Assembly (NCBI RefSeq): GCF_016899955.1
Contig: NZ_JACJJL010000016.1
Coordinates: 1-64,000, forward strand
DNA: 64,000 nt
From: Marseilla massiliensis
Lineage (GTDB): Bacteria; Bacteroidota; Bacteroidia; Bacteroidales; Bacteroidaceae
Reading direction: 5' to 3'
Shown here piece by piece: positions 1 to 64,000 of the stretch (the first letter of the stretch is position 1; every line of letters starts with the position of its first letter). The notes under the pieces are model-generated. The model saw only the letters and a program-made list of their open reading frames with translations, made no database searches and was not told where the DNA came from. Both the position numbers and the translations under genes were made by a program.

Positions 1-304
1 CGTCTCTTGCCAAGAGAAACACAACAACAGTTGGCATCCGGCTCTCCGGCAGCCACGGCAAGGCATGAAAAACCAAAATGAACAAGATGGCGACACAGGC
101 CCACCCTCTGCCTGCCGCGAGCCATTCCGCCATGAGGCAGCCACCACACACAATTGCCACCGCTGCTTCTGCAACAATCAGCCTGCACTTGCCGCATGCC
201 ATGGCAAGCGTGCACCAAGCGTCCGAAAGCGCACTGCCCTCACGGCGGCAAGGCGCACTGATGAAACCCGCCGGCCACAACCCACGAGCAATGATGAAGA
301 TAGA
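1..304. other. gap with no supported gene
   Basis: I see no convincing gene in this stretch before the yggS terminator. Open frames on both strands lack family resemblance and have low-complexity composition typical of GC-rich intergenic DNA. A gene could continue from beyond the left edge, but no frame open at base 1 looks like protein. Confidence 0.4.
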
Positions 305-348
305 AAAAGACAATGGTGTGCATCGACCGAAATCAATGCACACCATTG
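305..348 (-). terminator. intrinsic terminator after yggS
   Basis: A perfect 13-bp inverted repeat (311-323 with 336-348, 12-nt loop) is followed on the minus strand by a run of five T at 305-309. It lies 55 bases past the yggS stop and should end the DUF4494-yggS transcript. Confidence 0.75.
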
Positions 349-402
349 CAAACCGAGCCCCGCCCCGACGACACAACGGCGAGGGGGCCGCGGCAAACAC
401 AG

Positions 403-1077
403 TCAGTAGACCCGCGGGCCGAAAATGGTGGTCCCGACGCGCACCATGGTGCTCCGGCACTCAACGGCAATGTGGTAATCATGGCTCATGCCCCACGACC
501 GCTCGCAGAAAGCGTCGTCCGACGGGAAATAAGCCTGCTTCACCTCGTCGAAGAAGTCGGCTGCCTTGGTGAACTCGTCGCGCAGCTGACGCTCGTCGTC
601 AACAAACGAGGCCATCATCATCAGGCCGCATATCCGCACATTGGCCAGCCCGCGCCATTCGCCGTCGGCCAGCAAGCTGCGGCAGGCATCGAGCGTAAGG
701 CCATACTTGGTGGCCTCTTCGGCTATGTGAAGCTCGAGCAACACGTCGATGACGCGGCCGCAACGGGCTGCCTGCTTGTTGATTTCCTTAAGCAGCTTGA
801 GCGAGTCGACCGACTCGACCATAGATATGTACGGAGCGATATACTTCACCTTGTTAGTCTGCAAGTGGCCGATGAAATGCCAGCAGATGTCTTTCGGCAG
901 CGCCTCATACTTCCTGGCGAGCTCCTGCTCGTGGCTCTCGCCGAAGATGCGCTGCCCCTCGGCGTAAGCCGCCTCGATATAGTCAGCAGGGTGAAACTTG
1001 CTGATGGCCACCAGCCTGACTCCCTCGGGCAGGCTGTCTCTCACCTCGCGCAGGTGTCGCTTCACGTCGTAGTCCAT
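403..1077 (-). CDS. yggS: YggS/PROSC-family PLP homeostasis protein
   Basis: The gene encodes a 224-residue cytoplasmic PLP-binding protein of the YggS (PLPBP) family, which buffers pyridoxal phosphate and has no known catalytic turnover. The PLP lysine is Lys27 in AISKFHP. The family signatures IGHLQTNK and, near the C-terminus, WGMSHDY are present; the end VGTTIFGPR is also typical. I chose the ATG at 1077 because it directly follows the stop of the upstream gene (TGA at 1081-1079). ATGs further upstream at 1092 and 1137 lie inside the DUF4494 gene. It is probably translated from the same mRNA as that gene. Confidence 0.93.
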   Translation of the reverse strand: MDYDVKRHLREVRDSLPEGVRLVAISKFHPADYIEAAYAEGQRIFGESHEQELARKYEALPKDICWHFIGHLQTNKVKYIAPYISMVESVDSLKLLKEINKQAARCGRVIDVLLELHIAEEATKYGLTLDACRSLLADGEWRGLANVRICGLMMMASFVDDERQLRDEFTKAADFFDEVKQAYFPSDDAFCERSWGMSHDYHIAVECRSTMVRVGTTIFGPRVY

Positions 1078-1078
1078 G

Positions 1079-1561
1079 TCACTGCTGCTCATATTCCGGC
1101 TTGTCGTCGGCCTCTTTCTTCTTATACTCAAACACATCCATCAGCTGCGTCTCGGCAACCGAAGCTATGACATAGTCAATCATGGTGCCCCCCATGACCT
1201 CGTCTATATTGCGCACGGCAGCGTTGAGCGTGCCCGCGTTGACCAGATAGTTTACGTTTGAGCGCTTTTCCTTGTCGGTCTTCTCGTCGATAGTGATAAA
1301 CTGCAGCTTCGTCTTATACCATCGGTCGGCCGAATCGTCGTCGCTGAAGAATATCTCCTTGTATGCCGCCTTCTTTATGTCGGCCACCTCAAACTCGCCG
1401 CTTATGTAAGCCGACATCTCTTCCATGATGCGCTGCTCGGCCTCGGTGAAGCTCAGCGCGTCTACGGTATAGGTCTCTGTCACTTTCTTCTGCATTCCGT
1501 CCTCCATGGTCTTTTCGTAACGGATCTTGCACTCAAACCATTCTGCTGTTCTACTTCTCAT
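1079..1561 (-). CDS. DUF4494 domain protein
   Basis: The gene encodes a 160-residue protein that matches the DUF4494 family as I know it from Bacteroidales, where it is usually next to yggS as here. Visible features are an N-terminal RTAEWFECKIRYEK segment, a conserved EAEQRIMEEM helix, and a charged C-terminal tail rich in Lys and Glu (KKKEADDKPEYEQQ). There is no signal peptide or membrane segment, so it is likely cytoplasmic. Function is unknown. The stop is nearly fused to the yggS start, which suggests translational coupling and perhaps a role linked to PLP balance, but that is inference from position only. Confidence 0.85.
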   Translation of the reverse strand: MRSRTAEWFECKIRYEKTMEDGMQKKVTETYTVDALSFTEAEQRIMEEMSAYISGEFEVADIKKAAYKEIFFSDDDSADRWYKTKLQFITIDEKTDKEKRSNVNYLVNAGTLNAAVRNIDEVMGGTMIDYVIASVAETQLMDVFEYKKKEADDKPEYEQQ

Positions 1562-1636
1562 ATATATATTTGTAAATCAATGTCTTGTCAAGGGCCAACT
1601 GGCGCGCTAACGCAACCCGAAAGCCGTAACGGCTTA

Positions 1637-1644
1637 CAAAAGTA
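1637..1644 (-). promoter_or_regulatory. -7 promoter element for DUF4494-yggS
   Basis: The minus strand reads TACTTTTG, a match to the Bacteroidetes -7 consensus TAnnTTTG, about 75 bases upstream of the DUF4494 start. Confidence 0.6.
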
Positions 1645-2259
1645 ACGCATTTAATCGAAAGCAGGGCATGGAGCGGGGAAAAATATGTTAAGGCGCAGTT
1701 CTATATTCCATGCCGGACGGACTGAGGCTGCCATGGCCACGAGGCGCCAAGCCACAGCAAGCCCGACACTCATTATCTTAATGCACACAGGCAACCGGGC
1801 ATTGCCACTATAGGCGCCGACGCCTTGCATGACGCCCGTTTCGCCAAGGCCGGCGGCACAAGCCCGCCCCACTGATGCCAACCGACGCCCCGAACATCAT
1901 AGGCCCGCGGCAACCTCTGCCGCCACGCCACACAAGGCTCTTCGCCCCGGGGCGCAAAGTAGCTGAGTGCCAGCGGGTTGCCCACACAGGCCGTTCGGCA
2001 GCACGAAACGGGTCGTTCGGCATTGCAAAACGGCCCGTATGACGCTGCAAAACGGCCCGTACGACAGAGGCGCCGCCGGCAGTCCGCTGCGCCACACATA
2101 TGGGCGACATGGGCTGACAAGCGCCCACAGCCCGCCCAAGGGGCTGCTGCGCCACCGGCCGGCAGCCGCCGGGCCGGGGCAAAGGCACCGCCGCAAGGCA
2201 AGCTAACTATTTTTATCATTTTGTCCGAAGAAAGTTTTTATTATTCCAATTAATAATAT
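1645..2259. other. 615-bp divergent intergenic gap
   Basis: This GC-rich gap separates two divergent promoters. Apart from the 22-bp repeat array at 1981-2068 I see no gene: the open frames here run through the repeats and resemble no family. A unit-like stretch around 1828-1849 (with CGCCCGTTTCGCC) may be a decayed repeat copy. Confidence 0.6.
1981..2068. repeat. 22-bp dyad repeat array A (4 units)
   Basis: Four consecutive 22-bp units start at 1981, 2003, 2025 and 2047. The last two share GCAAAACGGCCCGTA; the first two are degenerate. Each unit has an imperfect dyad centred on CGGSCCG. It belongs to the interspersed family described in the findings. Confidence 0.8.
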
Positions 2260-2267
2260 TACCTTTG
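2260..2267 (+). promoter_or_regulatory. -7 promoter element for aminotransferase
   Basis: TACCTTTG matches TAnnTTTG; a T-run at 2235-2239 sits about 20 nt upstream, where TTTG is expected. The aminotransferase start codon is about 37 bases downstream. Confidence 0.65.
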
Positions 2268-2303
2268 CATTTAGTTTCTATTTCACAAGAAAGGACAAAC
2301 AAA

Positions 2304-3512
2304 ATGCCTGACATTTCAATCCGAGGGCTCGAGATGCCCGAGTCGCCCATCAGGAAGCTGGCGCCTCTGGCAGCACAAGCCAAGAGCCGCGGCATCAAGG
2401 TATACCACCTTAACATAGGCCAGCCCGACCTGCCCACGCCGCAAGTGGGGCTCGATGCGCTGAAGCATATCGACAGAGACATATTGGAGTACTCGCCGTC
2501 GCAAGGCTACCTGAGCTACCGCCAGAAGCTGGTGGGATACTACAAGAAGTACAACATCAACGTGAGCCCCGACGACATAATCATCACTTCGGGGGGCAGC
2601 GAGGCTGTGCTCTTCGCGTTCATGTCGTGCCTCAACCCGGGCGACGAGATAATAGTGCCCGAGCCCGCCTATGCCAACTACATGGCATTCGCCATCTCGG
2701 CAGGGGCAAGGATACGCACCATCGCCACCACGATAGAAGAAGGTTTCTCGCTGCCAAAGGTCGAGAAGTTTGAAGAACTGATAAACGACCGCACGCGGGC
2801 CATAATGATTTGCAACCCGAACAACCCTACGGGCTACCTCTATACGCGCCGCGAGATGAACCAGATACGCGACTTGGTGAAGAAATACGACCTATACCTG
2901 TTTTCCGACGAGGTTTACCGCGAATACATTTACACCGGCTCGCCCTACATAAGCGCATGCCATCTGGAAGGCATCGAGAACAACGTGATTCTAATCGACT
3001 CAGTGTCGAAGCGCTATTCTGAATGCGGCATACGCATAGGGGCGCTCATAACAAAGAACGAGGCCGTAAGGCGCGCGGTGATGAAGTTCTGCCAGGCACG
3101 CCTGTCGCCGCCGCTCATTGGCCAGATAGTGGCCGAAGCATCGCTCGACGCGCCCGAAGAATACTACCGCAACGTCTACGACGAGTATGTAGAGAGGCGC
3201 AAGTGCCTTATCGACGGGCTCAACCGCATACCGGGGGTTTACTCGCCCATACCCATGGGCGCATTCTACACTGTGGCCAAGCTGCCAGTAGACGACAGCG
3301 AGAAATTCTGCCGATGGTGCCTCACCGACTTCAACTATGAGGGCGAGACGGTGATGATGGCCCCGGCGAGCGGGTTCTACACCACACCCGGAGCCGGCAT
3401 AAACCAGGTGAGGATAGCCTACGTGCTGAAGAAAGACGACCTGACACGGGCGCTCACCGTGCTGAGAAAAGCCCTCGAAGCCTACCCCGGACGGGAGGAT
3501 AAAGAACTATAA
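2304..3512 (+). CDS. class I/II PLP-dependent aminotransferase
   Basis: The gene encodes a 402-residue cytoplasmic aminotransferase of fold type I. The cofactor lysine lies in SVSKRYSECGIRIG, matching the SxSKxxxxxGxRxG signature; SDEVYREYIY supplies the PLP-binding Asp/Tyr, and NPNNPTG is the usual substrate/PLP loop. The length is normal for aspartate/aromatic/alanine-type enzymes, but the amino acid substrate cannot be read from the sequence. The start at 2304 (MPDISIRG) is preferred to the ATG at 2265, because the latter lies within the promoter region and AGAAAGGA precedes 2304. The next gene, a permease, starts 14 bases after the stop, so the two may be cotranscribed. Confidence 0.9.
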   Translation: MPDISIRGLEMPESPIRKLAPLAAQAKSRGIKVYHLNIGQPDLPTPQVGLDALKHIDRDILEYSPSQGYLSYRQKLVGYYKKYNINVSPDDIIITSGGSEAVLFAFMSCLNPGDEIIVPEPAYANYMAFAISAGARIRTIATTIEEGFSLPKVEKFEELINDRTRAIMICNPNNPTGYLYTRREMNQIRDLVKKYDLYLFSDEVYREYIYTGSPYISACHLEGIENNVILIDSVSKRYSECGIRIGALITKNEAVRRAVMKFCQARLSPPLIGQIVAEASLDAPEEYYRNVYDEYVERRKCLIDGLNRIPGVYSPIPMGAFYTVAKLPVDDSEKFCRWCLTDFNYEGETVMMAPASGFYTTPGAGINQVRIAYVLKKDDLTRALTVLRKALEAYPGREDKEL

Positions 3513-3526
3513 AACAAATCTGTGAC

Positions 3527-4789
3527 ATGACACTGGGAAAGCTGAACCTGCCGCTGTTCTTGGCAAGGAGGATTTACAAAGACAAAGGCGACAAGTATAA
3601 GGTGAGCCGGCCGGCCATCCGCATAGCCACCATCGGGGTGGCCATAGGACTGGCCGTGATGGTGGTGACGGTGTCGGTGGTGCTGGGTTTCAAGCACACC
3701 ATACGCGACAAGGTGGTTGGCTTCGGCAGCCACATACAGGTGGAGAACTTCCTCGCGCTGCAAAGCACCGACCCCTACCCCATCTGCGTGGACGACAGCC
3801 TGATGCGGGTGCTGCGGTCAACCGATGGCGTGAAGCACGTTGAACGCTTCGCGCTGACGCAGGGCATACTGAAAACCGACAGCGACTTTCTCGGCATGAC
3901 GTTCAAGGGCGTGGGCCCCGAATACGACTTCACGTTCATAAGGCAAAACCTCGTGGCTGGCGACATACCTGAGTTCAGCGACCAAAGCAGCCACTACAAG
4001 CTGCTCGTGTCGCAGATGACGGCCGACAAGCTGAAGCTCGCCGTGGGCGACAAGGTGTATGCCTACTTCATCAGCAACAACGACGTGAGGGCCAGGCGAT
4101 TTACCGTCAGCGGCATATACCAGACCAACCTCACGCTGTTCGACCAGAGCCTGTGCTTCACCGACCTTTATACGGCGGTCAGGCTCAACAACTGGCTCGA
4201 CGGCCAATGCACAGGGGCAGAAATCACAGTGGCCGACTTCGGCAGGCTCGAAGAGACGGCGGCAAACGTGGTTGAGCGCGTAAACAGGACGCCCGACAAG
4301 TATGGCGACATACTGACATCGCAGACAATAGACGAGGCTTACCCGCAGATTTTCTCCTGGCTCGACCTGCTCGACATCAACGTGTGGATAATACTGGCAC
4401 TCATGGTTTGCGTTGCCGGATTCACGATGATATCTGGACTGCTCATCATCATACTCGAACGCACGCAAATGATTGGCACGCTCAAGGCCCTCGGGGCGCG
4501 CAACAGCACAGTGAGGCACACGTTCCTGTGGTTTGCCGCGTTCATAATAGGGCGCGGACTGCTGTTCGGCAACATCATAGGCATAGGCATTGTGCTGCTT
4601 CAGGAATACACCGGGGTGGTTAGCCTCGACCCGACCTCATATTACGTGAGCACGGCACCGATGGAGCTAAACGTGCCATTCATCGTGCTTCTCAACGTGG
4701 CGACACTGCTCATCAGCCTGTTCGTGCTTATAGCACCAAGCTACCTGATATCGCATATCCACCCCGCCAAATCCATGAGGTACGAGTAA
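3527..4789 (+). CDS. LolC/LolE-type ABC transporter permease (FtsX superfamily)
   Basis: The gene encodes a 420-residue inner-membrane permease. It has a cytoplasmic N-terminus beginning with the FLARRIYKDK type of motif, one transmembrane helix at about residues 35-57, a large periplasmic MacB-PCD-like domain, then three helices in the last 150 residues, ending with the HPAKSMRYE signature common in LolC/LolE proteins. Such permeases extract outer-membrane lipoproteins together with a LolD ATPase. No ATPase gene is adjacent, which is usual in Bacteroidetes. It follows the aminotransferase by 14 bases. Lipoprotein release is the best guess; another MacB-type export role is possible. Confidence 0.85.
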   Translation: MTLGKLNLPLFLARRIYKDKGDKYKVSRPAIRIATIGVAIGLAVMVVTVSVVLGFKHTIRDKVVGFGSHIQVENFLALQSTDPYPICVDDSLMRVLRSTDGVKHVERFALTQGILKTDSDFLGMTFKGVGPEYDFTFIRQNLVAGDIPEFSDQSSHYKLLVSQMTADKLKLAVGDKVYAYFISNNDVRARRFTVSGIYQTNLTLFDQSLCFTDLYTAVRLNNWLDGQCTGAEITVADFGRLEETAANVVERVNRTPDKYGDILTSQTIDEAYPQIFSWLDLLDINVWIILALMVCVAGFTMISGLLIIILERTQMIGTLKALGARNSTVRHTFLWFAAFIIGRGLLFGNIIGIGIVLLQEYTGVVSLDPTSYYVSTAPMELNVPFIVLLNVATLLISLFVLIAPSYLISHIHPAKSMRYE

Positions 4790-4806
4790 ATAAGTGCACA
4801 GTTTAT

Positions 4807-4837
4807 TTTGAGATGTGCAGGAAATGCCTTACCTTTG
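4807..4837 (+). promoter_or_regulatory. complete -33/-7 promoter for acyl-CoA ligase pair
   Basis: TTTG at 4807-4810 and TACCTTTG at 4830-4837 are separated by 19 nt, the canonical Bacteroidetes spacing. The start codon lies 23 bases after the -7 element, giving a short leader. Confidence 0.8.
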
Positions 4838-4860
4838 CACAAAATAATTTCTTTTGTGCA

Positions 4861-6531
4861 ATGAAAACATTCCAAAGCTTCAATTCATATATTGAGAAAA
4901 GCATTGTAGACAACTGGTATAAAGATGCCCTTACCGACTATAAGGGCATCACACTTCAGTACCACGACGTGGCCCGCAAGATAGAAAAGCTGCACATCCT
5001 CTTTGAAAACAGCGGGGTGAAACGCGGCGACAAGATTGCCATCTGCGGGCGAAACAGCGCCAACTGGGCCGTCGCCTTCTTCGCAACGCTGACTTACGGC
5101 GCCGTGGCCGTGCCCATCGTGCATGAATTCAACGCCGAACAGATACACAACATAGTCAATCACAGCGAATCGAAACTGATGTTTGTCGGCGACGTAGTGG
5201 CCAAGACAATCACTCCCAAGGAGATGCCTGCACTCGAAGGCATCATCAACATACCCGACTATTCGCTCATGGAGTCGCGCTCCGAGCAGCTCACGTTTGC
5301 CCGCGAGCACCTTAACGAACTGTTCGGAAAGAAATATCCCAACGCTTTCAGGGCCAAACACATCAATTACCACCACGACAGCGCCGAAGAACTGGCACTG
5401 ATCAACTACACCAGCGGCACCACCGGATTCTCCAAGGGGGTGATGCTTCCATACAGAGCGCTGTGGGGCAACCTCGACTTCTGCCTCGACGCAATAGGCA
5501 GCCACGTGGCTCCCGGCTCGCGCACACTTAGCATCCTGCCAATGGCACACATGTACGGAATGGCTGTCGAGTTCATCTTCCCATTCTGCCACGGCTGCCA
5601 TCTATTCTTCCTCACAAGGCTTCCGTCGCCCGCCATCATTGCCCAGGCTTTCGCAGACATAAAGCCGGCCATCGTCATATCCGTGCCGCTGATCATCGAC
5701 AAGATTATACGCAAGGCCATATTCCCCAAAGTACAGAACAACAAGATGAGGCTTCTGCTCAACATGCCGGTAATAAGCAAGAAGGTGAAGCAGAAGATTT
5801 GCGAGCAGGTGCTGGGCGTATTCGGAGGCAACGCATACGAAGTGGTGGTCGGAGGAGCCGCGCTCAACCAGGAAATAGAGTCGTTCCTGACAAGCATCGA
5901 TTTCCCCATCACTACGGGATACGGCGCTACCGAATGCGCACCGCTGATCACGTTCAGCGACCACAACGACTTCGCGCCGGGCAGCTGCGGCACGCCCGTG
6001 GCACACATGGAGGTGAAAATAGACAGCCCCGACCCTGAAAACGTGCCGGGCGAAATCATCACCAGGGGCACAAACGTGATGCTGGGATACTACAAGAACG
6101 AAGAGGCCACACGCGAGGCGCTCGACAAAGACGGATGGTATCACACCGGCGACCTGGCCACGATGAGCAAAGACGGGCACGTATTCATCCGCGGACGCAT
6201 AAAGAACATGCTGCTTGGCGCCAACGGACAGAACGTTTACCCCGAAGAAATAGAAGACAAGCTCAACTCGATGACCATGGTCAACGAGAGCCTCGTGCTG
6301 CAACAGGGCGACAAACTGTTCGCACTGGTCTACCCCAACATGGAAGAGGCCCACTCAATGGGCTTCAACAACGAAGACCTGGAAAGCATAATGGAGCAAA
6401 ACAGGCAGGAACTCAATGCCATAATGCCCGCTTATTGCAAGCTCTCTGCAATCAGGCTGCACCCTGAAGAGTTTGAGAAAACACCCAAGAAGAGCATAAA
6501 GCGGTATCTATACAAGGACATAGAATTGTGA
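4861..6531 (+). CDS. AMP-binding long-chain acyl-CoA ligase, copy 1
   Basis: The gene encodes a 556-residue adenylate-forming enzyme expected to activate fatty acids to acyl-CoA through an acyl-AMP intermediate. The ATP-binding loop NYTSGTTGFSKGVM lies at about residues 182-195, GYGATECAP and the YHTGDL aspartate are present, and the catalytic C-terminal lysine motif is KTPKKSIKRYLYK. The ATG at 4861 is used because upstream ATGs overlap the promoter. The enzyme is clearly similar over its whole length to the next gene, which starts 15 bases after its stop, so this is a tandem duplication in one operon. Substrate chain length is not readable. Confidence 0.92.
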   Translation: MKTFQSFNSYIEKSIVDNWYKDALTDYKGITLQYHDVARKIEKLHILFENSGVKRGDKIAICGRNSANWAVAFFATLTYGAVAVPIVHEFNAEQIHNIVNHSESKLMFVGDVVAKTITPKEMPALEGIINIPDYSLMESRSEQLTFAREHLNELFGKKYPNAFRAKHINYHHDSAEELALINYTSGTTGFSKGVMLPYRALWGNLDFCLDAIGSHVAPGSRTLSILPMAHMYGMAVEFIFPFCHGCHLFFLTRLPSPAIIAQAFADIKPAIVISVPLIIDKIIRKAIFPKVQNNKMRLLLNMPVISKKVKQKICEQVLGVFGGNAYEVVVGGAALNQEIESFLTSIDFPITTGYGATECAPLITFSDHNDFAPGSCGTPVAHMEVKIDSPDPENVPGEIITRGTNVMLGYYKNEEATREALDKDGWYHTGDLATMSKDGHVFIRGRIKNMLLGANGQNVYPEEIEDKLNSMTMVNESLVLQQGDKLFALVYPNMEEAHSMGFNNEDLESIMEQNRQELNAIMPAYCKLSAIRLHPEEFEKTPKKSIKRYLYKDIEL

Positions 6532-6546
6532 CAAACCTAAGCACAA

Positions 6547-8208
6547 ATGGAACAAGCACAGAACTTCAACGCAATCATAGAGAAAGCCATAGTCGACAAC
6601 TGGGACCTCGATGCACTCACAGACTATAAGGGTGTGACACTGCAATTCCACGACGTGGCACGCAAGATAGAAAAGCTGCACATACTGTTTGAGAACGGCG
6701 GCGTGGCCAAAGGCGACAAGATAGCCCTCTGCGGGCGCAACTGCTCGCACTGGGCAGTGGCTTTCCTTGCAACGCTGACCTACGGGGCAGTGGCCGTGCC
6801 CATCCTTCATGAGTTCACGGCAGAGCAAATCCACAACATCGTAAACCACAGTGAAGCCAAGTTTCTGTTCGTTGGCGATGTGGTGGCAACCGTCATCGAC
6901 GAGGCCAAAATGCCCATGCTGGAAGGCATCATCAACATACCCGACTATTCACTGGCAGTGTCGAGGACAGAGAAACTGACGTATGCGCGCGAGCACCTCA
7001 ACGAGATGTTCGGCAAGAAATACCCGAAATACTTCCGGAAAAACCACGTTAGCTACTACCGCGAGAAGGATGGCGAAGAGCTGGCGATGATAAATTACAC
7101 CAGCGGAACGACGGGATTCTCAAAGGGAGTGATGGTTCCCTACCGCGCGATATGGAGCAACTACGACTTCGCCGAGGCCGCATTGGGCGACATTGTGAAG
7201 CATGGCGACAACACAATAAGCATCCTGCCCATGGCACACATGTACGGCATGGCCTTCGAATTCCTCTTCGAGTTCCTTCACGGCTGCCATATCTACTACC
7301 TGACGAGGGTTCCCAGCCCGGCAATCATAGCCCAGGCGTTCACCGACATAAAGCCCGCCATCATCATCTCCGTACCCCTCATCATCGAGAAAATCATCCG
7401 CAAAAAGGTGTTCCCGAAGATTCAGAACAACAAGATGAGGCTTCTGCTCAACATGCCGGTAATAAACAAGAAGGTGTTGCAGAAGATTTGCGAGCATGTG
7501 ACGGATGCTTTCGGAGGCCGGTTCTACGAAATCATCATCGGCGGAGCTGCGCTCAACCAGGAAATAGAGTCGTTCCTGAAGCGCATCAACTTCCCGTATA
7601 CAGTGGGATATGGCTCGACAGAATGCGCGCCAATAATCTGTTACGCCGACTACAAGACATTCGCGCCGGGCAGTTGCGGGCGCGCCGCCTTGCACATGGA
7701 GGTGAAGATTGACAGCCCCGACCCCGAGAACGTGCCCGGAGAGATACTGGCAAGAGGAATGAACGTGATGCTCGGGTATTACAAAAACGAGGAAGCCACA
7801 CGCCAGACCATCGACAGCGAGGGCTGGTATCACACGGGCGACCTTGGCACAATGGACAGGCAAGGCAACGTCTACATAAAAGGCCGCTCCAAGAACATGC
7901 TGCTCGGCTCCAACGGACAGAACATATACCCGGAGGAAATAGAAGACAAGCTCAACTCAATGGCCATGGTTGTTGAAAGCATCGTGGTGCAGAGAGGCGA
8001 CAAGCTCGTAGGCCTTGTCTTCCCGGATTACGAAGAAGCCAAGGAGATGGGGCTCAACGGCGACGACCTGAAAGACGTGATGGAGGGCAACCGCACGGAA
8101 CTCAACCAGACGCTGCCGGCCTATGCCAAGATTGCGGAGATTGAATTGGTTGAGACCGAGTTTGAGAAGACGCCCAAAAAGAGCATCAAACGATTCTTGT
8201 ACAAATAA
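6547..8208 (+). CDS. AMP-binding long-chain acyl-CoA ligase, copy 2
   Basis: The gene encodes a 553-residue paralogue of the preceding gene with the same start (an NAIIEKAIVDNW-type segment), ATP loop NYTSGTTGFSKGVM at about residues 183-196, GYGSTECAP, YHTGDL, and the C-terminal KTPKKSIKRFLYK lysine. Both copies retain every core catalytic motif, so neither looks like a relic. Differences cluster in the middle acyl-binding region (for example TSIDFPITTG versus KRINFPYTVG), consistent with divided substrate ranges. It is the last gene of the operon and ends just before a strong hairpin. Confidence 0.92.
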   Translation: MEQAQNFNAIIEKAIVDNWDLDALTDYKGVTLQFHDVARKIEKLHILFENGGVAKGDKIALCGRNCSHWAVAFLATLTYGAVAVPILHEFTAEQIHNIVNHSEAKFLFVGDVVATVIDEAKMPMLEGIINIPDYSLAVSRTEKLTYAREHLNEMFGKKYPKYFRKNHVSYYREKDGEELAMINYTSGTTGFSKGVMVPYRAIWSNYDFAEAALGDIVKHGDNTISILPMAHMYGMAFEFLFEFLHGCHIYYLTRVPSPAIIAQAFTDIKPAIIISVPLIIEKIIRKKVFPKIQNNKMRLLLNMPVINKKVLQKICEHVTDAFGGRFYEIIIGGAALNQEIESFLKRINFPYTVGYGSTECAPIICYADYKTFAPGSCGRAALHMEVKIDSPDPENVPGEILARGMNVMLGYYKNEEATRQTIDSEGWYHTGDLGTMDRQGNVYIKGRSKNMLLGSNGQNIYPEEIEDKLNSMAMVVESIVVQRGDKLVGLVFPDYEEAKEMGLNGDDLKDVMEGNRTELNQTLPAYAKIAEIELVETEFEKTPKKSIKRFLYK

Positions 8209-8220
8209 GCACAAACACAA

Positions 8221-8255
8221 TACGGCGCCAATGATGCAATGTCATTGGCGCCGTA
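8221..8255. terminator. bidirectional hairpin between convergent genes
   Basis: A perfect 14-bp inverted repeat (8221-8234 with 8242-8255, 7-nt loop) lies between the acyl-CoA ligase and the convergent esterase gene, and can end transcription from both sides. Confidence 0.8.
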
Positions 8256-8265
8256 ATTGCTTGTG

Positions 8266-9288
8266 TCAGAAACGCAACACTATTGTCTTGAAATAGTCTT
8301 TCAGCACGCCCCCGTACCTATTTTGAGAGTCGCTGACAAGCAACAGCACCCGCTCGCCGCCGGCAAGGCGCGGTCCGAGGCACATGCCCTCATAGTTGGC
8401 AAGGTTGTACTTGAAAAGCGACAGGCGTGTCTTGAACTCCAGCAGCTTTGCCTTGGGCAACAGGCATCCCCGAAGGCTGTCGGCAGGACTGACCACAAAC
8501 AACTTGACATTGACCCAAGAGCTGAGCTTTGATGGCGATACGAAAAACTCGCGCTCCATCACCAGGAGCCTGCCATCGTCGAGAGCACACAGCTCACTGA
8601 CCCCCATTGCATAATCAGACGGCTTCCTGCCGACCTCGGGCACGTCCATCTCGTAGTAGAAAAACGGCCCCGGCTTCAGGCTGTCGTCGAAACACTGAAG
8701 GCGCAGGCGGTTGCGGACAGGGGCTTCATACCCCGCCTGCCGTCCGTCGCACGGCAGAGTGCTCTCCGTGGAAAGCCAAAACCTACGGGTCGAGGTATTG
8801 TATGTCAACGCCTCGATACCGTATCTCGACCCGGCCGTGGCATACACCTCGGGCAACGCCAGCTGCTGTCCGGTCAGCAGTCCGGCCGAATCGTATTCCA
8901 ACACCCTGTTGTCTTTCTCGCCACTGACATACACCCTGCCGCGTCGGGGCTCATAGGCTATGCCCTCCTGGTCGCGGTTGGGCGTGCCGGAGGAGCGGAA
9001 GCCCTTGTTGCTTACGCCCCTCACCTTACCGCTGACCGAATCGATGTCGATGTCGAACACATAGAAGCCGTCGCCCGCCGACTTGTCGCTCACCACGGCA
9101 TAACGGCTGCCTCCGAGCCATGCCACGCCGCTGTAGTTGCCTGCCGGCACCGACGAGCCAAACGACCGCTGCCTGTTGACCCTTACGACTTCGATGCCGG
9201 CTGAGCCACTGTCGGGTGACTCAGCCGACTCGACGCTTGCGGGCAACAGCGCCAATGCTGCGATTGGAAGATGCGCCATACTGCCCAT
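8266..9288 (-). CDS. phytase-like esterase domain protein (PF13449 type)
   Basis: The gene encodes a 340-residue protein that fits the 'esterase-like activity of phytase' family. The repeated beta-strand pattern includes SGVAWLGGSRYAVVSDK, an early NRDQEGIAYEPRRGRVYVSGE segment and a late FEVxPSKL-like region. The N-terminus (residues 4-20) is hydrophobic and ends in an Ala/Ser-rich stretch, suggesting export, although it lacks the usual basic residues before the hydrophobic core. The start lies 6 bases after the beta-galactosidase stop, so it is probably the second gene of that operon. The substrate, perhaps a phosphate ester, is not known. Confidence 0.78.
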   Translation of the reverse strand: MGSMAHLPIAALALLPASVESAESPDSGSAGIEVVRVNRQRSFGSSVPAGNYSGVAWLGGSRYAVVSDKSAGDGFYVFDIDIDSVSGKVRGVSNKGFRSSGTPNRDQEGIAYEPRRGRVYVSGEKDNRVLEYDSAGLLTGQQLALPEVYATAGSRYGIEALTYNTSTRRFWLSTESTLPCDGRQAGYEAPVRNRLRLQCFDDSLKPGPFFYYEMDVPEVGRKPSDYAMGVSELCALDDGRLLVMEREFFVSPSKLSSWVNVKLFVVSPADSLRGCLLPKAKLLEFKTRLSLFKYNLANYEGMCLGPRLAGGERVLLLVSDSQNRYGGVLKDYFKTIVLRF

Positions 9289-9294
9289 GGGACA

Positions 9295-12552
<3,258 letters not shown>

Positions 12553-12891
12553 CTAAAAATAAACCGAACGTGGGCCGGTTGGCGAAAAAATTATCGGCAT
12601 GCAGGAAAATACGGAGAATGGTATTTTTTCATGACAACACAGGGGTCGCGGCGCAATACGGGCCGTCTGACACTGCCAAAACGGCCATACAGCGGGGCGA
12701 AACGGGCCTTGCGGCCGTCACGAATGGCCCGTTTGGCAGGGCTATAAAGCAAGGCTACGCCAACGCCCTGGCGCTCAGCGCCTTGACGTCAGGCGCGCCA
12801 TCATGGCCATAATATGTCGCAAATCGTTACAAAATGCGTCCCCCGCCACTAAAATTTGCACGATTGATGCTTGCGTTCTGACTATTTTGAT
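12553..12891. other. 339-bp divergent gap
   Basis: This gap between divergent promoters holds repeat array B at 12653-12740 and no gene that I can support. Confidence 0.6.
12653..12740. repeat. 22-bp dyad repeat array B (4 units)
   Basis: Four contiguous units start at 12653, 12675, 12697 and 12719, with cores ACGGGCCGT, ACGGCCAT, ACGGGCCTT and TGGCCCGTT. A further degenerate unit (12631-12652) may precede them. The 22-bp phase is exact throughout. Confidence 0.8.
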
Positions 12892-12899
12892 TAACTTTG
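12892..12899 (+). promoter_or_regulatory. -7 promoter element for alpha/beta hydrolase
   Basis: TAACTTTG fits TAnnTTTG; it lies 98 bases before the hydrolase start codon. A good TTTG partner is not evident (TTGC at 12871). Confidence 0.55.
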
Positions 12900-12996
12900 C
12901 AGTAGCCCACGCTGCTGCCTGTCGGTGTGATCGCGCCGCCACGGGGCAGAGGCCGGGCTGCACTACCGCATATTACAGACTAAAACGACCACAGCG

Positions 12997-14196
12997 ATGA
13001 ACAAAGGATTGATGTGCCTGGCCCTGGCAACGGCCATGGCCGCCGCGACGGCAACAGGTGCTTATGCACAGAAGAAGAAGTTGCAGAAGCGCGAAAACTA
13101 TGAGTTTACGTTCGACCTGCCGCGATATGTCGAAGAGCTGAAGACCGAACTGACCTACCCGCTCGCATGGGGCAACAGCCCGATTGGCGACTTCGGCGAG
13201 TGGAAAAAGGCGGCACGGGCCAAGGTGCTGGAATGCATGATGACCCCGCCGCGCAGGGCCGCGTCGTTCGACATGAAGGTGGTGGGCGAAGAGCGGCGCG
13301 ACGGCTATACGGCGCGCAAGCTGATGTTCAACGTCAACGGATACTCGCGGGTGACAGCCTACCTGCTGGTGCCCGACGGCAAGGGCCCTTTCCCGGCCAT
13401 CAACGCCCTGCACGACCACGGCGGCCACCTGTACATAGGCAAGGAAAAGATGATTCGGCCGTTTGATGTCGACTCGGCCGTGATAAAAGACGCCGACCAG
13501 TGGGCTGCCAACCTGTATGAAGGGCAGTATGTGGGCGACTACCTTGCCCGCCACGGCTATGTGGTATTCTCAATCGACGCACCCATGTGGGGCGAGCGGG
13601 GCCGCGAAGAGGGCGTTGACAGGAGCAAGTATGACATCATTGCCGGCAACATGATGATGCTGGGCCGCGACCTCAGCGCCTTCATGACTTACGACGACAT
13701 GAGCTCAACCGACTTCCTTGCCACGCTGCCCGAGGTAGACAAGGACAGGATTGGGTGCATGGGCTGCTCGATGGGAGCCTACAGGGCGTGGATGCTCTCG
13801 GCCCTGAGCGACAAGGTAAGGGCCGGCGCCGCGGTGTGCTGGATGACAACCACCGACGTGCAAATGTCGGTTAAGGACAAGAAACGCGAATACGGAGGCT
13901 TTGCAAACTGCATTCCCGGCCTGCGCCAATACCTTGACTACCCGCACATTGCGAGCTTGGCCTGTCCCAAGCCCATGCTGTTTGTCAACGGCACCAAAGA
14001 CCACCTGTTTCCCATCGACGGCGTTGAGAAATCGTTTGCCATAATGCACGACGTGTGGAAGAGCCAGGGGGCCGACGACAAACTGGCCACCGAGATTTGG
14101 CAGGTGCCCCACTCTTGCGGCAGGGCCATACAGGAGCGCGTGCTCCGCTTCTTCGACAGTGAACTGAAAAATGGCGGCGGCAACACTGCGAGATGA
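12997..14196 (+). CDS. secreted alpha/beta hydrolase (dienelactone/acetyl xylan esterase type)
   Basis: The gene encodes a 399-residue exported serine hydrolase. A signal peptide ends near TGAYAQ (about residue 25). The nucleophile elbow is GCSMGA (about residue 252), preceded by an oxyanion-type HDHGGH segment; LFVNGTKDHLFP carries the probable catalytic Asp and PHSCGR the probable His. The length and motifs resemble the large alpha/beta hydrolases of Bacteroidetes that act as carbohydrate esterases or on plant-derived esters. Its neighbours are other glycan enzymes. The substrate is not determined. Confidence 0.82.
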   Translation: MNKGLMCLALATAMAAATATGAYAQKKKLQKRENYEFTFDLPRYVEELKTELTYPLAWGNSPIGDFGEWKKAARAKVLECMMTPPRRAASFDMKVVGEERRDGYTARKLMFNVNGYSRVTAYLLVPDGKGPFPAINALHDHGGHLYIGKEKMIRPFDVDSAVIKDADQWAANLYEGQYVGDYLARHGYVVFSIDAPMWGERGREEGVDRSKYDIIAGNMMMLGRDLSAFMTYDDMSSTDFLATLPEVDKDRIGCMGCSMGAYRAWMLSALSDKVRAGAAVCWMTTTDVQMSVKDKKREYGGFANCIPGLRQYLDYPHIASLACPKPMLFVNGTKDHLFPIDGVEKSFAIMHDVWKSQGADDKLATEIWQVPHSCGRAIQERVLRFFDSELKNGGGNTAR

Positions 14197-14234
14197 GCCG
14201 GGCCGGGCGCATGGCTACACCATGATACAACAAG

Positions 14235-14283
14235 ACGGCGCAACACCGCCGGGCGTTACAGACAGCCCGCAGTGTTGCGCCGT
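14235..14283. terminator. bidirectional hairpin between convergent genes
   Basis: A 12-bp perfect outer stem (14235-14246 with 14272-14283) with further inner GC pairing lies between the convergent hydrolase and SDR genes. Confidence 0.7.
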
Positions 14284-14309
14284 TACCGTTGGGGCCGGCC
14301 GGAAGACGG

Positions 14310-15035
14310 TCAGGCCACACGCATGCGCCTCCAAAGCCAGTCGGGTATAAGCCGCCACAAGGCTGTGACCACGGCCCAACGCCAGTCGATGACCACGCGG
14401 TGCCTGCGCCTGTAGACAGCACGCACAGCCATGCGGGCCACGGCCTCGGGTCTCATCAGCATGGGATAGCGCGGCGAGTCGCCGAGCAGGGCCGTGGCCA
14501 CAAAGCCCGGCCTGATGTCGGTAAACGAGATGTCGAGGTGGCGCATGGCCGCAAGCTGCTCGAGCGATTGCATGTATGTGTTCTGAAAAGCCTTCGTGGC
14601 CGAGTATGCCGGGGCCGCCCCGAGGCCCTTGGTGCCGGCCACCGAGGTGATGGCGGCTATCTGCCCTCCTCCGTTGGCTGCCATGTAGCGGAATGCCTCG
14701 CCCACCATGCGCACAAAGCCAAGGGCGTTGGTAGCTACAGTTGCCGTCTCGATGGTCTCGTCGAGCTCTCCGTTTTGCTTGCCTATGCCCGACGACATGA
14801 AAAACAAATCCATGCCGCCCACCCTGTCTGCCAGCCGCCTCAGCCCGGAGGCCGCGTCGGTCGACGTCACGTCGATGGCCTCGGCCTCGACCATGCCGGG
14901 CGCCGACGACTGCAAGGCCTGCAGCAAATCGAAACGACGGGCGGCGATACCTATGCGCCACCCGTCGTTGATCAATATCTTGGCAACCTCGTAGCCCAAG
15001 CCCGATGAAGCCCCGATAATTATTGCCTTCTTCAT
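14310..15035 (-). CDS. short-chain dehydrogenase/reductase
   Basis: The gene encodes a 241-residue classical SDR with the nucleotide-binding motif GASSGLG at residues 8-14 and the catalytic YSATK. The expected NAG-type strand reads ATNALGF. NADP preference is suggested by AARRF after the second strand. It overlaps the end of the GH105 gene by 4 bases (ATGA), so it is translationally coupled to it and may act on a sugar-derived product, but SDR substrates cannot be read from sequence. The C-terminus is hydrophobic and basic (ALWRLIPDWLWRRMRVA), suggesting membrane association. Confidence 0.87.
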   Translation of the reverse strand: MKKAIIIGASSGLGYEVAKILINDGWRIGIAARRFDLLQALQSSAPGMVEAEAIDVTSTDAASGLRRLADRVGGMDLFFMSSGIGKQNGELDETIETATVATNALGFVRMVGEAFRYMAANGGGQIAAITSVAGTKGLGAAPAYSATKAFQNTYMQSLEQLAAMRHLDISFTDIRPGFVATALLGDSPRYPMLMRPEAVARMAVRAVYRRRHRVVIDWRWAVVTALWRLIPDWLWRRMRVA

Positions 15036-17350
15036 TTTATCTCAACCGTCAATGGGGTCTTGATGCCGGCCAGGGCCGAGTTGACACGCTCCTGCCATTC
15101 TGCCTGGCTGCGGCAATCATACTTGCTCCATGCCGAACCGAAGTAGTAGGTGTACTTCTGGCCGCTCTTGTAGTTGCCCACAATGCCGAGGGCATGGCCC
15201 GCATTGCCGTTGACTGGGTTGGCGTTCATCACCTTCTTCGTCTGACTAACGCCATTGGGGAAGAGCGTTGCCACGTATATCTGGAAGTTCTGTCCGGCAG
15301 GGTTGTCGGTCGGGTCGGCATACTGAATGTAGTCGGCGCCCATCACTACATTGTCTACATCCTCAGAGTGAAGCACGACTCCCGTGGCAAGGTCGGCCGG
15401 CACGGTGAGCCCGTCGTACCAAACGGTCATCTTGTTGAAGTTGGAGTTCTTGTCGAGGCTCAGTATACGGTTCTCGACAACGTTGGCATCGGTCTTATAC
15501 TTCGACGGGTTGTACACCAGTTTCACGGTGAAGCGCAACGGGCCGTTGTCAAGAATCTCGTAATCCTTGTAGCAGTACGGGAACACTATGTTGTCGCCGT
15601 CTATCAATGCAGGCGTGCCGCAGCCCAAGGTGGGGCCCACCTTGTAGCAGTCGAGTCCGTTGCCCTGGTCGTAATGATATGTGGTGGCCATCTCGAGAGC
15701 CTTTGCCGCGTCGGGGTCGGTCTTCTTCAGCTGGGCAATCTTGGCCTTGCTGGTGTCCTCGATGTAATAGCGTTGCTCAACCACGAGCTCCGGGGTGTTC
15801 TTCACCCAGACATCGTTACCGAACGACTTCTCCCCCGTGCGCTGCAGTGCCGGGCCGTAGCAACGGTATGCCGCACGGTCGTTCTCCCAAGCGATGTCGT
15901 CAACGCGCTCCGGGTACATGCGGCCGTAGCATGTGTTTACAAATGTCTTCGGGGTGCCCTTCTTGAACGTAAACACGGCTGTTCCATTCGGACGCACGGC
16001 AGCATCGATGAGCACCTTGCCGTCGTAAGTTATCTGGTAAGGCACTTGCTGGCCCACAGCATTGTAAACCTGGAACTGCCTGCCGCCGCTGATGCCGAGC
16101 TTGGCAAACACGGTCTTAGCGTCGAGCTCTACCACCTCCTGGCGGAAAGAACCGAGCGTGTTGGTGACGTTTACCGTAAACTGCACGGGTGTAGCTGGCA
16201 TTACGCTGCCGTCATCATACCTTACCTTCTCGCAGGCAGCCAGCAGGAAGGCCCCCGTACCGAAGTTGGTGACGTTGGCGGCTGTCAGTTTCTGGCCTTT
16301 CACGGCCTTCTCGCCGATGGGCTGCACGTAGCCCACAGAGCCGTCGTCTTGCAGAGCGACAGTAGAAAGATACGTCCATGCCTTGTCGGCCACAGGGCCG
16401 TATACGGCACGGTCGAGCAAACCGTGGTTCATTCCCCACAGCAGGCCATAGGCAAAAAATGCCGTTCCGCTTGTCTCGGGGCCTTCGGCCTGCTTGGCGT
16501 CGAGCATGGAGCGGGTCCAGTAGCCATCTTCCTGCTGGCACTTGCTGACGGCGTCGGCCAACTGACGGAAACGCTCTACGAAGAAAGCCCTGTGCCGGTA
16601 GCTCTCGGGCATGTCGGCAATGACCTTAGCCAGGCCAGCCAGCGCCCAACCGTTGCCACGAGCCCAGAAGTCTTTCTTGCCCTCGTCGGTCTTGTGTGCA
16701 GGGTAGATGTACTTGGCATCACGGAAATACAGGTGCTCGTCTTTGTCGAACATGAGGTCGTCGGCATACTTGAAGTTGGCGTAAAGCTTGTCGAGATACA
16801 TCACGTCGCCGGTCGCATTGTACATCTTTGTCATCACCGGCATCACCATGTAGAGCGCGTCAATCCACCACCAGAAGTCGTTTTGCGACATGGAAGCCTC
16901 GCGGCCCATCACCTCCTTGGCACGTGCAATCTTGTAGGGGTCGGGGTTCATGGCATACATGTCGAGGTAAGTCTGGAAGCAAATCTGCCAGTCGCCGAAG
17001 AGAACATGCTGCTGGTCTTCGCCATACGTCTTGTATTGCCACTTCGACGGGTCTTGCTCCGTGGCACCGCTCCATTTGTTGTGGCGCGCCCACTTGTCGC
17101 TATACTCAAGATACTTGGCGTTGCCGGTGAGCTTGTATGCCTCCATGTTGCCGGTAAAATAGGCTGCATTGTCCCAGAAAGCGTTCACTTCGGGCTTGTT
17201 GGCAGTCTGCCAATGGGTGTTCACCTTGTCAATGATCTCAATCGTAGACAGCTGTTTTTCAGCCTTTTTCTTCTTGGCCTTGGCCCCTGCCGATGCGGGT
17301 ATGAGCATCAGCGCGGCGGCCATCACACTCAGAATCTGTTTTTTTTCCAT
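15032..17350 (-). CDS. GH105 unsaturated glucuronyl/galacturonyl hydrolase fused to DUF4861
   Basis: The gene encodes a 772-residue exported two-domain enzyme. After a signal peptide (ILSVMAAALMLIPASAGAKA), residues of about 40-385 form a GH88/GH105 (alpha/alpha)6 barrel with NDFWWWIDALYM and DFWARGNGWALAGL, the usual aromatic and catalytic regions that hydrolyse unsaturated uronic acids left by pectate or rhamnogalacturonan lyases. Residues of about 390-770 form a DUF4861 domain, homologous to the stand-alone protein at 21845. I use the ATG at 17350, which begins the signal peptide, rather than the one 10 codons upstream. It overlaps the SDR gene and lies 46 bases after the S9 peptidase, so a three-gene operon is likely. 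Confidence 0.88.
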   Translation of the reverse strand: MEKKQILSVMAAALMLIPASAGAKAKKKKAEKQLSTIEIIDKVNTHWQTANKPEVNAFWDNAAYFTGNMEAYKLTGNAKYLEYSDKWARHNKWSGATEQDPSKWQYKTYGEDQQHVLFGDWQICFQTYLDMYAMNPDPYKIARAKEVMGREASMSQNDFWWWIDALYMVMPVMTKMYNATGDVMYLDKLYANFKYADDLMFDKDEHLYFRDAKYIYPAHKTDEGKKDFWARGNGWALAGLAKVIADMPESYRHRAFFVERFRQLADAVSKCQQEDGYWTRSMLDAKQAEGPETSGTAFFAYGLLWGMNHGLLDRAVYGPVADKAWTYLSTVALQDDGSVGYVQPIGEKAVKGQKLTAANVTNFGTGAFLLAACEKVRYDDGSVMPATPVQFTVNVTNTLGSFRQEVVELDAKTVFAKLGISGGRQFQVYNAVGQQVPYQITYDGKVLIDAAVRPNGTAVFTFKKGTPKTFVNTCYGRMYPERVDDIAWENDRAAYRCYGPALQRTGEKSFGNDVWVKNTPELVVEQRYYIEDTSKAKIAQLKKTDPDAAKALEMATTYHYDQGNGLDCYKVGPTLGCGTPALIDGDNIVFPYCYKDYEILDNGPLRFTVKLVYNPSKYKTDANVVENRILSLDKNSNFNKMTVWYDGLTVPADLATGVVLHSEDVDNVVMGADYIQYADPTDNPAGQNFQIYVATLFPNGVSQTKKVMNANPVNGNAGHALGIVGNYKSGQKYTYYFGSAWSKYDCRSQAEWQERVNSALAGIKTPLTVEIK

Positions 17351-17396
17351 TATAGATATAGTTTTACTGTAATTCGCCATTTTCGTTACACCACAC

Positions 17397-19604
17397 TCAT
17401 TTCATCTCGGCATTGAAGAAGTTGACTATCTGCCGGAACAGGTGATTGCGGGTGTTGCCCCCGTAGATGCTGTGATTGCGGTTGGTGTATATGTTTTCCT
17501 TGAAGTCCTTGTCTGCCTGCACGAGGGCCTCTGTGTACTCGGCAGTGTTCTGGAAATGCACATTGTCGTCGGCCAGCCCGTGGCAGATGAGCAACGCGCC
17601 GCTGAGCTTGTCGACCCGCGCCATTGGGTTCACCTCGTCATAGCCAGAAGGATTCTCTTTCGGGGTGCGCATGTAACGCTCCGAGTAAACCGTGTCGTAG
17701 TAGCGCCAGCTTGTGGGCGGGGCCACCGCCACGCCTGCACGGAACACCGGCCGCCCCTCGCTCATGCTCATGAGCGTGTTCCAGCCGCCGTAGCTCCAGC
17801 CCCATATGCCTATGCGGTTCTTGTCTACATAGGGCTGGCTGCCCAGCCACAATGCGGTCTCAACCTGGTCTTTGGCCTCGAGTTCGCCCAGGCGCAGGTA
17901 GGTGCATTTCTCAAACTCGGCACCACGGCCGCCCGTTCCGCGACCGTCGACGCACACTACGATATACCCCTGTTGCGCCATGTACTGCTCAAGCAAGGCC
18001 CCCTGGCCGCACATGCCAATGTTCCAGCTGTTGAGCACCTGCTGGTTGCCGGGGCCGCCATACTGATACATTATGACAGGATAGCGCCTTGAAGCGTCGA
18101 AACCTGCCGGCTTGACCATCCACCCGTTGAGTTTCACGCCCTCGGAGGTGGTAAACGAGAACAGCTCGCGTGTGCCGAGGTCGTAGGCGGCGAGCTTCTC
18201 CTTGAGCCCCTTGTTGTCTACCAGCGTTGAGAGCACCTTGCCGGAGTTGTTGTTAAGCGTATATACCACCGGGGTGTTTATGTCGCTCCATGTGTTGATG
18301 AAGTATTTGTAACCGGCGCTGAACGTAGCGCTGTTGTATCCCTCGCGGGCCGTGAGGCGCTCGGTCTTGCCATTCTGGTGGGCCACATACACCTGCTTGT
18401 CTTGCGGCCCGAGCTCGTTGGCGGCATAGTATACGTCGCCCGTGGCCTCGTCGTAGCCGTAGACATCGGTGACCTCATAATTGCCGCGGGTTACCCGGCG
18501 CTTGAGCTGGCCGCCGAGCGTGTAGAGGTAGAGGTGCATATGGCCGTCGCGGTCGCTGGGCATGAGTATATGCCTGTCTGTAATCTTTATGTTGGCCATG
18601 GCTTCCTCCTTGAAATACTTGTCAACCTTGTCTTGTATTACCAGCTGGCATACGGTGGAGAGAGGGTTGGCCATGTATATAGACAGGTTGTCTTGGTGGC
18701 GGTTCAGTGTGAATATGGCCACCTTCGTGGGGTCGCTCGTCATCTTTATGCGCGGAATGTAGCCGTCGGCATCGAGGGGCAACTGCATCTTGCGCGTCTG
18801 CCTCGACTTTATGTCGTAGCTGTAGACGGCCACCTTAGAGTTTTCGCCCCCTGCCATGGGATACTTATACGAATAGAACCCGGGATAATCGGCATATTCG
18901 TCCATAGACGGGTTTGAGCCCTTGAACATCTGCATTGAATACTCCTTGACAGCCGACTCGTCGTAACGGATCCAGCAAATCTGCTTGCTGTCGGCAGTGA
19001 ACACCATGCTGCTGTTGGTGGCAAACTCCTCCTCGTTCACCCAGTCGGGTATTCCGTTTATCACTTCGTTGCGCTTGCCGTCCTTGGTCACCTGGCTCTC
19101 GGCATTGTCATAGAGCAACTTGACGAGGAAGATGTTGTTGTCTCGCACAAAGGCAATCTGGTTGCCGTCGGGCGAGAATATGGGAGTCTGCTGCGGCCCG
19201 CCGTCAGACAGGGGCACTACCGAGCTGTTGCCTAACGTGTAGATATAGTATTCTGCCGTGAACGAACGGCGGTAGATGCGTTTTGTATGCGTCTGGATGA
19301 GCATCCGCCTGCCGTCGGGGCTCATCACATATCCGTCTATGGAACCAATGTTGGCGCCCCTGACAACGTTGGCATCGAATATGACCCCAACCTGCTTGCC
19401 GGTCTTGAAAGAGTACTTGACGACCTGTTTGCCGTCTTTACTTATCTGCGCATACGTCTCACCGTCGGCCATTGGCTCGACGCGGGTAAGCGCCTCGCCT
19501 GCAAAGTCGCCGCCGGCCACAGCCTTAAGGTCGAGCCGCTCGCCGGCAAGCATGGCCGACGCCGCAAACAGCAACGTTGCACACAAAACTGCCATTCTTT
19601 TCAT
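17397..19604 (-). CDS. S9 family prolyl peptidase (DPP-IV type)
   Basis: The gene encodes a 735-residue exported serine peptidase: a signal peptide (about residues 1-20), an N-terminal DPP-IV-type beta-propeller, and a C-terminal alpha/beta hydrolase domain with nucleophile GWSYGG, Asp in HGLADDNVHF and His in NRNHSI. The length matches dipeptidyl peptidase IV or prolyl tripeptidyl peptidase of Bacteroidetes, which remove Xaa-Pro units from oligopeptides in the periplasm. It is first in a probable operon with the GH105 and SDR genes, an odd functional mix. Specificity between di- and tripeptidyl release is unresolved. Confidence 0.9.
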   Translation of the reverse strand: MKRMAVLCATLLFAASAMLAGERLDLKAVAGGDFAGEALTRVEPMADGETYAQISKDGKQVVKYSFKTGKQVGVIFDANVVRGANIGSIDGYVMSPDGRRMLIQTHTKRIYRRSFTAEYYIYTLGNSSVVPLSDGGPQQTPIFSPDGNQIAFVRDNNIFLVKLLYDNAESQVTKDGKRNEVINGIPDWVNEEEFATNSSMVFTADSKQICWIRYDESAVKEYSMQMFKGSNPSMDEYADYPGFYSYKYPMAGGENSKVAVYSYDIKSRQTRKMQLPLDADGYIPRIKMTSDPTKVAIFTLNRHQDNLSIYMANPLSTVCQLVIQDKVDKYFKEEAMANIKITDRHILMPSDRDGHMHLYLYTLGGQLKRRVTRGNYEVTDVYGYDEATGDVYYAANELGPQDKQVYVAHQNGKTERLTAREGYNSATFSAGYKYFINTWSDINTPVVYTLNNNSGKVLSTLVDNKGLKEKLAAYDLGTRELFSFTTSEGVKLNGWMVKPAGFDASRRYPVIMYQYGGPGNQQVLNSWNIGMCGQGALLEQYMAQQGYIVVCVDGRGTGGRGAEFEKCTYLRLGELEAKDQVETALWLGSQPYVDKNRIGIWGWSYGGWNTLMSMSEGRPVFRAGVAVAPPTSWRYYDTVYSERYMRTPKENPSGYDEVNPMARVDKLSGALLICHGLADDNVHFQNTAEYTEALVQADKDFKENIYTNRNHSIYGGNTRNHLFRQIVNFFNAEMK

Positions 19605-19635
19605 TTCTGAGTTTGGTTTATACTTAAATAATGGG

Positions 19636-19643
19636 CAAAGTTA
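19636..19643 (-). promoter_or_regulatory. -7 promoter element for S9 peptidase operon
   Basis: The minus strand reads TAACTTTG, 31 bases before the peptidase start. It sits back-to-back with the promoter of the radical SAM gene. Confidence 0.6.
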
Positions 19644-19656
19644 TACATTATTTTCG

Positions 19657-19664
19657 TAAATTTG
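19657..19664 (+). promoter_or_regulatory. -7 promoter element for radical SAM gene
   Basis: TAAATTTG (TAnnTTTG) lies 22 bases before the start codon. Confidence 0.65.
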
Positions 19665-19686
19665 CATTCCGATTGTTTTAAATAAT

Positions 19687-20601
19687 ATGAATAACCAGCT
19701 ATATAACGACTACGGCACATGGATTCGCACGGTGTTTCCATACCGCGTGCAGAAGATTTCGGTAGACGCTGGCTTCTCGTGCCCCAACCGAGACGGGAGC
19801 ATTGGCAGCGGTGGATGCACCTTCTGTGACAACAACACGTTCAACCCGCCATACTGCAACCCTGCCCACACCATAGCGGCACAGCTGGAAGCAGGCAAGG
19901 CTTTCTTTGCGCGCAAATACCCGGAAATGAGATACCTGGCTTATTTCCAGGCATATACCAACACTTACGCCCAGCCGTTGGAACGGCTGAAAAGGATGTA
20001 CGACGAGGCGCTGTCGGTAGACGGGGTGGTTGGGCTGGTCATCGGCACGCGGCCCGACTGCGTGACCGGCAGCCTGCTCGACTATATGGGCGAGCTTGCC
20101 AGGCAGGTCTTTGTCACCGTTGAATACGGCATCGAGTCGGCCAACGACGCCACGCTGGCGGCCATAAACAGAGGCCACGACTTTGAATGCGCTCGACGGG
20201 CAGTGGCCGAAACGGCGGAAAGGGGCATCACCACCGGTGCCCACGTCATCTTGGGCCTGCCCGGCGAAGGACGCGAAGAAAGCCTGAGGCAGGCACCCAT
20301 AGTCTCGTCGCTCGACATCGACGTGCTGAAGATACACCAACTGCAGATAATAAAAGGCACGAAGATGGCCGAAGAATATGCCCGCAAACCGTTTCACACC
20401 TACTCGGCCGAAGAATATATAGAACTGATAGCAAGTTATCTGCAAAGGATAAGGGCAGACCTGGTTGTCGAGAGGTTCACCTCGCAGTCGCCGCAAGGAA
20501 TGGTCATCGCACCAAAATGGGGGCTGAAGAACCATGAGTTTGCCAACCTGCTTGTAAACTACATGCGGAAGAACGGCATAAGGCAGGGGCAACTCGCATG
20601 A
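19687..20601 (+). CDS. TIGR01212-family radical SAM protein (YhcC-like)
   Basis: The gene encodes a 304-residue protein with the YhcC-type cysteine cluster: Cys in FSCPNRDG followed by CTFC, giving the C-x10-C-x2-C spacing of this family, and a DCV-x-GS region after the GTRP motif. YhcC-type proteins are radical SAM enzymes of uncertain reaction, conserved across bacteria. The conserved PYRVQKISVDAGFSCPNRDG start supports the ATG at 19687. It is a single-gene unit with a short leader, ending before a strong hairpin. Confidence 0.9.
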   Translation: MNNQLYNDYGTWIRTVFPYRVQKISVDAGFSCPNRDGSIGSGGCTFCDNNTFNPPYCNPAHTIAAQLEAGKAFFARKYPEMRYLAYFQAYTNTYAQPLERLKRMYDEALSVDGVVGLVIGTRPDCVTGSLLDYMGELARQVFVTVEYGIESANDATLAAINRGHDFECARRAVAETAERGITTGAHVILGLPGEGREESLRQAPIVSSLDIDVLKIHQLQIIKGTKMAEEYARKPFHTYSAEEYIELIASYLQRIRADLVVERFTSQSPQGMVIAPKWGLKNHEFANLLVNYMRKNGIRQGQLA

Positions 20602-20710
20602 AAGGGCAAGCGACAGCCACGGCCGACAAAGCGTAACGCCCGGCAACGGGGATGGCCGGCGGCCGACATAACAGCTGGCTGAAAAAGTCAGACGCGGCGT
20701 GGATTGAATG

Positions 20711-20754
20711 CAAAGCGGGCCGTTTCGGATGGCGAAACGGCCCGCTCTATAATT
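20711..20754. repeat. 22-bp dyad repeat pair C
   Basis: Two adjoining 22-bp units start at 20711 and 20733. They carry the core in opposite orientation (CGGGCCG then CGGCCCG), so that together they make a hairpin. This is the smallest array of the family. Confidence 0.7.
20715..20747. terminator. bidirectional hairpin made from repeat units
   Basis: A perfect 14-bp stem (20715-20728 with 20734-20747, 5-nt loop) lies between convergent genes. It is built wholly of two opposed copies of the 22-bp repeat, suggesting a repeat recruited as a terminator. Confidence 0.7.
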
Positions 20755-20839
20755 GATTGAGCTACAAACTATTGCAAATGATCAGTTGAAACAATGCGTC
20801 AGACTATCTTGGTGGCACAGCGAAAGCCCGGACACCACC

Positions 20840-21643
20840 CTACTTGGCTATCGAAGCATAGTCGTTGTTGCGCAACAACGTGGCAATGGTCTCGTTTTTG
20901 TGGCGCTTCATATACCTGTCTATCATGGCTACATACGAATTCTTGAATGTGCGCTTCGACGTGACCTTGTTGACCACCCACATTATCTTGCCCATGTGAA
21001 TGTCGCAGTCTGACTGTGACATCTCCTTGTCGTGGGGCATCGGAAACTGGCTCAGTATGTAGAACATCATGCAGTCGGGCACAATCATCGAGCGCACCAT
21101 CTGCTCGCGCTGCGACTTCGGGTAGTACTTGAGATAGAGCGGATAGTCGGCCCCGAGATATTTGTCGAGGCTTATGCCGAGCGTGTTGTTGCCCACGACG
21201 ATGCTCTGGTCGAGTGCACCAATCTGCGAGTAAATCTGCGGCACGGCAATCTCGGGCACAGCCTTGCGCAGCCTGCCGAAAGCCTCGGTGAGCTCTTTGT
21301 TTATGTCATCCATGTTGGCATATTGCTGCTCTACCTCGTTAATCAGGCTCTGGAGAACAATATCCTGGTAAAACTTCAGGAACTTGGTGTTGATTTCGGG
21401 GTCGTTAACCCTGCCTATGCGCAGCACGTCCTCTATCAAGGCACGCGTCTGCATGGGATATTCCGTATTCAATTGCTGCAGTGCGGAAAAGTCGCCGGTG
21501 GTGAGATACAGGCTCTGGATGCGGTCATAACGCTCAACAACCACTTCATCCTCCGCACGGTCGCTGCCGTTCGGCTTTAGGTGCCACTCGCATCCCCACA
21601 AGGCGAGCAAGGCCAAAGCCAATATGTAATATACCTTACGCAC
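20840..21643 (-). CDS. GldB-like lipoprotein
   Basis: The gene encodes a 267-residue lipoprotein; the signal peptide ends in a lipobox-like ALLALWGC, with Cys at about residue 18. The central segment IGALDQSIVVGNNTLGISLD followed by KYLGADYPLY matches the GldB family, named for Flavobacterium gliding motility but widespread in non-gliding gut Bacteroidales. No other gld genes are near, so a gliding role is not implied. It is a single gene with its own -7 element. The cellular role is unknown; the assignment rests on motif recall. Confidence 0.78.
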   Translation of the reverse strand: MRKVYYILALALLALWGCEWHLKPNGSDRAEDEVVVERYDRIQSLYLTTGDFSALQQLNTEYPMQTRALIEDVLRIGRVNDPEINTKFLKFYQDIVLQSLINEVEQQYANMDDINKELTEAFGRLRKAVPEIAVPQIYSQIGALDQSIVVGNNTLGISLDKYLGADYPLYLKYYPKSQREQMVRSMIVPDCMMFYILSQFPMPHDKEMSQSDCDIHMGKIMWVVNKVTSKRTFKNSYVAMIDRYMKRHKNETIATLLRNNDYASIAK

Positions 21644-21679
21644 TTAGATAAATAATATTTTGTATTGTTAACTACGATG

Positions 21680-21687
21680 CAAATATA
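21680..21687 (-). promoter_or_regulatory. -7 promoter element for GldB-like gene
   Basis: The minus strand reads TATATTTG, 36 bases before the start codon, in a strongly AT-rich gap. Confidence 0.5.
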
Positions 21688-21803
21688 GCAATAAATATTT
21701 TAAAAACCTAAAATTTAAGCTAAAACAATCGAAAATCCTTGAAAAAAAAGGCGTTTTAGTAAGCAAATCAGCCAAAAACGAATAATTTCTGCGTTATTTT
21801 AAG

Positions 21804-21811
21804 TAACTTTG
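21804..21811 (+). promoter_or_regulatory. -7 promoter element for DUF4861 gene
   Basis: TAACTTTG lies 33 bases before the start codon at 21845. Confidence 0.6.
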
Positions 21812-21844
21812 TCGTGAAGGAACTAACTAATAGAACATTTCGAC

Positions 21845-23071
21845 ATGAAACGTAAATTTGTCACAATGGCATTCCTGGCAGCAACGCTGTCAATGGCGGC
21901 TGCACAGAAAACTATCAGCGTGAGCGTTGAGAACAGTTCAAAGACAGACCGCAAAGCCGCACCGGTGGTGATTCAGCTGGCACAATGCGGCATCGACGTA
22001 AAGTCGGCACTGGTAATGAATAACGGCACCGAGATACCCTCGCAGCTCGACGACCTTGACGGCGATGGCAAGTACGACGAGCTTTGCTTCCTGACAGACA
22101 TAGGCAAGGCAAGCAAGCAGGCATTCAACGTGACGCTCGAAGACAACGGCACGCCACGCTCTTACGAACCGCAAGTGTATGCCGAAATGCTCATGACCAA
22201 CAAAAAAATAAAAAGCAACAACAAGCAAGACCTTTACATAAGCAGCCTCACCGTGGACAACGGCACCAACCCGTACTGGATGCTGCATCACCACGGCCCG
22301 GCCTTTGAAAACGACATGGTGGCCTATAGGATATACTTCGACCACCGACAGACCGTTGACACTTACGGCAAATACCGCAAGGGCCTGGAGATAAAGCAAA
22401 CGCAATTCTACCCGAGCAAGGAGCAGAAAGCTGCCGGCTTTGGCGACGACGTGCTGTGGGTGGGCGAGACATTCGGACTTGGGGCGTTGCGCGGATGGAA
22501 CGGCAGCGCTCCGCAGATGCTCAAAGATGTTGACCACCGCACGCTGCGAATTGTCTCGCGCGGACCGCTGCGCACGATAGTGGAAGTGGTTGACGAGGGC
22601 TGGAACACGATGAACCCCGGCAAGGAAAAGATTGACATGACCACAAGGTATACGCTGTATGCCGGACGACGCGACTGCTTCGTAGACATAAAGTTTGACA
22701 GGCAGGTGGCAGACTACCAATTCGCAACGGGAATAATCAACGTGAAGAACTCGGTGGAACTGAGCGACAAGGACGGACTGCGCGGTTGCTGGGGCACCGA
22801 CTGGCCTGTGTCGGAAAAAGACTCGGCCGGACACAAGCGCGAGACTGTTGGCCTCGGCATATCAATACCGGCCAAGAACATCGTAAAGGAACTGCCGGCC
22901 GACAAGGACAATTACCCATACGTGGTGGGCAACGCGACAGACGAGCTGCACTATAACATCACGTTCTGCTCTGACAACGAGAACTTTGGCTACCACAGCT
23001 CAAAGGAATGGTTTGACTACCTGAAGGCCTGGAAAGAGGAACTCAACGCCCCTGTAAAGGTGAGCTACTGA
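21845..23071 (+). CDS. exported stand-alone DUF4861 protein
   Basis: The gene encodes a 408-residue exported protein consisting of a signal peptide (about residues 1-20) and one DUF4861 domain. Shared features with the C-terminal half of the GH105 fusion at 15032 include a deep-conserved LDDLDGDGKYDEL region, the MLHHHGPAFENDMVAYRIYF-type segment and CWGTDWPVSEKD. DUF4861 proteins accompany pectin and uronate enzymes in Bacteroidetes and are suspected carbohydrate-active or binding proteins, without a settled reaction. The conserved histidine triplet before the GPAFENDMVAYR run may be functional. It stands alone with its own promoter and terminator. Confidence 0.88.
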   Translation: MKRKFVTMAFLAATLSMAAAQKTISVSVENSSKTDRKAAPVVIQLAQCGIDVKSALVMNNGTEIPSQLDDLDGDGKYDELCFLTDIGKASKQAFNVTLEDNGTPRSYEPQVYAEMLMTNKKIKSNNKQDLYISSLTVDNGTNPYWMLHHHGPAFENDMVAYRIYFDHRQTVDTYGKYRKGLEIKQTQFYPSKEQKAAGFGDDVLWVGETFGLGALRGWNGSAPQMLKDVDHRTLRIVSRGPLRTIVEVVDEGWNTMNPGKEKIDMTTRYTLYAGRRDCFVDIKFDRQVADYQFATGIINVKNSVELSDKDGLRGCWGTDWPVSEKDSAGHKRETVGLGISIPAKNIVKELPADKDNYPYVVGNATDELHYNITFCSDNENFGYHSSKEWFDYLKAWKEELNAPVKVSY

Positions 23072-23096
23072 CAATGGCTGCTGTTGCGGCCAAAGG

Positions 23097-23133
23097 AAAA
23101 CCGGCACGAGCCGCAAACGCCCGTGCCGGTTTT
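23097..23133. terminator. bidirectional terminator
   Basis: A 12-bp perfect stem (23097-23108 with 23122-23133) is flanked by A-run and T-run, placed between the convergent DUF4861 and glycosyltransferase genes. Confidence 0.85.
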
Positions 23134-23191
23134 TGCTTACCGGGTTCCGCCGGCAATCAACGTAAAACCTTCCTTGTACACCCTTATTAGG

Positions 23192-24208
23192 TCACAAATC
23201 GGAAAAACGGTGCTTGCCTCTCACATAATACTGCCACAGGATGGAGAAAGGACGGCGCTCGGGTATGTCTGACAAAACGCAACTGCTTTGTATCTTGCGC
23301 CTGTCGGCCTCGAAATCCGGTTTCCAGCGGGCAAAGGCACGCCTTGCCTTGCACACAGCCTTGAAGTCGCCCCAACTGTGCTTGAGCAGCAACATCTCGA
23401 AAGCTGCCAAATAGTCCAACGCCCACCGCATGCGCATTACGTGCCTCAATTCGCTGTCAGGAAGGCATTTGTACAGCATGGTGAGATTGTTGCGGAAATT
23501 TAGGAATGTCTTCATCGGGTTGCCCTTGGGCAGCGTTCCACCGCCAAGATGGAAGACATAGCTCTCGGGTATGCAGTATATCTTCCGGCCCAAAAGGCGC
23601 AATCGCCAGCACAGGTCTATCTCTTCGTTGTGGGCAAAAAAACGGCCGTCAAGGCCTCCGGCCTTCCAATAGTCGGCCGAACGCACCATCATGGCCGCTC
23701 CCGTTGCCCAGAATATCTCTTGGCGATAGTCGTACTGGCCGTCATCACGCTCAACCGTATCGAATATACGGCCACGGCAGAACGGGTAGCCGTATTTGTC
23801 GATGAACCCGCCGCAAGCTCCGGCATACTCAAAACAGTCGCCATCAATGACAGAAAGCAACTTGGGCTGGCATGCAGCCGCATCGCGATGGGTATCCATA
23901 AACTCGACAAGGGGCGTCAGCCAGTGGTGCGACACCTCTATGTCAGAATTGAGCAACAGGTAATACTCGGCCTCTATCTGGGCCAAGGCCTTGTTGTAGC
24001 CTTCGGCAAACCCCCAATTCTTGTCAAACTTGATTACCTTGCATTCGGGAAACTCGGCCGAAAGCATATCCAGCGAGCCGTCTGTCGAAGCATTGTCGGC
24101 TACATAAACGGTTGCATCACCACCTGAATACTTCATCACAGCAGGCAGGTAGCGCCGCATCATCGACGCCCCGTTCCAGTTTAATATAACGATTGCTATC
24201 TTGTCCAT
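23192..24208 (-). CDS. family 2 glycosyltransferase
   Basis: The gene encodes a 338-residue GT-A fold enzyme with an N-terminal AIVILNWNG strand, ADNASTDGS nucleotide-sugar binding, and the metal-binding motif LLNSDIEV at about residues 92-99; a second acidic HNEEIDLCWR follows. This is the rhamnosyl/galactosyl transferase-like subclass of GT2. It uses a nucleotide-diphosphate sugar and an unknown acceptor, probably in surface glycan synthesis. The start codon immediately follows the mtaB stop codon, so it is coupled to a tRNA-modification gene, an unrelated function. Confidence 0.88.
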   Translation of the reverse strand: MDKIAIVILNWNGASMMRRYLPAVMKYSGGDATVYVADNASTDGSLDMLSAEFPECKVIKFDKNWGFAEGYNKALAQIEAEYYLLLNSDIEVSHHWLTPLVEFMDTHRDAAACQPKLLSVIDGDCFEYAGACGGFIDKYGYPFCRGRIFDTVERDDGQYDYRQEIFWATGAAMMVRSADYWKAGGLDGRFFAHNEEIDLCWRLRLLGRKIYCIPESYVFHLGGGTLPKGNPMKTFLNFRNNLTMLYKCLPDSELRHVMRMRWALDYLAAFEMLLLKHSWGDFKAVCKARRAFARWKPDFEADRRKIQSSCVLSDIPERRPFSILWQYYVRGKHRFSDL

Positions 24209-25555
24209 TTATAATAATGTGGCTTTTAATGAAGTATTGTCATGATTGAAATCGCCGAGCCTTACCTTTATCAACTGGTTGTCAAGCTCGGGCAAGGAGT
24301 CGTTGGGCGACAGCTCTACGCGTATGTAGTTGCGCGTAAAGCCATGCATGGCCCTGCCGCGCTTGGCTTTCTCGAAGAGCACCTCGGCCTCGCTGCCAAC
24401 GAAACGCGAATAAAAGTCGTGGAACTTGCGGTCAGACAAATCAAGCAGCAAGCGACTCCTGCGCTTCTTCTCCGGCTCTTCAACCACATAAGGTATGCTG
24501 AGCGCCGACGTACCAGGCCGCTCTGAATATGGGAAGACGTGCAACTGCGACACATCAAGACCCGCAAGGAAGGCGTAGGTCTCGTCAAAGCATTCGGGCG
24601 TTTCGCCACGGCTTCCCACCATGACGTCAACTCCTATGAAGGCATGGGGCATGACCTCTTTTATACGTTTTATCTTTCCGGCAAACAGACTGCAGTCGTA
24701 ATGCCTGTGCATTAACTTGAGCACAGTGTCGCTGCCGCTCTGCAACGGTATGTGGAAATGAGGCATGAACGAGCGGCTTTGGGCGCAATAGTCTATCAGT
24801 TCGTCGGTGAGCAGGTCGGGCTCGATGCTGCTTATGCGGTAGCGGTGTATTCCCTCTACCCCATCGAGGGCCTTGACCAGTCCGAGAAATGTCTCGCCGG
24901 TGGTCTTGCCAAAGTCGCCTATGTTCACTCCCGTTAGCACTATCTCCTTGCCACCGTCGGCCACCGCCTGCTCCGCCTGTCCGACAAGCGAAGCTATTGT
25001 TGGGTTTCGACTGAAGCCACGCGCATAAGGTATGGTGCAATAAGTGCAGAAATAATCGCAGCCATCCTGCACTTTCAGAAAATATCGTGTGCGATTGCCA
25101 CGTGAACAACTGGGAGCAAAAGAGTTTATATCCTTTGTCTTGACTGAATAATGCTCGTGCAAATGACCGTCGGAAGCATTGCCAACAGCGCTCCAACGCT
25201 CGGAAAGGATGCTTATGAGGTTGGCTTTCTCGTTGGCACCAAGCACAAGGTCAACTCCATCCATCGCGCTGATGTGCTCGGGCTTCAGCTGGGCGTAACA
25301 TCCCGTCACTACGACAAAAGCACCGGGGTTGGAGCGTATCATGCGATGAATGGCCTGACGGCACTTGTGGTCGGCAACCTCTGTAACAGAACAGGTGTTG
25401 ACCAAGCAAAGGTCGGCCGTCTCGCCTTTAGCCGCTTCGCGCACTCCCATCTCCTGCAAAAGACGCGCAAAAGTAGACGTCTCTGAGAAGTTGAGCTTGC
25501 AGCCTAAGGTATAGTAAGCGGCTTTTTTGCCTTGAAAGGCTGATGAATCTATCAT
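24209..25555 (-). CDS. mtaB: tRNA t6A37 methylthiotransferase MtaB
   Basis: The gene encodes a 448-residue radical SAM methylthiotransferase that converts t6A37 to ms2t6A in tRNAs reading ANN codons. The N-terminal domain holds the auxiliary cluster cysteines (TLGCKLN, NTCSVT, TGCYAQ), and the central radical SAM motif reads DGCDYFCTYC (C-x3-C-x2-C). A C-terminal TRAM-like region follows. TLGCKLN rather than TLGCKVN/TYGCQMN is typical of the MtaB branch, not MiaB or RimO. It heads a two-gene unit with the glycosyltransferase. Confidence 0.93.
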   Translation of the reverse strand: MIDSSAFQGKKAAYYTLGCKLNFSETSTFARLLQEMGVREAAKGETADLCLVNTCSVTEVADHKCRQAIHRMIRSNPGAFVVVTGCYAQLKPEHISAMDGVDLVLGANEKANLISILSERWSAVGNASDGHLHEHYSVKTKDINSFAPSCSRGNRTRYFLKVQDGCDYFCTYCTIPYARGFSRNPTIASLVGQAEQAVADGGKEIVLTGVNIGDFGKTTGETFLGLVKALDGVEGIHRYRISSIEPDLLTDELIDYCAQSRSFMPHFHIPLQSGSDTVLKLMHRHYDCSLFAGKIKRIKEVMPHAFIGVDVMVGSRGETPECFDETYAFLAGLDVSQLHVFPYSERPGTSALSIPYVVEEPEKKRRSRLLLDLSDRKFHDFYSRFVGSEAEVLFEKAKRGRAMHGFTRNYIRVELSPNDSLPELDNQLIKVRLGDFNHDNTSLKATLL

Positions 25556-25589
25556 ATATATACTATTGTTGCGTAAATATTAAACCCTA

Positions 25590-25597
25590 CAAAGGTA
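25590..25597 (-). promoter_or_regulatory. -7 promoter element for mtaB
   Basis: The minus strand reads TACCTTTG, 34 bases before the start codon. Confidence 0.65.
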
Positions 25598-25766
25598 AGC
25601 ATTTTTTTGTAAAAGCACACAAATTGCACCGCCATTAATGCTCAACTACGCTTCAGAGCATATTTTAACACTTGATATCAAGCTGATTATCAATCACTTA
25701 TAAAAATGTTACAAAAGAGGCATAAAAAAAGTACCAAAAAAAAGAACAACCTATCAAAAAAATATA

Positions 25767-25774
25767 TACCTTTG
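25767..25774 (+). promoter_or_regulatory. -7 promoter element for small lipoprotein
   Basis: TACCTTTG in an A-rich region, 51 bases before the start codon at 25826. The strong match and A-rich upstream stretch suggest high expression. Confidence 0.65.
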
Positions 25775-25825
25775 CAACGTTTTAATAAACAAATGATTGT
25801 TTTACAGACTAAAAAAGCAAAGAAA

Positions 25826-26014
25826 ATGAAAAAATTGGTATTTATGTTCGTAGCTGTTGCAGCTATTTCTTTCGCATCTTGCGGTAACAAGACAAACCAG
25901 GCTGCTCCCGTTGATTCTGACACAGTAGCAACCGTAGACACCGCAGCTATCGACACAACCGTTACTGACAGCGCTGCTGCTCCTGCTGCTGTTGATAGCA
26001 CTGTTGCTGAGTAA
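25826..26014 (+). CDS. small Asp/Thr/Ala/Val-rich lipoprotein
   Basis: The gene encodes 62 residues. A signal peptide (MKKLVFMFVAVAAISFASC) has a lipobox ending at Cys19, so the mature part is only 44 residues, low in complexity and acidic: it is built from Asp, Thr, Ala, Val, Ser and Pro (for example TDSAAAPAAVDSTVAE). No family is recognised. The start at 25826 is preferred over ATGs upstream because those would put basic residues ahead of the signal peptide and overlap the promoter. The codon use (GCT, GTT) differs from the GC-rich neighbours, as in highly expressed genes. It may be a small abundant envelope lipoprotein, Lpp-like in role; that is speculation. Confidence 0.8.
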   Translation: MKKLVFMFVAVAAISFASCGNKTNQAAPVDSDTVATVDTAAIDTTVTDSAAAPAAVDSTVAE

Positions 26015-26044
26015 TCAGTTGTAACAACGAACAGAGAGAGAATT

Positions 26045-26072
26045 ACCGCCGGACTTAGTCCGACGGTTTTTT
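26045..26072 (+). terminator. intrinsic terminator of the small lipoprotein gene
   Basis: An 11-bp imperfect stem (26045-26055 with 26057-26067 region, CCGCCGGAC against GTCCGACGG) is followed by TTTTTT. Confidence 0.8.
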
Positions 26073-26467
26073 GTTTTGCCCCTGCCGATGTGCGAACCCA
26101 ACGACACATACACATAAGGCATGCCTGGCTTTGTTACGCAACAGTATGGATAACAATGGTGTTAGCGGCAAAACAAGGACAAGAAAAAGCCCTTCAAAAC
26201 ATTGCAAAAAGCCGGAAACGATTGCAAGAAGGCTGGAACAATGGCTCAACAGCTACAATCAATAGCAGTTGGAGAACCAAGACGCCGTAGTGTAAGCCCG
26301 AAACTTTAGGTATTATGTAAATGAAGCTATAGCATGACATTAATTGAGCTATAGCATGACATTAATTGGGCTGTAGCAGTATATGAACGAAGTTAAACTA
26401 CTATATTAATGGAAATGGAGTAATATATAAACGGTGCTATACTACATACGGGCTGTAGCTGGAAATG
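26073..26467. other. 395-bp convergent gap
   Basis: This gap holds an AT-rich 22-bp repeat array (26304-26457). The open frame at 26071-26265 shows no family resemblance and lacks a promoter; I do not call it. Confidence 0.55.
26304..26457. repeat. AT-rich 22-bp repeat array H (7 units)
   Basis: Units start at 26304, 26326, 26348, 26370, 26392, 26414 and 26436. The second and third are identical except for the last base and begin with the palindrome GCTATAGC; the other five are degenerate but keep TA-rich sequence and the exact 22-bp phase. No sequence match to the GC-rich family beyond period and a GC start. The period argues for a related origin or constraint. Confidence 0.75.
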
Positions 26468-26511
26468 AAAAAGGCGGCTCTGCCAGCAACAGAATGCCCG
26501 ACAGAGTCGCC
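26468..26511 (-). terminator. intrinsic terminator after galE
   Basis: A 10-bp stem with one G-U pair (26473-26482 with 26502-26511, 19-nt loop) is followed on the minus strand by a T-run (26468-26472). Confidence 0.75.
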
Positions 26512-26536
26512 GTATGCGTAATAATGCGATGTTGAA

Positions 26537-27574
26537 TTACTGTATTCCCTCCTCACGAAGTTTCTTCTGCCAGTTCCATGCCGACCTCAATGTGTCCTCA
26601 AGGCTTGTTTCTGCCTTCCATCCAAGCACTTTGTTTGCCTTTTCCGGATTGGCCCAAACCTTCTCAATGTCGCCGGCGCGCCTCGGTGCATACGCCCAAT
26701 TCAACTTTACGCCCGTAGCCTTTTCGAACGCATCGATGATTTGCTTCGTGCTGACGCCGTGGCCTGTGCCCACGTTAAACACCTCGAGCTTGTCGCTGTC
26801 AGTGTCAAGCACACGCTCCATGGCCTTGACATGAGCCTTTGCCAGGTCGACCACATAGATATAATCGCGTATGCAAGTGCCGTCCGGAGTGTCGTAATCA
26901 TTGCCGAACACCTTCAACTGCTCACGTATTCCGATGGCCGTCTGAGTTACATAAGGTATCAAGTTCATTGGAACTCCGTTGGGCATCTCACCGATGATTG
27001 ACGACGGATGCGAACCGATGGGGTTGAAATAACGCAGCAGTATAGCCTTGATGTCAGCACCGCTGTTTATATAATCGCGTATGATTTCCTCGTTTATTTG
27101 CTTTGTATTGCCGTAAGGGCTCTCGGCCGGCTTTATCGGGGCATCCTCAGTAACGGGGAGGTTCTCGGGGTCGGGCTGTCCGTATACCGTGCAACTCGAT
27201 GAAAAGATGATTCCCTTCACCCCATGCTTTGGCATGAGCTCAAGCAGATTGAGCAGGCTGACAATATTGTTACGATAATACAAAAGCGGCTTTTCCACAC
27301 TCTCACCAACAGCCTTGCTTGCGGCAAAATGTATTATACCTTCGATGTCGGGGTATTTGGCAAAGACCTTGTCCATTGCGTCCATGTCACGGCAGTCCAC
27401 TTGTTCGAAAGCCGGGCGCACGCCGGTAATTTTCTCAATACCGTCAATTACACTCGCCTGCGAATTTGACAGATTGTCAACGATGACCACCTTGTAACCC
27501 GCATTTTGCAATTCAACTGTGGTATGTGAACCGATAAAGCCAGTACCACCAGTAACCAAAATTGTCTGTTTCAT
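26537..27574 (-). CDS. galE: UDP-glucose 4-epimerase
   Basis: The gene encodes a 345-residue extended SDR interconverting UDP-glucose and UDP-galactose. It has the NAD motif GGTGFIGS (about residues 8-15), the catalytic SSSCTVYG serine/threonine region and YGNTK (YxxxK), and the family signature GDYDTPDGTCIRDYI (here NDYDTPDGTCIRDYIYV). The length is normal. It forms a one-gene unit with its own promoter and terminator, and could serve both galactose released by the beta-galactosidase and surface glycan synthesis. Confidence 0.95.
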   Translation of the reverse strand: MKQTILVTGGTGFIGSHTTVELQNAGYKVVIVDNLSNSQASVIDGIEKITGVRPAFEQVDCRDMDAMDKVFAKYPDIEGIIHFAASKAVGESVEKPLLYYRNNIVSLLNLLELMPKHGVKGIIFSSSCTVYGQPDPENLPVTEDAPIKPAESPYGNTKQINEEIIRDYINSGADIKAILLRYFNPIGSHPSSIIGEMPNGVPMNLIPYVTQTAIGIREQLKVFGNDYDTPDGTCIRDYIYVVDLAKAHVKAMERVLDTDSDKLEVFNVGTGHGVSTKQIIDAFEKATGVKLNWAYAPRRAGDIEKVWANPEKANKVLGWKAETSLEDTLRSAWNWQKKLREEGIQ

Positions 27575-27606
27575 ATTTATCGTTGTTTGTTCTTACATTG
27601 CTTCTA

Positions 27607-27614
27607 CAAAGATA
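27607..27614 (-). promoter_or_regulatory. -7 promoter element for galE
   Basis: The minus strand reads TATCTTTG, 32 bases before the galE start. Confidence 0.6.
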
Positions 27615-27632
27615 ATATAAATGTGAAAAAGA

Positions 27633-27681
27633 AAAGAGGCTGAAAGATAAAAAAAATATAATTTCACCTTTCAGTCTCTTT
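27633..27681 (-). terminator. terminator of the rnf operon
   Basis: A 14-bp stem with one G-U pair (27633-27646 with 27668-27681) is followed on the minus strand by TTCTTTTTC. It lies just past the rnfA stop and separates rnf from galE. Confidence 0.75.
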
Positions 27682-27701
27682 ATATTCAGGCTGTGCGCCG
27701 G

Positions 27702-28304
27702 TCAGTCGATGCCGAACAGCACCCTCAGCCCCCCGTCAACACCGGAGAAGCCCATGAACGCAAGGCTCAGCAGTCCGGCAGTGACCAAAACGATGGCCAT
27801 GCCGCGCATGCCGCGCGGGATGTTTACCAGCGCCAGCTGCTCGCGCATGCCGGCAAACACCGTCAGTGCCAGGCCAAAGCCCAATGCCGTAGAGAAGGCG
27901 TATACTACGCTCTGCAGCAGGTTGTAGTCTTTCTGTATCACAAGTATGGCAACTCCAAGCACTGCGCAGTTGGTTGTTATCAACGGCAGGAAGATGCCCA
28001 GGGCCTGATAAAGCGCCGGCGAGACCTTCTTCATGATGATTTCGACCATCTGGACAAGCGCCGCTATGACCAAAATGAACGCAATGGTCTGCAGATACTG
28101 TATGCCAAACGGATCAAGCACCCACTTCTGAACCAAGTAAGTGACGATGGTTGCCAACGTAAGCACAAAAGCCACGGCAGCCCCCATGCCCAACGCGGTG
28201 TCAATCTTCTTGGATACCCCGAGGAATGGACATATTCCCAGGAACTGCGACAACACAATGTTGTTCACAAATATGGCGGATATAAATATCAGTAAATACT
28301 CCAT
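27702..28304 (-). CDS. rnfA: Rnf complex subunit A
   Basis: The gene encodes a 200-residue integral membrane protein with about six helices, of the RnfA/RsxA/NqrE family; CPFLGVSKK carries the conserved N-terminal half motif (with Cys) and a matching Cys lies in TTNCAVLG, the pair that binds the membrane [2Fe-2S] cluster. RnfA pairs with RnfE in the Rnf ferredoxin:NAD oxidoreductase, which couples electron transfer to sodium or proton export. It is the last gene of rseC-rnfBCDGEA and starts 2 bases after rnfE. Confidence 0.95.
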   Translation of the reverse strand: MEYLLIFISAIFVNNIVLSQFLGICPFLGVSKKIDTALGMGAAVAFVLTLATIVTYLVQKWVLDPFGIQYLQTIAFILVIAALVQMVEIIMKKVSPALYQALGIFLPLITTNCAVLGVAILVIQKDYNLLQSVVYAFSTALGFGLALTVFAGMREQLALVNIPRGMRGMAIVLVTAGLLSLAFMGFSGVDGGLRVLFGID

Positions 28305-28306
28305 GG

Positions 28307-28891
28307 CTAAGCTTTTTTGAACTTATTGACAATTGCAATCAGAAATCCCAATGTGATGAATGCCCCCGGAGGCAGTACGAACAGAAGCACGTTGTATGTC
28401 TCCGGCAGCAAAACAACGCCGAACACCGAACCGGCCCCAAGCAATTCTCTCACCATGCCGAGCACGGTAAGGGCCAGCGTGAAGCCAAGCCCGATGCCAA
28501 TTCCGTCGAAAAGGCTGGCCACAGGCCCGTTCTTGCAGGCAAAGGCCTCTGCACGCCCCAGGATGATGCAGTTGACGACAATCAGCGGGATGTAAATTCC
28601 CAGCGACTTGTTTATGGAAGGCAGGTAAGCCTCGAGACACATCTGCAATATCGTCACAAACGAAGCGATGACGACAACGAACACCGGAATCCTGACCATG
28701 TCGGGGGTAAGGCTCTTGATGAGAGATATCGCCAGGTTTGAACATATCAGCACAAACATCGTGGCCAGACCCATCGACATGCCGTTGACTGCCGATGTCG
28801 TGGTAGCCAACGTTGGGCACATGCCAAGAAGCAACACGAACGTTGGGTTCTCCTTGACAATACCATTCATTAATATCTTAAAACAATTCAT
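28307..28891 (-). CDS. rnfE: Rnf complex subunit E
   Basis: The gene encodes a 194-residue integral membrane protein homologous to RnfA and NqrD. The paired cysteine motifs are LLGMCPTLA near the N-terminus and VVNCIILGRAEAF, the second being the family signature. It has about six transmembrane helices. It forms the pseudo-symmetric Fe-S bearing core with RnfA. It lies between rnfG and rnfA in the operon. Confidence 0.95.
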   Translation of the reverse strand: MNCFKILMNGIVKENPTFVLLLGMCPTLATTTSAVNGMSMGLATMFVLICSNLAISLIKSLTPDMVRIPVFVVVIASFVTILQMCLEAYLPSINKSLGIYIPLIVVNCIILGRAEAFACKNGPVASLFDGIGIGLGFTLALTVLGMVRELLGAGSVFGVVLLPETYNVLLFVLPPGAFITLGFLIAIVNKFKKA

Positions 28892-28933
28892 ATATCGTTC
28901 GGTTTAATCTGTTATAATACAATGCCCCTAACG

Positions 28934-29569
28934 TCACTCTTCGCCGGAATGCGCACGCTTCGAGGCACCACTTGAAGCATCGGCATCCTGTCCGGCATAT
29001 ACGGCATAAGCCTGGTTGACTGCCTTGAGGAATGCCCTTGTAGTGATGGTTGACGCAGTGATGGCGTCAACATCGCCCCCGTCTTTGTCGACAACAAGCG
29101 GCTTGCCGTCGGAAAGGTCGCGCCCAATGATGTTTCCCTTGCCGTCTTTCTGGAACCACTTGTCGGCCTTGGCCCCAAGCCCCGGTGTCTCGGAATGCTG
29201 CAACACGGTGTAGCCGAGCACCTTGCCCTCGGCATCAAACCCAACAAGCAACTTCAGGTCGCCGCCGAAGCCCATGCTTGAGCTTTCCACGGCAGCTCCG
29301 ATGAACTTGCCGGTGGCATCACTCACCTTGTGCAAGACAAACTCGCAATCCTTGCCGTCGACATTCTCGGTGATGGTGTCTTTCTCTGTCACCGTGATGT
29401 CATCGACCCCCATTACGCTCTTGATGCCCTCGGCGAGCACGAGCTCCTTTTGTACCCTTATTGGCTCGGCGGTGAAATTGTTGACCCAAGCCAGAAGCCC
29501 GCCGGTAATTACCGCCACAGCGACGAGCACGACAACCATGTTTGTAAGCGATGACTCTAACTTCTTCAT
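28934..29569 (-). CDS. rnfG: Rnf complex subunit G (FMN-binding)
   Basis: The gene encodes a 211-residue protein with an N-terminal membrane anchor (about residues 10-30) and a periplasmic FMN-binding domain. The flavinylation site is in TASTIT, where the second Thr would bear covalently linked FMN. I start at 29569: the ATG overlaps the rnfD stop by 4 bases (ATGA), while the longer frame reads back into rnfD. The C-terminus has a hydrophilic tail (SSGASKRAHSGEE). Confidence 0.93.
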   Translation of the reverse strand: MKKLESSLTNMVVVLVAVAVITGGLLAWVNNFTAEPIRVQKELVLAEGIKSVMGVDDITVTEKDTITENVDGKDCEFVLHKVSDATGKFIGAAVESSSMGFGGDLKLLVGFDAEGKVLGYTVLQHSETPGLGAKADKWFQKDGKGNIIGRDLSDGKPLVVDKDGGDVDAITASTITTRAFLKAVNQAYAVYAGQDADASSGASKRAHSGEE

Positions 29570-30564
29570 TTCTGCAATACCTCCCCAAAGCGTTTTGGTT
29601 TCACATAAGTATTTATTAGCGGAGTGAATGCGTTCATAATAAGTATGGCAAACGACATTCCCTCGGGGTAACTGCCCCAATTGCGAATAAGGACGGTAAG
29701 AAGGCCTATGGCAACGCCGTAGATTAGCTGGCCCTTGTGCGTCATGGGCGATGTCACATAGTCGGTGGCCATGAATATGGCGCCGAGCATGAGTCCGCCG
29801 CTGAGCACCACGGCCACGGGGTCGGCATAAACGGGATTGGCCAGGTGCAGCAACCCGCTAACCACGAACACGGTGGCTATGATGCTTACCGGGATGTGCC
29901 ATGTTATTATCTTCTTCCAAAGCATGTACACCAGGCCGATGATGAGCGCAAGGGCGCACACCTCGCCAATGGTGCCGGCTCCGCCCATGGCGTTGTTGCC
30001 GAGCAACAGGTGGAGCGAGTCTGGAAGGTCGTTGAGCACCGACGCATCGCCGGTCTTTATCGCTGTCTTCATCAGGCTGAGCGGCGTGGCGCCTGTCTCT
30101 GCGTCGAGGTAGCTACCGAGCTGCCCCACCACCGGCCAAGACGTCATCTGCGCCGGGAAACTGACCAGCAGGAAGCAACGCCCTACCAGAGCCGGGTTGA
30201 ACACATTGCATCCCAGTCCGCCGAATGTCATCTTTGCCACCCCTATCGCCACGAGTGCCCCCAGCACTATTATCCACACGGGAAGGTTTGACGGAAGGTT
30301 GAAGCCAAGCAGCAAGCCCGTCAGGATGGCCGACCCATCGCATACGGTCAGCCTGTCGCTCTTCAGCACAAACCTGTTGATGAGCCATTCGAAGAAAACG
30401 CATGACACTACGCTTGCCGCGCACACCACCAATGAGCCTATCCCGAAGTAAAAGAACGACACTATCAGGGCAGGCAGCAATGCTATTATCACGCCATACA
30501 TATTGCGCTCCACGCTATCCGTGCCATGCGCATGTGGAGACAAAGATACTATTAACTTACCCAT
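29566..30564 (-). CDS. rnfD: Rnf complex subunit D
   Basis: The gene encodes a 332-residue integral membrane subunit of the RnfD/NqrB family with about nine to ten helices. The SPHAHGTDSVERNMYGVIIA start and the GATPLSLMK flavin-attachment segment (Thr as probable FMN site) are seen, as is the conserved FMATDYVTSPMT region near the end. RnfD carries the cation path with RnfA/E. It is coupled to rnfG by an ATGA overlap and begins 6 bases after the rnfC stop. Confidence 0.94.
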   Translation of the reverse strand: MGKLIVSLSPHAHGTDSVERNMYGVIIALLPALIVSFFYFGIGSLVVCAASVVSCVFFEWLINRFVLKSDRLTVCDGSAILTGLLLGFNLPSNLPVWIIVLGALVAIGVAKMTFGGLGCNVFNPALVGRCFLLVSFPAQMTSWPVVGQLGSYLDAETGATPLSLMKTAIKTGDASVLNDLPDSLHLLLGNNAMGGAGTIGEVCALALIIGLVYMLWKKIITWHIPVSIIATVFVVSGLLHLANPVYADPVAVVLSGGLMLGAIFMATDYVTSPMTHKGQLIYGVAIGLLTVLIRNWGSYPEGMSFAILIMNAFTPLINTYVKPKRFGEVLQK

Positions 30565-30570
30565 TTTTGT

Positions 30571-31926
30571 TTACTTTTTAGCATTACGGGCCCTAATGAT
30601 GCCCATTACTTTTGACTTTCCGAAGCGTATGTTGTCCAATATCGGCCTGTGCGACGGACATGTATACTGGCATGAGCCACACTCTATGCACGAAGTGATG
30701 CACTCGGCCTCCACCTTGTCCCACATCTGCTTTGCCGAAGCCGTTGCCAGCAAATATGGCTCCAGCCCCATGGGGCACACGCTCACGCACTTTGCGCACC
30801 TAATGCACGGGTCGGCGGGCTTGCGCCTGGCCTCGCTGTCACTTATCACAGTCACGCTGTTCGTACCCTTGCACACGGGCACGTCAACCGAAGTCAGCGC
30901 CTTGCCCATCATCGGGCCGCCGGCCAAAAGCTTGTTGTCGCCCTCAGGCATGCCGCCGCAAAGGTCGATGAGCTCTCTCATCGGGGTCCCCATGCGCACG
31001 AGGAAATTGCCCGGGTGGGCCAGGCGCTTGCCCGTGACGGTGGTGTAGCGCTCGAACAGCGGCTTGTGCTTCATCACTGCCTGGTATACGGCGAACGCCG
31101 TTCCGACGTTTTGCACTATTGCGCCGACATTGACAGGTATGGCGGGCGGGGCCGGAACCTGGCGGCGTATTACGGCGTCGACAAGCTGCTTCTCGCCTCC
31201 CTGCGGATAGCGCTGCTTCAACGGGACAACCTCGATGCGTGGGTCGGCTTTCACTTTCTCTGTCAGCAGGGCTATGGCCTTGGGCTTGTTCACCTCTATG
31301 CCTATGTATCCCCGGTCTACCTTGGCCGCCTTCATGAGCAGTTGCAAGCCCACGACAATCTCGTCGGCGTGCTCCATCATCAGGCGGTAGTCTGACGTGA
31401 TGTATGGTTCGCACTCTACAGCGTTGATTATTACGCATTCGGCCTTTGCCGTCGGCGGCGGGCACAGCTTGACAAACGTTGGAAAGCCGGCTCCGCCCAT
31501 GCCGGTCACGCCGGCCGCTTTAACGCTCTCCACAATGCCCTCCGGCGTCAGTTCGGGGTGGGCCTCAACGGTCTCGAGCTTGTCGGAGCGGTCTATGCCC
31601 TCTTCCCACTCGTCGCCTTCTACGTTGACAATTATCACGGGGGTACGGTAGCCGGTGGCGTCGACAGCAGCGTCAATCTTGACCACCGTGCCCGAAACCG
31701 ACGAGAATATCGGTGCCGACACAAAACCGCCGGCCTCGGCTATCATCGTTCCCACCTTCACCCGGTCGCCTTTCTTCACCACGGGCTTGGCCGGAGCGCC
31801 GATATGCTGCGACAATGGGAATATGGCTTGCTTTGGCAGGGGGGCCGCAACGGTCTCGACCTCGTGTGTCAGCTTGTTTTCTTCCGGATGGATTCCACCT
31901 ATCCTAAATGTCCTTATTATGTTCAT
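30571..31926 (-). CDS. rnfC: Rnf complex subunit C
   Basis: The gene encodes a 451-residue cytoplasmic subunit. It contains an NqrF/Nuo51-like fold with GGAGFPTFVK (FMN/NADH-binding region) and two [4Fe-4S] motifs near the C-terminus: CIRCAKCVSVCP and CIECGSCQYTCP. It accepts or donates electrons to NAD(H). I start at 31926 (MNIIRTFRIGGIHPEE), which matches the family; the longer frame is inside rnfB. It overlaps the rnfB end by 4 bases. Confidence 0.94.
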   Translation of the reverse strand: MNIIRTFRIGGIHPEENKLTHEVETVAAPLPKQAIFPLSQHIGAPAKPVVKKGDRVKVGTMIAEAGGFVSAPIFSSVSGTVVKIDAAVDATGYRTPVIIVNVEGDEWEEGIDRSDKLETVEAHPELTPEGIVESVKAAGVTGMGGAGFPTFVKLCPPPTAKAECVIINAVECEPYITSDYRLMMEHADEIVVGLQLLMKAAKVDRGYIGIEVNKPKAIALLTEKVKADPRIEVVPLKQRYPQGGEKQLVDAVIRRQVPAPPAIPVNVGAIVQNVGTAFAVYQAVMKHKPLFERYTTVTGKRLAHPGNFLVRMGTPMRELIDLCGGMPEGDNKLLAGGPMMGKALTSVDVPVCKGTNSVTVISDSEARRKPADPCIRCAKCVSVCPMGLEPYLLATASAKQMWDKVEAECITSCIECGSCQYTCPSHRPILDNIRFGKSKVMGIIRARNAKK

Positions 31927-32828
31927 TGCTTTGCCTCTCCTTCGTTTACAGGTTCCACATTGGCCGCGCCGACGCTGGCGGCAGGCTGGGTTGCCGGCTT
32001 CGGGGCGGGGAAATTCACCGACACGATGGCGTGGGTCGGGCATGCCTTCTCGCACTTCCTGCACAGGCGGCACTTGGCCGGGTCGATGTATGCCACGTTG
32101 TTTGCCACTGTGATGGCATCAAACTGGCACTCCTTCTGGCATTTTCCGCAACCTATGCAGGCTGCCTTGCACGCCTTCATGGCCACCGGCCCTTTGTCGC
32201 GGTTGACGCAGCTCACATAAATGCGCCTGCCCTTTGGGCCTTTCTTGCGCAACTCGATGATGCCCCGCGGACAGGCTTTCACGCATGCCCCGCACGAGGT
32301 ACACTTGTCTTCGTCGACCTCGGCGATGCCTGTCTCGGGATTGACCGAGATGGCGCCAAACTGGCACGCAGCCACGCAATCGCCGCAACCGAGGCAGCCA
32401 TAGCCGCAAGCCGTCTCGCCGGCACCGCACGCGTGCATGGCGGCGCACGTGCGCAAGCCCGAATACTCGGCTATGCGCGGACGGTTGGCGCACGTGCCGT
32501 TACACCTCACAACGGCAACCATGGGTTCGGTGTTGACAACGGCCATGCCCAAGAGGTCGGCCACCTTTCCCATCACTTCCTGCCCACCGACAGGGCAAAA
32601 CAAGCCTTCGATGCTCCCGGCATCGGCACCCTTGACCAAGGCGTCGGCCAGGCCGGCGCAACCGGCGAAACCGCAACCGCCGCAATTGGCTTGCGGCAAG
32701 AGCTCGGCAACCTCGCCTATGCGGGCGTCTTCCTTCACGGCGAACTTCTTGGAACACACATACAGGACGGTGGACGACACCAGCCCGATGGCACCAAGAG
32801 CTATTACCGCGACCAAAACAAGATCCAT
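31923..32828 (-). CDS. rnfB: Rnf complex subunit B (ferredoxin domain protein)
   Basis: The gene encodes a 301-residue protein with an N-terminal transmembrane helix, the 4Fe-4S ferredoxin-type cluster CGGCGFAGC at about residues 49-57, and several CxxCxxC motifs (GCLGCGDCVAAC, CTSCGACVKACP, CIGCGKCQKEC, CRLCRKCEKACP). These four cluster sets make it an extended RnfB, as in other Bacteroidetes. It is the ferredoxin-facing subunit. The C-terminal 30 residues form an Ala/Pro/Val-rich tail. Confidence 0.95.
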   Translation of the reverse strand: MDLVLVAVIALGAIGLVSSTVLYVCSKKFAVKEDARIGEVAELLPQANCGGCGFAGCAGLADALVKGADAGSIEGLFCPVGGQEVMGKVADLLGMAVVNTEPMVAVVRCNGTCANRPRIAEYSGLRTCAAMHACGAGETACGYGCLGCGDCVAACQFGAISVNPETGIAEVDEDKCTSCGACVKACPRGIIELRKKGPKGRRIYVSCVNRDKGPVAMKACKAACIGCGKCQKECQFDAITVANNVAYIDPAKCRLCRKCEKACPTHAIVSVNFPAPKPATQPAASVGAANVEPVNEGEAKQ

Positions 32829-32855
32829 AATAAATTGTTTGTTTTAAGTTATAAT

Positions 32856-33275
32856 TTAATCTTTCTCTATGCGAAACGTCATCTTGCTGCGCATCCTGCC
32901 ACGCAGGAAGTAAAGCACAAGATAATAAGGTGCCAGCGCTGCCATGCCCGATAGGGCCCCGACGGTCTCGTCGGAAGTGGCCGCCACCACCGCAAAGAGC
33001 ACGGCCACCAATATAATGAAAGGCACCCCAAACGCCCACAGCAACGCCTTGAAGGCCACCTCGCGCGAGGCTGTCACCACCACGTGGTCGCCAACTTTAA
33101 CAGTTGCGGCATAGGCCGTGCCGTAGACATCTATCACTTTCTCCTTGCTCTCCGATGCGTTGCAATATCCGGCCACCTTGCACGATGCGCAAGCTGAGGT
33201 CTGGAGTATGCGCACCCTGACGCAATCATCGCCAACCGAGTCTACTATACCAGAATGCCTGATGCTGTCTGTCAT
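32856..33275 (-). CDS. rseC: RseC/MucC-type protein
   Basis: The gene encodes a 139-residue membrane protein: an N-terminal cytoplasmic domain with the cysteines CASCKVAGYC, then two transmembrane helices. RseC/RsxC-type proteins are linked to the SoxR-reducing complex and sit at the head of rnf operons, as here. The start at 33275 (MTDSIRHSGIV) is chosen to match the family start; an ATG at 33284 is equally usable and the frame is open further. The next gene, rnfB, begins 27 bases on. Confidence 0.85.
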   Translation of the reverse strand: MTDSIRHSGIVDSVGDDCVRVRILQTSACASCKVAGYCNASESKEKVIDVYGTAYAATVKVGDHVVVTASREVAFKALLWAFGVPFIILVAVLFAVVAATSDETVGALSGMAALAPYYLVLYFLRGRMRSKMTFRIEKD

Positions 33276-33320
33276 GTTATTCATACGCCGGAGGAAATGC
33301 AAACCCGACTTTACATTATG

Positions 33321-33351
33321 CAAAGGTAGCATTATCTTTCGAAAACGCAAA
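33321..33351 (-). promoter_or_regulatory. complete -7/-33 promoter for rseC-rnf operon
   Basis: On the minus strand TACCTTTG (33328-33321) follows TTTG (33351-33348) after 19 nt, exactly the Bacteroidetes spacing. It drives the seven-gene operon. Confidence 0.8.
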
Positions 33352-33389
33352 TAAAAACAACAACATTTTTCAAAAAACATTCGCAATCG

Positions 33390-33421
33390 TTTGCGGCTCT
33401 TCAAAATATTTTATACTTTTG
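33390..33421 (+). promoter_or_regulatory. -33/-7 promoter for acidic protein
   Basis: TTTG at 33390-33393 and TACTTTTG at 33414-33421, spaced 20 nt. The start codon candidates follow 24 or 45 bases later. Confidence 0.75.
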
Positions 33422-33465
33422 TATCGCTGTGGATATAAAGCCAAATGAACATAAGGACTATAGAT

Positions 33466-33909
33466 ATGAAAGCAACAGAACAAGCACTGCAACAAATCGA
33501 GCGCACAATAAAGAAAGTCGCCGACAAGTTTCCGCCAACCGTAGAGGCCACCCTCATGACCGACATACACTTCAGGGCAAACCAGGAGACGGGTGAGCTT
33601 GTGGCCTTCGACGACAATGACAAGGAAATAACGCGAACGGTAATCGAGCCGTGGATAAACAATGTTGACGACGATTTCTACGAATCGATAACATCGACAA
33701 TGCGCAAGTCGCTCGAAAAGCTGAGGTCTACGATAGAGGGGATGTCGCTGATAAAGCCGTTCTCGTTTGTGCTCGAAGACGAAGACAAGGAGGCGGTGGC
33801 CGAACTGTACATCGTCGACGGCGACACGGTGATAATAGACCCCGACATGATGCCCGACCTCGACAAAGACCTCGACGACTTCCTCAAGAAGCTGCTCGAC
33901 GAGAAATGA
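33466..33909 (+). CDS. unrecognised acidic protein
   Basis: The gene encodes 147 residues (154 if the ATG at 33445 is used; it is close to the promoter). It is very acidic, with no membrane segment or signal peptide. The C-terminus is a dense run of Asp and Leu (DLDKDLDDFLKKLLDEK), and a hydrophobic strand LYIVDGDTVIIDPDMM precedes it. The N-terminal half is an amphipathic helix (EQALQQIERTIKKVADKF). I recognise no family. It seems a conserved small Bacteroidales protein; function unknown. It is transcribed alone, convergent with the HD gene. Confidence 0.72.
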   Translation: MKATEQALQQIERTIKKVADKFPPTVEATLMTDIHFRANQETGELVAFDDNDKEITRTVIEPWINNVDDDFYESITSTMRKSLEKLRSTIEGMSLIKPFSFVLEDEDKEAVAELYIVDGDTVIIDPDMMPDLDKDLDDFLKKLLDEK

Positions 33910-33950
33910 CCGGCGCGGCCCTTGCCCATGGCCCTGGCGGGGCCACCGGG

Positions 33951-34583
33951 CTAAGCCTCCTCGCCGTAAATCCTGTCGAACACTGCGCGCAGCCTGACCG
34001 GGTCAGCCAGGCATGAGCGCACCTCGTTGAGCTTGCGCTCATTGTCAGACCCCGGTATCCACAGCTTCATGTAGCCGTGCGACGAATACTTGTTGTCGAG
34101 GTGCTCGCGGAACCGTTGCCACTGCCGCTCCTTGTCCAGTTGCGGGTAATTGGACAGGCCAAACTGTATGGTGCGCCTGAAAACGGTGTCGGGCTCCAAG
34201 TCACGGTCGGCCTCGGCCACTATCTTGCCGTAGATGCTGCGCGGCGAGTGTGAGGCCGAAGCCCTATGGTCCTCAACAGCCTCTTTCATTATCTTTATCT
34301 GCTCGGGCGAGAACCACCGCCTGAGCCGCATGTCGCGCGCCAGTATCTTGCCGCCGGTGATATGGTGGACGGCCCTCGGGCCCGACATGCCTATATCGTG
34401 GTATGCGGCCACGACATAAGCCATGTCGATGTTAGCGCCCACCGACGAGGCCAGTTCCAGCGAACGCTTTATCACCCTGTTCACATGCGCAAGGCCGTGG
34501 GCCTTGTCAAAGTCGGCGTATGCCGGTAGTATGCTCGTCTCGATGAATTCGACCAAGTCAAGGCTTGCAGTGTTGCCAATCAT
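33951..34583 (-). CDS. HD-domain phosphohydrolase
   Basis: The gene encodes a 210-residue HD-superfamily metal-dependent phosphohydrolase. The first His is in AHGLAHVNRV and the HD pair is in AAYHDIGM (about residues 63-70); a later DHRAS and Asp in AEADRDL fit the remaining ligands. The family acts on nucleotides or other phosphate esters; the substrate is unknown. The start at 34583 (MIGNTASL) is used since the frame upstream crosses the promoter region. Its promoter interlocks with that of menA. Confidence 0.83.
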   Translation of the reverse strand: MIGNTASLDLVEFIETSILPAYADFDKAHGLAHVNRVIKRSLELASSVGANIDMAYVVAAYHDIGMSGPRAVHHITGGKILARDMRLRRWFSPEQIKIMKEAVEDHRASASHSPRSIYGKIVAEADRDLEPDTVFRRTIQFGLSNYPQLDKERQWQRFREHLDNKYSSHGYMKLWIPGSDNERKLNEVRSCLADPVRLRAVFDRIYGEEA

Positions 34584-34667
34584 AATAACGATACCTATTT
34601 TCTTGCCGGCGGCCCGGGCGGAAAAACGCCCCTGCCAACTGCCGCCGGTCGTTTTTTGTGGAATATT

Positions 34668-34703
34668 TTTGCAAATATACATAATAATGCCTACTTTTGC
34701 AAA
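34668..34703. promoter_or_regulatory. interlocked divergent promoters of the HD gene and menA
   Basis: Plus strand: TTTG (34668-34671), 20 nt, TACTTTTG (34692-34699) for menA. Minus strand: TTTG (34703-34700), 20 nt, TATATTTG (34679-34672) for the HD gene. Each promoter's -33 lies beside the other's -7, so the two RNA polymerase footprints overlap fully. Confidence 0.7.
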
Positions 34704-34721
34704 TATATTTTGAAGAAAATC

Positions 34722-35633
34722 ATGGAAAAGGAAACGGTAAGACAAAATTCGGCCAAGGCCTGGATGCTGGCGGCAAGGCCCAAGACACTTTCGGGAGCGG
34801 CCGTGCCGGTGATGATAGGCCTGGCCTTGGCATACAGCGATGCGGCCGGCTCGGGCCTGGCATTCGACTGGACTGCCGCGGCGCTGTGCTTCCTGTTTGC
34901 GATGATCATGCAGATTGACGCCAACTTCATCAACGACTACTTCGACTTCATCAAGGGCACCGACGACACCGAAAAGCGCCTGGGCCCCCGACGCGCCTGC
35001 GCCCAGGGATGGGTGAAGCCCCGGTCTATGAGATACGCCATTGCCCTGACCACCATCGCCGCATGCGTTGCCGGCCTGCCGCTGATATTCTACGGCGGTG
35101 TAGAGATGATACTCGTGGGGGCCGTGTGTGTGGTTTTCTGCTTCCTATACACCACCTACCTGTCGTACGTTGGGCTGGGCGACGTGCTCGTGCTCGTGTT
35201 CTTCGGCCTCGTGCCGGTGTGCATCACCTACTACATTCAACTGCACACGTGCACGTGGGAGGTGCTGGCTGCATCGGTATCGTGCGGCCTGGTCATCGAC
35301 TGCCTGCTGCTCGTCAACAACTACCGCGACCGCGACACCGACCGCGAAGCAGGCAAGAACACGCTCGTGGTAAGGCTCGGCGCCCACTGCGGGCGCATGC
35401 TCTACCTCAGCAGCGGCCTTACGGCATGCCTACTCGGGGCCGTATCGGCCTTTGCCGGCCACCCGCTGGCCTTCGCCATGCCGCTGCTGACCTACCTGCC
35501 GCTGCACGTGCTGACCTACCGCAGGATTGTGCGCATAAACAAAGGCAAGGCCCTCAACGCCTGCCTCGGCGAGACTGCAAGAAACATACTCGTCTACGGC
35601 ATTGCCGTGAGCGCCGGCGTGCTCATCATCTGA
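34722..35633 (+). CDS. menA: 1,4-dihydroxy-2-naphthoate polyprenyltransferase
   Basis: The gene encodes a 303-residue UbiA-superfamily membrane enzyme with about eight or nine helices. It attaches the polyprenyl chain to 1,4-dihydroxy-2-naphthoate in menaquinone synthesis. The first Asp-rich motif is NDYFDFIKGTDD (NDxxDxxxD type) and the second YRDRDTDREAGKNT. WMLAARPKTLSGAAVPV matches the MenA N-terminus. The start at 34722 (MEKETVRQ) is chosen because the upstream frame covers the promoter. Other men genes are not in the window. Confidence 0.9.
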   Translation: MEKETVRQNSAKAWMLAARPKTLSGAAVPVMIGLALAYSDAAGSGLAFDWTAAALCFLFAMIMQIDANFINDYFDFIKGTDDTEKRLGPRRACAQGWVKPRSMRYAIALTTIAACVAGLPLIFYGGVEMILVGAVCVVFCFLYTTYLSYVGLGDVLVLVFFGLVPVCITYYIQLHTCTWEVLAASVSCGLVIDCLLLVNNYRDRDTDREAGKNTLVVRLGAHCGRMLYLSSGLTACLLGAVSAFAGHPLAFAMPLLTYLPLHVLTYRRIVRINKGKALNACLGETARNILVYGIAVSAGVLII

Positions 35634-35778
35634 AGTAATGGTAGTAAAGGGCGGCGAGCAGGGCCAGCAACACTATGGTTACAACTGTCCTGACAAGGCA
35701 TCCCGCCACTTTCTTGATTATGACTATGCCGATGATTATCATCAGCAGCGCCGCTCCATAATATACTAAGTTTTCCAT
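35626..35778 (-). CDS. 50-residue membrane protein
   Basis: A short gene on the minus strand starts ATG at 35778 and stops at 35626, overlapping the last 8 bases of menA (including its stop) from the opposite side. It encodes 50 residues, MENLVYYGAALLMIIIGIV then IIKKVAGCLVR, a second hydrophobic helix and a YYHYFR end: two transmembrane helices around a short basic loop with one Cys. I recall proteins of this layout in other Bacteroidales but can name no family or function. No clear promoter is seen. The clean two-helix pattern argues strongly for a real gene. Confidence 0.72.
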   Translation of the reverse strand: MENLVYYGAALLMIIIGIVIIKKVAGCLVRTVVTIVLLALLAALYYHYFR

Positions 35779-35910
35779 TCAATTACAATTAAGATGGCCC
35801 ATGCCCACTGCCGACGGCATTTCCGTGCGGAGCGCATGGGCTGCTGCATTTTATCAATATATTTCGCCAAATATGGCCTGGCGAGCCAACTGCCTGTGGG
35901 CAAGCGTGTT

Positions 35911-36020
35911 GCGCAACGGCGCATACGGCCGCGCCAAACGGCCCGTCCGGCAGTGCCAAACAGGCCCCGCCACCATGCCAAATGGCCCGTATGACAGAGC
36001 CGTGCGGCCCATGCCGCATG
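35911..36020. repeat. 22-bp dyad repeat array D (5 units)
   Basis: Units start at 35911, 35933, 35955, 35977 and 35999, in a gap between the small membrane gene and the convergent pseudouridine synthase. Cores include AACGGCCCGT, AACAGGCCCC and AATGGCCCGT, with left arms GCCAAAC or GCGCAAC. Confidence 0.8.
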
Positions 36021-36052
36021 GCAGGCGGGCTATTGTCGGAATGTTTTACCAA

Positions 36053-36949
36053 TCATCTGAACATGCTCCTGAACGCAGACGGCACCGGCATCTCAAACTC
36101 CATGCGCTCGCGGGTGACGGGGTGGAAGAAGCAGAGCACGTAGGCATGCAGGCACAGGCGGTGCAGCGGGTCGTCGCCGTTGCCATATTTCACGTCGCCG
36201 CACACCGGGTGGCCAATGTCGGCCGAGTGCACTCGAATCTGGTTCTTGCGCCCGGTCTCGAGCTTAAACTCAACAAGCGAGTGGTCGGTGGTGCGGTCGA
36301 GCACACGGAAATGGGTCACGGCATACTTGCCTCCGTTGTCCACGGGCGACGAATATGTGACGAAGGCCTTGTTGTCCTTGAGCCAGCTGGCCACGGTGCC
36401 GCCCTCCTCTACTATCTCGCCGCTCACAACGGCCACATACCTGCGGTCGTAAACAATGTCGTGCCAGTTGTGCTCAAGTATCTGCTCGGTCTCCATGTCC
36501 TTGGCGTAAACCATCAGCCCGCTCGTGTCGCGGTCAAGCCTGTGCACCACGTGGGCCCGGCAGTTCTGCCTTGACTTGTGGAAATAGTCGTCGAGCACAG
36601 CCTTGACGTTGAGCGACGAATGGCCCGCAGCCATCGAGAGTATGCCCGGAGCCTTCTCCACCACAACCAGCCAGCGGTCTTCATACACAATCTTTACAAA
36701 CCTGTTCTTCAGCACATTCTGGTTGCGCTTGGTCTTGCTGACAGACACCTTCATGCCGGGCATGAGCCTGAAGTCGAACTGCGTGATTGTCTTGCCGTCC
36801 ACCTTGACCCCACGGCCCTTTAGCGTAGCCTTCACCTTTGTGCGGCTCTCCTTGGCGTTGGCCAGCAAGAAGTCGAGCAGGCCCTGCTCTTCGTCAACGC
36901 CAAAATGCCAGTATTCATCTTTTTTGTTATAGTCGGAATAATGTCTCAT
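36053..36949 (-). CDS. RluA-family pseudouridine synthase
   Basis: The gene encodes a 298-residue RNA pseudouridine synthase. An S4-like domain occupies the N-terminal 80 residues (LLDFLLANAKESRTKVKATL); the catalytic Asp is in HRLDRDTSGLMVYAK (about residue 150). The C-terminal HVRxxxHPVCGD pattern is typical of RluD/RluC enzymes that modify 23S rRNA. The exact rRNA or tRNA site is not predictable. It has its own promoter, with the -7 at 36977-36984 on the minus strand. Confidence 0.9.
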   Translation of the reverse strand: MRHYSDYNKKDEYWHFGVDEEQGLLDFLLANAKESRTKVKATLKGRGVKVDGKTITQFDFRLMPGMKVSVSKTKRNQNVLKNRFVKIVYEDRWLVVVEKAPGILSMAAGHSSLNVKAVLDDYFHKSRQNCRAHVVHRLDRDTSGLMVYAKDMETEQILEHNWHDIVYDRRYVAVVSGEIVEEGGTVASWLKDNKAFVTYSSPVDNGGKYAVTHFRVLDRTTDHSLVEFKLETGRKNQIRVHSADIGHPVCGDVKYGNGDDPLHRLCLHAYVLCFFHPVTRERMEFEMPVPSAFRSMFR

Positions 36950-37256
36950 CTGCTATGCCTGTTTTTAATTCGGGTGCAAAGATAGCGCAAAAAAATCGAT
37001 TATCCACAACCATTGGCGCAATAATGAGGAGCGCAGGCCGCTGTTTTTTGAACTGACGGCGGCCGAGCCAATATGCCCCGGCACCCCACGCGCACGGCAG
37101 GCGCACAGAAACGGGCGCCCACCACAGCAAGACACGGCAGCCGGCAGGCCGCCACCCCACCCCACAATTGGCGCACAGACAGGTCTGCATGGCGACAAAA
37201 GCATCAAAACAGGCAAAATATTGCACTGTGCATTCGCACAATTCAAAATTTATTGG
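36950..37256. other. 307-bp divergent gap, GC-rich, no gene
   Basis: Between the two promoters I see no coding potential and, unlike most large gaps here, no 22-bp repeats. Composition is rich in GCCGGC-like words. Confidence 0.5.
36977..36984 (-). promoter_or_regulatory. -7 promoter element for RluA-type gene
   Basis: The minus strand reads TATCTTTG, 27 bases before the start codon. Confidence 0.65.
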
Positions 37257-37264
37257 TATTTTTG
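37257..37264 (+). promoter_or_regulatory. -7 promoter element for LacI-type gene
   Basis: TATTTTTG fits TAnnTTTG, 21 bases before the start codon; TTCG at 37233-37236 is a weak -33 candidate. Confidence 0.6.
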
Positions 37265-37285
37265 CCGAAGCATAAATGACAGATT

Positions 37286-38359
37286 ATGGACATGATTCCA
37301 GAAAAGATTAGGATAAAGGATATAGCCGAACTGTCGGGCGTTTCGGTCGGCACAGTCGACAGAGTGCTCCACAACAGGCCCAATGTATCTAAGACAGCGA
37401 GGGAAAAAGTGGAAAAAGCCCTGAAGGAAATGGACTACCACCCCAACATGTACGCAAGCGCGCTGGCATGCAACAAGAGTTACAACTTCTACTGCATCAT
37501 ACCCAAACACGAGGCCGAGGCATACTGGGACGAGATTGAGGAGGGCGCCATGAGCGCACGCGACCACAGGCGTGACTTCAACATCAAAGTCAAGATGATG
37601 TACTACAAGAGGTTCAACCTCGAAACGTTTGCCAAAGTCACGGAGGAGTGCCTTAAGCAAGAGCCCGACGGAATAATAATAGTGCCGTCGAAGCTCGACG
37701 CTACAAGGAAGTTTACCGACGCCCTGCACGAGCGAGGCATACCCTTCATACTGCTCGACTCTTACATGCCCGACCTCAAGCCGCTGTCGTTCTACGGGCA
37801 AGACTCGTTCTGCAGCGGATACTTCGCGGGGAAAATGCTAATGCTGATTGCGGGCAAGGAATCGAAGATAATGCTGATGAAGCAGACCAAAAACGGCAAC
37901 GTGGCCAGCAAGCAGCAGGAAAACCGGGAGACGGGATTCCGCCACTACATGCACGACCACTTCCCCGACGTCGACATAATAGACGTAGACCTCCCACTCG
38001 ACGGCGAGCGCGAGGAATACGACACCATACTCGAGGAGTTCTTCGACTCGCACCCCGACGTGCACCATTGCATCACGTTCAATTCCAAGGCGCACATCGT
38101 GGGCGAGTTCCTGCTGAGGAGCAACAGGCGCAACGTGCAGATAATGGGCTACGACATGGTGAGCAAAAACGCGGAGTGCGTGCGCCAGGGCTCAATATCG
38201 TTCCTCATAGCGCAGCACGGCTACATGCAGGGCTATGCCTGTGTGCAAACCCTTTTCGACGCCATTGTGCTAAAAAAGAAAATCAACCCGGTCAACTACA
38301 TGCCAATAGAGATACTGACCAAGGAGAACGTAGACTTCTACAGGCGCACCCAACTGTAG
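37286..38359 (+). CDS. LacI-family transcriptional regulator
   Basis: The gene encodes a 357-residue regulator. The N-terminal helix-turn-helix is IRIKDIAELSGVSVGTVDRV (residues 8-27), followed by the hinge helix region MDYHPNMYASALA; the C-terminal 290 residues form a periplasmic-binding-protein-like ligand domain. It lies 47 bases upstream of uxaA and co-directional, so it probably controls that operon and responds to a sugar or uronate. No operator was identified. A second ATG at 37292 is possible. Confidence 0.88.
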   Translation: MDMIPEKIRIKDIAELSGVSVGTVDRVLHNRPNVSKTAREKVEKALKEMDYHPNMYASALACNKSYNFYCIIPKHEAEAYWDEIEEGAMSARDHRRDFNIKVKMMYYKRFNLETFAKVTEECLKQEPDGIIIVPSKLDATRKFTDALHERGIPFILLDSYMPDLKPLSFYGQDSFCSGYFAGKMLMLIAGKESKIMLMKQTKNGNVASKQQENRETGFRHYMHDHFPDVDIIDVDLPLDGEREEYDTILEEFFDSHPDVHHCITFNSKAHIVGEFLLRSNRRNVQIMGYDMVSKNAECVRQGSISFLIAQHGYMQGYACVQTLFDAIVLKKKINPVNYMPIEILTKENVDFYRRTQL

Positions 38360-38406
38360 GCTCCGCAAACTGCAAATTATTAGTTTTATTACATACAACA
38401 AACATT

Positions 38407-39900
38407 ATGGAAAAAACATTCATAAAAATTAATCCGGCCGACACTGTCGTCGTGTGCCTGCAACCCATGGCAATGGGCACAACAATCGATGTTGACGGCA
38501 CTCAAATCAAAGTAAACCAAGATACGCCGGCGGGCCATAAGATACTTATCAAAGACACGCCGCAGGGTACAAACGTCATCAAGTACGGATACCCGATAGG
38601 CCACGCAAGGCAAGACCTGAAGGCCGGCGACTGGGTAAACGAGAACAACCTGAAGACCAACCTTGCCGGCACGCTGGAGTATACTTACAGCCCCGTCGAC
38701 GAGAAACTGGACATCGAAGACGAGAAACTCACGTTCAAGGGCTACGTGAGGAACAACGGCGAGGTAGGCACCCGCAACGAGATATGGATCGTTCCAACCG
38801 TGGGCTGTGTCAACGGCATTGCCGAAAAGCTGGCAGCCATGCTCCGTGCCGAGACCAACGGCGAAGGGATAGACTCTGTATATGCATGGCACCACAACTA
38901 CGGATGCTCGCAACTGAGCGGCGACCACGAGAACACACGCAAGATTCTGCGCGACATCGCCCTGCATCCCAATGCCGGCGGTGTGCTCGTGCTCGGCCTG
39001 GGATGTGAGAACAACCAGCCGGAGCAATTCGAAAAACTGCTCGGCGACTACGACCGCGAGCGCATCAAGTTCCTCGTTGTGCAAAAGGTTGAGGGCGACG
39101 AACTGCAGGCCGGCATGGAAATACTGCGAGGCCTCTACGCCAAGGCCAAGGCCGACGAGCGGGTGGACGTGCCCGTAAGCAAGCTGCGCGTGGGACTGAA
39201 ATGCGGCGGCAGCGACGGTTTCAGCGGCATCACAGCCAACCCGCTCGTTGGCGAATTCTCCGACTGGCTCGTGGCCCAGGGCGGAACGACTATACTGACC
39301 GAGGTTCCCGAAATGTTCGGGGCCGAGACAATACTGATGAACAGGTGCGAAAACGTGGAACTGTTCAACCAAACCGTAAGCATGGTAAACAACTTCAAGG
39401 AGTATTTCCTCAGCCACGGCGAGCCCGTGGGCGAGAACCCTTCACCGGGCAACAAGGCCGGAGGCATCTCCACTCTCGAAGACAAAGCGCTCGGATGCAC
39501 ACAGAAGTGCGGCAGGGCACCGGTAAGCGGGGTGCTCGAATACGGCGACCGACTGAAAGCCAACGGGCTCAACCTGCTCTCGGCACCGGGCAACGACCTC
39601 GTGGCTTCTACGGCACTGGCCTCGGCAGGCTGCCAGATTGTGCTGTTCACCACCGGGCGCGGCACGCCGTTCGGCACCTTCGTGCCTACCATGAAGATTG
39701 CAACCAACCCCACACTCGCCGCACGCAAGCCCAACTGGATTGACTTCAACGCAGGCCAGCTCATCGAGGGCAAGCCGATGAAAGAGCTGACAAGGGAGTT
39801 CATCGGCAAGATTCTGTCGGTGGCAAGCGGCGAGAAGGCTCGCAACGAAATCAATGATTACCGTGAGATAGCTATCTTCAAAAATGGCGTGACGCTCTGA
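38407..39900 (+). CDS. uxaA: altronate dehydratase (UxaA family)
   Basis: The gene encodes 497 residues: an N-terminal SAF-like domain (residues about 1-100) and the large C-terminal dehydratase domain. Altronate dehydratase converts D-altronate to 2-keto-3-deoxygluconate in galacturonate catabolism. EVGTRNEIWIVPTVGC and GCSQLSGD match conserved metal-binding/active-site segments, and CGGSDGFSGITANP is a family signature. The ATG at 38407 begins the SAF domain; upstream frame extends into lacI. The stop overlaps the next start by one base (TGATG). Mannonate/galactarate-type substrates are possible within the UxaA/GarD family. Confidence 0.92.
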   Translation: MEKTFIKINPADTVVVCLQPMAMGTTIDVDGTQIKVNQDTPAGHKILIKDTPQGTNVIKYGYPIGHARQDLKAGDWVNENNLKTNLAGTLEYTYSPVDEKLDIEDEKLTFKGYVRNNGEVGTRNEIWIVPTVGCVNGIAEKLAAMLRAETNGEGIDSVYAWHHNYGCSQLSGDHENTRKILRDIALHPNAGGVLVLGLGCENNQPEQFEKLLGDYDRERIKFLVVQKVEGDELQAGMEILRGLYAKAKADERVDVPVSKLRVGLKCGGSDGFSGITANPLVGEFSDWLVAQGGTTILTEVPEMFGAETILMNRCENVELFNQTVSMVNNFKEYFLSHGEPVGENPSPGNKAGGISTLEDKALGCTQKCGRAPVSGVLEYGDRLKANGLNLLSAPGNDLVASTALASAGCQIVLFTTGRGTPFGTFVPTMKIATNPTLAARKPNWIDFNAGQLIEGKPMKELTREFIGKILSVASGEKARNEINDYREIAIFKNGVTL

Positions 39901-41177
39901 TGGACAGGAAAGGCTTCATCGCATTAAGCCCCCTACTGGTGTTCATCGGCCTCTACTTGGTCACCTCTATCATTGCAGGCGACTTCTACAAGGTGCCAAT
40001 AACCGTAGCTTTCATGATATCGTCGATATACGCCATTGCCGTGAGCGGAGGCATTCCGCTCCGACGGCGCATCGACATCTTCAGCCGCGGGGCCGGCACG
40101 GGCAACATGATGCTCATGCTATGGATATTCATATTGGCCGGGGCATTTGCCAACAGCGCCAAGACGATGGGCAGCATCGACGCCACTGTCAACCTGACTC
40201 TCGACATTCTGCCAGGAGGAATGCTCTTAGCGGGGCTCTTCCTGGCCGCTTGCTTCATCTCGCTGTCCATAGGCACGAGCGTGGGAACAATCGTTGCGCT
40301 GGCCCCAATAGCCGCCGGCATAGCCGAATCCACGGGGGCAAGCGTGCCGATGCTGACGGCCGTTGTCGTGGGCGGGGCATTCTTTGGCGACAACCTGTCG
40401 TTCATCTCCGACACGACGATAGCCGCCACGTCGACACAGGGGTGCAAACTGAGCGACAAGTTCAGGGTCAACGCTTTCATAACCATCCCCCCTGCCATCG
40501 TCATTCTTGCCTTGTATGCTGTCTTGGGCCACGGCATCGAGGCGCCGGGCAACATCCCCGAGGTTCAATATGCAAAGGTGATACCATACATCGTAGTGCT
40601 TGTCACAGCTCTGCTGGGCATGAACGTCATGGCCGTGCTCACCGTTGGGATAATGCTCACAGGAGCCATCGGCATTGCCGACGGGGCTTTTGACGTCTTC
40701 GGATGGATGCAGTCAATGGGCAATGGCATAGCCGACATGGGCGAACTGATTATCATCACCATGATGGCAGGAGGGATGCTTGAGCTCATAAAAGAGAAAG
40801 GCGGCATCGACTGCATAATCAACGGCATCACGCGACACGTCAACGGAAAGCGTGGCGCCGAGCTTAGCATAGCGGCACTCGTGAGCCTTGTCAACGTGTG
40901 CACTGCCAACAACACTGTTGCCATCATCACTGTCGGTGGCATAGCAAAGCGCATCGGCGACAGGTTCGGCATCGACAGCCGCAAGAGCGCAAGCATTCTC
41001 GACACCATGTCGTGTTGCACCCAGGGGCTGATACCATACGGGGCACAGATTCTAATGGGCGCCGGACTGGCCTCTATAAACCCGGTCAGCATCATGCCCT
41101 ACCTCTACTACCCGGCTGCCATTGGCATAGCCGCGGTCTTGGCAATATTGTTCAGATTCCCACGCAGATTCTCATGA
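39900..41177 (+). CDS. NhaC-family cation antiporter-like membrane transporter
   Basis: The gene encodes a 425-residue membrane protein with about eleven helices and the glycine-rich GTSVGTIVALAPIAAGIAE segment and FFGDNLSFISDTT signature of the NhaC family. Family members usually exchange Na+ for H+. The one-base overlap with uxaA and 4-base overlap with the next gene tie it to uronate metabolism, so transport of an organic substrate or product, or cation balance during uronate uptake, is plausible. That is inference from position. Confidence 0.85.
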   Translation: MDRKGFIALSPLLVFIGLYLVTSIIAGDFYKVPITVAFMISSIYAIAVSGGIPLRRRIDIFSRGAGTGNMMLMLWIFILAGAFANSAKTMGSIDATVNLTLDILPGGMLLAGLFLAACFISLSIGTSVGTIVALAPIAAGIAESTGASVPMLTAVVVGGAFFGDNLSFISDTTIAATSTQGCKLSDKFRVNAFITIPPAIVILALYAVLGHGIEAPGNIPEVQYAKVIPYIVVLVTALLGMNVMAVLTVGIMLTGAIGIADGAFDVFGWMQSMGNGIADMGELIIITMMAGGMLELIKEKGGIDCIINGITRHVNGKRGAELSIAALVSLVNVCTANNTVAIITVGGIAKRIGDRFGIDSRKSASILDTMSCCTQGLIPYGAQILMGAGLASINPVSIMPYLYYPAAIGIAAVLAILFRFPRRFS

Positions 41178-42295
41178 TGGTAATGGAAGTGATACAGCGC
41201 AATTTCTTCCGCCTGTTGCGCGGAGGCGCCTTCGGTTGCACGGGCGAGGCTATCGAACCCATGTCGCCATGGAAATGGAACACGCTGTACAACATATCGT
41301 TAGTCCACGGAGTGGCAACGCTCGTATATGACGGCATAAAGCTATACGGCGACGACTTCTTCATGCAAATTCCACCAGGCCTGAAAGCCAAATGGGAAAA
41401 GACCAAAGACCAGACTGTCAAAGCCTACACTGAAGGCCTTGACGGCCTGGCCAGGCTCTTCGACGCGATGAACCACGAGCAGATGCGCCCCATACTGATG
41501 CACGGGCAGAGCCTGGCAGCTCTCTACGACGAGCCGTCGCACAGAACCAACGGCGACGTAGACATCTTCCTGCCCTACGCCCCGCAAGCCAAGAAGGCCG
41601 AGGCATGGGCAAAGGCCAACGGCCAACAGGCATGCAAGACCGAGCGAGGCACACTGCAATACTCTTACAACGGCCTTGAGGTGGAACACTACACGCAGGC
41701 CATCAGGCTCACCAACTTCTTCTTGAACAAGAAACTGCAGGGCATCATCAACAGGGAGGTGCGCTGCTGCGACTCTACCTACATATACATAGGCGACTCA
41801 AAGATTGAAACGCTGCCGCCAACGCTGGGCCTGCTGCTCACAATGTTGCGCATAGCTCACTACACCATCATTGAGGGCATCAGGCTGAGGCAGCTCGTAG
41901 ACCTCGGTATGACGCTGAGAAAAGCCGGCAACAGCATTGACTTCGTGAAGCTGCAAAAATGGATTGACCAGCTACACTTCAGGAGAATGGCCCAGTTGGA
42001 GGGCGCCATGCTAGTTGAGTTCTTCAAATTTGAAGAAGACGAGATACCGTTCATGGACGCCAAGGGCAGCAAAGACACAAAGAAAGTGAACGACGACATA
42101 TTCAGTTTCAAGGCCGGACACAGCGACGACTGGTACTTCACCCAAGGCAAGAACATATTTGTGCGCACGAGCGACTCGGGGGCGATGACATGGCAACTGA
42201 AGCATGTGGCGCGCTTTTTCGGCTATTATCCCGCTGAGTCAATCACGGCCTTGTCATCGTCGTTTGCCCACTCTCTGTCGCACATCGAGGAATAG
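41174..42295 (+). CDS. NTP_transf_5-type nucleotidyltransferase
   Basis: The gene encodes a 373-residue protein of the putative nucleotidyltransferase family PF14907 (NTP_transf_5). The polymerase-beta-like Asp pair is in RTNGDVDIFLP (about residues 127-137). Proteins of this type often lie in polysaccharide clusters of Bacteroidetes, but the substrate is unknown. It starts with an ATG pair at 41174/41177 that overlaps the transporter stop (ATGA). It is the third and last gene of the uxaA operon. Confidence 0.83.
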   Translation: MMVMEVIQRNFFRLLRGGAFGCTGEAIEPMSPWKWNTLYNISLVHGVATLVYDGIKLYGDDFFMQIPPGLKAKWEKTKDQTVKAYTEGLDGLARLFDAMNHEQMRPILMHGQSLAALYDEPSHRTNGDVDIFLPYAPQAKKAEAWAKANGQQACKTERGTLQYSYNGLEVEHYTQAIRLTNFFLNKKLQGIINREVRCCDSTYIYIGDSKIETLPPTLGLLLTMLRIAHYTIIEGIRLRQLVDLGMTLRKAGNSIDFVKLQKWIDQLHFRRMAQLEGAMLVEFFKFEEDEIPFMDAKGSKDTKKVNDDIFSFKAGHSDDWYFTQGKNIFVRTSDSGAMTWQLKHVARFFGYYPAESITALSSSFAHSLSHIEE

Positions 42296-42378
42296 CCCTG
42301 CCGGAAAACGACCTTGGCAAATGCCTGCACGCACATTGGCGATTTCATCCGTCAACCATACAAAACCCGGAAACAAAC

Positions 42379-42409
42379 AAAAACCCGGAAACATCGAGAT
42401 GTCTCCGGG
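42379..42409 (-). terminator. intrinsic terminator after rplI
   Basis: A 12-bp stem with one G-U pair (42384-42395 with 42398-42409) on the minus strand is followed by TTTTT. It ends the rpsF-rpsR-rplI operon. Confidence 0.85.
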
Positions 42410-42448
42410 ATTAGAAAGCTATGATATAACGCGCCTTGCGGCGATGAA

Positions 42449-42982
42449 TCATTCTGCAGCCTGTGCCTCTTCCTGTGCAGGTGCCTCTGCGGCAACCTCC
42501 TGTGCAGGAGCTTCCTGAGCGGGAGCCTCCTCCTTCGGAGCGTTCTCTGCAACCACCTTTACAGGCAGCTCAACGGCAACTTCCTTGTGGAAGTGGATTG
42601 TTGCAACATAGTCGCCAACCTTCTTGATGTCGCGCATCACGATAATCTTGCGGTCAATGTCGTGGCCGAGCTTCTTCAGTTCGGCAGCCACCTGGGCGGC
42701 ATTGACAGAGCCGTAGGTAACACCGGTGGCGCTCACCTTTGCTGCTATGGTCAGGGCAACGTCCTTCAGTGCCTCAGCCTTCTTCTCAGCCTCGGCCTTC
42801 AGGGCAGCCAGCTTGTGAGCCTGCTGCTTGAGGTTTTCAGCCAACACCTTCTTTGCCGACGGCGAAGCGATGACGCCCTTGCCTGTGGGGATGAGGTAGT
42901 TGCGGCCGTAGCCAGACTTAACGTTTACAATATCGTTCTTGAATCCCAGACCGATAATATCTTCTTTCAGTATTATTTCCAT
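42449..42982 (-). CDS. rplI: ribosomal protein bL9 with extended C-terminus
   Basis: The gene encodes 177 residues. Residues 1-148 form normal bL9: the N-terminal EIILKEDIIGLGFKNDIVNV segment and the connecting helix and C-terminal domain. Residues 149-177 are an added low-complexity tail of Glu, Ala, Pro and Gln (EEAPAQEAPAQEVAAEAP), not part of the usual bL9 fold. The tail is acidic and probably disordered, with an approximately six-residue EAPAQE repeat. Confidence 0.95.
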   Translation of the reverse strand: MEIILKEDIIGLGFKNDIVNVKSGYGRNYLIPTGKGVIASPSAKKVLAENLKQQAHKLAALKAEAEKKAEALKDVALTIAAKVSATGVTYGSVNAAQVAAELKKLGHDIDRKIIVMRDIKKVGDYVATIHFHKEVAVELPVKVVAENAPKEEAPAQEAPAQEVAAEAPAQEEAQAAE

Positions 42983-42997
42983 TCTGTCTCCTCCTTA

Positions 42998-43264
42998 TTA
43001 TTTCATCAAGTCAGTTACATAAGGCAGCAAAGCTATCTGGCGTGCACGCTTGATAGCCTGGGCCACACGGCGCTGATACTTAAGTGAAGTGCCCGTGATG
43101 CGGCGGGGCAGAATCTTTCCCTGCTCGTTGAGGAACTTCTTAAGGAACTCGGGATCCTTGTAATCAATATACTTTATGCCACTCTTCTTGAAACGGCAAT
43201 ACTTCTTTTTCTTCGTATCCACTGAGGGTGGAGTCAAATATCTAATCTCTGATTCTTGTGCCAT
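42998..43264 (-). CDS. rpsR: ribosomal protein bS18
   Basis: The gene encodes an 88-residue bS18 with [20 protein letters not shown] and the conserved [20 protein letters not shown] region; length is usual. It lies between rpsF and rplI, the standard order. Confidence 0.97.
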
Positions 43265-43267
43265 GGT

Positions 43268-43612
43268 TTAAGCCTCCTCTTTTTTAGCAAGTTTGTTTCT
43301 TCTCTTCTCTGCATACTCAACGGCATACTTGTCGAGCTTTACAGTGATGTAGCGAATAACTTTCTCGTCACGACGATAGCCGGTCTCGAGCTTCTTAACG
43401 ATTGTTGGCTCTGCCTTGAACTCCAACAGGCAATAGAAACCCGTTGATTTCTTCTGAATAGCATAAGCCATTTTCTTCAGTCCCCAGGTCTCTTCGTTCA
43501 GAATCTCCGCGCCATTGTCGGTAAGGAGGCTCTTGAATTTTGCGACCGTTTCCTTCATCTGTTCATCAGACAAAACGGGAGTCAAAATGAAAACGGTTTC
43601 GTATTGATTCAT
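43268..43612 (-). CDS. rpsF: ribosomal protein bS6
   Basis: The gene encodes a 114-residue bS6; the [16 protein letters not shown]-terminus and the basic C-terminus [11 protein letters not shown] are typical. First gene of the operon, just downstream of its own promoter. Confidence 0.97.
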
Positions 43613-43657
43613 ACTTGAATTGAATTGATTAAATTATTATTTTTGCAAAATGCGGTG

Positions 43658-43689
43658 CAAAGGTACTGCTTTTCTGCGAAACGGCCAAA
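43658..43689 (-). promoter_or_regulatory. -7/-33 promoter for rpsF operon
   Basis: On the minus strand TACCTTTG (43665-43658) follows TTTG (43689-43686) after 20 nt, 45 bases upstream of the rpsF start. Confidence 0.75.
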
Positions 43690-44115
43690 CTTTTAATGCT
43701 TTTTTGCCTGCAATATTGTAAAAAACAGGGCGCCGACCCGCCCGGCACTGCCGCAGGCGCTACGCAATGGGCGGCACGGGGTGACGCCACAGCACGTCAA
43801 CAGGCCACCCCGCCCTGCTGCCTGAAGCATGCCGCCACAACCCGCTGACCTGCAGGACGTTGAGAAACGGGCCGTATGGCAATGCAGAACGGGCCGTATG
43901 GCAATGCAAAACGGGCCATGCGGCAATGCAAAACGGCCCGAATGACAGGATGACTCACCGGCTGCCATTCCGTGACGGGCGGCGCGGCATGCCTTGCCAC
44001 AAGCCTTCAGCATCAACGGCAGCCCTGCCGAAGCAAGTCAACGGCAACACAAAGCCTCAGCGTCGGATGCAAACGAAAAACAAACGATGGGCTTGGCCAA
44101 TCTGCAAAATAGCAT
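43690..44115. other. 426-bp divergent gap
   Basis: This GC-rich gap holds repeat array E (43862-43949) and no gene I can support; long open frames here read through the repeats. Confidence 0.6.
43862..43949. repeat. 22-bp dyad repeat array E (4 units)
   Basis: Units start at 43862, 43884, 43906 and 43928. The first two are nearly identical (AACGGGCCGTATGGCAAT); the last carries the core in the opposite orientation (CGGCCCG). This is the cleanest array of the family. Confidence 0.85.
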
Positions 44116-44123
44116 TATCTTTG
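44116..44123 (+). promoter_or_regulatory. -7 promoter element for small membrane protein
   Basis: TATCTTTG with TTGG at 44093-44096 as a near -33 match 19 nt upstream. The start codon at 44190 is 67 bases downstream. Confidence 0.6.
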
Positions 44124-44189
44124 CAGCCGGTTGCGCCCGGTGGCAAGACGGCGGGCGCAGGAGAACCATCACTAAAATACGTCAGTGAA

Positions 44190-44369
44190 ATGAAGAATCG
44201 GCTGAAAGACATCGGCATAGCCCTCGTGACCATTGGGGCTCTGCTGCTTGTGGCAAGCTATTTTGCCGGATGGACCGACAACAACAAGGTGCTGTTGTCT
44301 GGCCTCGGCTTGATAATGGCGGGCATAATAATGCACGTAGCTGCAATAAAACACGAGAGCAAGTATTGA
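44190..44369 (+). CDS. 59-residue two-helix membrane protein
   Basis: The gene encodes 59 residues: MKNRLKDIGIALVTIGALLL then a second helix ending HVAAIKHESKY. The first helix covers about residues 8-25 and the second 33-53, with a charged GWTDNN loop between. I recognise no family. The start at 44190 is preferred over earlier in-frame ATGs, which lie in the repeat array and before the promoter. Likely an inner-membrane protein. Confidence 0.72.
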   Translation: MKNRLKDIGIALVTIGALLLVASYFAGWTDNNKVLLSGLGLIMAGIIMHVAAIKHESKY

Positions 44370-44414
44370 CCGACGGACCGCCCCGTGGCGTGTGCCCCGG
44401 CATGTGGAAACGAA

Positions 44415-44459
44415 GCAAGCCTGAAACCCGGCAGTTGCCAGTACCGGTTTCAGGCTTGC
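44415..44459. terminator. bidirectional hairpin
   Basis: A 14-bp perfect inverted repeat (44415-44428 with 44446-44459, 17-nt loop) lies between the small membrane gene and the convergent rprY gene. Confidence 0.7.
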
Positions 44460-44549
44460 ATCACATCGTGCGCTTCCGTCCGTCAGCCTTGGCTGCTCCA
44501 CAATCTGCCATGTGGTGCATGCCACGGGACTTCGGGCCGCATCACGCCA

Positions 44550-45248
44550 TCAGTCTTCCTCGGGGGCAATGAGCTTGTAGCCCTTGCCATGAATGTTGAT
44601 GATTTCAATTTGGTCGTCGTCCTTCAGGTGCTTGCGCAGCTTCGTGATATACACGTCCATCGACCTGGCGTTGAAATAGTTGTCGTCAATCCAGATTGTC
44701 TTCAATGCAAAGTCACGCTGCAATATTTCGTTGGTGTGGCTGCAAAGAAGGGCCAGCAGCTCGTTCTCCTTGGTTGTCAGCTTGGTCTGCTTGTCGCCGA
44801 TGGTAAGCAACTGCTTCTGTGTGTCGAACGTGAAACGCCCTATGTGGTATATTGTGCTCTCCTTGTTCTTCTTGCCGCGCACGCGCCTCAGTATGGCCTC
44901 TATACGGAAAACAAGCTCTTCCATTGAGAATGGCTTGGTGATATAATCGTCGGCTCCTATCTTGAAACCCTCAAGGATGTCTTCCTTCAGCGTCTTGGCA
45001 GTGAGGAATATGATAGGTATCTCAGCGTTGGCCGCACGTATTTCCTGCGCGAGAGTGAAACCGTCTTTCTTCGGCATCATCACATCGAGCACGCAGATAT
45101 CAAACTTGCTCTTGAGGAAAGCCTTGTAACCGGCTTCACCATCGGGGCAAAGCTCAGCCGTATAGCCCTTGGCAGCAAGGTATTCCCTAAGCAGCATGCC
45201 TAAGTTCTCGTCGTCTTCGCAAAGAAGAATCTTCAGGTTCTCGTCCAT
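44550..45248 (-). CDS. rprY: response regulator RprY
   Basis: The gene encodes a 232-residue OmpR/PhoB-type regulator. The receiver domain (about residues 1-120) has DVMMPKKDG with the phosphorylated Asp at about 54 and the KPF lysine; the winged-helix DNA-binding domain fills the remainder. It matches RprY of Bacteroides, which acts with RprX in redox/stress and metabolic control. It follows rprX after 38 bases, so both are cotranscribed. Confidence 0.92.
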   Translation of the reverse strand: MDENLKILLCEDDENLGMLLREYLAAKGYTAELCPDGEAGYKAFLKSKFDICVLDVMMPKKDGFTLAQEIRAANAEIPIIFLTAKTLKEDILEGFKIGADDYITKPFSMEELVFRIEAILRRVRGKKNKESTIYHIGRFTFDTQKQLLTIGDKQTKLTTKENELLALLCSHTNEILQRDFALKTIWIDDNYFNARSMDVYITKLRKHLKDDDQIEIINIHGKGYKLIAPEED

Positions 45249-45286
45249 AATCTAAAATTTTTAAGTGTTAATATTTTGTTTGCCAA

Positions 45287-46846
45287 TCAGTCTTTTATCA
45301 CCGGGAGCGTGATGACGAAGCACGTGCCCTTGCCGTATTCGCTGTCAACGCGTATCTCGCCCTTGTGCAAGTCTATTATCTTCTTCACGTAAGCGAGCCC
45401 CAGGCCGAAGCCCTTGGCGTCGTGGCGGTTGCCTGTGTGCACCCTGTAGAACTTCTCGAAGATTTTCTTCAGGTTCTCTTTCTTTATGCCTATTCCCGTG
45501 TCGCGCACCGAAAGGTAAAGGTGCTCGTCGTCATCCCAGGTCTTGAGGTATATGTCGAGCGGCTTGTCGGGATTCCTGTACTTGACGGCATTGTCCATGA
45601 GATTGAAGATAACGTTCTGGAAATGCATCTCGTCCACATATATCTTAGAGTTCACCGCCTCGATGTCAGTGTATATCTTGCCGCCCGTATGCTCCACCCT
45701 GAGCGAGAACGAATGGGCCGCCCCCTCTACCATCTCGTTGAGGTCGAGCTCCTTTTTCTTGAAGACGGCCTTCTCTTTGTCGAACATCGACATCTGCAAA
45801 ACCTTCTCGACAAGGAACCGCAAGCGCTTCGACTCGTCGTTGATGACGCCTCCGAGGTGTTTCATCATCGTGGGGCTCTTTGTCACGCTGTCGTCGTTGA
45901 GCATCTGCGAAGCCAGCGAGATGCTGGCGATAGGCGTCTTCAGCTCGTGCGTCATGTTGTTGATGAAGTCGTTCTTTATCTCCGTATAACGCTTCTGGCG
46001 GAATATAACGATTATCGTAAACAGGAAGGTGATGAGCAACACTATCGTAAACACCACCGAGGGTATCATGAAACGTATGCTCGAAAAGATATAACTGTTT
46101 ATGTCGGGGAAATGTATCTTGAGCACACCCATCTTGGATGAGGGGTCGTTCCTGAACAGAATCTGCGAGTAAGTGTACGCCTCGCCCTCGTCGGTATAGT
46201 CCGGGCAGCGGTACACCTCGCGCCCGTCGGTTGTCGACACCGTGAAGTGGTAAGGTATGTTGATGCCGTTGTTGAGCAGCTCGGCACGCAGGTCTTGGTC
46301 CAGCAGGCGGAAGTTGATGCGCTCCTTCAGCGGGCGGTCGCTCGCCGTGTAGAGTATGTTGTAAACCACTTCGTCGAGCAGTGTCTTCTGATACACATAC
46401 CTGTTGCGGACAATCTCCTGCAAAGACTTCGACGCTTCGCTTATGGTGTTCTTGTCTGAACGCAGTATTATCGCCTTTGGCACGGCAGAAGGCTTGGTCG
46501 TTATGGTCTTTAGCTGGAACGAGGAATACACGGTTCCGTCCTTGCCGGACACCGCATACTGATGCGAATGCTGCACGACATCATTCAATTTACCGGACCG
46601 GGTCATCACCGAATCCTGCCTGAAAGCGCGCCGCTCGGTCTCGTTGACGTCTTTCTCCAAATATCGGAGCGTCTCGTTAACCTCAAGGTTCCTCGACGCT
46701 TGATACAAACTGCGATTGACAGATTCATCGAATTGCTCCTTCTTCATCTTCGCCATCTCTTCGATGTACGACAGTTGCATGAAAAGCAATCCCAAGAATG
46801 ACAGGCCCATCACAATTGCTATCGCCCATATCGTTGATTTTTTCAT
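45287..46846 (-). CDS. rprX: sensor histidine kinase RprX
   Basis: The gene encodes a 519-residue kinase with an N-terminal transmembrane helix (about 7-27), a periplasmic sensor region and a second helix near residue 260-285. The H-box is NMTHELKTPIAS, followed by NLMDNAVKY (N), RDTGIGI (G1) and KGFGLGLAYV (G2), all intact. It matches RprX and heads the rprXY operon. Confidence 0.92.
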   Translation of the reverse strand: MKKSTIWAIAIVMGLSFLGLLFMQLSYIEEMAKMKKEQFDESVNRSLYQASRNLEVNETLRYLEKDVNETERRAFRQDSVMTRSGKLNDVVQHSHQYAVSGKDGTVYSSFQLKTITTKPSAVPKAIILRSDKNTISEASKSLQEIVRNRYVYQKTLLDEVVYNILYTASDRPLKERINFRLLDQDLRAELLNNGINIPYHFTVSTTDGREVYRCPDYTDEGEAYTYSQILFRNDPSSKMGVLKIHFPDINSYIFSSIRFMIPSVVFTIVLLITFLFTIIVIFRQKRYTEIKNDFINNMTHELKTPIASISLASQMLNDDSVTKSPTMMKHLGGVINDESKRLRFLVEKVLQMSMFDKEKAVFKKKELDLNEMVEGAAHSFSLRVEHTGGKIYTDIEAVNSKIYVDEMHFQNVIFNLMDNAVKYRNPDKPLDIYLKTWDDDEHLYLSVRDTGIGIKKENLKKIFEKFYRVHTGNRHDAKGFGLGLAYVKKIIDLHKGEIRVDSEYGKGTCFVITLPVIKD

Positions 46847-46851
46847 GTCGG

Positions 46852-46859
46852 CAAAGATA
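46852..46859 (-). promoter_or_regulatory. -7 promoter element for rprXY
   Basis: The minus strand reads TATCTTTG ending 6 bases before the rprX start codon, which would make the mRNA nearly leaderless. No clear -33 element is present, so the real promoter could be elsewhere. Confidence 0.45.
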
Positions 46860-47023
46860 ACTTAAAACCTGAAACTTTAACCCTAATCAGTTAATTATTT
46901 CAGCCCCATTTAACATTATTAACCCAAAAGCGAGTTTTTACTTTCATATATTCAATTATAAAGAACAGCATCAAGGCAAGGCCTGGAACATTGTCCTGCC
47001 ACCACGCGCCCACGCCCGCGGCA

Positions 47024-47169
47024 GTGCGGCAAGGCCATGCCGGACCAGCCGCGTTGCCCCACAAAGAGACCGTGGCCACCCGGGATGCCTCTGCCATCAG
47101 TTGAATGTGACACACTCCCGGGCCGCCACGGCTCGTAATATCCATCAAAACCAGTCCGGCCTGCCGCAC
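47024..47169. other. large nested inverted repeat
   Basis: The inner arms are 47070-47085 and 47116-47131 (16 bp, two mismatches); the outer arms GTGCGGCA/GCCGGAC (47024-47045) face GTCCGGC/TGCCGCAC (47154-47169). Together they could fold one long hairpin in RNA from either strand. It lies just past the EF-G2 stop. Confidence 0.5.
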
Positions 47170-47193
47170 GTATGCCGCAAGGCCATGGCTTCG

Positions 47194-49353
47194 TCAATCC
47201 TCACTTGCCAGCTCGGCCTCGTGCTCCTTGACAAGCTGCTGCTGTATGTCGTTGGGCACAAGCTCATAGCTTGCGAACTTCGTTGTGAACGAAGCGCGCC
47301 CGCCCGTGATAGAGCTGAGTGAGATGCTGTAGTTCGACAATTCCTTCAAAGGAATCTTAGCCTGCAGCTTCTGGTAGCCGGCCTCGCTGTCCATGCCCAT
47401 TATCATGGCCCGGCGGCCTTGCAGGTCGCTCATGACGTCGCCCATGAAATCGGCCGGCACATATACCTCCAGGTCGTAGATAGGCTCAAGAATCTTCGGG
47501 CCTGCCTCCCTGAATGCGGCAGCAAAGGCGTTGCGGCCGGCAAGCATGAACGACAATTCGTTGGAGTCTACCGGGTGCATCTTGCCGTCGTACACAATGA
47601 CACGCACGTCGCGGGCATAGCTTCCGGTGAGCGGGCCGCGCTCCATGCGCTCCATCACACCCTTGAGTATGGCCGGCATGAACCTGGCATCGATGGCGCC
47701 ACCGACAACGGAGTTGATGAACACGAGCTTTCCGCCCCACTCCAGGTCGATTTCTTCTTTGTTCTTGACGTTGATGCGGTACTCCTGGCCTCCAAACTTG
47801 AACACTGTCGGGTCGGGCATGCCGTCGGCATAGGGCTCCACAATGAGGTGAACCTCGCCAAACTGACCGGCTCCGCCCGACTGCTTCTTGTGGCGGTAGT
47901 CGGCACGTGCAGCCTTGGTGATGGTCTCGCGGTAAGGAATCTTCGGCTCCTCGAACTTGACCTGTATCTTCTCGTTGTTCTCCATGCGCCACTTCAGCGT
48001 GCGCAGATGGAACTCACCCTGCCCGTGCACAATCGTCTGGCGCAGCTCTTTGCTCTGCTCCACCACCCATGTCGGGTCTTCCTGGCGCATCTTTATCAGC
48101 GAAGCCATCATCTTTTCGGTTTCCTGCTCGTTGACGGCCTTGATGGCGCGCGAGTACTTCGAATTGGGGTATTTTATGAAATCATACTTGTATTCACAGT
48201 CCTTGCCGTTGAGCGCATTGCCAGTCTTCACGTCCTTCAGCTTCACCGTGCAGCCTATGTCGCCTGCACACATCTCGTCGACCTGTATTCGGTTGGCCCC
48301 GGCGCAGGCAAATATCTGTGCCAGACGCTCCTTCGAGCCGCGGTCGGCATTGGTCAGGTCGGCACCGGCCTTTACCGTACCGCTCATCACCTTGAAGTAA
48401 GACACCTCGCCGATGTGCGGCTCCATGCCGGTCTTGAAGAAGTAGAGCGACGTCGGGCCGTTGCTGTCGGCAGCCACCTCCTCGCCTCTTGTGTTGTGCA
48501 CCTTGGGCATCTCGCTCACAAACGGCACCACGTTGCCAAGGAACTCCATCAGCCGGCGCACGCCCATGTCCTTGCCTGCGCACACGCAGAACACCGGGAA
48601 GATGCTCCTGGTCACAAGTCCCTTGCGTATGCCCTCGCGCATTTCGTCTTCCGTGAGGGCCTCTTCCTCGAAGAATTTCTCCATAAGGCCCTCGTCGTTT
48701 TCGGCCGCCGCCTCCACCAAAGCCTTGTGCAGCTCCATGGCCTTGGGCATCTCTTCGGCCGGTATGTCCTCGATTATCGGTGCGCCGCCCTCGGGCTTCC
48801 ACGAGTATTTCTTCATCAGGAGCACATCTATGAGCGAATTGAAGCCCGGGCCTGTTGTTATAGGATACTGTATCTGGACGCACTTCGGGCCGTAGATGTC
48901 TTTCATCGACGACACGATGGCATCGAAGTCGCACTTGTCGCTGTCGAGCTGGTTAACGAGAAAGATTACCGGCTTCTTCAGTTTCTCCGTATATCTGAAA
49001 TTGTTCTGTGTCCCTACCTCGGGCCCGTACTGCCCGTTGATGAGTATCACGGCCTGGTCGGTCACATTGAGTGCCGTTATCGCGCCGCCCACGAAGTCGT
49101 CGGCACCGGGGCAGTCGATGATATTCAGCTTCTTGTTGTTCCATTCTACGTGGAACACCGTAGAGAAAACAGAGTATCCATACTCCTGTTCCACGGGGAA
49201 ATAGTCGCTTACGGTGTTCTTTGCCTCAACGGAGCCGCGGCGCTTTATGATGCCGGCTTCGTAGAGCATTGCTTCGGCAAGAGTTGTCTTGCCGCTACCC
49301 GCACTGCCAAGCAGTGCAATGTTTTTAATCTCGTTTGTCTGATATACTCTCAT
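47194..49353 (-). CDS. EF-G2-type translation factor, catalytic His missing
   Basis: The gene encodes a 719-residue EF-G-like protein with all five domains. The G1 loop is GSAGSGKTTL (residues 16-25), but G3 reads DCPGADDF (80-87) where canonical EF-G has DTPGHVDF: the catalytic His is Ala84. G4 is NQLD (134-137) in place of NKMD. Switch I (YGYSVFS) is also altered. This matches the EF-G2 group of Bacteroides, reported to support translocation without GTP hydrolysis and to act in starvation. A weak -7 (TACCTTAG, minus strand 49403-49396) precedes it. Confidence 0.9.
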   Translation of the reverse strand: MRVYQTNEIKNIALLGSAGSGKTTLAEAMLYEAGIIKRRGSVEAKNTVSDYFPVEQEYGYSVFSTVFHVEWNNKKLNIIDCPGADDFVGGAITALNVTDQAVILINGQYGPEVGTQNNFRYTEKLKKPVIFLVNQLDSDKCDFDAIVSSMKDIYGPKCVQIQYPITTGPGFNSLIDVLLMKKYSWKPEGGAPIIEDIPAEEMPKAMELHKALVEAAAENDEGLMEKFFEEEALTEDEMREGIRKGLVTRSIFPVFCVCAGKDMGVRRLMEFLGNVVPFVSEMPKVHNTRGEEVAADSNGPTSLYFFKTGMEPHIGEVSYFKVMSGTVKAGADLTNADRGSKERLAQIFACAGANRIQVDEMCAGDIGCTVKLKDVKTGNALNGKDCEYKYDFIKYPNSKYSRAIKAVNEQETEKMMASLIKMRQEDPTWVVEQSKELRQTIVHGQGEFHLRTLKWRMENNEKIQVKFEEPKIPYRETITKAARADYRHKKQSGGAGQFGEVHLIVEPYADGMPDPTVFKFGGQEYRINVKNKEEIDLEWGGKLVFINSVVGGAIDARFMPAILKGVMERMERGPLTGSYARDVRVIVYDGKMHPVDSNELSFMLAGRNAFAAAFREAGPKILEPIYDLEVYVPADFMGDVMSDLQGRRAMIMGMDSEAGYQKLQAKIPLKELSNYSISLSSITGGRASFTTKFASYELVPNDIQQQLVKEHEAELASED

Positions 49354-49466
49354 ATCGTCATAGATTTAAGTTGGTACTTAAGATATAATCGGCCTCTAAG
49401 GTAATGTTTTTCTTCGAGAAAGGCAATTAATACAAGGCAAAGTTTTCTGCGGTTAAGCAAAATTAG

Positions 49467-49474
49467 TATTTTTG
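49467..49474 (+). promoter_or_regulatory. -7 promoter element for hemW
   Basis: TATTTTTG (TAnnTTTG), with TTTT at 49443-49446 about 20 nt upstream, 17 bases before the start codon. Confidence 0.65.
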
Positions 49475-49490
49475 CATTAAAATTCAAACT

Positions 49491-50603
49491 ATGCCAGGAT
49501 TATACGTACACATACCTTTTTGCAAAAGCCGCTGCATATACTGCGGGTTTTATTCGACCACCGACTCGTGTGCCGCAAGGCGATACGTCGACGCCCTGTG
49601 CGGCGAGATTGAGTTGCGCCGCGACTATCTCGGCGAGGCTCCGCAAACGATATACCTCGGCGGAGGCACCCCCAGCCAGTTGTCGCCCGAGTTGCTGAGC
49701 CGGCTGTTCGGGGCCATCGACACCGGCAAGGCCGAGGAAGTGACGGTGGAGTGCAACCCCGACGACGTCACCCCGCAACTGGCCCAGGCACTGGCCGGGC
49801 TGCATGTCGACAGGGTGAGCATGGGGGCCCAGACGTTCGATGACGCCAGGCTGCGCTTCATCCGCCGCCGCCACAACGCGGCGGAGGTGGGCCGGGCCGT
49901 CGACACACTGCGCCGGGCCGGCATCGGCAACATCTGCATCGACCTGATGTATGGATTCCCCGGCGAGACGCCCGGGCAGTGGGCGGCCGACATCGAACGT
50001 GCGCTGGCCCTCGAGCCCGACCACATATCGGCCTACTGCCTGTCGTTCGAGGAAGGCACGCCGCTGTACTCCATGCTGCGGCGGGGACTCGTGGCCGAGG
50101 CCGACGAGGAGACCTGCCGGCAGATGTACGATGACCTGGCGTGCAGGATGGAGGCTGCGGGATACGAGCACTATGAGATTAGCAACTTCGCGCTGCCGGG
50201 CCGACGCTCAAGGCACAACGGAAACTACTGGCGCGAGGTGCCATATATGGGAATCGGGGCGGCAGCCCACTCGTATGACGGGGGCAGCAGGCAATGGAAC
50301 GTGGCCGACGTCGACAAGTACATCGAGGCCATCGGGCGTGGCGTGGTGCCTATGGAAAGGGAGGTGCTCGACGAAAGGGCGCGATACAACGACAGGGTGA
50401 TGCTGTCGCTCCGCACATGCGAGGGCATTGACCTCGACAAGCTCTGCAGCGACTTCGGCCGCCACTACCTGTCGGTATGCCTGCAGGCTGCCGGCAAATA
50501 CATTGCCGACGGACTGCTCGAACGCTGTGGCGGCCGACTGAGGCTCACCCGACGCGGCATCTTTGTGAGCGACATGATTATGAGCGACCTCATGGACGTG
50601 TAG
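49491..50603 (+). CDS. hemW: HemW-type radical SAM haem chaperone
   Basis: The gene encodes 370 residues with the radical SAM CKSRCIYC motif (C-x3-C-x2-C) at residues 10-17, GGGTPSQLS, and the HemW C-terminal domain. HemW proteins were long annotated as oxygen-independent coproporphyrinogen oxidases but bind haem and are thought to insert it into respiratory enzymes. The lack of the extra N-terminal extension of true HemN supports HemW. It is a single gene. Confidence 0.88.
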   Translation: MPGLYVHIPFCKSRCIYCGFYSTTDSCAARRYVDALCGEIELRRDYLGEAPQTIYLGGGTPSQLSPELLSRLFGAIDTGKAEEVTVECNPDDVTPQLAQALAGLHVDRVSMGAQTFDDARLRFIRRRHNAAEVGRAVDTLRRAGIGNICIDLMYGFPGETPGQWAADIERALALEPDHISAYCLSFEEGTPLYSMLRRGLVAEADEETCRQMYDDLACRMEAAGYEHYEISNFALPGRRSRHNGNYWREVPYMGIGAAAHSYDGGSRQWNVADVDKYIEAIGRGVVPMEREVLDERARYNDRVMLSLRTCEGIDLDKLCSDFGRHYLSVCLQAAGKYIADGLLERCGGRLRLTRRGIFVSDMIMSDLMDV

Positions 50604-50946
50604 GCAAAGCCGTAGCAGAGCCTGCGGGCCATTGGCTTGGCAAATGCCCCGCCGCGCCGCTGACACAGGGCTGCAATGCCTACATTATGTAAAGACAAGT
50701 CAAAAGGCGGACTTGCACGTGGCACGTTCGGCCAACTGCCTGACAGCCAGCCGGTTGACAAGAAGCGCATGACTGTGATTCAAAACGGCCCGTTCCGCAT
50801 TGCCATACGGGCTGTATTGAGGTGCCAAACGGCCCGTCCGGGCCGCCATAACGGCCCCGGCCGCATCGCCGGGCACGATTTGTAAGGAAAAGGCACCGCC
50901 CGGCCGGGCTTATTCCCACGGCAACCCGGCGTGGCCAAACGGCAAA
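50604..50946. other. 343-bp convergent gap
   Basis: This gap holds repeat array F and no supported gene; open frames run through the repeats. Confidence 0.55.
50779..50866. repeat. 22-bp dyad repeat array F (4 units)
   Basis: Units start at 50779, 50801, 50823 and 50845, with cores AAACGGCCCGTTC, ATACGGGCTGTA, AAACGGCCCGTCC and TAACGGCCCCGG. Unit boundaries keep a 22-bp phase. Confidence 0.8.
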
Positions 50947-50984
50947 GGCCGCCGGCATTGCACCACTGTACAATACCGGCGGCC
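50947..50984 (-). terminator. hairpin terminator after pstS
   Basis: A 14-bp stem with one G-U pair (50947-50960 with 50971-50984, 10-nt loop) on the minus strand is followed by TTT, 50 bases past the pstS stop. Confidence 0.65.
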
Positions 50985-51033
50985 ATCCTCAGCATTATCC
51001 CAAATACCTATCTAAGCCTTTGGCGCATGCCTG

Positions 51034-51870
51034 TCACCTGACAGGCACGTAGCCGCTTTTCATCACAATCCTCTGCCCTGCGTCAGACAGCAAGTAGTTT
51101 ATGAACGGCTTGACCACATTGTCCTTGTCTGCCGTATAATAGTAATACAGCTCGCGGATGATAGGATAAGTGTGGTCTCTGCCCGTCGCCATGCTCGGAT
51201 AGACGAAGCGCTTGCCGTCGTACGACACCTTTATGGCCTTGACGCGCTTGTTGACATAAGCCATGCCAACGTAGCCGATGGCGCCGCGCGTCTGGCTCAC
51301 CGACTGTATCACGGCTCCCGTGGCCGGCATCGAGAGCACTCCGGCCATGTAGTTCTTCTCGTGCAGCACGCTGGTCTTGAAAAACTCATACGTGCCCGAC
51401 GACGTCTCGCGCGAATAAACAATTATCTTCAGGTCTTCGCCGCGCTTGCCGGTCACTGCGTCGCGCACCTGGCTCCAGTTGGTTATCTTGCCCCTGAAAA
51501 TGTCTTCCAGCTGCTGGCGCGTCAGGTTTGTCACCGGGTTGCCCGGGTTGACAACCACAGCCAGCGCGTCGTATGCCACCACCGCCTCGCGCAACTGCTT
51601 GCCGCTCTTCTTCAGTTTCATCCTCTCGCTAAACTTGATGGAGCGCGAAGCCATCGCTATGTCTGTAGTACCGTCGAGCAAGGCTGATATGCCCACACCC
51701 GAACCGCCACCTGTCACCGTGACACGTGCACCCGCATGTTGGTTCATGTATGTCTCGGCGGCTTCCTGTGACACAGGCAGCACTGTGTCGCTGCCCTTTA
51801 TCTTCTGTGCGTTGGACAGTTGCACACAAGCGGCCATCACTGCAATGGCAATCAGTCTTGTAAATTTCAT
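51034..51870 (-). CDS. pstS: phosphate-binding protein PstS
   Basis: The gene encodes a 278-residue exported phosphate-binding protein: a signal peptide (about residues 1-21), then a type II binding fold with GSDTVLPVSQ and TGGGSGVGISALLDGTTDIAMASR loops that hold the phosphate. It is divergent from pstCAB-phoU and shares the Pho-box region. Confidence 0.92.
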   Translation of the reverse strand: MKFTRLIAIAVMAACVQLSNAQKIKGSDTVLPVSQEAAETYMNQHAGARVTVTGGGSGVGISALLDGTTDIAMASRSIKFSERMKLKKSGKQLREAVVAYDALAVVVNPGNPVTNLTRQQLEDIFRGKITNWSQVRDAVTGKRGEDLKIIVYSRETSSGTYEFFKTSVLHEKNYMAGVLSMPATGAVIQSVSQTRGAIGYVGMAYVNKRVKAIKVSYDGKRFVYPSMATGRDHTYPIIRELYYYYTADKDNVVKPFINYLLSDAGQRIVMKSGYVPVR

Positions 51871-51926
51871 GTCGTTGTGAGTTTATGAATGTCTTGTTGT
51901 TTCGTTTACGCCGCGAAATAACAACT

Positions 51927-51970
51927 AATATGTTACGGCGAATATACACATGTGTTACAATTGCATTACA
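51927..51970 (-). promoter_or_regulatory. four-repeat Pho box facing pstS
   Basis: Reading the minus strand, hexamers TGTAAT (51970-51965), TGTAAC (51959-51954), TGTATA (51948-51943) and CGTAAC (51937-51932) occur every 11 nt, the spacing of PhoB direct repeats. A TTATTTCG near 51914-51921 is a weak -7. Confidence 0.7.
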
Positions 51971-51989
51971 GCCCTCGCGCCGGCCCACA

Positions 51990-52022
51990 TGTAACACAAT
52001 TGTAACCTCCGTGTCATTGTTT
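51990..52022 (+). promoter_or_regulatory. three-repeat Pho box facing pstC
   Basis: Hexamers TGTAAC (51990-51995), TGTAAC (52001-52006) and TGTCAT (52012-52017) are spaced exactly 11 nt apart and end next to the expected -33 position of the promoter at 52039. Confidence 0.75.
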
Positions 52023-52038
52023 GTTCATTTGCCATGCC

Positions 52039-52046
52039 TACTTTTG
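52039..52046 (+). promoter_or_regulatory. -7 promoter element for pstCAB-phoU
   Basis: TACTTTTG, 32 bases before the pstC start and 16 bases after the Pho box; the -33 region is occupied by the Pho box repeat, as in activator-dependent promoters. Confidence 0.7.
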
Positions 52047-52078
52047 CGGCCGAATGAAGTAAACGGCAATACAAAACA

Positions 52079-53266
52079 ATGAAAAAGGTATTTGAGAAAA
52101 TTATCAGCGGGATTATCACCTGCAGCGGATTCCTCACCAGTGTGGTGATTCTGCTCATCGTGGTCTTCCTTTTCTCTGAAGGCCTGGGGCTTTTCTCACA
52201 AAAGACTATAGAGGAGGGCTACACGCTAGTTGTGAACAAGAGCAACCCCGTTGAGGAGCTTAACGCAAAGCAAATCAAGGAAGTGTTCGATGAGGACGTC
52301 ACCAACTGGGAGGAGGTAGGCGGCAAGCCGGAGCCGATAATGGTGTTCCGCTTCGAAGACATGCAGAAGTATTTCAGCGAAGAGGAGCTCGGCCCGAACT
52401 ATGAGAACGCCACGGCCTGCATCAACTCGCTGGTCGAGAAGAACCCCGGCATAGTGGCCTTTGTGCCCGAAGAGTTTGCCGGCGGCGACGGATTCTGCGG
52501 CAAGCGGCTTAAAGACCACACTATATCTGCCGGCGAAGTGTTCGGAGGCAACGAATGGTTTCCGACGGCCACGCCCGCAGCCCAGTTCGGATTCATGCCC
52601 CTGATACTCGGAACCGTGTGGGTGACTGTGTTCGCCATTCTCTTCGCTTTGCCTTTCGGACTGTCTGTGGCCATATATATGTCTGAGGTGTCTTCGGCCA
52701 GGATGCGCGCCATACTGAAGCCCGTCATCGAGCTGCTCAACGGCATTCCGTCGGTTGTCTACGGCTTCTTCGGGCTTATCGTGGTCGTGCCGCTGCTACA
52801 AGATGTGTTCGGGCTGCCTGTGGGCGAGAGCGGACTGGCCGGAGCTATCGTACTGGCCATCATGGCGCTGCCCACCATCATCACCGTGAGCCAGGACGCC
52901 ATGCAGAACTGCCCGCGCTCGCAGAGAGAGGCAAGCCTGGCTCTCGGCGCCTCGAAATGGCAGACTATATATAAGGTGGTGATGCCGTATTCCATCTCGG
53001 GAATAACCTCGGCAGTGGTCCTGGGCATAGGCAGGGCCTTCGGAGAGACCATGGCCGTGCTCATGGTTACGGGCAACGCGGCGGTCATCCCGCTGTCAAT
53101 CACCGACCCGCTGCGCACCATACCGGCCACCATAGCGGCCGAACTGGGCGAGGCACCGGCCGGCGGGCCACACTACCAGTCGCTGTTCTTGCTCGGCGTG
53201 GTGCTCTTCTTCATCACACTGATCATCAACTCGAGCGTTGAATACATTTCATCCAAAAACAAGTAA
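52079..53266 (+). CDS. pstC: phosphate ABC permease PstC with a PstS-like insert
   Basis: The gene encodes a 395-residue permease. A first transmembrane helix is followed by a periplasmic insert of about residues 45-165 that resembles part of PstS: VVNKSNPVEELNAKQIKEVF and VTNWEEVGGKPEPIMVF run parallel to the PstS segments NPVTNLTRQQLEDIF and ITNWSQV. Standard PstC helices with the permease loop EASLALGASKWQTIYKVVMP follow. The PstA start is 2 bases after the stop. Confidence 0.9.
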   Translation: MKKVFEKIISGIITCSGFLTSVVILLIVVFLFSEGLGLFSQKTIEEGYTLVVNKSNPVEELNAKQIKEVFDEDVTNWEEVGGKPEPIMVFRFEDMQKYFSEEELGPNYENATACINSLVEKNPGIVAFVPEEFAGGDGFCGKRLKDHTISAGEVFGGNEWFPTATPAAQFGFMPLILGTVWVTVFAILFALPFGLSVAIYMSEVSSARMRAILKPVIELLNGIPSVVYGFFGLIVVVPLLQDVFGLPVGESGLAGAIVLAIMALPTIITVSQDAMQNCPRSQREASLALGASKWQTIYKVVMPYSISGITSAVVLGIGRAFGETMAVLMVTGNAAVIPLSITDPLRTIPATIAAELGEAPAGGPHYQSLFLLGVVLFFITLIINSSVEYISSKNK

Positions 53267-53268
53267 TC

Positions 53269-54156
53269 ATGGACAACAAGAACATAAGCGTAAACAACCA
53301 CGCACGCAAGATGCTCGCACAAAACGTGGCCTTCACCACGTTCAGGATACTGAGCGGGGTCATCGTCACCATACTTTTCATCATTCTGGCCTTCATCATC
53401 ATAAAGGGGGCAAGCGTGCTCAACTGGGACTTCATCACCACTCCGCCCACCGACGGCATGAAGGGAGGCGGCATTTGGCCGGCAATAGTGGGAACGTTCT
53501 ACCTGATGGTGGGCAGTGCGCTCTTCGCTTTCCCCCTCGGCATCATGAGCGGAATATACATGAACGAATACGCTTCGCACGGAAAGATTGTCAAGTTCAT
53601 CAGGATGATGACCAACAACCTGGCCGGCATACCTTCGATAGTGTTCGGTCTGTTCGGCATGTCGCTCTTTGTCAACTTCTTCGGCTTTGGCGACAGCATC
53701 CTCGCAGGCTCGCTCACGCTCGGCCTCCTGGCCCTGCCGCTGGTGATTCGAACCACCGAAGAGGCCCTCAAGGCCATCCCCAACAGCTTCAGGGAGGGCA
53801 GCCTTGCGCTTGGCGCCACCAAGCTCCAGACAATATGGCACGTCATACTGCCCATGGGAATGCCCAACATCATTACCGGACTAATACTTGCCCTCGGGCG
53901 TGTGTCGGGCGAAACGGCCCCTATCCTGTTCACCTGCGCGGCCTACTTCCTGCCGCAACTGCCCGAGAGCGTGTTCGACCAGTGCATGGCTCTGCCCTAT
54001 CACCTGTACGTGCTGGCCACGAGTGGCACCGACATGGACAAGCAAATACCAATAGCCTACGGCACGGCGCTGGTGCTGGTGATCATCATTCTCTTTGTAA
54101 ACTTGCTGGCAAACGCGCTCCGCAACTATTTCCAAAACAAGCTGAAAACGAATTAA
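53269..54156 (+). CDS. pstA: phosphate ABC permease PstA
   Basis: The gene encodes a 295-residue permease with six helices and the EAA loop SFREGSLALGATKLQTIWHV. It pairs with PstC to form the phosphate channel, fed by PstB. Tight spacing on both sides marks it as part of the operon. Confidence 0.94.
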   Translation: MDNKNISVNNHARKMLAQNVAFTTFRILSGVIVTILFIILAFIIIKGASVLNWDFITTPPTDGMKGGGIWPAIVGTFYLMVGSALFAFPLGIMSGIYMNEYASHGKIVKFIRMMTNNLAGIPSIVFGLFGMSLFVNFFGFGDSILAGSLTLGLLALPLVIRTTEEALKAIPNSFREGSLALGATKLQTIWHVILPMGMPNIITGLILALGRVSGETAPILFTCAAYFLPQLPESVFDQCMALPYHLYVLATSGTDMDKQIPIAYGTALVLVIIILFVNLLANALRNYFQNKLKTN

Positions 54157-54175
54157 TACAACATAGAACCGACTT

Positions 54176-54928
54176 ATGAGTAAGATTGAAGCACAACACG
54201 TCGACTTCCACTACGGCTCTTTCCATGCCCTGAAGGACATCAACATGAGCATCAAAGAGCATGAGGTAGTGGCTTTCATCGGCCCGTCAGGATGCGGCAA
54301 GTCCACTTTCCTAAGGCTGTTCAACCGCATGAACGACCTGATACCCGACACAAGGCTTGACGGGCAGATCACCATCGACGGACAAAACATATACGACCGC
54401 TCTGTCAACGTAGACGAACTGCGGAAGAATGTGGGCATGGTGTTCCAGCGCCCCAACCCGTTCCCGAAGAGCATTTACGAGAATGTGGCCTACGGACTGC
54501 GCGTCAACGGCATCAAGGACGAGGCGTTCATTGCCGAAATGGTTGAGGAATCGCTGCGCGGGGCCGCCCTGTGGGATGAGGTGAAAGACAAGCTCAAGAA
54601 ATCGGCCTACGCTCTCTCAGGCGGGCAGCAGCAGCGGCTCTGCATAGCAAGGGCCATGGCCGTGTCGCCATCAGTGCTGCTGATGGACGAGCCGGCGTCG
54701 GCACTCGACCCTATATCGACGGCCAAAGTGGAAGAGCTGATACACGAAATCAAAAAAGACTATACCATCATCATCGTGACGCACAACATGCAGCAGGCCA
54801 CGCGAGTGAGCGACAAGACGGCGTTCTTCTATCTCGGCCAGCTGATTGAATACGACAACACGAACAAGATTTTCACCAACCCGTCGAAGGAGGAAACGCA
54901 AAACTACATCACAGGACGATTCGGATAA
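54176..54928 (+). CDS. pstB: phosphate ABC ATPase PstB
   Basis: The gene encodes a 250-residue ATPase: Walker [10 protein letters not shown] (about residues 39-47), signature LSGGQQQRL, Walker [13 protein letters not shown] and the switch His in THNMQQATR. The end [19 protein letters not shown]-type segment is standard for PstB. Confidence 0.95.
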
Positions 54929-54949
54929 TAACTTTTAAAGACTGAAGCT

Positions 54950-55666
54950 ATGGTAAAATTTGTAGACGAAGAACTCGTAAAGATACGCAAGGAGATACTG
55001 GACATGTGGACTCTTGTCTACGACCAGATGAGAAACGTGTGCGAGGCCATACCCACCTCTGAGAAGGAGAAGGCGTGGGATGTGCTGATAAGGGAGAAGA
55101 GGGTGAACGCCAGCGAACTGAAACTGGACTGTGACGTAGAGGACTTCCTGGTGCTGTACAACCCTGTTGCCATCGACCTGCGCTTCGCCCTGGCAATGCT
55201 CAAGATAAACACCGACCTGGAACGCATAGGCGATTTCGCCGAGAACATTGCCAGGTTCATCATCAAGCAGGACGGCAAGCACATAGACCCCGAGCTGCTC
55301 AAGCGCATCAGGCTGCAAGAGATGGTCGACGGGGTGCTCGACATGCTGGTCACATCGAGGCTCGCCCTCGAGAAGGAAGACATCTCAATGGCCAACAGCC
55401 TGTTTGAAAAAGACAACCTGCTCGACGAAATCAACGCCGCGGCTACCGACGTCCTAGCCGAGTACGCAAAGGAACACCCCGACAAGGTGGCGTTCTGCAT
55501 AGACTTCAAAGGTGTGTTCCTGCGCCTCGAGCGCACGGGCGACCACATCACCAACCTGGCCGAGGAGATTGTGTTCTACATCGACGCCGAGGTGCTCAAG
55601 CACTCGTCGGACAAGACAAAGATGCAGATGGCCATAGCCAGCCGCATGAAAGAAGGCCAGAACTGA
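54950..55666 (+). CDS. phoU: phosphate-specific transport regulator PhoU
   Basis: The gene encodes a 238-residue helical PhoU with two repeats bearing the metal/phosphate-linked motifs LALKINTDLERIGD-like (here FALAMLKINTDLERIGD) and RLERTGDHITNLAEEI. PhoU inhibits the PhoR/PhoB response under phosphate sufficiency. Last gene of the pst operon, 21 bases after pstB. Confidence 0.94.
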   Translation: MVKFVDEELVKIRKEILDMWTLVYDQMRNVCEAIPTSEKEKAWDVLIREKRVNASELKLDCDVEDFLVLYNPVAIDLRFALAMLKINTDLERIGDFAENIARFIIKQDGKHIDPELLKRIRLQEMVDGVLDMLVTSRLALEKEDISMANSLFEKDNLLDEINAAATDVLAEYAKEHPDKVAFCIDFKGVFLRLERTGDHITNLAEEIVFYIDAEVLKHSSDKTKMQMAIASRMKEGQN

Positions 55667-55683
55667 CCGCCGCCACAATGAGC

Positions 55684-55732
55684 GCCACACCCGCCGCGGG
55701 CCCCTGCCGGGTCGGCGGCGGGTGTGGCTTTT
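55684..55732 (+). terminator. terminator of the pst operon
   Basis: A 14-bp perfect GC-rich stem (55684-55697 with 55715-55728) is followed by TTTT, 18 bases past the phoU stop. Confidence 0.8.
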
Positions 55733-55755
55733 GTGCGCCCGGGCCATGGGCGAGC

Positions 55756-56307
55756 CTATTCTTTCCGGGGCATGGCCTCCCAGCAGCGCCCCAGTTCGGC
55801 CAGCAGGCTCTCGTAGTCGCTGTCGGTGAAAACGCTGTCTGCCGATGCCAGCATTGTATATGCCACCCCGCTGAAGGTGCGCTCCAAGCCTGTGTCGCGC
55901 AAACCGTGGCGCAGGTAGAACGCATGGCGGCGGCGCCTCTGCTCCAGGTTGGCACATTGCTGCCGCGGCGACTCTATGTCGAGCACGAGCACCCTGCCCG
56001 AATAACGCGCCATGACGGCCTTGAGCACCATGCTGCCGTAGCCCCTGCCGCGCATGCCGTCGGCCACGGCAAAATACCAGAACCAGTTGGCCGTGGGCCA
56101 TTCGCACACCAGCGTAAGCCCCACAAAGCTGTCGCCGGCATACCATGCCGAGTAGGCTATGGGCATAACAGGCAGAAGCCTCACCAAGTCGTGGTAAGGT
56201 ATCTGCTCCTCTACAGGAAACGCCGTCTCATACAGCCGGCGCAACTCCGGCATCAGGGCTGCATCGCTGTCCACCCTCACTTCACGTATCATGCTTTCTC
56301 CGCTCAT
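55756..56307 (-). CDS. GNAT-family N-acetyltransferase
   Basis: The gene encodes a 183-residue GNAT protein with the acetyl-CoA loop DGMRGRGYGSMVLKAVMA (RGxGxG type) at about residues 85-102. The substrate is unknown. It overlaps the upstream AlkZ-related gene by 4 bases (ATGA at 56307), giving coupled translation; an ATG five codons later is a possible alternative start. Confidence 0.85.
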   Translation of the reverse strand: MSGESMIREVRVDSDAALMPELRRLYETAFPVEEQIPYHDLVRLLPVMPIAYSAWYAGDSFVGLTLVCEWPTANWFWYFAVADGMRGRGYGSMVLKAVMARYSGRVLVLDIESPRQQCANLEQRRRRHAFYLRHGLRDTGLERTFSGVAYTMLASADSVFTDSDYESLLAELGRCWEAMPRKE

Positions 56308-57011
56308 GTGCCTATTATCCGTTCTATCTTCTTTTTGCCTGCCTCAGGGAACAGTCCGACCATGTGAGCCGCCATCAGGTCGAACGACTGGCGCGGTGTA
56401 CGGCCGCCCGCTGCCTCAGCCCAGTCGGTCTCGTACATGGCCTCGGGGGTGCAGTAGCGCGCCACGCCCCACCCGTAGGGCTCGCCTTTCTTCGACAGAA
56501 GATACTCGAAGTCGGCTATGCACACGTAGGTGCCCATCTGCAACGCCGCAATGAGCGAGTCGAAAGCCGTGCCGTTGCGCCTGTTCTCTATGGGCGAGGC
56601 TGGGTCATCGGGGTTGAACCGCGTGCGCTTGCGGCTGAGGGTGAACCCGCTGGCCACCTTCAGTTGCTTCGACAACATCGACTCATGCTCCACAAGCACG
56701 TCGAGTATGTGGTTGGCATCGGCGCCCATGCTGTCTATTGGATACAGCGACCGCCGCCAGTTGATGAAGTCGGGCAGCCACCTGAGGCTTACAAAGCCCG
56801 CCTTTCCGCAGAAAAACTTGCCATAGGCACACTGCCAATGGCTTATGATGGGGCCTTTCCACTGCCATGCGCCCTGCTCGCCGTGCTCGCCGAACAGCAG
56901 GTCGGGCGCCACCTGCTCCTCTATAGAAAAGCCCTCTATGCCGTTTTTGAAGAATGGCATAAACCCCCACTCTTCTATGAGCGACTCGAGTTGTTCTTGT
57001 GACTCAACCAT
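56304..57011 (-). CDS. AlkZ-related protein
   Basis: The gene encodes 235 residues resembling proteins annotated as AlkZ-related: EEWGFMPFFKNGIEGFSIEE, WQWKGPIISH and AYGKFFCGKAGFVSL follow that pattern. True AlkZ-type DNA glycosylases unhook interstrand crosslinks; this shorter relative has not been characterised to my knowledge. Function is inferred by resemblance only. It is cotranscribed with the GNAT gene. Confidence 0.75.
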   Translation of the reverse strand: MVESQEQLESLIEEWGFMPFFKNGIEGFSIEEQVAPDLLFGEHGEQGAWQWKGPIISHWQCAYGKFFCGKAGFVSLRWLPDFINWRRSLYPIDSMGADANHILDVLVEHESMLSKQLKVASGFTLSRKRTRFNPDDPASPIENRRNGTAFDSLIAALQMGTYVCIADFEYLLSKKGEPYGWGVARYCTPEAMYETDWAEAAGGRTPRQSFDLMAAHMVGLFPEAGKKKIERIIGT

Positions 57012-57140
57012 GATGATGCCGTTGTTTAGTTAATGCCTGCCACCCGCCGCCGAAACACGGCCGCCGAAAGGCAAACTGCCAGTCAGCCACCATGCAGCCC
57101 GCTGCCAGCCGGATTGCACCCGGCCATGATGCCAGACGCA

Positions 57141-57148
57141 CAAAGTTA
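57141..57148 (-). promoter_or_regulatory. -7 promoter element for AlkZ-related gene
   Basis: The minus strand reads TAACTTTG, 129 bases before the start codon; no clear -33. Confidence 0.45.
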
Positions 57149-57283
57149 GCCATTTTTTGCGACATTTCCACCATGCGGAACGATTATTTTCCGCACCGGC
57201 CCCTGTGCCGGCTCGTTACCGGCACACGCAATGCAGACCACAGCACCGCTACCCGCCGGCAACGGCCGATGCAAGGAGAGGTC

Positions 57284-57371
57284 GCAAAACGGCCCATATC
57301 GCACTGCAATACGGGCCGTTTCGCATCATAAAATGCGCCGTTTCGCTAAGCAAAACGGCGCACGCTCATAA
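57284..57371. repeat. 22-bp dyad repeat array G (4 units)
   Basis: Units start at 57284, 57306, 57328 and 57350. The second contains the fullest dyad of the family (GCAATACGGGCCGTTTCGC). The third and fourth have GCGCC in place of GGSCC. Confidence 0.8.
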
Positions 57372-57466
57372 ATCATTGTCTTCCAAACGGTTAAGGCTGC
57401 CGGCCAAACCGGCCAGCCATAGCTGAGATGCATCACGGCCGATGGCGGCCCGGCACAATGCTGCCG

Positions 57467-59851
57467 TTAGAAATGCATCGATAGGTCAAGCCCGACCTGC
57501 AGCGGATTGCCACGCTGGGCAAACGAGCGCTGTACGCGGTCGACGGAGCTGTTTACGAGAAATGTGTTGTACTTGGTGTCCGTAAGGTTGCGCCCCCAGA
57601 TGTTGACGGTTGCCTTGCCGAGGTCGAACTGCACGTGGGCACCGAGCAGAGCGTAGAACTTCTGCGAGTTCTCGTTGGCCACATCCCAGTATGTCTCGCC
57701 GTTGCCGGCAACGTCGGCACCCACCGTGATGGCCTTGACAAAGCCGTCGCGCGAGAGCATGAAGCTGTAGTCGGCCACCACGCTGAATGTGTGATTGGGC
57801 ACAAACGGCACGCAGTTGCCCTCGTAGTTGCGGAGCACATTGCCCGAGCCGTCGGCAGCCTTCACGCTGTCTGAATACTGGCTGAACGTAGAGCGCGTGT
57901 AGCTGTAGGTGGCGCTCCACGCAAGCCTGTCGGCCGCCGCCTTGCCGCGCAGCGCGAGCTCTACGCCGCAACTGCTGCTCTTGCCGGCATTGACCATCAT
58001 GCGGCCGTAGCCATAGTTGCCTGCCATGACCGAAAGCTGCTGGTTGCTGATGCGCGTGTAGTACACCGATGCGTCGGCGTGCAGCTTGCCTCCGAAGAGG
58101 TTGAGGTGCGCTCCGAGCTCATAGTTCCAGCTCACCTCGGGCTTGTATGTTATGGTGCGGTTGATGTTGTCGTACTCGGCGTCGGTGTGCGTCAGCGTCA
58201 TGTCGCCCTTCATCAGCTGCATGAGCTTCATGCCGAGCGCGCTCTGCTCGCTCTTGAATATGTCGGAGAACATCTGAAGGTTGTAGCCTCCGGCGCGGAA
58301 GCCCTTGCTCACGGTGGCATAGACGTTTGAGCCGTCGTCGCTTATCCTGTATGTCAGCGCGAACTTGGGCAGCAACTGGTCGTAGCTCTCTGCCGTGCCG
58401 CCCTGCATGACAGAGCGGAAGTGGCTGCTCACGGCCGGCCGCGGCGGCATGTTGAGGCCGAGCAGGAAGTGTGAGTATGAGTCGTAGTTTATCTTGACGC
58501 GCTGATGGTCGTACCTCAGGCCGAGCGTGAGCATGAGCCTGTCGGCAATGCTGAAGTTCGATTCGTGGTAAACGCCCACGTTGAGCTGCGGCGTCTTGAA
58601 CTCACCCGGCACGTAGTTGTCAGTCAGGGTCATGGCCGACGCCACCGTGGGCGGCATGCCCATCGACGACAGTATCTGCTTGTTCATGGCCTCGCCGAAG
58701 TAAACCGGGCCGTCGGTGCGCAGCCATTGGTAGCTGAAGAAGGCGCCCGAGGTGTGCTGCCACCGCCCGTTGCCGGCACTGCGCAGCGTCACCTCCTGTG
58801 TCAGCACGTTGAGCTTCTGCATCTGCTCCAGGCGCATGTAGTCGGCAGGCAGGTAGTCTTGGTCCATCTGCATCATGTCGTCAAGGAACTGGTAGCCCGT
58901 TGCCAGGCTCAGCAACAGTGCATCCCACTTGTACGAGATGCTCAACCCGGCGTTCACCATCTGCCTGCGGTATCCGTTCATAAACGTGGTAGAGGGGTCG
59001 GCAAAATCGCCTGTCTCACTGTTGTACTCGCCATACGGGAACGCGTTCTGGTTGACATACTGGTAGTCGGAGGTAAGGTCGAACGTCAGGCGGCTGTTGG
59101 GCGTAAATACAAAGCGCATCCTTCCGCCTGCCTCGTTGCTCAGGTCGGCTTTCTCGCCAAGGTTTGTATTGTCGAAGAATCCGCGCTGCCCGCTGTAGAA
59201 GGCAGCTGCCGAGAAGGCGAAGTTATTGCTCGGGCGGTGGTAGTGGGCCACCTCTGTCGTGGCCGCCATGCCCGTGCCGATGCTCACGCTGACGTCGGTT
59301 CCCTGGTATTTCATTGGGTTCTTTGAATACATTCGCACTATTCCGCCCTCGGTGTTCATCCCGTAGAGCGTGCCCTGCGGCCCGCGCAGCACGTCAACAC
59401 GGTCGAGCATGTAGAAGTGACGGTTGTATGTGCTCTTGTTTACAAGCGGTATGTTGTCGAAATATACGCCCATCGCCGGGTCGCCCGAGCGCGAACCGAT
59501 GCCCCGCACGTATATCGACGACGTGAACCTTGAGCCGTAGGCCGGCACGACAAACGACGGGACGTAATATGACAGGCGGCTGAGGCTATGCACGCCGAGG
59601 CGCTGCATCTCCTTGTCGGTGAACACCGTACTGCTCAACGGCTGTCGCCTCAACCGCAAGTTTTCCTTCGGTTGGGCCACCACTACTACCTCGTCGAGGT
59701 CTACCACTCGCGATGTGTCGGCCGCAACTGATGCAACCGGCACGGCAACCATAGCGCCACCGCGCTCACCTGAAAAGTCTGTCGCCCCACCGGCAGCCCA
59801 CATCTGGGTTGCTGCGGAGGTCACGACGACGCACAAAGCCATTCTAATCAT
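57467..59851 (-). CDS. TonB-dependent outer-membrane receptor
   Basis: The gene encodes a 794-residue receptor: a signal peptide, a TonB-box-like VVVVAQPKEN segment after it, a plug domain (about residues 60-170, SYVRGIGSR-like and GPQGTLYGMNTEGG motifs) and a 22-strand beta-barrel ending in LDLSMHF, with a terminal Phe. There is no carboxypeptidase-regulatory N-domain and no adjacent SusD, so it is of the siderophore/vitamin/haem type rather than SusC. The ligand is unknown. The ATG at 59851 begins the signal peptide. Confidence 0.88.
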   Translation of the reverse strand: MIRMALCVVVTSAATQMWAAGGATDFSGERGGAMVAVPVASVAADTSRVVDLDEVVVVAQPKENLRLRRQPLSSTVFTDKEMQRLGVHSLSRLSYYVPSFVVPAYGSRFTSSIYVRGIGSRSGDPAMGVYFDNIPLVNKSTYNRHFYMLDRVDVLRGPQGTLYGMNTEGGIVRMYSKNPMKYQGTDVSVSIGTGMAATTEVAHYHRPSNNFAFSAAAFYSGQRGFFDNTNLGEKADLSNEAGGRMRFVFTPNSRLTFDLTSDYQYVNQNAFPYGEYNSETGDFADPSTTFMNGYRRQMVNAGLSISYKWDALLLSLATGYQFLDDMMQMDQDYLPADYMRLEQMQKLNVLTQEVTLRSAGNGRWQHTSGAFFSYQWLRTDGPVYFGEAMNKQILSSMGMPPTVASAMTLTDNYVPGEFKTPQLNVGVYHESNFSIADRLMLTLGLRYDHQRVKINYDSYSHFLLGLNMPPRPAVSSHFRSVMQGGTAESYDQLLPKFALTYRISDDGSNVYATVSKGFRAGGYNLQMFSDIFKSEQSALGMKLMQLMKGDMTLTHTDAEYDNINRTITYKPEVSWNYELGAHLNLFGGKLHADASVYYTRISNQQLSVMAGNYGYGRMMVNAGKSSSCGVELALRGKAAADRLAWSATYSYTRSTFSQYSDSVKAADGSGNVLRNYEGNCVPFVPNHTFSVVADYSFMLSRDGFVKAITVGADVAGNGETYWDVANENSQKFYALLGAHVQFDLGKATVNIWGRNLTDTKYNTFLVNSSVDRVQRSFAQRGNPLQVGLDLSMHF

Positions 59852-59879
59852 TTGATATAAGTTTTCTTGTTTGAGTGTG

Positions 59880-59887
59880 CAAAGGTA
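59880..59887 (-). promoter_or_regulatory. -7 promoter element for TonB receptor
   Basis: The minus strand reads TACCTTTG, 29 bases before the receptor start. Confidence 0.65.
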
Positions 59888-59951
59888 GGCAATAACGCCC
59901 ACCCCGGCAATCCTCATTTATATGGATTTGGGCTGCCGGCCCGCAAAAACA

Positions 59952-60974
59952 TCATTCGTTGTATGCGCCGCAGTGCGGACAGACGCCCTTGTCGAGCATC
60001 TTGGCACCGCAATTGCCGCAGATATAGCGGCAGCGGGTGTTGCGGAAGTAACGGCGTATGGCAAATATGGCATACGCGACAAAGAGCGGATAGCCCACGT
60101 AATACAGCGTAGAGATGCTGAAAACCACGTAATCTATGGCGCACACTGCCGCCAGTCCGCACAGGTAGAGCAGCGTATCGACAAACGAGAGCTGCCGTGC
60201 TATCTCCTCGACGGCTGCCAGCGACACTATGATGATGGCCCAAACAAGCGATATGAACAGGCCGAGGTGGGGCGGAAGGGCAAACGGGTTTAGCGACGGA
60301 TGGTAGTAGAAATGGCGCCACGAGTCGGGCCCGAACAACTGTATCGACGCATACAGCGTGGCAGCCCCCGCCACAAGGAGGGTGAGTAGCGTCGGGTAGA
60401 ACGAGTCGATGTCGTGGAAATGCACTATCATGGCATTGCGTTTGAACAGCGAACGGAGGCCGTAGGCGGCGCCTACCGACACCACCAAGGCGAGGAAAAG
60501 CAGCAGATGTACGTCAGAGAATGTGTCGATGAACTGCGAGATGTAGTTGTCGGGCTCCACGCCGGGCAGCATGGCACGCTCGCGTATCCACCCCTGCGTG
60601 ATCTGGTCGCGGGCAATCTTCACCCACACCGAGTCGATTGTGTCGCCGGGCATGGTCATGAAGTCGGCCACAACGACGTAGTCGCCGTTGTAAACCGTGA
60701 CGGAATCGAATGGCAACTCGTCGGGAGCCTGGCACACCAGGCGCAAAGAGTCGGCCTTGACCACGAAGTTGTAGTTCTGCGAATAATGGTGGGTGGTGGA
60801 AAACGAGATTGAGTCTATCTGCCGCTTGGTCAGGTCCCAGGCATCGGGCGTGGCGCTCGACTGATTGTAACAAGACGAAAGCATGGGCGCAAACAGCAGC
60901 AACACTAACCACGGCAGCAGCGCCGCGGCAAGATTTACGGGCGACTTGCCCACTGTCTTTTTGGCTTTTTCCAT
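59952..60974 (-). CDS. unrecognised membrane protein with zinc ribbon
   Basis: The gene encodes 340 residues. A hydrophobic segment ends in a lipobox-like MLSSC near the N-terminus, suggesting a lipoprotein or anchored protein, followed by a soluble region of about 130 residues, then four to five membrane helices and a C-terminal zinc ribbon with CGNCGAKMLDKGVCPHC (CxxC-x8-CxxC). No family is recognised. The start at 60974 is taken because the frame upstream reads into the U32 gene. It follows that gene after 13 bases and is probably in the metA operon. Confidence 0.75.
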   Translation of the reverse strand: MEKAKKTVGKSPVNLAAALLPWLVLLLFAPMLSSCYNQSSATPDAWDLTKRQIDSISFSTTHHYSQNYNFVVKADSLRLVCQAPDELPFDSVTVYNGDYVVVADFMTMPGDTIDSVWVKIARDQITQGWIRERAMLPGVEPDNYISQFIDTFSDVHLLLFLALVVSVGAAYGLRSLFKRNAMIVHFHDIDSFYPTLLTLLVAGAATLYASIQLFGPDSWRHFYYHPSLNPFALPPHLGLFISLVWAIIIVSLAAVEEIARQLSFVDTLLYLCGLAAVCAIDYVVFSISTLYYVGYPLFVAYAIFAIRRYFRNTRCRYICGNCGAKMLDKGVCPHCGAYNE

Positions 60975-60987
60975 GCTTGATATCGGT

Positions 60988-62850
60988 TTATGGTTGTCTT
61001 CTTCCTTTCGTGCCGCTACCCTCGGCGGCATAAACGTTCATCTGGCAACGGCTGCAATCGAACTCCAGCCTGAAGCGCCTGCCGTCAGGCAGGGCCAGAA
61101 ACAGCGGTTCTTCCCAATGCGGGTCTGTGCCGCCGCGCCTCACGCAGTGGCCTAACGCGTGGCGTATGCAATAGCGGCACTGCATCAGCAACGCCCCGCC
61201 TACGGGCTTCTGCTCGAACGACGGGGCCACCCCGGGCACGCCGTGGGCCGCATAGAAAGCGCCCGCCTCGGCGTTGGCCACGTTATAAAGATATTGGAAG
61301 CGGCCGCACTGCGGGGCATCGGGCTCAACGGCAGCGGGCCTGACTCCCACTGGTATCATGCCCGCCACGGTGCTCTGCTCAAGGGCCTCGACCGCGCTGC
61401 GGCGCAACTTGGCCAGCACGCTCGAGGGTATGAAGCAGTCGAAGCCTTCGGGCAGTTCAACGCCGGAGCACTCGTATACCGTGGTGCCGAGCTTCGTGAG
61501 CTGCCTTACGATGTTCTCGCGCTGGTCTTGCATGGCGGCCTGGTGGTCTACGGCGGCCTCGACACGCGCCGAAGGGCCGCCGTCGATGGCGGCGGTCAGG
61601 GCCACGCCGGTGGGCGTTGGCTCCAGTTTCATTGTTATGGCTATCTTCCTTACGGCGCTCTGCCGGCCGAGCACCCGCTCAAACTCCTGGTCGTTGTTGC
61701 GGTAGAGGGCCATGCCCGGTCGTAGCCCGGCAGGCATGCGCAGCGGGAAAAGGCGGTTGTTGTCGGCCCGGTTAACCCTGAAGCCCTCAAGCCGCCCGCC
61801 GTCGGCCACGAAGCAAAGGCCGTCGCCATTGGCAAACGCAGCCAGCCCAGAGACCGTGAACGACGCGCCGCGCACCTCCTTGACGTGACCAACAAACTCG
61901 CCCTTGGCCTTGGGCGTGTCCATCGAGGCCATGTCGGCCTTGCGCCCTTCAAGGAAATAGGTGGTGTAACCACGGTTGAAGGTCTTGCGCAGGTCGGGGG
62001 CGAACGAATAAGAGCAGTGGCCGAGCGAAGCCCTGCGATACTTGCCGGGGTGGCGTCGTATCACCTCGTCGAGCCGGCGGCTGTAAGCGGCAGTGACATT
62101 CTTGACGTAGGCAGCGTCTTTGAGCCGCCCTTCTATCTTGAACGACGTTGCCCCCGCCTCGGCCAGCTCGTCCAGAGAGCCTTGACGGCACATGTCTTTC
62201 AGCGACAGGAAATAGCGCCCTGGCTCAATCACCCGTCCGCCGGCGTCCTCGAGGTCGAAGCGAAGGCGGCAGAACTGTGCGCACTCTCCCCTGTTTGCCG
62301 AGCGCCCGAAGCAATGCTGCGAGGCATAGCACTGCCCGCTGTAGCTCACGCACAGCGCCCCGTGCACAAACACCTCGAGCTCTACATCGGGCACGCGCTC
62401 ATGTATGGCGGCAATCTCCGACACTGACAGCTCGCGGGCCAGCACCACCCGGCTGAACCCTATGTCACGCAGCCAGCCCACTTTCTCTGCCGTGCGGTTG
62501 TCGGTCTGGGTGCTTGCGTGGGCGGCCATGCGCCCGCCGCGGAGCATGCCCAGCACCGCCATGTCCTGCACGAGGATGGCGTCGGCGCCTGCCGCGTCGA
62601 GCTGCCCGAGCAGCTGCCTGGTGGCCTCGAGCTCACCGTCGTATATTATTGTGTTGACCGTCACGTATACACGAGCCCCGAAACGGTGGGCGTAACGGCA
62701 CAGCTCGGCTATGTCGTCCACCGAGTTGCCGGCAGCGGCGCGTGCGCCGAAGCTCTCGGCCCCAATGTAAACGGCATCAGCCCCATGGTCGATGGCTGCC
62801 CGGCCGCACTCAAGGTCGCGCGCCGGAGCAAGAAGTTCGAGCGTTGTCAC
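60988..62850 (-). CDS. U32 family protein, GTG start
   Basis: The gene encodes 620 residues of the peptidase U32 family, which includes the RNA hydroxylases RlhA and TrhP. Conserved EVFVHGALCVSYSGQCYASQ and the cysteines NRGECAQFCR at about residue 195, and KIEGRLKDAAYVK, match. The C-terminal third contains further cysteines (CRYC, CSRC). The start is GTG at 62850, whose G is the last base of the metA stop (TAG), so translation is probably coupled. RNA hydroxylation is more likely than proteolysis; this is inference from family. Confidence 0.85.
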   Translation of the reverse strand: MTTLELLAPARDLECGRAAIDHGADAVYIGAESFGARAAAGNSVDDIAELCRYAHRFGARVYVTVNTIIYDGELEATRQLLGQLDAAGADAILVQDMAVLGMLRGGRMAAHASTQTDNRTAEKVGWLRDIGFSRVVLARELSVSEIAAIHERVPDVELEVFVHGALCVSYSGQCYASQHCFGRSANRGECAQFCRLRFDLEDAGGRVIEPGRYFLSLKDMCRQGSLDELAEAGATSFKIEGRLKDAAYVKNVTAAYSRRLDEVIRRHPGKYRRASLGHCSYSFAPDLRKTFNRGYTTYFLEGRKADMASMDTPKAKGEFVGHVKEVRGASFTVSGLAAFANGDGLCFVADGGRLEGFRVNRADNNRLFPLRMPAGLRPGMALYRNNDQEFERVLGRQSAVRKIAITMKLEPTPTGVALTAAIDGGPSARVEAAVDHQAAMQDQRENIVRQLTKLGTTVYECSGVELPEGFDCFIPSSVLAKLRRSAVEALEQSTVAGMIPVGVRPAAVEPDAPQCGRFQYLYNVANAEAGAFYAAHGVPGVAPSFEQKPVGGALLMQCRYCIRHALGHCVRRGGTDPHWEEPLFLALPDGRRFRLEFDCSRCQMNVYAAEGSGTKGRRQP

Positions 62851-63767
62851 TATTCAATCCGGTTTATGTCGTAAGGCGTCTCTTGGTATACGTAATAGTT
62901 TATCCAGTTGCTGTAGAGCAGGTTGGCGTGGGCCCTCCAGGTGACGAGGGGCGGGTTGTCGGGGTTGTCGCCTACGTAGTAGTGCCTCGGCAGCTCCACG
63001 TCGTCGCGCACGCCACGGTCGCGCCTGTATTCCGTGTCGAGCGTGTTGGGCGCATACTCCAGGTGGCCCGTTATGTAGAACTCACGGCCGCCGCGCGCCA
63101 TGACCATGCTTACGCCGCACTCCGGCGACTCGGCAATGAGCTGCAGGCCCGGGCATGCCAGTATGTCCTCGCGCCTAACCTCGGTGTGCCGGCTGTGGGG
63201 CATGTAGAAAACGTCGTCGAACCCGCGGAATATGGGCAGCAACGGGTCGAGCGGCCGCTGGCTGAACACGCCGAACATCTTTTTCTCGAGCGGGTATTTC
63301 GGTATGCCGTAGTGGCAGTAAAGCCCGGCCTGCGCAGCCCAGCAGATGTACAGCGTCGACGTGACGTGGGTGCGGGCCCATCGCAATATGCCGCTCACCT
63401 CGTCCCAATAGGTCACCTGTTCGTAGTCGTATGTCTCCACGGGGGCTCCGGTCACTATCATGCCGTCAAACTTCTCGCCTGCCATATCCTCGAAATCGCG
63501 GTAGAACATCATCATGTGCTCTATCGGGGTGTTCTTCGGCGTGTGGCTCTTCAGCTTCATGAAGCTCACCTCCAGCTGCAAGGGGGTGTTAGACAACAGC
63601 CTCACGAGGTCGGTCTCGGTGGTTATCTTCAGCGGCATGAGATTCAGTATGACTATCCGTAGCGGACGGATGTCCTGCGTGGTGGCCCGCGTGTTGTCCA
63701 TCACAAATATGTTCTCTTTCTTCAGCAGCTCTATTGCGGGCAGCTTGTCTGGTAGTCTTAATGGCAT
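62850..63767 (-). CDS. metA: homoserine O-acetyltransferase (MetA-type, acetyl-CoA)
   Basis: The gene encodes a 305-residue homoserine transacylase of the MetA fold. The catalytic Cys is residue 142 (LYICWAAQ), with the His in the HLEYAP region. The residue at the known specificity position 111 is Glu (GAPVETYDY), which in characterised enzymes selects acetyl-CoA; Gly here would mean succinyl-CoA. So this is predicted to make O-acetylhomoserine for methionine synthesis. It heads a unit with the U32 gene and the zinc-ribbon membrane protein. Confidence 0.92.
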   Translation of the reverse strand: MPLRLPDKLPAIELLKKENIFVMDNTRATTQDIRPLRIVILNLMPLKITTETDLVRLLSNTPLQLEVSFMKLKSHTPKNTPIEHMMMFYRDFEDMAGEKFDGMIVTGAPVETYDYEQVTYWDEVSGILRWARTHVTSTLYICWAAQAGLYCHYGIPKYPLEKKMFGVFSQRPLDPLLPIFRGFDDVFYMPHSRHTEVRREDILACPGLQLIAESPECGVSMVMARGGREFYITGHLEYAPNTLDTEYRRDRGVRDDVELPRHYYVGDNPDNPPLVTWRAHANLLYSNWINYYVYQETPYDINRIE

Positions 63768-63790
63768 TGTGTGATTCTATTTTAGCCCCA

Positions 63791-63821
63791 CAAAGATAAG
63801 CATTTTTATGGAGAAGACAAA
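63791..63821 (-). promoter_or_regulatory. complete -7/-33 promoter for metA
   Basis: On the minus strand TATCTTTG (63798-63791) follows TTTG (63821-63818) after 19 nt, 23 bases before the metA start. Confidence 0.75.
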
Positions 63822-64000
63822 ATTATGGATTCAGAAATGAAGCAACGGGCCACGTCGCAGCCACGGCCCAACGCCGCCCGAGGCCGGGCCGCGGCCCACA
63901 AAGGCGTGCCGCCCACGCTGCTCCGGCGGCCGTAGACCAACTTTGCCGCGATGCTGAAAATACGCTACAATGGTGAGCCCGCGCACCGGCAAAGGCCTTG
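63822..64000. other. right-edge gap, no supported gene
   Basis: No gene is visible up to the window edge. ACGGGCC at 63847 and ACGGCCC near 63865 may be degenerate copies of the 22-bp repeat, but the phase is not exact. Confidence 0.35.

Follow-up and report, generated by a model that had tools for sequence, protein, structure and literature searches.

The window analyzed here, a 64-kb stretch of DNA (64,000 nucleotides; G000:C36:1-64000), belongs to a genome of 4.13 Mb in 128 contigs. Between positions 26014 and 26537, a convergent gap of 522 bp lies 3' of both flanking genes, a small lipoprotein-like gene and galE, and carries an AT-rich tandem array. The features considered were as follows.

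25826-26014, plus strand: small lipoprotein-like gene, 62 amino acids from an inner ATG (start at 25706 in the ORF list)
26045-26067, no strand: terminator-like hairpin 3' of the lipoprotein-like gene, from the terminator scan
26304-26435, no strand: AT-rich array of six in-phase 22-bp units, consensus GCTATAGCATTATATTAATGGA, GC content 30%
26326-26369, no strand: twin units 2 and 3 (starting at 26326 and 26348), 21/22 matches, differing in the last base
26436-26457, no strand: block 7, out of phase, leave-one-out score -4.4
26452-26473, no strand: partial copy of the AT-rich unit, out of phase (GCTGTAGC...), profile score 7.7
About 26473-26511, minus strand: galE terminator candidate with a long loop, read by eye
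26537-27574, minus strand: galE-type NAD-dependent epimerase, convergent to the lipoprotein-like gene (Pfam Epimerase, 5.3e-54)
43866-43936, plus strand: GC-rich 22-bp family, comparison example

The array starts 290 bp past the stop codon of the lipoprotein-like gene and ends 102 bp from that of galE. The lipoprotein label is a putative one taken from the appearance of the N-terminus, and the gene had no Pfam match at an E value of ≤0.001. An antisense ORF is present with which the gap would be classed as tandem, but the gap is convergent. The original prediction placed the array between two terminators; the hairpin on the lipoprotein side was returned by the scan, whereas the galE-side candidate was missing from the scan list.

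A 22-bp tandem array starting at 26304, as predicted, was confirmed. Tandem Repeats Finder (TRF) reported positions 26325 to 26378 with a period of 22, and the best lag in the gap (26080-26536) was 22, with 44 of 60 matches, compared with no more than 34 over all lags from 8 to 60 in 500 dinucleotide shuffles. The seven blocks originally drawn had a mean pairwise match of 11.4/22 versus 6.2 in shuffles (reached in 0 of 1,000), and 11.1/22 once one twin unit was removed. All seven had been described as contiguous and in phase. This held for units 1 to 6, which had leave-one-out scores of +6.3 to +18.7 at offset 0 and negative scores at adjacent offsets, and failed for block 7. The two neighbors said to be alike except for the last base were indeed so, and we read these twins as a recent local duplication. 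The predicted opening, GCTATAGC, was found exactly in two of the seven blocks and nearly in two more, and ATTAAT was found in three of the seven. The GC content of the array was 30%, versus 47% in the remainder of the gap, and the array falls in the class that we define as at least three in-phase 22-bp units in an intergenic gap. Its unit showed no dyad symmetry (p 0.6 to 0.85), and the 11-bp harmonic of A/T content was not dominant in the array (0.13 of the power, the largest share being 0.30 at 22/7 bp).

The same genome carries a GC-rich family with the same period, located in the window at 1982-2073, 35910-35967, 43843-43954, and 57279-57357 and also genome-wide. At ≤3 mismatches, the GC pattern occurred at 200 forward and 205 reverse places in this genome, some counted on both strands since the unit is nearly palindromic, and its backward control occurred at none. 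Among 100 other genomes of the family, 11 had the pattern at a single place, which is near chance (backward control, once in about 6). We gathered 272 GC units from the sampled sequence by likeness to the consensus (≤4 mismatches), and their base frequencies were symmetric about two centers 11 bp apart (AACGG-S-CCGTT and TGC-N-GCA type). The identity of the units was 0.646 between arrays versus 0.658 within them (180 pairs), a difference narrowed by the consensus-based collection; judged from these sequences, the units appear alike across arrays, as if held to one consensus. The profile of the 272 units scored on the AT-rich array no better than on shuffles (p=0.52), confirming the prediction that the array differs in sequence from this family. 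The two are alike in period and in placement in gaps; they differ in sequence, and of the two only the GC-rich family has dyad symmetry. Two further 22-bp arrays were seen in this genome, one of the AATGATGTTTAAACCAAAGCAT type that is not GC family (L069 2566-2670; similarity to GC arrays, ≤0.35) and one of the AAAACATGGCCTATTG type that is weakly GC-like (L068 2223-2303; similarity, ≤0.51). The GC dialect also occurs in the near relative L159, with a similarity of 0.80 to the array at 57279.

The original prediction had staked itself in advance on a second copy of the AT-rich unit elsewhere in the genome, and on this point it fell. A blastn search with 26290-26470 returned the array itself and five matches, all with E values of 0.65 or worse, and a degenerate two-unit pattern at ≤3 mismatches found the array twice and two scattered places with 3 mismatches each. 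In 398 genomes of the same genus, blastn of 26080-26470, with up to two candidates scored per genome, gave short matches in 12, including the genome itself; on the same scoring, the best match to another genome (E 2.6e-5 over 27 bp) lay outside the array. Two of the 11 matches to other genomes touched the array, with E values of 0.0012 over 40 bp (G275) and 0.009 (G072). The two-unit pattern at ≤2 mismatches occurred in the 398 genomes at 12 places in 11 others (14 in 12 when the genome itself is counted), versus 3 places for the control. Additionally, the nearest profile neighbor of the AT-rich array among 84 other arrays was at chance level (p 0.93). Kinship of the AT-rich unit with the dialect of another species was therefore rejected, as blastn, pattern, and profile yielded nothing beyond a two-unit array in G271. 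That array (G271:C55:15105-15156) consists of two adjoining 22-bp units of the GCTATAGCCCCCAATCATCCGA type and has the GCTATAGC octamer in common with the AT-rich array.

A genome-wide peak of tandem repeats at 22 bp had also been predicted, and this peak was present. An array was called where a 44-base window matched itself at ≥29 bases at a given lag; overlaps with repeats of period 6 to 10 were removed, and a crude coding mask (ORFs of ≥90 codons) excluded any array of which it covered more than half. In the sample of the genome itself, the masked count was 8 arrays at lag 22, including the AT-rich array, versus at most 1 at the other lags from 15 to 30, and the unmasked count was 27 versus at most 1. 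The mask removed 19 of these 27 arrays, including the GC arrays at 1982 and 43843, because GC-rich arrays tend to sit under long chance ORFs. Over the same lags, 17 genomes of the genus gave 31 arrays at lag 22 versus 3 at the best other lag, the 80 named loci gave 25 versus 6, and about 0.36 Mb from other genera of the family, in 20 stretches of which two were short, gave 4 versus 0. About 0.36 Mb from other families of the order, in 20 stretches from 11 genomes, gave 1 array at lag 22 versus 2 at the best other lag; about 6.5 would be expected at the density of the genus, and a count of 1 or fewer has a probability of 0.012. Lags 44 and 66 echoed the peak. The distribution was patchy: arrays were found in 7 of the 17 genus samples (4 of 4 sampled at ≥100 kb and 3 of 13 at 20 to 40 kb), 13 of the 31 genus arrays came from a single genome, G016, sampled at 500 kb, and 19 of the 80 named loci carried a 22-bp array. 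The suggestion that spacing is kept and sequence is not was thus supported as a property of the group by the lag-22 peak in the genome and in its genus. The 80 named loci also had 17 arrays at lag 21, an apparent rival peak that was discarded because 11 of them overlapped repeats of period 6 to 10, leaving 6 versus 25 at lag 22. Heptamer repeats (e.g., AGTTTACAGTTTAC and CATAACTCATAACT) generate lags of 14, 21, 28, and 35 in L185, L195, L200, L217, and other named loci.

Among the matches listed for the galE protein, the best 80 named relatives were Prevotella or Prevotellaceae records with few exceptions, with a top identity of 94%, and we accordingly regard the genome as Prevotella-like. The lipoprotein and mtaB-like genes were absent from the fetched flanks of these 80 galE loci, 46 of which had the full 10 kb on both sides, so the array gap is not comparable there. 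As controls for this comparison, galE was recovered in all 80 loci, and the lipoprotein and mtaB-like genes were both recovered in the window. Four of the 22 convergent gaps of ≥100 bp downstream of galE carried 22-bp arrays (L192, L197, L213, and L234), all of them strong and each different in sequence from the AT-rich array. Close to the lipoprotein gene of relatives, 9-bp arrays of the TCTAGA type were seen (L040 1434-1500 and L042 943-1014). A preference of the arrays for gene ends was rejected: divergent gaps held 9 of 60 arrays versus 19 to 27% of gap bases, and the avoidance was not firm. The first sets contributed 3 of 35 (two more genus arrays lacked a gene on one flank), and the named loci contributed 6 of 25, with 4 of their 29 arrays unplaced.

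By column-permutation tests, 50 of 85 arrays showed dyad symmetry at p<0.05, comprising 5 of 9 in the genome itself, 42 of 71 in the genus, and 3 of 5 in other genera. Over the 85 arrays, A/T content had excess power at 11 bp (z 6.2) and also at 5.5 and 2.2 bp. Compensatory change pooled over the dyad arrays was absent (z -2.1 and -2.6), although selecting the arrays by their symmetry may have lowered the pooled z. In the 272 GC-family units, the covariation z per pair was mostly near or below zero, the positive exceptions being pairs 24-32 (z 5.8) and 7-27 (z 2.7). As far as the sequences speak to it, such uncompensated changes in the arms would favor symmetric protein sites over hairpins; neutral decay would look identical.

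The sequences of the arrays behaved as dialects of individual genomes. The G026 palindromic pattern occurred at 55 places in G026 and at none in G017 or in our genome, while the G017 pattern occurred at 21 places in G017, at 1 in G026 (with 3 mismatches), and at none in our genome. The G016 motif was found at 148 forward and 141 reverse positions in G016, many of them the same place, and at 0 in our genome. Among the 84 arrays other than the AT-rich one, the profile similarity was 0.54 within genomes versus 0.31 between them, and similarities above 0.6 were reached by 51% of 237 within-genome pairs versus 1.0% of 3,249 between-genome pairs. Unlike arrays nevertheless coexist in some genomes, with mean similarities of 0.26 in G017 and 0.36 in G026. 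In G026, three back-to-back lag-22 arrays were seen in one 526-bp gap (L132 17632-17930); the sequence of the middle array departs from that of its two neighbors, which appear to be mutual reverse complements. The close relatives L189 (659-753) and L191 (631-756) carry orthologous arrays in otherwise nearly identical sequence, with a difference of exactly one 22-bp unit between them; the core seems flipped in part of their units with the phase kept. A replication polarity of the G016 motif was considered and dropped: one orientation seemed to prevail among the places listed, but counts in 25 segments of 20 kb showed both orientations chromosome-wide.

Our leading explanation, which we hold at somewhat short of an even chance as a whole and at less for this array by itself, is that the family has a mostly intergenic class of 22-bp arrays with a binding-lattice role and that the AT-rich array is an orphan of this class, amplified locally. 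The array would have grown by local duplication of whole 22-bp units, and this is the best-shown growth step because of the twin units here and the one-unit difference between L189 and L191; some constraint would then hold the step at 22 bp. The 22-bp arrays of the family are probably protein-binding lattices. The class would keep a 22-bp lattice, in which two-fold axes often recur at a distance of 11 bp (roughly a turn of the helix), with its sequence rewritten in each species. The most likely reason, we infer, is that the arrays serve for cooperative binding by DNA-binding proteins of two-fold symmetry that stack along the same side of the helix. Each genome may have a dominant sequence read by its own protein, which in this genome would be the GC-rich AACGGSCCGTT... 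type. The AT-rich array could then be the remnant of an earlier sequence, serve as the site of a second protein, or be a recently formed array that is unread; a relic or an unread local amplification seems to us more likely than an array with its own reader. The argument for a lattice rests on the other arrays because the AT-rich array has neither dyad symmetry nor a dominant 11-bp harmonic.

The strongest competitor, to which we assign roughly a one-in-three chance, is an ordinary functionless minisatellite in which a chance 22-bp duplication slipped, with the period being a coincidence or a mutational habit of the family (duplications of two helical turns). The 95% identity of the twin units, the absent dyad, and the failure to find a second copy all agree with this explanation, and the exact one-unit difference between L189 and L191 is a slippage-like change. 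However, coincidence leaves the period-22 peak in several genomes and genera unexplained, and a mutational habit would by itself account neither for genome-wide families with a single consensus nor for the dyads seen in 50 of 85 arrays.

It is improbable that the AT-rich array arose from the GC-rich family by divergence or by drift toward AT. The idea was prompted by the end block ATACGGGCTGTA at 26446-26457, which resembles the GC core by eye, but this block sits in the out-of-phase part, and with the GC profile scoring at shuffle level on the array, drift was rejected on score and phase.

Still less probable is that the array is the interior of a MITE-like element moved by a transposase in trans. 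Porphyromonas gingivalis, which is a member of the Bacteroidales, the same order as the host of the array, has the minisatellite/MITE BrickBuilt. BrickBuilt comprises 19 elements with a 23-nt repeat, a leader, a tail, and terminal inverted repeats (PMC4596501), and it resembles the arrays here in being intergenic, in its near period, and in its imperfect short tandem units at many chromosomal sites. An imperfect inverted pair (26128-26140 and 26515-26527; 85% over 13, 374 nt apart) brackets the AT-rich array and is a candidate for terminal inverted repeats. Our genome differs from this system in its 22-bp period and in its GC-rich units, which number in the hundreds and share no outer flanks; the AT-rich array is single copy by blastn and by the degenerate pattern. 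The flanks of the GC arrays, compared from 45 to 210 bp out from each end, did not share a leader or tail; among 162 flanks there were 13 matches (E≤1e-3; 23 to 65 bp long), three of them between neighboring arrays. An RNA-level element, with tandem hairpins in the 3' untranslated region of the lipoprotein gene or galE, is as improbable as the MITE: the array does lie in a convergent gap downstream of both genes, but the gap had no Rfam match (one chance-level match fell at 27014-27079, inside galE), and RNA hairpins were rejected on this result together with the absence of pooled covariation and, apart from the two pairs mentioned, of covariation in the GC-family units.

Returning to the orphan of a 22-bp class, the AT-rich array is real but small, and it supports the view that in this group the period is kept and the sequence is not. 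For the alternative in the original prediction, that each array class may pair with its own binding protein, the AT-rich array gave no sign of a reader, and it lacks the palindromic feature seen in many other arrays. A bolder reading, which we consider less likely than not, extends the view to a family-wide, two-fold symmetric intergenic lattice of 22 bp, whose reader would be a symmetric DNA-binding protein, or a family of such proteins, that evolves fast, with the AT-rich array as a relic or a second dialect in a GC-dominated genome. In this reading the lattice would be a bacterial counterpart of satellite DNA, with conserved geometry and a sequence in species dialects. If the lattice reading is true, a common animal-associated lineage has a chromosome-wide protein-DNA system of fixed geometry and drifting sequence. 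The AT-rich array alone is a small matter, and its value lies in showing the period without the sequence inside one genome. Searches of the open-licence literature turned up no publication describing 22-bp arrays for Prevotella or the family around it, which is a weak negative (compare PMC4596501, PMC5771137, and PMC4060949).

Two other known systems invite comparison with the arrays. The iterons of plasmid origins are directly repeated protein-binding units of about 22 bp; the arrays here differ from them in being chromosomal and in occupying many gaps. REP/BIME elements are extragenic palindromic units in arrays, with species-specific sequence, that are paired with a Y1 RAYT (TnpA_REP) transposase; the 22-bp arrays are likewise extragenic and species specific, mostly with palindromic units, and to our knowledge REP elements do not keep to a constant lattice of 22 bp. 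Mobilization by a RAYT was rejected, since the Y1 transposase domain PF01797 was absent from our genome, G026, and G017. In G016, we observed three PF01797 places (610881, 624154, and 669038), one of which has an internal stop.
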